Source: Thermomicrobiaceae bacterium
GTDB taxonomy: Bacteria > Chloroflexota > Chloroflexia > Thermomicrobiales > Thermomicrobiaceae
Assembly (NCBI GenBank): GCA_025966355.1
Contig: JAICWZ010000030.1
Span: forward strand, 1 to 10,653
Length of the DNA stretch: 10,653 nt
Reading direction: 5' to 3'
This document shows, in pieces, positions 1 to 10,653 of this stretch (positions are counted from its first letter, which is position 1; every line of letters begins with the position of its first letter). The translations under genes and the position numbers were made by a program. The notes beneath the pieces were generated by a model, which did no database searches, was not told the DNA's origin, and was given only the letters and a program-made list of their open reading frames with translations.

Positions 1-1981
1 CGTCGCCGGCGCCAAGGTTGCCAGCGGCACCTGGATCTGCGTGATGGATGCCGACTTGCAGCATCCACCCGAACGGATTCAGGATCTCCTCAACCAAGCG
101 CTTTCGACCGAGTCCGATCTGGTCATCGCCAGCCGCTACCGCGAACGCGGTAGCGTCGGCGATTTCAACCTCGTGCGCAAAGGTGCGTCGCGCCTCTCTG
201 CGTTGTCGGCGCGTGTCGCCTTCCCGCGCAAGCTCCTGCACGTCACCGACCCGATGAGCGGCTTCTTCCTCGTCCGCCACAGCGCGCTCGATTTCGACGA
301 GCTCAAGCCGCGCGGGTTCAAGATCTTGCTCGAAATCATGGCGAAGACCCCGAACCTCGCCATCAGCGAAATCGGCTTCGAATTCGGCAAGCGCAACGCC
401 GGTGAAAGCAAGGCATCGCTCGCCGAAGGTATGACCTACGCTGCCCAGCTTTGCCGGTTGCGCGCCGGAGATGAATTCCTTCGCTTCGTGAAGTTCATCC
501 TGGTCGGCGCCTCGGGTTTCATCGTGAACTCTGTTTTGATCTTTCTTTTCACTTCAATGATGGGCGTTCACTACCTCGTTTCCGCGATCTTCGCCAGCTG
601 GGGCTCGACGGTCTGGAATTTCGGACTGACCGAATTCTGGGTCTTCCCCGATCGCAGCAGCGCCCGCTTGCGTCTCACGCGCTTCGGGCTCTTCTTCGGC
701 ATGAACAGCGGGTTGCTCATCATTCGCGAGCCGCTCATCTGGTTCATGACCTCGGTGCTCGGCATCTATTACGTCGCATCGAACATCATCTCGCTTGTCG
801 CGCTCCTCTTGCTGCGCTATGGCGTCGCCGATAGTTTGATCTGGGAGCGCGCCAAGCGGAAGAATCATGCACACGGGCCGTTCTCGTACGACATCCACGG
901 CATCCTCAGCGTCAAGTCCGAAGTCTGGCTACCCGAGCTTGAGCGATTCCTGATTAGCGGTTCGATCGATCAGCCGTCGATCAACGTCCATGTCCACCGC
1001 TCGGGCTTCGAACAGGTGCAGGACGAGGGTGATGGTAACCGCTTCGTCTACAACGAGGGCTTCGGTCCGCTCGGCTTCGGCATCAATATCCGGATGGGCC
1101 AGACGATCGACATCAAGGCGACGCCGCTGCTGCGGCACTCGCCCCATGTGCTTTACACCAACGTGGTCGAGCCGATCCTGCGCTGGACCTTCACGCAGAA
1201 GGGCTATGCGCTGGTCCATGGTGCCTGCATCGCCTTCGACGACGATGCCTATCTCCTTACCGCGCGCACCGATACGGGTAAGACGACGACGATTCTCAAG
1301 ATCCTCGACCGGCAGCGGCGCGAGAGCGATACCGGTTCATTCCTCTCCGACGATCTGACCCTGCTCTCGGCCGACGGCCAGGTCCTCACCTACCCGAAGC
1401 CGATGACGATCAGCCGGCACACCGTTGCCGCCGTGCGCACCCCGCTCCTGAGCCGGTTCGAGCGCATCACACTCTTCATCCAGAGCCGGTTGCACTCACG
1501 CGAAGGGCGCCAATTCGCCTTCCGGCTTGTCGAAACAGGCCTGCCGGTCGCGACGATCAACGGCTTCGTGCAATGGATCGTTCCGCCGCCGAAATACCAC
1601 GTGCAGCGCCTGGTGCCGCACGTTCGCCTGCTGAACGCGGCGCATCTGCACGGGATCTTCGTCATCGAACGCGGCGAAGACGGCGAAGTGCAGTTGAGCG
1701 ACAGCGCGGCGATCGAGACGTTGCTGACCAACTCGGATGATGCCTACGGTTTCCCGCCGTACTCGGTCATCAAGAAACGACTGACACAGTACTACGGTCC
1801 AACACTGGAAGAGGCCGAACGTGCCATCGTGACCCAGGCGCTCTCGGGACTGCCGGCAAACCTGGTCCGCAGCAGCTCGATGAACTGGGCACAGCGCATC
1901 CCCGAACTGGCAGGTATCACGAACGAACCACGCGTGCCGCTCACGACAGCCGCTCCGGCATCGCTGGCACCGGCGACGTAG
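1..1981 (+). CDS. GT2 (polyprenyl-phosphate sugar synthase type) - GtrA - HprK-like kinase fusion, 5' partial
   Basis: The frame is already open at the left edge (first whole codon at nt 2), so the start and the first part of the GT2 domain lie upstream; 659 residues are visible. Domain 1 (to about nt 460) is the second half of a dolichyl-phosphate-mannose-synthase-like GT2: it has the VMDADLQHPPE motif (nt 41-73) with the metal-binding DxD, then DPMSGFFLV (nt 248-274). Such enzymes move a nucleotide-sugar residue to polyprenyl phosphate on the cytoplasmic face. Domain 2 (about nt 473-850) is a four-helix GtrA domain (RFVKFILVGASGF, then WNFGLTEFWVF), often linked to flipping or presenting lipid-linked sugars. 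Domain 3 (about nt 880-1790) resembles HPr kinase/PEP-carboxykinase-fold proteins: HGA, a Walker A match ARTDTGKT (nt 1262-1285) and SDD (nt 1346-1354). GT2-GtrA fusions are known; the added kinase-like domain is unusual. Its substrate is unknown. Gene 2 follows 74 nt downstream. Confidence 0.88.
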   Translation, partial: VAGAKVASGTWICVMDADLQHPPERIQDLLNQALSTESDLVIASRYRERGSVGDFNLVRKGASRLSALSARVAFPRKLLHVTDPMSGFFLVRHSALDFDELKPRGFKILLEIMAKTPNLAISEIGFEFGKRNAGESKASLAEGMTYAAQLCRLRAGDEFLRFVKFILVGASGFIVNSVLIFLFTSMMGVHYLVSAIFASWGSTVWNFGLTEFWVFPDRSSARLRLTRFGLFFGMNSGLLIIREPLIWFMTSVLGIYYVASNIISLVALLLLRYGVADSLIWERAKRKNHAHGPFSYDIHGILSVKSEVWLPELERFLISGSIDQPSINVHVHRSGFEQVQDEGDGNRFVYNEGFGPLGFGINIRMGQTIDIKATPLLRHSPHVLYTNVVEPILRWTFTQKGYALVHGACIAFDDDAYLLTARTDTGKTTTILKILDRQRRESDTGSFLSDDLTLLSADGQVLTYPKPMTISRHTVAAVRTPLLSRFERITLFIQSRLHSREGRQFAFRLVETGLPVATINGFVQWIVPPPKYHVQRLVPHVRLLNAAHLHGIFVIERGEDGEVQLSDSAAIETLLTNSDDAYGFPPYSVIKKRLTQYYGPTLEEAERAIVTQALSGLPANLVRSSSMNWAQRIPELAGITNEPRVPLTTAAPASLAPAT

Positions 1982-2055
1982 GCGTACCGGATGAAGGGAG
2001 TAGCCACACTGACGTACCGACGTATCGATCCGCGAACGCATGAGAGGCGACGATC

Positions 2056-3390
2056 ATGACCGCGACTATTGCCGTGATCGGACTCGGCGTCCTGTCGCTC
2101 CTGCTCGCAATCCAGGGGGTCATCACGCTCTACCTGATGCTCTACACCTGGATGCGGCCGGACCGGCTCGAAGCCGCCCGCAGTCCGAAGAACTTCGCTG
2201 AACCGCTCTTACACTTCACGGCGTTGCTTCCGGCCCGCCATGAAGAAGCGGTGATCGCCCAGACGATCGAACGCGTCTGCCACACGCGCTATCCATCGGA
2301 TCTGATCGAGGTCGTTGTCATCTGTGAAGCGGGTGACACCGAGACGATCGCCGAGGCGACGCGCGCCGCGCGCAAGATCACCAGTCCGACGGTCAGTGTC
2401 GTCACCTTCGACGACGGCCCGATCAATAAGCCGCACGGTCTGAACGTCGGTTTCCGTGCGTCGAGCTTCGAGGTCGTCACGATCTTCGATGCCGAAGACG
2501 ATGTGCATCCCGAGATCTTCGACGTCGTGAACACGATCATGCTGCAAGACGACGCCGGCATCGTGCAGGCCGGCGTCCAGTTGATGGATTTCCGCTCCAG
2601 TTGGTATGCCCCGCACAACGTGTTGGAATACTTCTTCTGGTTCAAATCGCGTTTGCACTTCCACGCCAACGTCGGCAGCGTGCCGCTCGGCGGCAATACC
2701 GTCTTCATGAAGCGCAGCCTGGTCGAGGAGGCCGGTGGTTGGGATGAGCACTGCCTAACCGAAGACGCCGATATCGGTATCCGTCTCAGCGCGCTCGGCG
2801 AGCCGATCGCGATTACCTACGATCACGATCATGCGACGCGCGAGGAGACGCCGCCGAGCCTTGGAAACTTCATCCGGCAGCGGACGCGCTGGAATCAGGG
2901 CTTCTTGCAGGTCGTGCGCAGCGGTGACTGGCGACGGCTGGAGACGCGAAATCAGCGCCTGCTGGCGCTCTACACGCTCGCCTACCCGCTGGTGCAGGCC
3001 GCGCTGGCGATCCTCTGGCTGCCCGCCTTGATCACGACGATCACCCTGAAGGCGCCGGTCATCATCGCCATGCTCTCGCTCTCACCATTCTATTTCCTCG
3101 CCTTCAAGTACATCGCGGACCTGATCGGTCTGTCGGAGTTCTGTCGCTTGTACGGCTTCAAACTGCGGCCACGCGACTTCGCGGTCTTCACGCTTGGTTT
3201 CCTGCCGTATCAAATACTGCTCAACATCAGCGCCCTTCGAGCGGTCGCACGGCACATCCGTGGCGATTCCAGTTGGGAAAAGACCACACACACGGGCGCG
3301 CATCGCGTCGCGCGCGATCGCTTCCAGCCCCAGCCTGGCGCGGCCATGATGCGCGGGCAAGAAGCGCTCAACGAAGCAGCCGACGACTAA
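2056..3390 (+). CDS. Membrane glycosyltransferase family 2, processive-synthase type (XagB/cellulose-synthase-like)
   Basis: The protein has 444 residues. One membrane helix near residues 5-30 precedes a cytoplasmic GT-A domain. The domain shows the substrate-binding set of processive GT2 enzymes: a DAEDD metal motif at 145-149, TED at 235-237 (catalytic base) and QRTRW at 275-279 (QxxRW, acceptor/product binding). Two to four hydrophobic segments follow at about 302-395. A WEKTTHTG stretch at 407-414 resembles the C-terminal WxKTxH motif of XagB-like transferases. The likely role is polymerising a polysaccharide from a nucleotide sugar and passing it through the membrane; the sugar cannot be read from sequence. 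No PilZ domain is present, so c-di-GMP control of the BcsA kind is not indicated. The ATG is the only start before an in-frame stop at 2041, and AGAGG (2043-2047) sits 8 nt before it. The GH8-like domain encoded next door echoes the pairing of synthase and GH8 in cellulose operons. Confidence 0.9.
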   Translation: MTATIAVIGLGVLSLLLAIQGVITLYLMLYTWMRPDRLEAARSPKNFAEPLLHFTALLPARHEEAVIAQTIERVCHTRYPSDLIEVVVICEAGDTETIAEATRAARKITSPTVSVVTFDDGPINKPHGLNVGFRASSFEVVTIFDAEDDVHPEIFDVVNTIMLQDDAGIVQAGVQLMDFRSSWYAPHNVLEYFFWFKSRLHFHANVGSVPLGGNTVFMKRSLVEEAGGWDEHCLTEDADIGIRLSALGEPIAITYDHDHATREETPPSLGNFIRQRTRWNQGFLQVVRSGDWRRLETRNQRLLALYTLAYPLVQAALAILWLPALITTITLKAPVIIAMLSLSPFYFLAFKYIADLIGLSEFCRLYGFKLRPRDFAVFTLGFLPYQILLNISALRAVARHIRGDSSWEKTTHTGAHRVARDRFQPQPGAAMMRGQEALNEAADD

Positions 3391-3443
3391 GCATGAGGTG
3401 GGAACGGCTATTCGGGCATTACGGGGATTGAGAGAGTTCGAGA

Positions 3444-6233
3444 TTGACCTCTACCTGGGAACCGGGGACTTCAGCGCAGGGTCAACGACGCTTCTGGCCA
3501 TTCGGCGAGTCGTCCACCGTCGCGAAAGCCGTGCGGGGCGGGCAGTGGCTGCTGGTTCGGCACGGCGCACGGATCGCTCATATCACGACGATCCTGGCGC
3601 TCCTTGTCACCGCCGATCTTTTCACCGGCTACAACATGTTTCACTACCCGCAGTACGAGTTGGACGAAGGAACGTACGTCGGCTCGGCCTGGGCGTTGAT
3701 CAAGCATGGGAAGCCGTTCTACTACACCTACACCTATAGCCATCCTCCGTTCGGCTGGCTGCTGATCGGCGTCTGGACAACGATCGTCGGCGGGTTTTCA
3801 GAATTCGGCATGGCGATCAACAACGGTCGCATGCTGATGCTCGCCGTCTCGCTTGTCTCCGCCCTCCTGATCTATCTGATCGTTCGCGACGTCACCGGCC
3901 ATATCGCGGCCGGCGCGTTCGCATCGATCCTCTTCATCGTCTCGCCGCTCGGCGTCGCCCTGCACCGTCAGGTCTACCTCGACAACATCGGAACGATGTT
4001 CCTGCTCCTGTCGATTCTGATGCTCAGTCGCGGCACCGGACGGCTCGACCGAATCATCGTGAGCGCCGTCGCCTTTGGGCTCGCCTTCTGGAGCAAGGAG
4101 ATCTTTGCCATCTTCCTGCCCGGCATGATCTACCTTGCCTATATTCGCTCGCATCCGTCGAACCGGCGCTATTCGATGGCGATGTGGCTCACCATCTCGC
4201 TGTCGATCATTTCGCTCTTCGTGCTGGTTGCCGTCCTGAAGGATGAGCTCTTTCCGCCGGGCGTCCTCTGGAGTTCGTCATCGCCGCACGTCAGTATTCT
4301 CGGCACCTACCAGTCGCAAGCCGAGCGCGGCGGCAATGGTTCGCTCTTGCATGCGCATAGCGACATGCGCGTGCTCTTCCACCAGTGGCGCGTCGCCGAC
4401 CCGCTTCTGATACTCGGCGGGATTTTCGCCGCGCTGATCGGGACGGTCACCGCCTACTGGAATCGCTTCCTCTTCGGAATCGGAATCCTGATTCTCTGCT
4501 TCGTCCTCTTCTTCGGCCGTGGCGGGATCGTTCTCTACTACTACATCATTCCGATCCTGGCGCTGCTCGCGATCTGCGTTGGGGTTTTGATCGGTTCGGC
4601 CATGAACCTCCTGACGCGCTGGACGCCGCAACGCTGGAGCCTCTGGGCGGCAAGCGTGCTCGTGCTGGCCGCCTCGGTCCTGGTTGGACAGCAGGCGATC
4701 GCCGCCAATCACACCAACTTCAGCGCCGATCGCACGACGCCGCAGGTGCAGGCCGCCGAATGGATCGTGCAGAACGTTCCGAGCGGCAGCACGATCATCA
4801 TGGATTCCTATCCGTGGGTCGATCTGCGCGAGCCGTCATTCACCGGCGGCAAGACGTTCGTGGCGCACTACTACTGGCCGGCGCTCTCGGACCCGGCGAT
4901 CCGCGACACGCAGCTGCACGACAACTGGCACAGCATCGACTATCTCCTGATCAGCCCGAATACCACCGCCGATGCCGCGCGCAGTTCACTGCCGCTCCTG
5001 GCGCAGGCGATCCAGAACTCCGACGAAGTCGCGAGCTTCGCCGCGAGTAACTGGACGGTGAAGATCATGCGTATCCGCAAGCTGACGCGCACGCCGGCCG
5101 CGGATAATTCGATCCTGCAGTCATCCTGGCAGAGCTACAAGACGTCGTTCATCACCAACGGGCAGGTGACCGATCCCGAGTCCAACGGGCAAACGACCTC
5201 GCAGCAACAGGCCGACGCGATGTTGCGCGCGGTCTACGCCAATGATCACGCATCGTTTAACGCGCTCTGGGGTTGGACGCAAGCTCACCTGCAACGAAGC
5301 GACAATGGGCTTTTCGCGACGCGTTGGGGTGTGCCGTCCAAGAGTTCGGCCACGCCGGCCGTTCTCGAAAACAACACCTCGGCCAACGCCGACCAGACGA
5401 TCGCCTTCAGCCTGATTCTCGCAAGCAAGGTTTGGAATCAACCTGACTATCTGACGACTGCTCAACAACTCGTACGGCACATCTGGTCGACGGAAACCAC
5501 GGTCATCAACGGCCGGCGTGTCATGGTCGCCGGCAACTGGGCCGGCGGTGGCGGGCCGAACAATGATCCCGCAACCGTTAATCCGTCGTACTTTCAGCCG
5601 TACGTCTATCGCATCTTCGCTGATGTCGACCAGAAACATGATTGGAACAACCTGGTCGACTCGTCGTACGACGTGCTCGAGGAGATACACAACGACAAAG
5701 CGTTCGGCGGTTCGACCGGACTCTTCCCCGACTGGGTCGCGATGAACATCAAGAACGGTCATCTGAGCACGGCGACGCTGAATACGCCGGACGTCAAGCA
5801 GTCAGCGCGTGACGCCTCGCGCATCGCGCTCAATCTCTCGATCGACTGGCTCTGGAATCACGACGATCGCGCGCTCAACACGTTGCAGATGGACGACTTC
5901 GTCACCAAGCAGATTTCGAGCACCGGACAAGCGCTCTCCGCCTACAACTTCGATGGTACGCCGGCCTCAACGCAACCGTCGGCGTCGACCATGGTGAGTG
6001 CGATCCCGCAGATTCTGCTGATCGGCCAGCAAGCGACGGCGCTCAAGCTCTACGCCACCAATGTCCTCCGCGGCTTCGACAGCAGCAACGGCGGCAAGTT
6101 CTGGGGCGCCGATCAGAACAACATCTACGCACAGACAACGTACTGGTACACCTCGGCTGTGATGGACGGATCGCTATCCAATCTCTGGACCGGTCAGTCG
6201 ACGATCGACTGGAGCCAGGCGTTCTATCGCTAG
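3444..6233 (+). CDS. GT-C (PMT/ArnT-type) glycosyltransferase fused to a GH8-like domain with altered catalytic residues
   Basis: The protein has 929 residues. Residues 45-420 hold roughly eleven hydrophobic helices. After the first comes a loop with LDEGTY (D74-E75) and SHPPFG, the pattern of GT39/GT83 enzymes that use polyprenyl-phosphate sugars; D74 is the expected catalytic Asp. Residues 421-545 form a soluble extracytoplasmic module. Residues 556-929 follow GH8, the family of BcsZ endoglucanase: WQSYKTSFI, TTSQQQADAM, NADQTIAFSLILASKVW, NPSYFQP, FPDW and RDASR come in the family order. At the position of the GH8 general acid Glu (TTSEGQ) there is Gln587, and the first Asp of the A-[ST]-D-[AG]-D signature is Asn648; the putative base Asp790 (DASR) remains. 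The domain is therefore probably non-hydrolytic or altered. The start is TTG: an in-frame TGA lies at 3429-3431 and GAGAGAG (3430-3436) is 7 nt upstream. GTG at 3531 is a weaker alternative. Family calls rest on alignment from memory. Confidence 0.87.
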   Translation: MTSTWEPGTSAQGQRRFWPFGESSTVAKAVRGGQWLLVRHGARIAHITTILALLVTADLFTGYNMFHYPQYELDEGTYVGSAWALIKHGKPFYYTYTYSHPPFGWLLIGVWTTIVGGFSEFGMAINNGRMLMLAVSLVSALLIYLIVRDVTGHIAAGAFASILFIVSPLGVALHRQVYLDNIGTMFLLLSILMLSRGTGRLDRIIVSAVAFGLAFWSKEIFAIFLPGMIYLAYIRSHPSNRRYSMAMWLTISLSIISLFVLVAVLKDELFPPGVLWSSSSPHVSILGTYQSQAERGGNGSLLHAHSDMRVLFHQWRVADPLLILGGIFAALIGTVTAYWNRFLFGIGILILCFVLFFGRGGIVLYYYIIPILALLAICVGVLIGSAMNLLTRWTPQRWSLWAASVLVLAASVLVGQQAIAANHTNFSADRTTPQVQAAEWIVQNVPSGSTIIMDSYPWVDLREPSFTGGKTFVAHYYWPALSDPAIRDTQLHDNWHSIDYLLISPNTTADAARSSLPLLAQAIQNSDEVASFAASNWTVKIMRIRKLTRTPAADNSILQSSWQSYKTSFITNGQVTDPESNGQTTSQQQADAMLRAVYANDHASFNALWGWTQAHLQRSDNGLFATRWGVPSKSSATPAVLENNTSANADQTIAFSLILASKVWNQPDYLTTAQQLVRHIWSTETTVINGRRVMVAGNWAGGGGPNNDPATVNPSYFQPYVYRIFADVDQKHDWNNLVDSSYDVLEEIHNDKAFGGSTGLFPDWVAMNIKNGHLSTATLNTPDVKQSARDASRIALNLSIDWLWNHDDRALNTLQMDDFVTKQISSTGQALSAYNFDGTPASTQPSASTMVSAIPQILLIGQQATALKLYATNVLRGFDSSNGGKFWGADQNNIYAQTTYWYTSAVMDGSLSNLWTGQSTIDWSQAFYR

Positions 6234-6269
6234 GTCGTTTTCGGTGGTTGAACAACGAAAGAGACGATC

Positions 6270-7187
6270 GTGACTGGACAAGCACGCAGACAACCGACGA
6301 AATCGACCAACAGCGGGCACCGCTGGCTCACGGTGCTGATCACCATCGTCATCGCCGTACTGCTCGTCGTCTTCGGCGCCCAGCTTGCCCACGGGCCAAG
6401 CAGGAACAACGTCGAAGCCTCCACGCTCGTCACCTCGGTGAGTAGTCCGGCGCCCGCCGTCGCGAACGCGGCGACGCCGGTGCCGGCACGCGCGCCGGTG
6501 CCAACTGCCGTCGCGGTCACACCGACGTTGACCGCGGCAACAACGACGCCGGTCGTCGCGACACCGCCAAGCCCAACGATCACTGAGGGCGCTTCACCCG
6601 AGGCAACGAGTGCGATCGACCGTTTTGTCCAGCAGAACGGCACGACGCTCGATCTCGGCTCCGCGACCAGCGCTCCGTTCACATCCGCCGCGAACGGTGT
6701 CGCCGGTCAGTACTTCGCGAACGCCGTTCTCGAATATCATCCGGAGTTTGCGGGTACCCCGTACGCCGTCGAACTGTCGCGCATCGGTGTCGCCCTTGCC
6801 GGCGCGAACAATTTGGGCCAAAGCCCGGCGTTTCAGCCGCTGGACACCAGCACGCAGGGCGACGCAAACTGCTGGTTCGTCCAGGCAACGCGCCATCGAC
6901 TCTGCGGCGGCTTTCGCGACTTCTGGCGCTCGCGAGGACTCGATCTCGGCGACCCAGGCGTCTCTTATCGCGAATCGCTGGCACTCTTCGGCTATCCAAT
7001 TTCCGAGGAATTCGTCGATCCCGCTTCCGGACTGACCGTCCAGTACTTCGAGCGTGGCGTCCTGACCTTCGACGGCAGCAAGGCACCGGCCGACCGCGTC
7101 CGCGAACAAACCTCGACCGAAGCGATTCTGAATCGCTGGCACTACCAGATCATCGCCGGTGCCGCGTCGCTCCCCGGCGGAGGTTGA
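6270..7187 (+). CDS. Exported single-pass protein with Pro/Thr/Ala stalk and VQYFER/FGYPISEEF-type repeats
   Basis: The protein has 305 residues and no assigned function. A basic N-terminus (RRQPTK) leads to one hydrophobic helix at about 19-40, a signal anchor or an uncleaved signal. Residues 45-105 are a disordered stalk rich in Ala, Pro, Thr and Val. The C-terminal part carries two versions of a motif seen in many secreted Chloroflexota proteins: a short one at 143-177 (GQYFANAVLEYHPE, then PYAVELSRIGVAL) and a full one at 205-268 (FRDFWRSRGL, ALFGYPISEEF, TVQYFERGVLTFD). C201 and C212 are the only cysteines and could form a disulfide. The rest of the protein is soluble and most likely extracellular. 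The start is GTG, the only start codon between an in-frame stop at 6249 and the helix, with AAAGAGA (6258-6264) 5 nt upstream. It begins 36 nt after gene 3, so it is probably cotranscribed. A structural or binding role on the cell surface is inference. Confidence 0.78.
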   Translation: MTGQARRQPTKSTNSGHRWLTVLITIVIAVLLVVFGAQLAHGPSRNNVEASTLVTSVSSPAPAVANAATPVPARAPVPTAVAVTPTLTAATTTPVVATPPSPTITEGASPEATSAIDRFVQQNGTTLDLGSATSAPFTSAANGVAGQYFANAVLEYHPEFAGTPYAVELSRIGVALAGANNLGQSPAFQPLDTSTQGDANCWFVQATRHRLCGGFRDFWRSRGLDLGDPGVSYRESLALFGYPISEEFVDPASGLTVQYFERGVLTFDGSKAPADRVREQTSTEAILNRWHYQIIAGAASLPGGG

Positions 7188-7296
7188 GAAGTTCGGAGTG
7201 AAAGAGATTCGACCGATTCATGTTGATATAGGCCGGTGGAGCATACAAACGCGGTCGAGGTCACGACCGAACGCCGAAGTCGGTTGAGGAGGCGGG
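7188..7296 (+). promoter_or_regulatory. Largest intergenic gap, with two mutually exclusive hairpins next to a strong Shine-Dalgarno
   Basis: This 109-nt gap is the longest in the window. Hairpin 1 pairs CGGTCG (7252-7257) with CGACCG (7264-7269) around a 6-nt loop. Hairpin 2 pairs CGACCGA (7264-7270) with TCGGTTG (7280-7286), including one G-U pair, around a 9-nt loop. Both use 7264-7269, so they cannot form together. The second arm of hairpin 2 touches the first base of the Shine-Dalgarno GAGGAGG (7286-7292), which lies 4 nt before the ATG at 7297. An AT-rich patch, GATATA (7225-7230), could be a -10 element, but I see no matching -35. Hairpins of this size arise by chance in GC-rich DNA, so regulation is only a possibility. 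Confidence 0.3.
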
Positions 7297-9612
7297 ATGA
7301 GCTACTGGAAAACCTTGCGGCGGGTGATGGCCGCGCTGGTGGCCATCGCTGCCATCGCGATTGTCGCCAACGCGTCGAATGAGTTCGCGGTCCATCCGGC
7401 ATCCGCGAGCACAATCGTGCAAACGTTCAAGCCGACGGCGGACGCCTGGGTGAACGCCGCTGCCCCCGACAAAGTGTCCGGCACCGGTTACGAGCTTCAG
7501 GTCGATGGCACACCGGTCCAGATCGCCTATTTCACGTTCAATTTGAGCGCGCTCTCCGGCTCGGTGGTCAGCGCGACGCTGAAGCTGTCGGTGACCGGTA
7601 ACGGGAGCGTCGACGGCGGCTCGGTCAGCACCGTCAGCGATACGAGCTGGACCGAGACGACGCTCACTTACAACAATCGTCCCGCGCTCTCGGCACCGAT
7701 CGCGTCCATCGGCGCCGCGCCCGCCAACCAGGCCGTTACGGTCGACGTCACCTCGGCCGTAACTTCCAGCGGCATGCTTGGACTGGCGGTCGCCTCGACC
7801 AACGGCGACGGCGTTTCCTACGCTTCGCGCGAGAATGTGAACCCGCCGCTGCTGACGGTTACGGTCGGCACATCCACCCCGACGAGCACGGCAACCAGCA
7901 CCGCGACCGGAACCGCAACGACCACAGCGACTAGCACGTCCACCCCAACCACGACCGCCACATCGACCAGCACGACGACCCCAACCGCGACAGCGACCGA
8001 TACGGCAACCAGCACGACGACTCCAACCGCCACCGCGACTGGTACACCGACCAGCACCGCCACCTCCACGGCAACCGCGACGGCAACCGCGACGGCGACG
8101 AGTACCGCAACCAGCACCGCCACGGCGACGCCGTCACCGACACCGACCGGCACGCCGACCTCGACCCAGACCTACATCTTCCGAGCATCGGCCGACGCCT
8201 ACGCCAACAGTAGCGCACCCGACACCGTCTCCGGCACCGGTTTTGAAATACCGGTCGATGGCTCACCCGATCGTCTTGATTACATGACCTTCAACGTGAC
8301 CGGCCTCAGCGGAACGATCATCAGCGCGACGCTTAAGCTGTCGACAACCTGGGACGGAAGCGTCGATGGTGGGACGATCGGCAAGGTTCTCGACACGAGT
8401 TGGACCGAATCGACGCTCACCTATAACAACCGCCCGGCGATCTCGCCGCCAACGGTCGCGATCGGCTCCGTCGTCCCGTATCAATCGGTGACCAAAGACG
8501 TCACCGCGGCGATCACCGGCAATGGACCAGCCGGCTTCGCGATCAGCTCGACCAACGGTGATGGCGTGACCTATGCCTCGCGCGAGAATTCGACGCCACC
8601 GATTCTGACGATCGTAACGGGCGTCTTCGGCACTCCGACGCCGACGCCGACCGCAACCGCGACCGGTACCGCGACCACAACGCCAACCGCGACCGCCACC
8701 GGCACAGCCACGGCGACCGCAACGGCAACGGCAACCGCGACACCGACCGCGACACCGGTCGACGGGCCGGTCATCGCGGCGGCCGGCGATATCTCGTGCG
8801 ATCCGACGAGCTCACACTACTTCAACGGCCTCGGCGATCCGACACACTGCCAGCAGATGGCGACGTCCAATCTGCTGCTGCAAATGCAGCCAACTGCCGT
8901 TCTCACCCTCGGTGATAACCAGTACATGGAGAACTCGCTCGCTCAGTATATGGCGGTCTTCGATAAGACGTGGGGGCGACTCAAGTCGATCATCCATCCA
9001 GCCGTTGGGAACCACGAGTATCTGACCCCGAATGCGGCCGGCTACTTCACCTATTTTGGGGCGGCGGCCGGTGATCCGAGCACGGGCTATTACTCGTATG
9101 ACATCGGTTCGTGGCATATCATCACGCTGAACAGCGAGTGTGCCCAGATCGGCGGCTGCAACAAGGGGAGCCCCGAAGAACTCTGGCTCAAGAATGATCT
9201 CGCCACGCACAACAATCAGTGCACGATCGCGGTCTGGCACGAACCGGAGTTCGATTCCGGACCAAACGGATCGGGCACCTTCTACCTCGACTTCTGGAAT
9301 GATCTCTATCGAGGTGGTGCTGACATCATCCTCAATGGGCACTCACATCTCTACGAGCGCTTCGGGCCGCAGACACCAACCGGCGTGGCAGACCCTGCCC
9401 ACGGCATCGTTCAGTTCACCGTTGGCAGTGGAGGCGAGGATCTGGATAACTTCCACAACATCCGTCCGAACAGCATGGCGCGTGATTCCGACGATTTTGG
9501 CGTGTTGAAGCTGACACTCGGCGATGGCACGTACAGTTGGCAGTTCGTGACGATACCGGGAAGTTCCGGCTTCACCGATTCTGGGAGCGCAAGCTGTCAT
9601 GCGGCTCCATAG
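7297..9612 (+). CDS. Secreted purple-acid-phosphatase-like metallophosphoesterase with two CBM96/DNRLRE-like modules
   Basis: The protein has 771 residues. A Sec signal peptide (KTLRR, hydrophobic core, cleavage after ANA or ASA) is followed by module A (43-192), a 100-residue Thr/Ala/Ser/Pro linker (192-291), module B (294-443), a second linker (445-487) and a catalytic domain (490-771). Modules A and B show the DNRLRE/CBM96 pattern: ADAW/ADAY, YFTFNLS/YMTFNVT, SATLKLS, DTSWTETTLTYNNRPA. That family binds or decorates extracellular polysaccharide. The catalytic domain keeps the dinuclear-metal ligands: D498 (AAGDIS), D540 and Y543 (GDNQY), N572 (GNHE), H648 (WHEP), H682 and H684 (GHSHLYER). 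The GDxxY tyrosine is a hallmark of purple acid phosphatases. Paired cysteines (501/518, 615/621) suggest disulfides outside the cell. The substrate is not evident; a phosphorylated glycan is one possibility. The ATG has GAGGAGG 4 nt upstream. The last 14 nt overlap the next gene. Confidence 0.9.
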   Translation: MSYWKTLRRVMAALVAIAAIAIVANASNEFAVHPASASTIVQTFKPTADAWVNAAAPDKVSGTGYELQVDGTPVQIAYFTFNLSALSGSVVSATLKLSVTGNGSVDGGSVSTVSDTSWTETTLTYNNRPALSAPIASIGAAPANQAVTVDVTSAVTSSGMLGLAVASTNGDGVSYASRENVNPPLLTVTVGTSTPTSTATSTATGTATTTATSTSTPTTTATSTSTTTPTATATDTATSTTTPTATATGTPTSTATSTATATATATATSTATSTATATPSPTPTGTPTSTQTYIFRASADAYANSSAPDTVSGTGFEIPVDGSPDRLDYMTFNVTGLSGTIISATLKLSTTWDGSVDGGTIGKVLDTSWTESTLTYNNRPAISPPTVAIGSVVPYQSVTKDVTAAITGNGPAGFAISSTNGDGVTYASRENSTPPILTIVTGVFGTPTPTPTATATGTATTTPTATATGTATATATATATATPTATPVDGPVIAAAGDISCDPTSSHYFNGLGDPTHCQQMATSNLLLQMQPTAVLTLGDNQYMENSLAQYMAVFDKTWGRLKSIIHPAVGNHEYLTPNAAGYFTYFGAAAGDPSTGYYSYDIGSWHIITLNSECAQIGGCNKGSPEELWLKNDLATHNNQCTIAVWHEPEFDSGPNGSGTFYLDFWNDLYRGGADIILNGHSHLYERFGPQTPTGVADPAHGIVQFTVGSGGEDLDNFHNIRPNSMARDSDDFGVLKLTLGDGTYSWQFVTIPGSSGFTDSGSASCHAAP
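7423..8625 (+). repeat. Duplicated CBM96/DNRLRE-like module (copies 7423-7872 and 8176-8625)
   Basis: Two 150-codon copies align without a gap, and by hand count somewhat more than half of the residues are identical. The best-kept blocks are SATLKLS, DTSWTE followed by TLTYNNRPA, and STNGDGV followed by YASREN. The DNA has diverged well beyond slippage, so this is an old internal duplication kept under selection rather than a recent event. The copies flank the first Thr/Ala linker. Confidence 0.85.
7870..8169 (+). repeat. Low-complexity Thr/Ala/Ser/Pro linker DNA with a 42-bp tandem repeat
   Basis: This codes for a 100-residue linker, almost all Thr, Ala, Ser and Pro with scattered Gly. It has no Lys or Arg and no aromatic residue apart from none at all until the next module. 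It contains a 42-bp imperfect tandem repeat (7969-8010 and 8011-8052), encoding STTTPTATATDTAT then STTTPTATATGTPT; the first 20 bases of the two units differ at one position. A 12-bp unit, ACGGCAACCGCG, occurs twice exactly at 8068-8091. Synonymous Thr and Ala codons are mixed, so both strands stay open; the antisense Val/Ala frame is a by-product. The linker probably separates the binding modules from each other and the enzyme, and offers many Thr hydroxyls for O-glycosylation. Confidence 0.85.
8629..8757 (+). repeat. Second Thr/Ala/Pro linker DNA
   Basis: This codes for a 43-residue Thr/Ala/Pro linker joining module B to the phosphatase domain. It shares the TTTPTATATGT core with the first linker and ends in alternating Thr-Ala pairs written with ACC/ACG/ACA and GCG/GCA codons. 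The shared core suggests that the linker was copied with the CBM-like module or exchanged by recombination between the two tracts. Confidence 0.8.
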
Positions 9613-10627
9613 CGACACACCCGATGGCAACCGGCGTTCACCCGCGCCGGTTGCTATCCTGTATCTTCTCGCGCTTTCGCTCGTGTTAGCCGGGTGTGGG
9701 GCAGGCGCTCAATACCGGTCGCGTGCGGCGACGTTGGAACCAACAACCCAATCGCCGACTGCTGTCGGCACGCCGCTCCCGAACGATCCAGTCGTCGTCG
9801 CCGCCGGAGACATCGCCTGTGATCCGACCAGCGCCTCGTATCACGATGGACTTGGCGACCCGACGCATTGCCAGATGAAGGCAACCTCGGACCTCGTCGC
9901 CAGCATTCAGCCAAACGATGTGCTGGTGCTCGGGGACAATCAGTACGAGATGGGAAAACTGCTGAAATTTCAGGAGTCGTACGGCCCAACCTGGGGGCGA
10001 TTCAAAGACATCACCTACCCCATCCCCGGCAACCACGAGTATCAGACGACGAATGCTGCCGGATACTTCGCCTATTTCGGAGCCGTAGCGGGTAACCCGA
10101 CGAAGGGCTACTACTCCTTCGACATCGGAACCTGGCACATCGTGGCGCTCAACAGTGAATGCGTTCAGATCGGCGGCTGCAAAGCAGGGAGCCCGGAGGA
10201 GCAATGGCTCAAGGCCGACCTGGCCAGCCATCACGCGATGTGCACCCTGGCGATGTGGCATCGGCCAGAGTTCGACTCGGGAGATTACGCCTCAACCTCG
10301 TTTCTCGCCTTCTGGACCGATCTGTATAACGCGGGTGCGGATGTTATCCTCAACGGCCACTCGCATATCTATGAGCGCTTCGCGCCGCAAACGCCCAACG
10401 GCACGCTCGACACAGCCTACGGCATACGGCAGTTCACCGTCGGGACTGGTGGTGACGACCATACTCCGATCAACAAAATCAAGCCGAACAGCGAGACACG
10501 GAACGCGACCACCTTCGGCGTACTGAAGCTGACGCTTCACGCTTCCGGCTACAACTGGCAGTTCATCCCGATCGCGGGAGAGACATATACCGATTCAGGA
10601 AGTGCGGATTGTCATGGCGCACCATAA
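9599..10627 (+). CDS. Lipoprotein purple-acid-phosphatase-like metallophosphoesterase (paralogue of the preceding gene)
   Basis: The protein has 342 residues. A polar, Arg-containing N-terminus of about 17 residues leads to a hydrophobic core and the lipobox LAGC, with Cys33 as the lipidated residue, so the enzyme should be anchored to the outer face of the membrane. After a short Thr/Pro-containing spacer (34-62) the catalytic domain (64-342) aligns with the C-terminal domain of the preceding protein along its whole length, with a similar ending (SGSADCHGAP against SGSASCHAAP). The metal ligands are kept: D71, D113 and Y116 (GDNQY), N145 (GNHE), H221, H254 and H256 (GHSH). It lacks the CBM-like modules and long linkers. 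The ATG lies inside the end of the preceding gene (14-nt overlap) and no separate strong Shine-Dalgarno is visible, which points to translational coupling. The substrate is unknown; shared active-site residues suggest the same chemistry at a different location. Confidence 0.9.
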   Translation: MRLHSDTPDGNRRSPAPVAILYLLALSLVLAGCGAGAQYRSRAATLEPTTQSPTAVGTPLPNDPVVVAAGDIACDPTSASYHDGLGDPTHCQMKATSDLVASIQPNDVLVLGDNQYEMGKLLKFQESYGPTWGRFKDITYPIPGNHEYQTTNAAGYFAYFGAVAGNPTKGYYSFDIGTWHIVALNSECVQIGGCKAGSPEEQWLKADLASHHAMCTLAMWHRPEFDSGDYASTSFLAFWTDLYNAGADVILNGHSHIYERFAPQTPNGTLDTAYGIRQFTVGTGGDDHTPINKIKPNSETRNATTFGVLKLTLHASGYNWQFIPIAGETYTDSGSADCHGAP

Positions 10628-10653
10628 CACTGGTCACTTGACTCACAGAGTGC
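10614..10653 (+). CDS. Possible start of a further overlapping gene, cut by the window edge
   Basis: An ATG at 10614 opens a frame that overlaps the end of the lipoprotein gene by 14 nt and stays open to the window edge (13 codons, beginning MAHHNTGHLTHRV). The gene at 9599 starts at exactly the equivalent place in the end of its upstream paralogue. The visible residues are polar with one Arg, as in the N-terminus of the lipoprotein, but too short to identify. The ATG could also be a by-product of the conserved Cys-His-Ala/Gly codons. Confidence 0.25.
   Translation, partial: MAHHNTGHLTHRV

What the first reader, a model, noticed from the sequence alone, without database searches (positions are those of the whole stretch)
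5112..6233. GH8 domain with the catalytic Glu changed to Gln and a conserved Asp changed to Asn, fused to a GT-C transferase
The C-terminal half of the 3444-6233 product follows GH8/BcsZ block by block. The TTSEGQ general-acid Glu is Gln587 (codon CAG at 5202-5204), and the first Asp of the A-[ST]-D-[AG]-D signature is Asn648 (AAC at 5385-5387). Asp790 in DASR, at the place of the general base, is kept. Both changes are acid to matching amide, which removes the charge while keeping shape: what selection for binding without cutting would produce. I know of no described family joining a polyprenyl-phosphate-sugar transferase to a GH8-like domain. A lectin-like module that holds a glucan while the GT-C domain decorates it is a testable idea.
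Basis: partly seen in the sequence, partly recalled or inferred. Interest (0 to 1): 0.75.

Follow-up and report, generated by a model that had tools for sequence, protein, structure and literature searches.

The report
Sugar transferase with retired cellulase domain
A bacterial membrane enzyme that moves sugars out of a lipid carrier carries a cellulase-type domain that has lost its cutting residues, and relatives appear to have lost them separately several times, which suggests that the domain now holds or guides a polysaccharide instead of cutting it.

Summary
The ORF at 3444-6233 joins a GT-C polyprenyl-phosphate-sugar transferase (ArnT/PMT type) to a GH8 domain whose general-acid Glu is Gln587 and whose signature Asp is Asn648; base Asp790 is kept. 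The fusion is not unique: dozens were found, with loci from Chloroflexota, one Rubrobacter and Patescibacteria. In 18 of 19 loci with upstream sequence it follows a processive-type GT2 gene. On a tree of the GT-C part alone, 49 of 72 fusions keep Glu/Asp/Asp and 23 do not. The label needs 8 changes, at least 6 on supported branches; a single origin is rejected (AU p 0.00125). GH8 inactivation is therefore derived and repeated. The 'matching amide' argument fails: in the window's own group position 587 is Q, T, P or S, only Asn648 is fixed, and an aromatic of the cleft (626) is gone. Degenerate domains still model as GH8; where DNA allowed a test (other lost groups) they are under purifying selection. 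Best reading: a tethered pseudo-GH8 that engages the polysaccharide in a three-component glycosylation pathway. Binding is inferred, not shown. New variant of a known kind.

The parts
2..1981 (+). ORF cut at its 5' end by the contig: DPMS-like GT2 (residues 2-96) + GtrA membrane domain (164-281) + HprK-like C-terminal region; predicted maker and flipper of the polyprenyl-phosphate sugar
   Evidence: PF00535 45.5 bits, PF04138 57.3 bits, both over cut-off; TIGR04352 HprK_rel_A only 13.2 bits
2056..3390 (+). processive-type GT2 with QRTRW and LTEDAD motifs; gene kept next to the fusion
   Evidence: PF13641 128.7 bits; weak match to BcsA over the QxxRW region, E 2e-5; homologue directly upstream of the fusion in 18 of 19 loci with upstream sequence; QRTRW in 20 of 20 GT2s listed
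3444..6233 (+). GT-C + GH8-like fusion protein, 929 aa
3576..4706 (+). GT-C membrane domain, residues 45-421 (D74-E75 after the first membrane helix, R175, D180 and E268 invariant in 23 of 23 aligned fusions)
4731..5087 (+). soluble domain, residues 430-548, present also in unfused GT-C relatives
   Evidence: (MID hits in unfused L013, L087 and L088 ORFs)
5088..6230 (+). GH8-like (alpha/alpha)6 domain, residues 549-929
5202..5204 (+). Gln587 in place of the GH8 general acid (CelA E95)
5214..5216 (+). Asp591, one helical turn after the lost acid; acidic in 14 of 23 rows without E587 and in 0 of 63 rows with it
   Evidence: three gains on the tree
5319..5321 (+). Thr626 in place of an aromatic residue (CelA W132, a stacking residue by recall)
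5385..5387 (+). Asn648 in place of the conserved subsite -1 Asp (CelA D152)
5538..5540 (+). Trp699 (CelA W205), kept
5589..5591 (+). Tyr716 (CelA Y215), kept
5811..5813 (+). Asp790, position of the general base (CelA D278), kept here; Ala in P0010
5820..5822 (+). Arg793 (CelA R281), kept

Best explanation
The protein is a membrane GT-C glycosyltransferase that takes a sugar from a polyprenyl-phosphate carrier on the outer face of the membrane (shown: domain, conserved GT-C residues, fold; activity inferred). It carries a tethered GH8-derived domain, extracytoplasmic by homology to ArnT, that is no longer a GH8 hydrolase (shown: acid and subsite -1 Asp replaced; inferred: inactive). It works beside a processive-type GT2 encoded next door, probably the synthase of a glycan, and beside a DPMS-like/GtrA protein that makes and flips the sugar donor (genes shown, activities inferred). 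The pseudo-GH8 most likely grips or guides the emerging or acceptor polysaccharide so that the GT-C site can decorate it (inferred). The ancestral fusion probably had an intact GH8, and conversion to a pseudo-enzyme probably happened six or more times in the family.
Against: No binding data. The aromatic at 626 is lost in 8 of 8 window-group rows tabulated and in most other lost rows, so unchanged beta-glucan binding is doubtful. Position 587 drifts Q/T/P/S. GH8 diverges faster relative to GT-C in lost clades (ratio of log identities 1.05-1.69) than in intact pairs of 35-85% GT-C identity (means 0.87-1.04), and lost GH8 has higher dN/dS than the separate intact GH8 of the same loci (0.12-0.14 against 0.07-0.09): partly relaxed constraint. 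In E. coli, inactive BcsZ does not support pEtN-cellulose export (PMC11379886, section 11). A separate GH8 was found in only 3 of the 8 Chloroflexota genomes with a degenerate fusion, all one genus. A crude hydropathy scan gave 10 membrane segments, an even number that by itself would not put GH8 outside; the orientation rests on ArnT homology.
Confidence: 0.5

Rival explanations
1. Scaffold or remnant: once GH8 activity is dispensable the domain stays only because the GT-C enzyme or the GT2 complex needs it for folding, membrane-side packing or protein contacts. It binds no glycan.
For: Several subsite residues decay in parallel (626, 648, 716, 764, 895); faster evolution relative to GT-C; structural positions such as G573, D601, W734, Y742, D801 and W804 stay invariant or nearly so.
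Against: Cleft residues W699, Y716 and W764 stay fixed in the window group, and R793 too apart from Lys in P0010; GT-C relatives without the domain exist, so GT-C enzymes of this kind do not need it as such.
Confidence: 0.27
2. Altered enzyme: the catalytic acid has moved one helical turn, from 587 to 591, and with base D790 the domain still acts on a glycosidic bond, perhaps of another polymer.
For: Acidic residue at 591 in 14 of 23 rows without E587 and 0 of 63 with it; three separate gains; D790 kept in 9 of the 10 window-group rows that reach it.
Against: D648 is also lost; in P0016/P0050 the base is lost too although D591 is there. Among rows without E587, acid at 591 goes with keeping Arg/Lys793 (15 both, 6 neither, 3 Arg without acid, 0 acid without Arg/Lys), so a salt-bridge partner for that arginine is simpler. 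The paired-lineage test was uninformative (median p 1).
Confidence: 0.12
3. Active GH8 with ordinary endoglucanase function despite the changes.
For: Base, Tyr716 and Arg793 kept; mutating the base reduces but does not remove GH8 activity (PMC8805304, passages).
Against: The lost residue is the general acid; E56A and E55A abolish detectable CMC cleavage by BcsZ (PMC5070118, passages; PMC11379886, section 11).
Confidence: 0.05
4. Assembly or annotation artefact (chimeric contig, sequencing error at two codons).
For: The window lies in a 79%-complete metagenome assembly.
Against: The same fusion with both positions changed occurs in 7 of 7 clade rows in the tree, from separate database entries.
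Confidence: 0.01

Closest known systems
GH8 endoglucanases CelA (C. thermocellum) and BcsZ/CMCax of cellulose synthase operons
   Different: General acid and subsite -1 Asp replaced; fused to a GT-C membrane enzyme; NF008305 (BcsZ) 114.4 of 299 bits, and TIGR03030 (CelA synthase) 37.4 of 699.1 bits for the neighbour GT2, both below cut-off
E55Q BcsZ / E95Q CelA laboratory mutants solved with cellopentaose (3qxq, 1kwf; PMC8805304, section 12 and passages)
   Same: Glu to Gln at the same position as Gln587
   Different: Natural; sister proteins carry T, P or S there; a further Asp and an aromatic are lost too
Three-component transmembrane glycosylation systems (GT-A synthase, GtrA flippase, GT-C transferase; PMC8035078 and PMC11127046, passages)
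   Same: All three domain types encoded in the window
   Different: The GT-C member carries a GH8-derived domain and follows a processive-type GT2
AftD-type GT-C enzymes with extracellular carbohydrate-binding domains (PMC8035078, passage)
   Same: Proposed logic: a soluble domain that binds the acceptor polymer
   Different: Here the candidate binding domain is a former glycoside hydrolase

Membership tests
GH8 (sequence family PF01270) | Profile score over the curated cut-off | tested here: met
   144.2 bits against 24
GH8 (sequence family PF01270) | (alpha/alpha)6 fold of solved GH8 enzymes | tested here: met
GH8 active hydrolase | General acid Glu (CelA E95) | tested here: not met
   Gln587
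GH8 active hydrolase | Subsite -1 Asp (CelA D152) | tested here: not met
   Asn648
GH8 active hydrolase | General base Asp (CelA D278) | tested here: met
   Asp790
GH8 active hydrolase | Hydrolysis of a beta-glycan | not testable with these tools
   needs an assay
BcsZ equivalog NF008305 | Score over the curated cut-off | tested here: not met
   114.4 of 299 bits
Bacterial cellulose synthase TIGR03030 (neighbour GT2) | Score over the curated cut-off | tested here: not met
   37.4 of 699.1 bits
GT-C transferases (PMT_2 PF13231) | Profile score over the curated cut-off | tested here: met
   50.9 bits against 26.1
GT-C transferases (PMT_2 PF13231) | Catalytic Asp after the first membrane helix | tested here: met
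   D74 follows the first membrane segment (44-62; helix 25-67 in the model) and is invariant in 23 of 23; role of this Asp as described in PMC11127046 (passage)
Three-component transmembrane glycosylation system | DPMS-like GT2, GtrA protein and GT-C enzyme encoded together | tested here: met
   Window 2-1981 and 3444-6233
Three-component transmembrane glycosylation system | Transfer of a sugar from polyprenyl phosphate to a polymer outside the cell | not testable with these tools
   needs an assay
Carbohydrate-binding domain of a GT-C enzyme (AftD-like logic) | Binding of the acceptor polymer | not testable with these tools
   needs an assay

The most novel reading that the evidence does not exclude
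GT-C-GH8 fusions are a widespread class of synthase-coupled decorating enzymes, not described in the papers searched here. A cellulase-family domain tethered next to a polysaccharide synthase has been turned from scissors into a chain-holding acceptor clamp six or more separate times, sometimes with the cutting job handed to a second, intact GH8 encoded in the same cluster.
Probability: 0.4. Interest if true: 0.8.

Novelty: new variant of a known kind. Interest (0 to 1): 0.62.

Why it matters
Why polysaccharide synthases travel with a hydrolase of their own product is an old question; [quoted passage not shown] coli needs the cutting activity for pEtN-cellulose secretion (PMC11379886, section 11). 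A family in which the tethered GH8 keeps its fold but loses catalytic residues again and again is a natural test of which part of that job is cutting and which is holding. It also offers an answer to how a GT-C transferase finds its acceptor polymer, raised as open in PMC8035078 (passages). The intact and degenerate sister proteins, including a tandem pair with one of each (L008), make a ready set for domain swaps.

Tried and rejected
Amide mimicry: rejected because 587 is T, P or S in 4 of the 11 rows of the window's group. Single ancient inactivation: rejected by the AU test. General compensation by a second GH8: rejected as a rule; at E up to 1e-5 the census shows no other GH8 in 5 of the 8 Chloroflexota genomes with a degenerate fusion (G000, G064, G084, G087, G088) and one or more in 3 (G143, G144, G145). 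G000 is 79% and G064 85% complete, so a missed copy there is possible. In the Patescibacteria genome of L008 the only other GH8 is the intact tandem fusion. Bacterial cellulose (bcs) operon proper: BcsZ and CelA equivalog scores below cut-off. Acid relocation to 591: kept as a rival; the paired-lineage test could not decide. dN/dS for the window clade itself could not be done: no DNA of its relatives was at hand; the values come from other lost groups, with pS 0.47-0.67 over the three domains, so they are rough; more distant intact pairs gave GH8 0.34-0.49. Rate ratios: among intact pairs with 85-97% GT-C identity the mean ratio is also 1.58 (11 pairs, sd 0.35), so only the middle range is informative. 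Literature (open-licence PMC only): no paper on a GT-C-GH8 fusion was seen in searches (2 papers; 10 of 14 listed; 0; 0; 8 of 11 listed); most of the listed papers were seen as listings only. The JGI auto-names already read 'endo-1,4-beta-D-glucanase Y/4-amino-4-deoxy-L-arabinose transferase-like glycosyltransferase', so the architecture is visible to annotation pipelines.

Rows dropped before the tree count: P0002, P0004, P0008, P0011, P0015, P0018, P0060 and P0061 (near copies, fragments or rows without the GT-C match), P0019 (plain GH8), P0033 (taken as a copy of L006), L080 (broken by a stop) and L082 (taken as the same contig as L013); the careful tree also left out the unfused rows P0070 and L087 as long branches. 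L079 and L081 were set by hand as changed at 648 for the label because their motif is shifted; they count as lost anyway through Arg587. In one search they stand as Asp648, as aligned. L083 is counted as intact (E/D/D). L078 is a long branch whose place is unsure.

Full report

The family. One search gave 18 proteins: 17 of the fusion family (five of them under 800 residues, taken as fragments) and one plain GH8 (P0019). One search, with an alignment of 23 fusions, gave 62, of which 52 carry PF01270. Genome scans found matches in 15 of 158 genomes of the window's class at E up to 1e-30 and in 42 of 400 of its phylum at E up to 1e-60, the window's own genome included; those counts also include unfused GT-C and separate GH8 proteins. 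None of the other 20 genomes of the window's family matched; one had a remote GT-C stretch at 27% identity. Fusions were also found in one Rubrobacter record (L006; the only match among 39 genomes of its class) and in Patescibacteria (L007-L010). In one search, 8 of 383 Patescibacteria-class genomes matched; 6 of these 8 only with a GH8 or a GT-C stretch. In L008, L009 and L010 two fusions stand in tandem. The window's class is probably Chloroflexia: locus L013, titled uncultured Chloroflexaceae, looks like the same contig as G064:C813, a 'same class' genome (inference), and P0007 is named as a Nitrolancea MAG protein.

State of the GH8 cleft. In the window's group (P0001-P0011, window protein included) position 587 is Q in 7, T in 2, P in 1 and S in 1 of 11; position 648 is N in 11 of 11; position 790 is D in 9 of the 10 that reach it. 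Across the 72 fusions kept for the tree, 49 have Glu/Asp/Asp and 23 do not. E587 is lost in 19 of 72 (6 changes), D648 in 20 (7 changes), D790 in 11 (8 changes), the aromatic at 626 in 23 (10 changes) and Y716 in 13 (6 changes). Some 'lost' rows keep the acid (L075, L076, L078, P0056), so 'lost' means at least one of the three. All 6 separate GH8 proteins found in these loci are Glu/Asp/Asp.

Number of losses. The tree was made from the part before GH8 (497 columns, 78 rows, IQ-TREE with PMSF), so that the GH8 state does not shape it. The intact/lost label needs 8 changes, at least 6 forced by supported branches, 7-8 over bootstrap trees; holding all lost rows together is rejected, p-AU 0.00125. 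A quick tree with 80 rows also gave 8, with 5 forced. Counts of changes do not give direction. That intact is ancestral is inferred from the intact state of solved GH8 enzymes, of the 6 separate GH8s and of most fusions. The window sits in a clade of 7 rows, all lost, support 100/100.

What is kept and what is lost in the window group (8 rows against 59 intact rows). Lost: E587, Y591, the aromatic at 626 (CelA W132; a stacking residue by recall), D648, D652, R797, Y894 and N898; Y895 in half. Kept: N713-P714-S715-Y716, W699 (CelA W205), W764, R793 (K in P0010) and D790 (A in P0010). Other lost groups keep less: in P0016 Y716, W764 and D790 are gone. Of note, an acidic residue appears at 591, one turn after the lost acid, in 14 of 23 rows without E587 and in 0 of 63 with it, by three gains. 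Among rows without E587 it goes with keeping Arg or Lys at 793: 15 rows have both, 6 neither, 3 Arg793 without the acid, 0 the acid without Arg/Lys793 (P0002 included). In EbBcsZ the acid Glu54 pairs with the matching Arg245 (PMC8805304, section 12), so Asp591 may be a replacement partner; a moved catalytic acid is the bolder option. The paired-lineage test had too few pairs.

Gene neighbourhood. A homologue of the window's GT2 (2056-3390) is directly upstream of the fusion, or of the first of a tandem pair, in 18 of 19 loci with upstream sequence. L083 lacks it, L013/L082 is cut, and for the broken L080 the GT2 lies before the first piece. The 20 GT2s checked, including two beside unfused GT-C genes, all have QRTRW. 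DPMS/GtrA-like genes, or such a domain fused to the GT2, lie near several (window, L009, L010, L073, L074, L086, L087, L088). Twenty ORFs from L006, L007, L010, L074, L077, L080, L084 and L086 were scanned with Pfam; apart from more GT2 and GtrA domains I saw no component shared between loci. In the genus of G143-G145, four loci with degenerate fusions (L075-L078) have a separate intact GH8 at 2.9-4.2 kb with an N-terminal hydrophobic segment, and two loci with unfused GT-C (L087, L088) also have one. The genome census shows that this is not general: 5 of 8 Chloroflexota genomes with a degenerate fusion have no other GH8.

Interpretation. Established: fusion, replaced acid and Asp, repeated change, fold, GT-C residues (D74, E75, R175, D180, E268 invariant in 23 of 23), GT2 linkage. 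Inferred: an outward-facing GH8 (from ArnT homology, where P0016 aligns over 425 residues reaching into the soluble domain, and from the Arg/Lys-rich N-terminus; the crude hydropathy count of 10 segments does not support it by itself), inactivity, and a role in engaging polymer. The published parallel for acceptor-binding domains on GT-C enzymes is in PMC8035078 (passages). The published counterpoint is that E. coli pEtN-cellulose export fails with inactive BcsZ (PMC11379886, section 11), though BcsZ E56A keeps some phenotypic effects in Salmonella (PMC5070118, passages).

Verdict. Real, and more general than described: a recurrent fusion, not found described in searches, in which the GH8 partner has lost catalytic residues several times. 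New variant of known kinds (GH8; three-component glycosylation).

Noticed in passing
window 2-1981: One ORF joins a DPMS-like GT2, a GtrA membrane domain and a C-terminal HprK-like region with a P-loop (TDTGKTTT, seen in the translation); the HprK match is weak (13.2 bits).
   Followed up: no
window 7297-9612 and 9599-10627: Two overlapping genes encode related calcineurin-like phosphoesterases (405.8 bits to each other); the first also carries CBM96/DNRLRE matches and long T/P-rich linkers.
   Followed up: no
window 6270-7187: Protein with a hydrophobic N-terminal stretch and a sub-threshold LGFP match (14.8 of 22 bits); a remote homologue lies in L078 (21.9 bits).
   Followed up: no
L080 8872-11466: Fusion gene split by one in-frame stop in the GT-C half, in a 99% complete genome.
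   Followed up: partly
L008 5939-11601: Tandem fusions in a Patescibacteria genome, the first with degenerate GH8 (S/S/E), the second intact.
   Followed up: partly
L087, L088: Unfused GT-C next to the same kind of GT2, with a separate intact GH8 a few kb away on the other strand: fused and unfused forms occur in the same genomes (G144, G145).
   Followed up: partly
P0013: A fusion with an extra Ser/Pro/Glu-rich C-terminal tail of about 300 residues.
   Followed up: no
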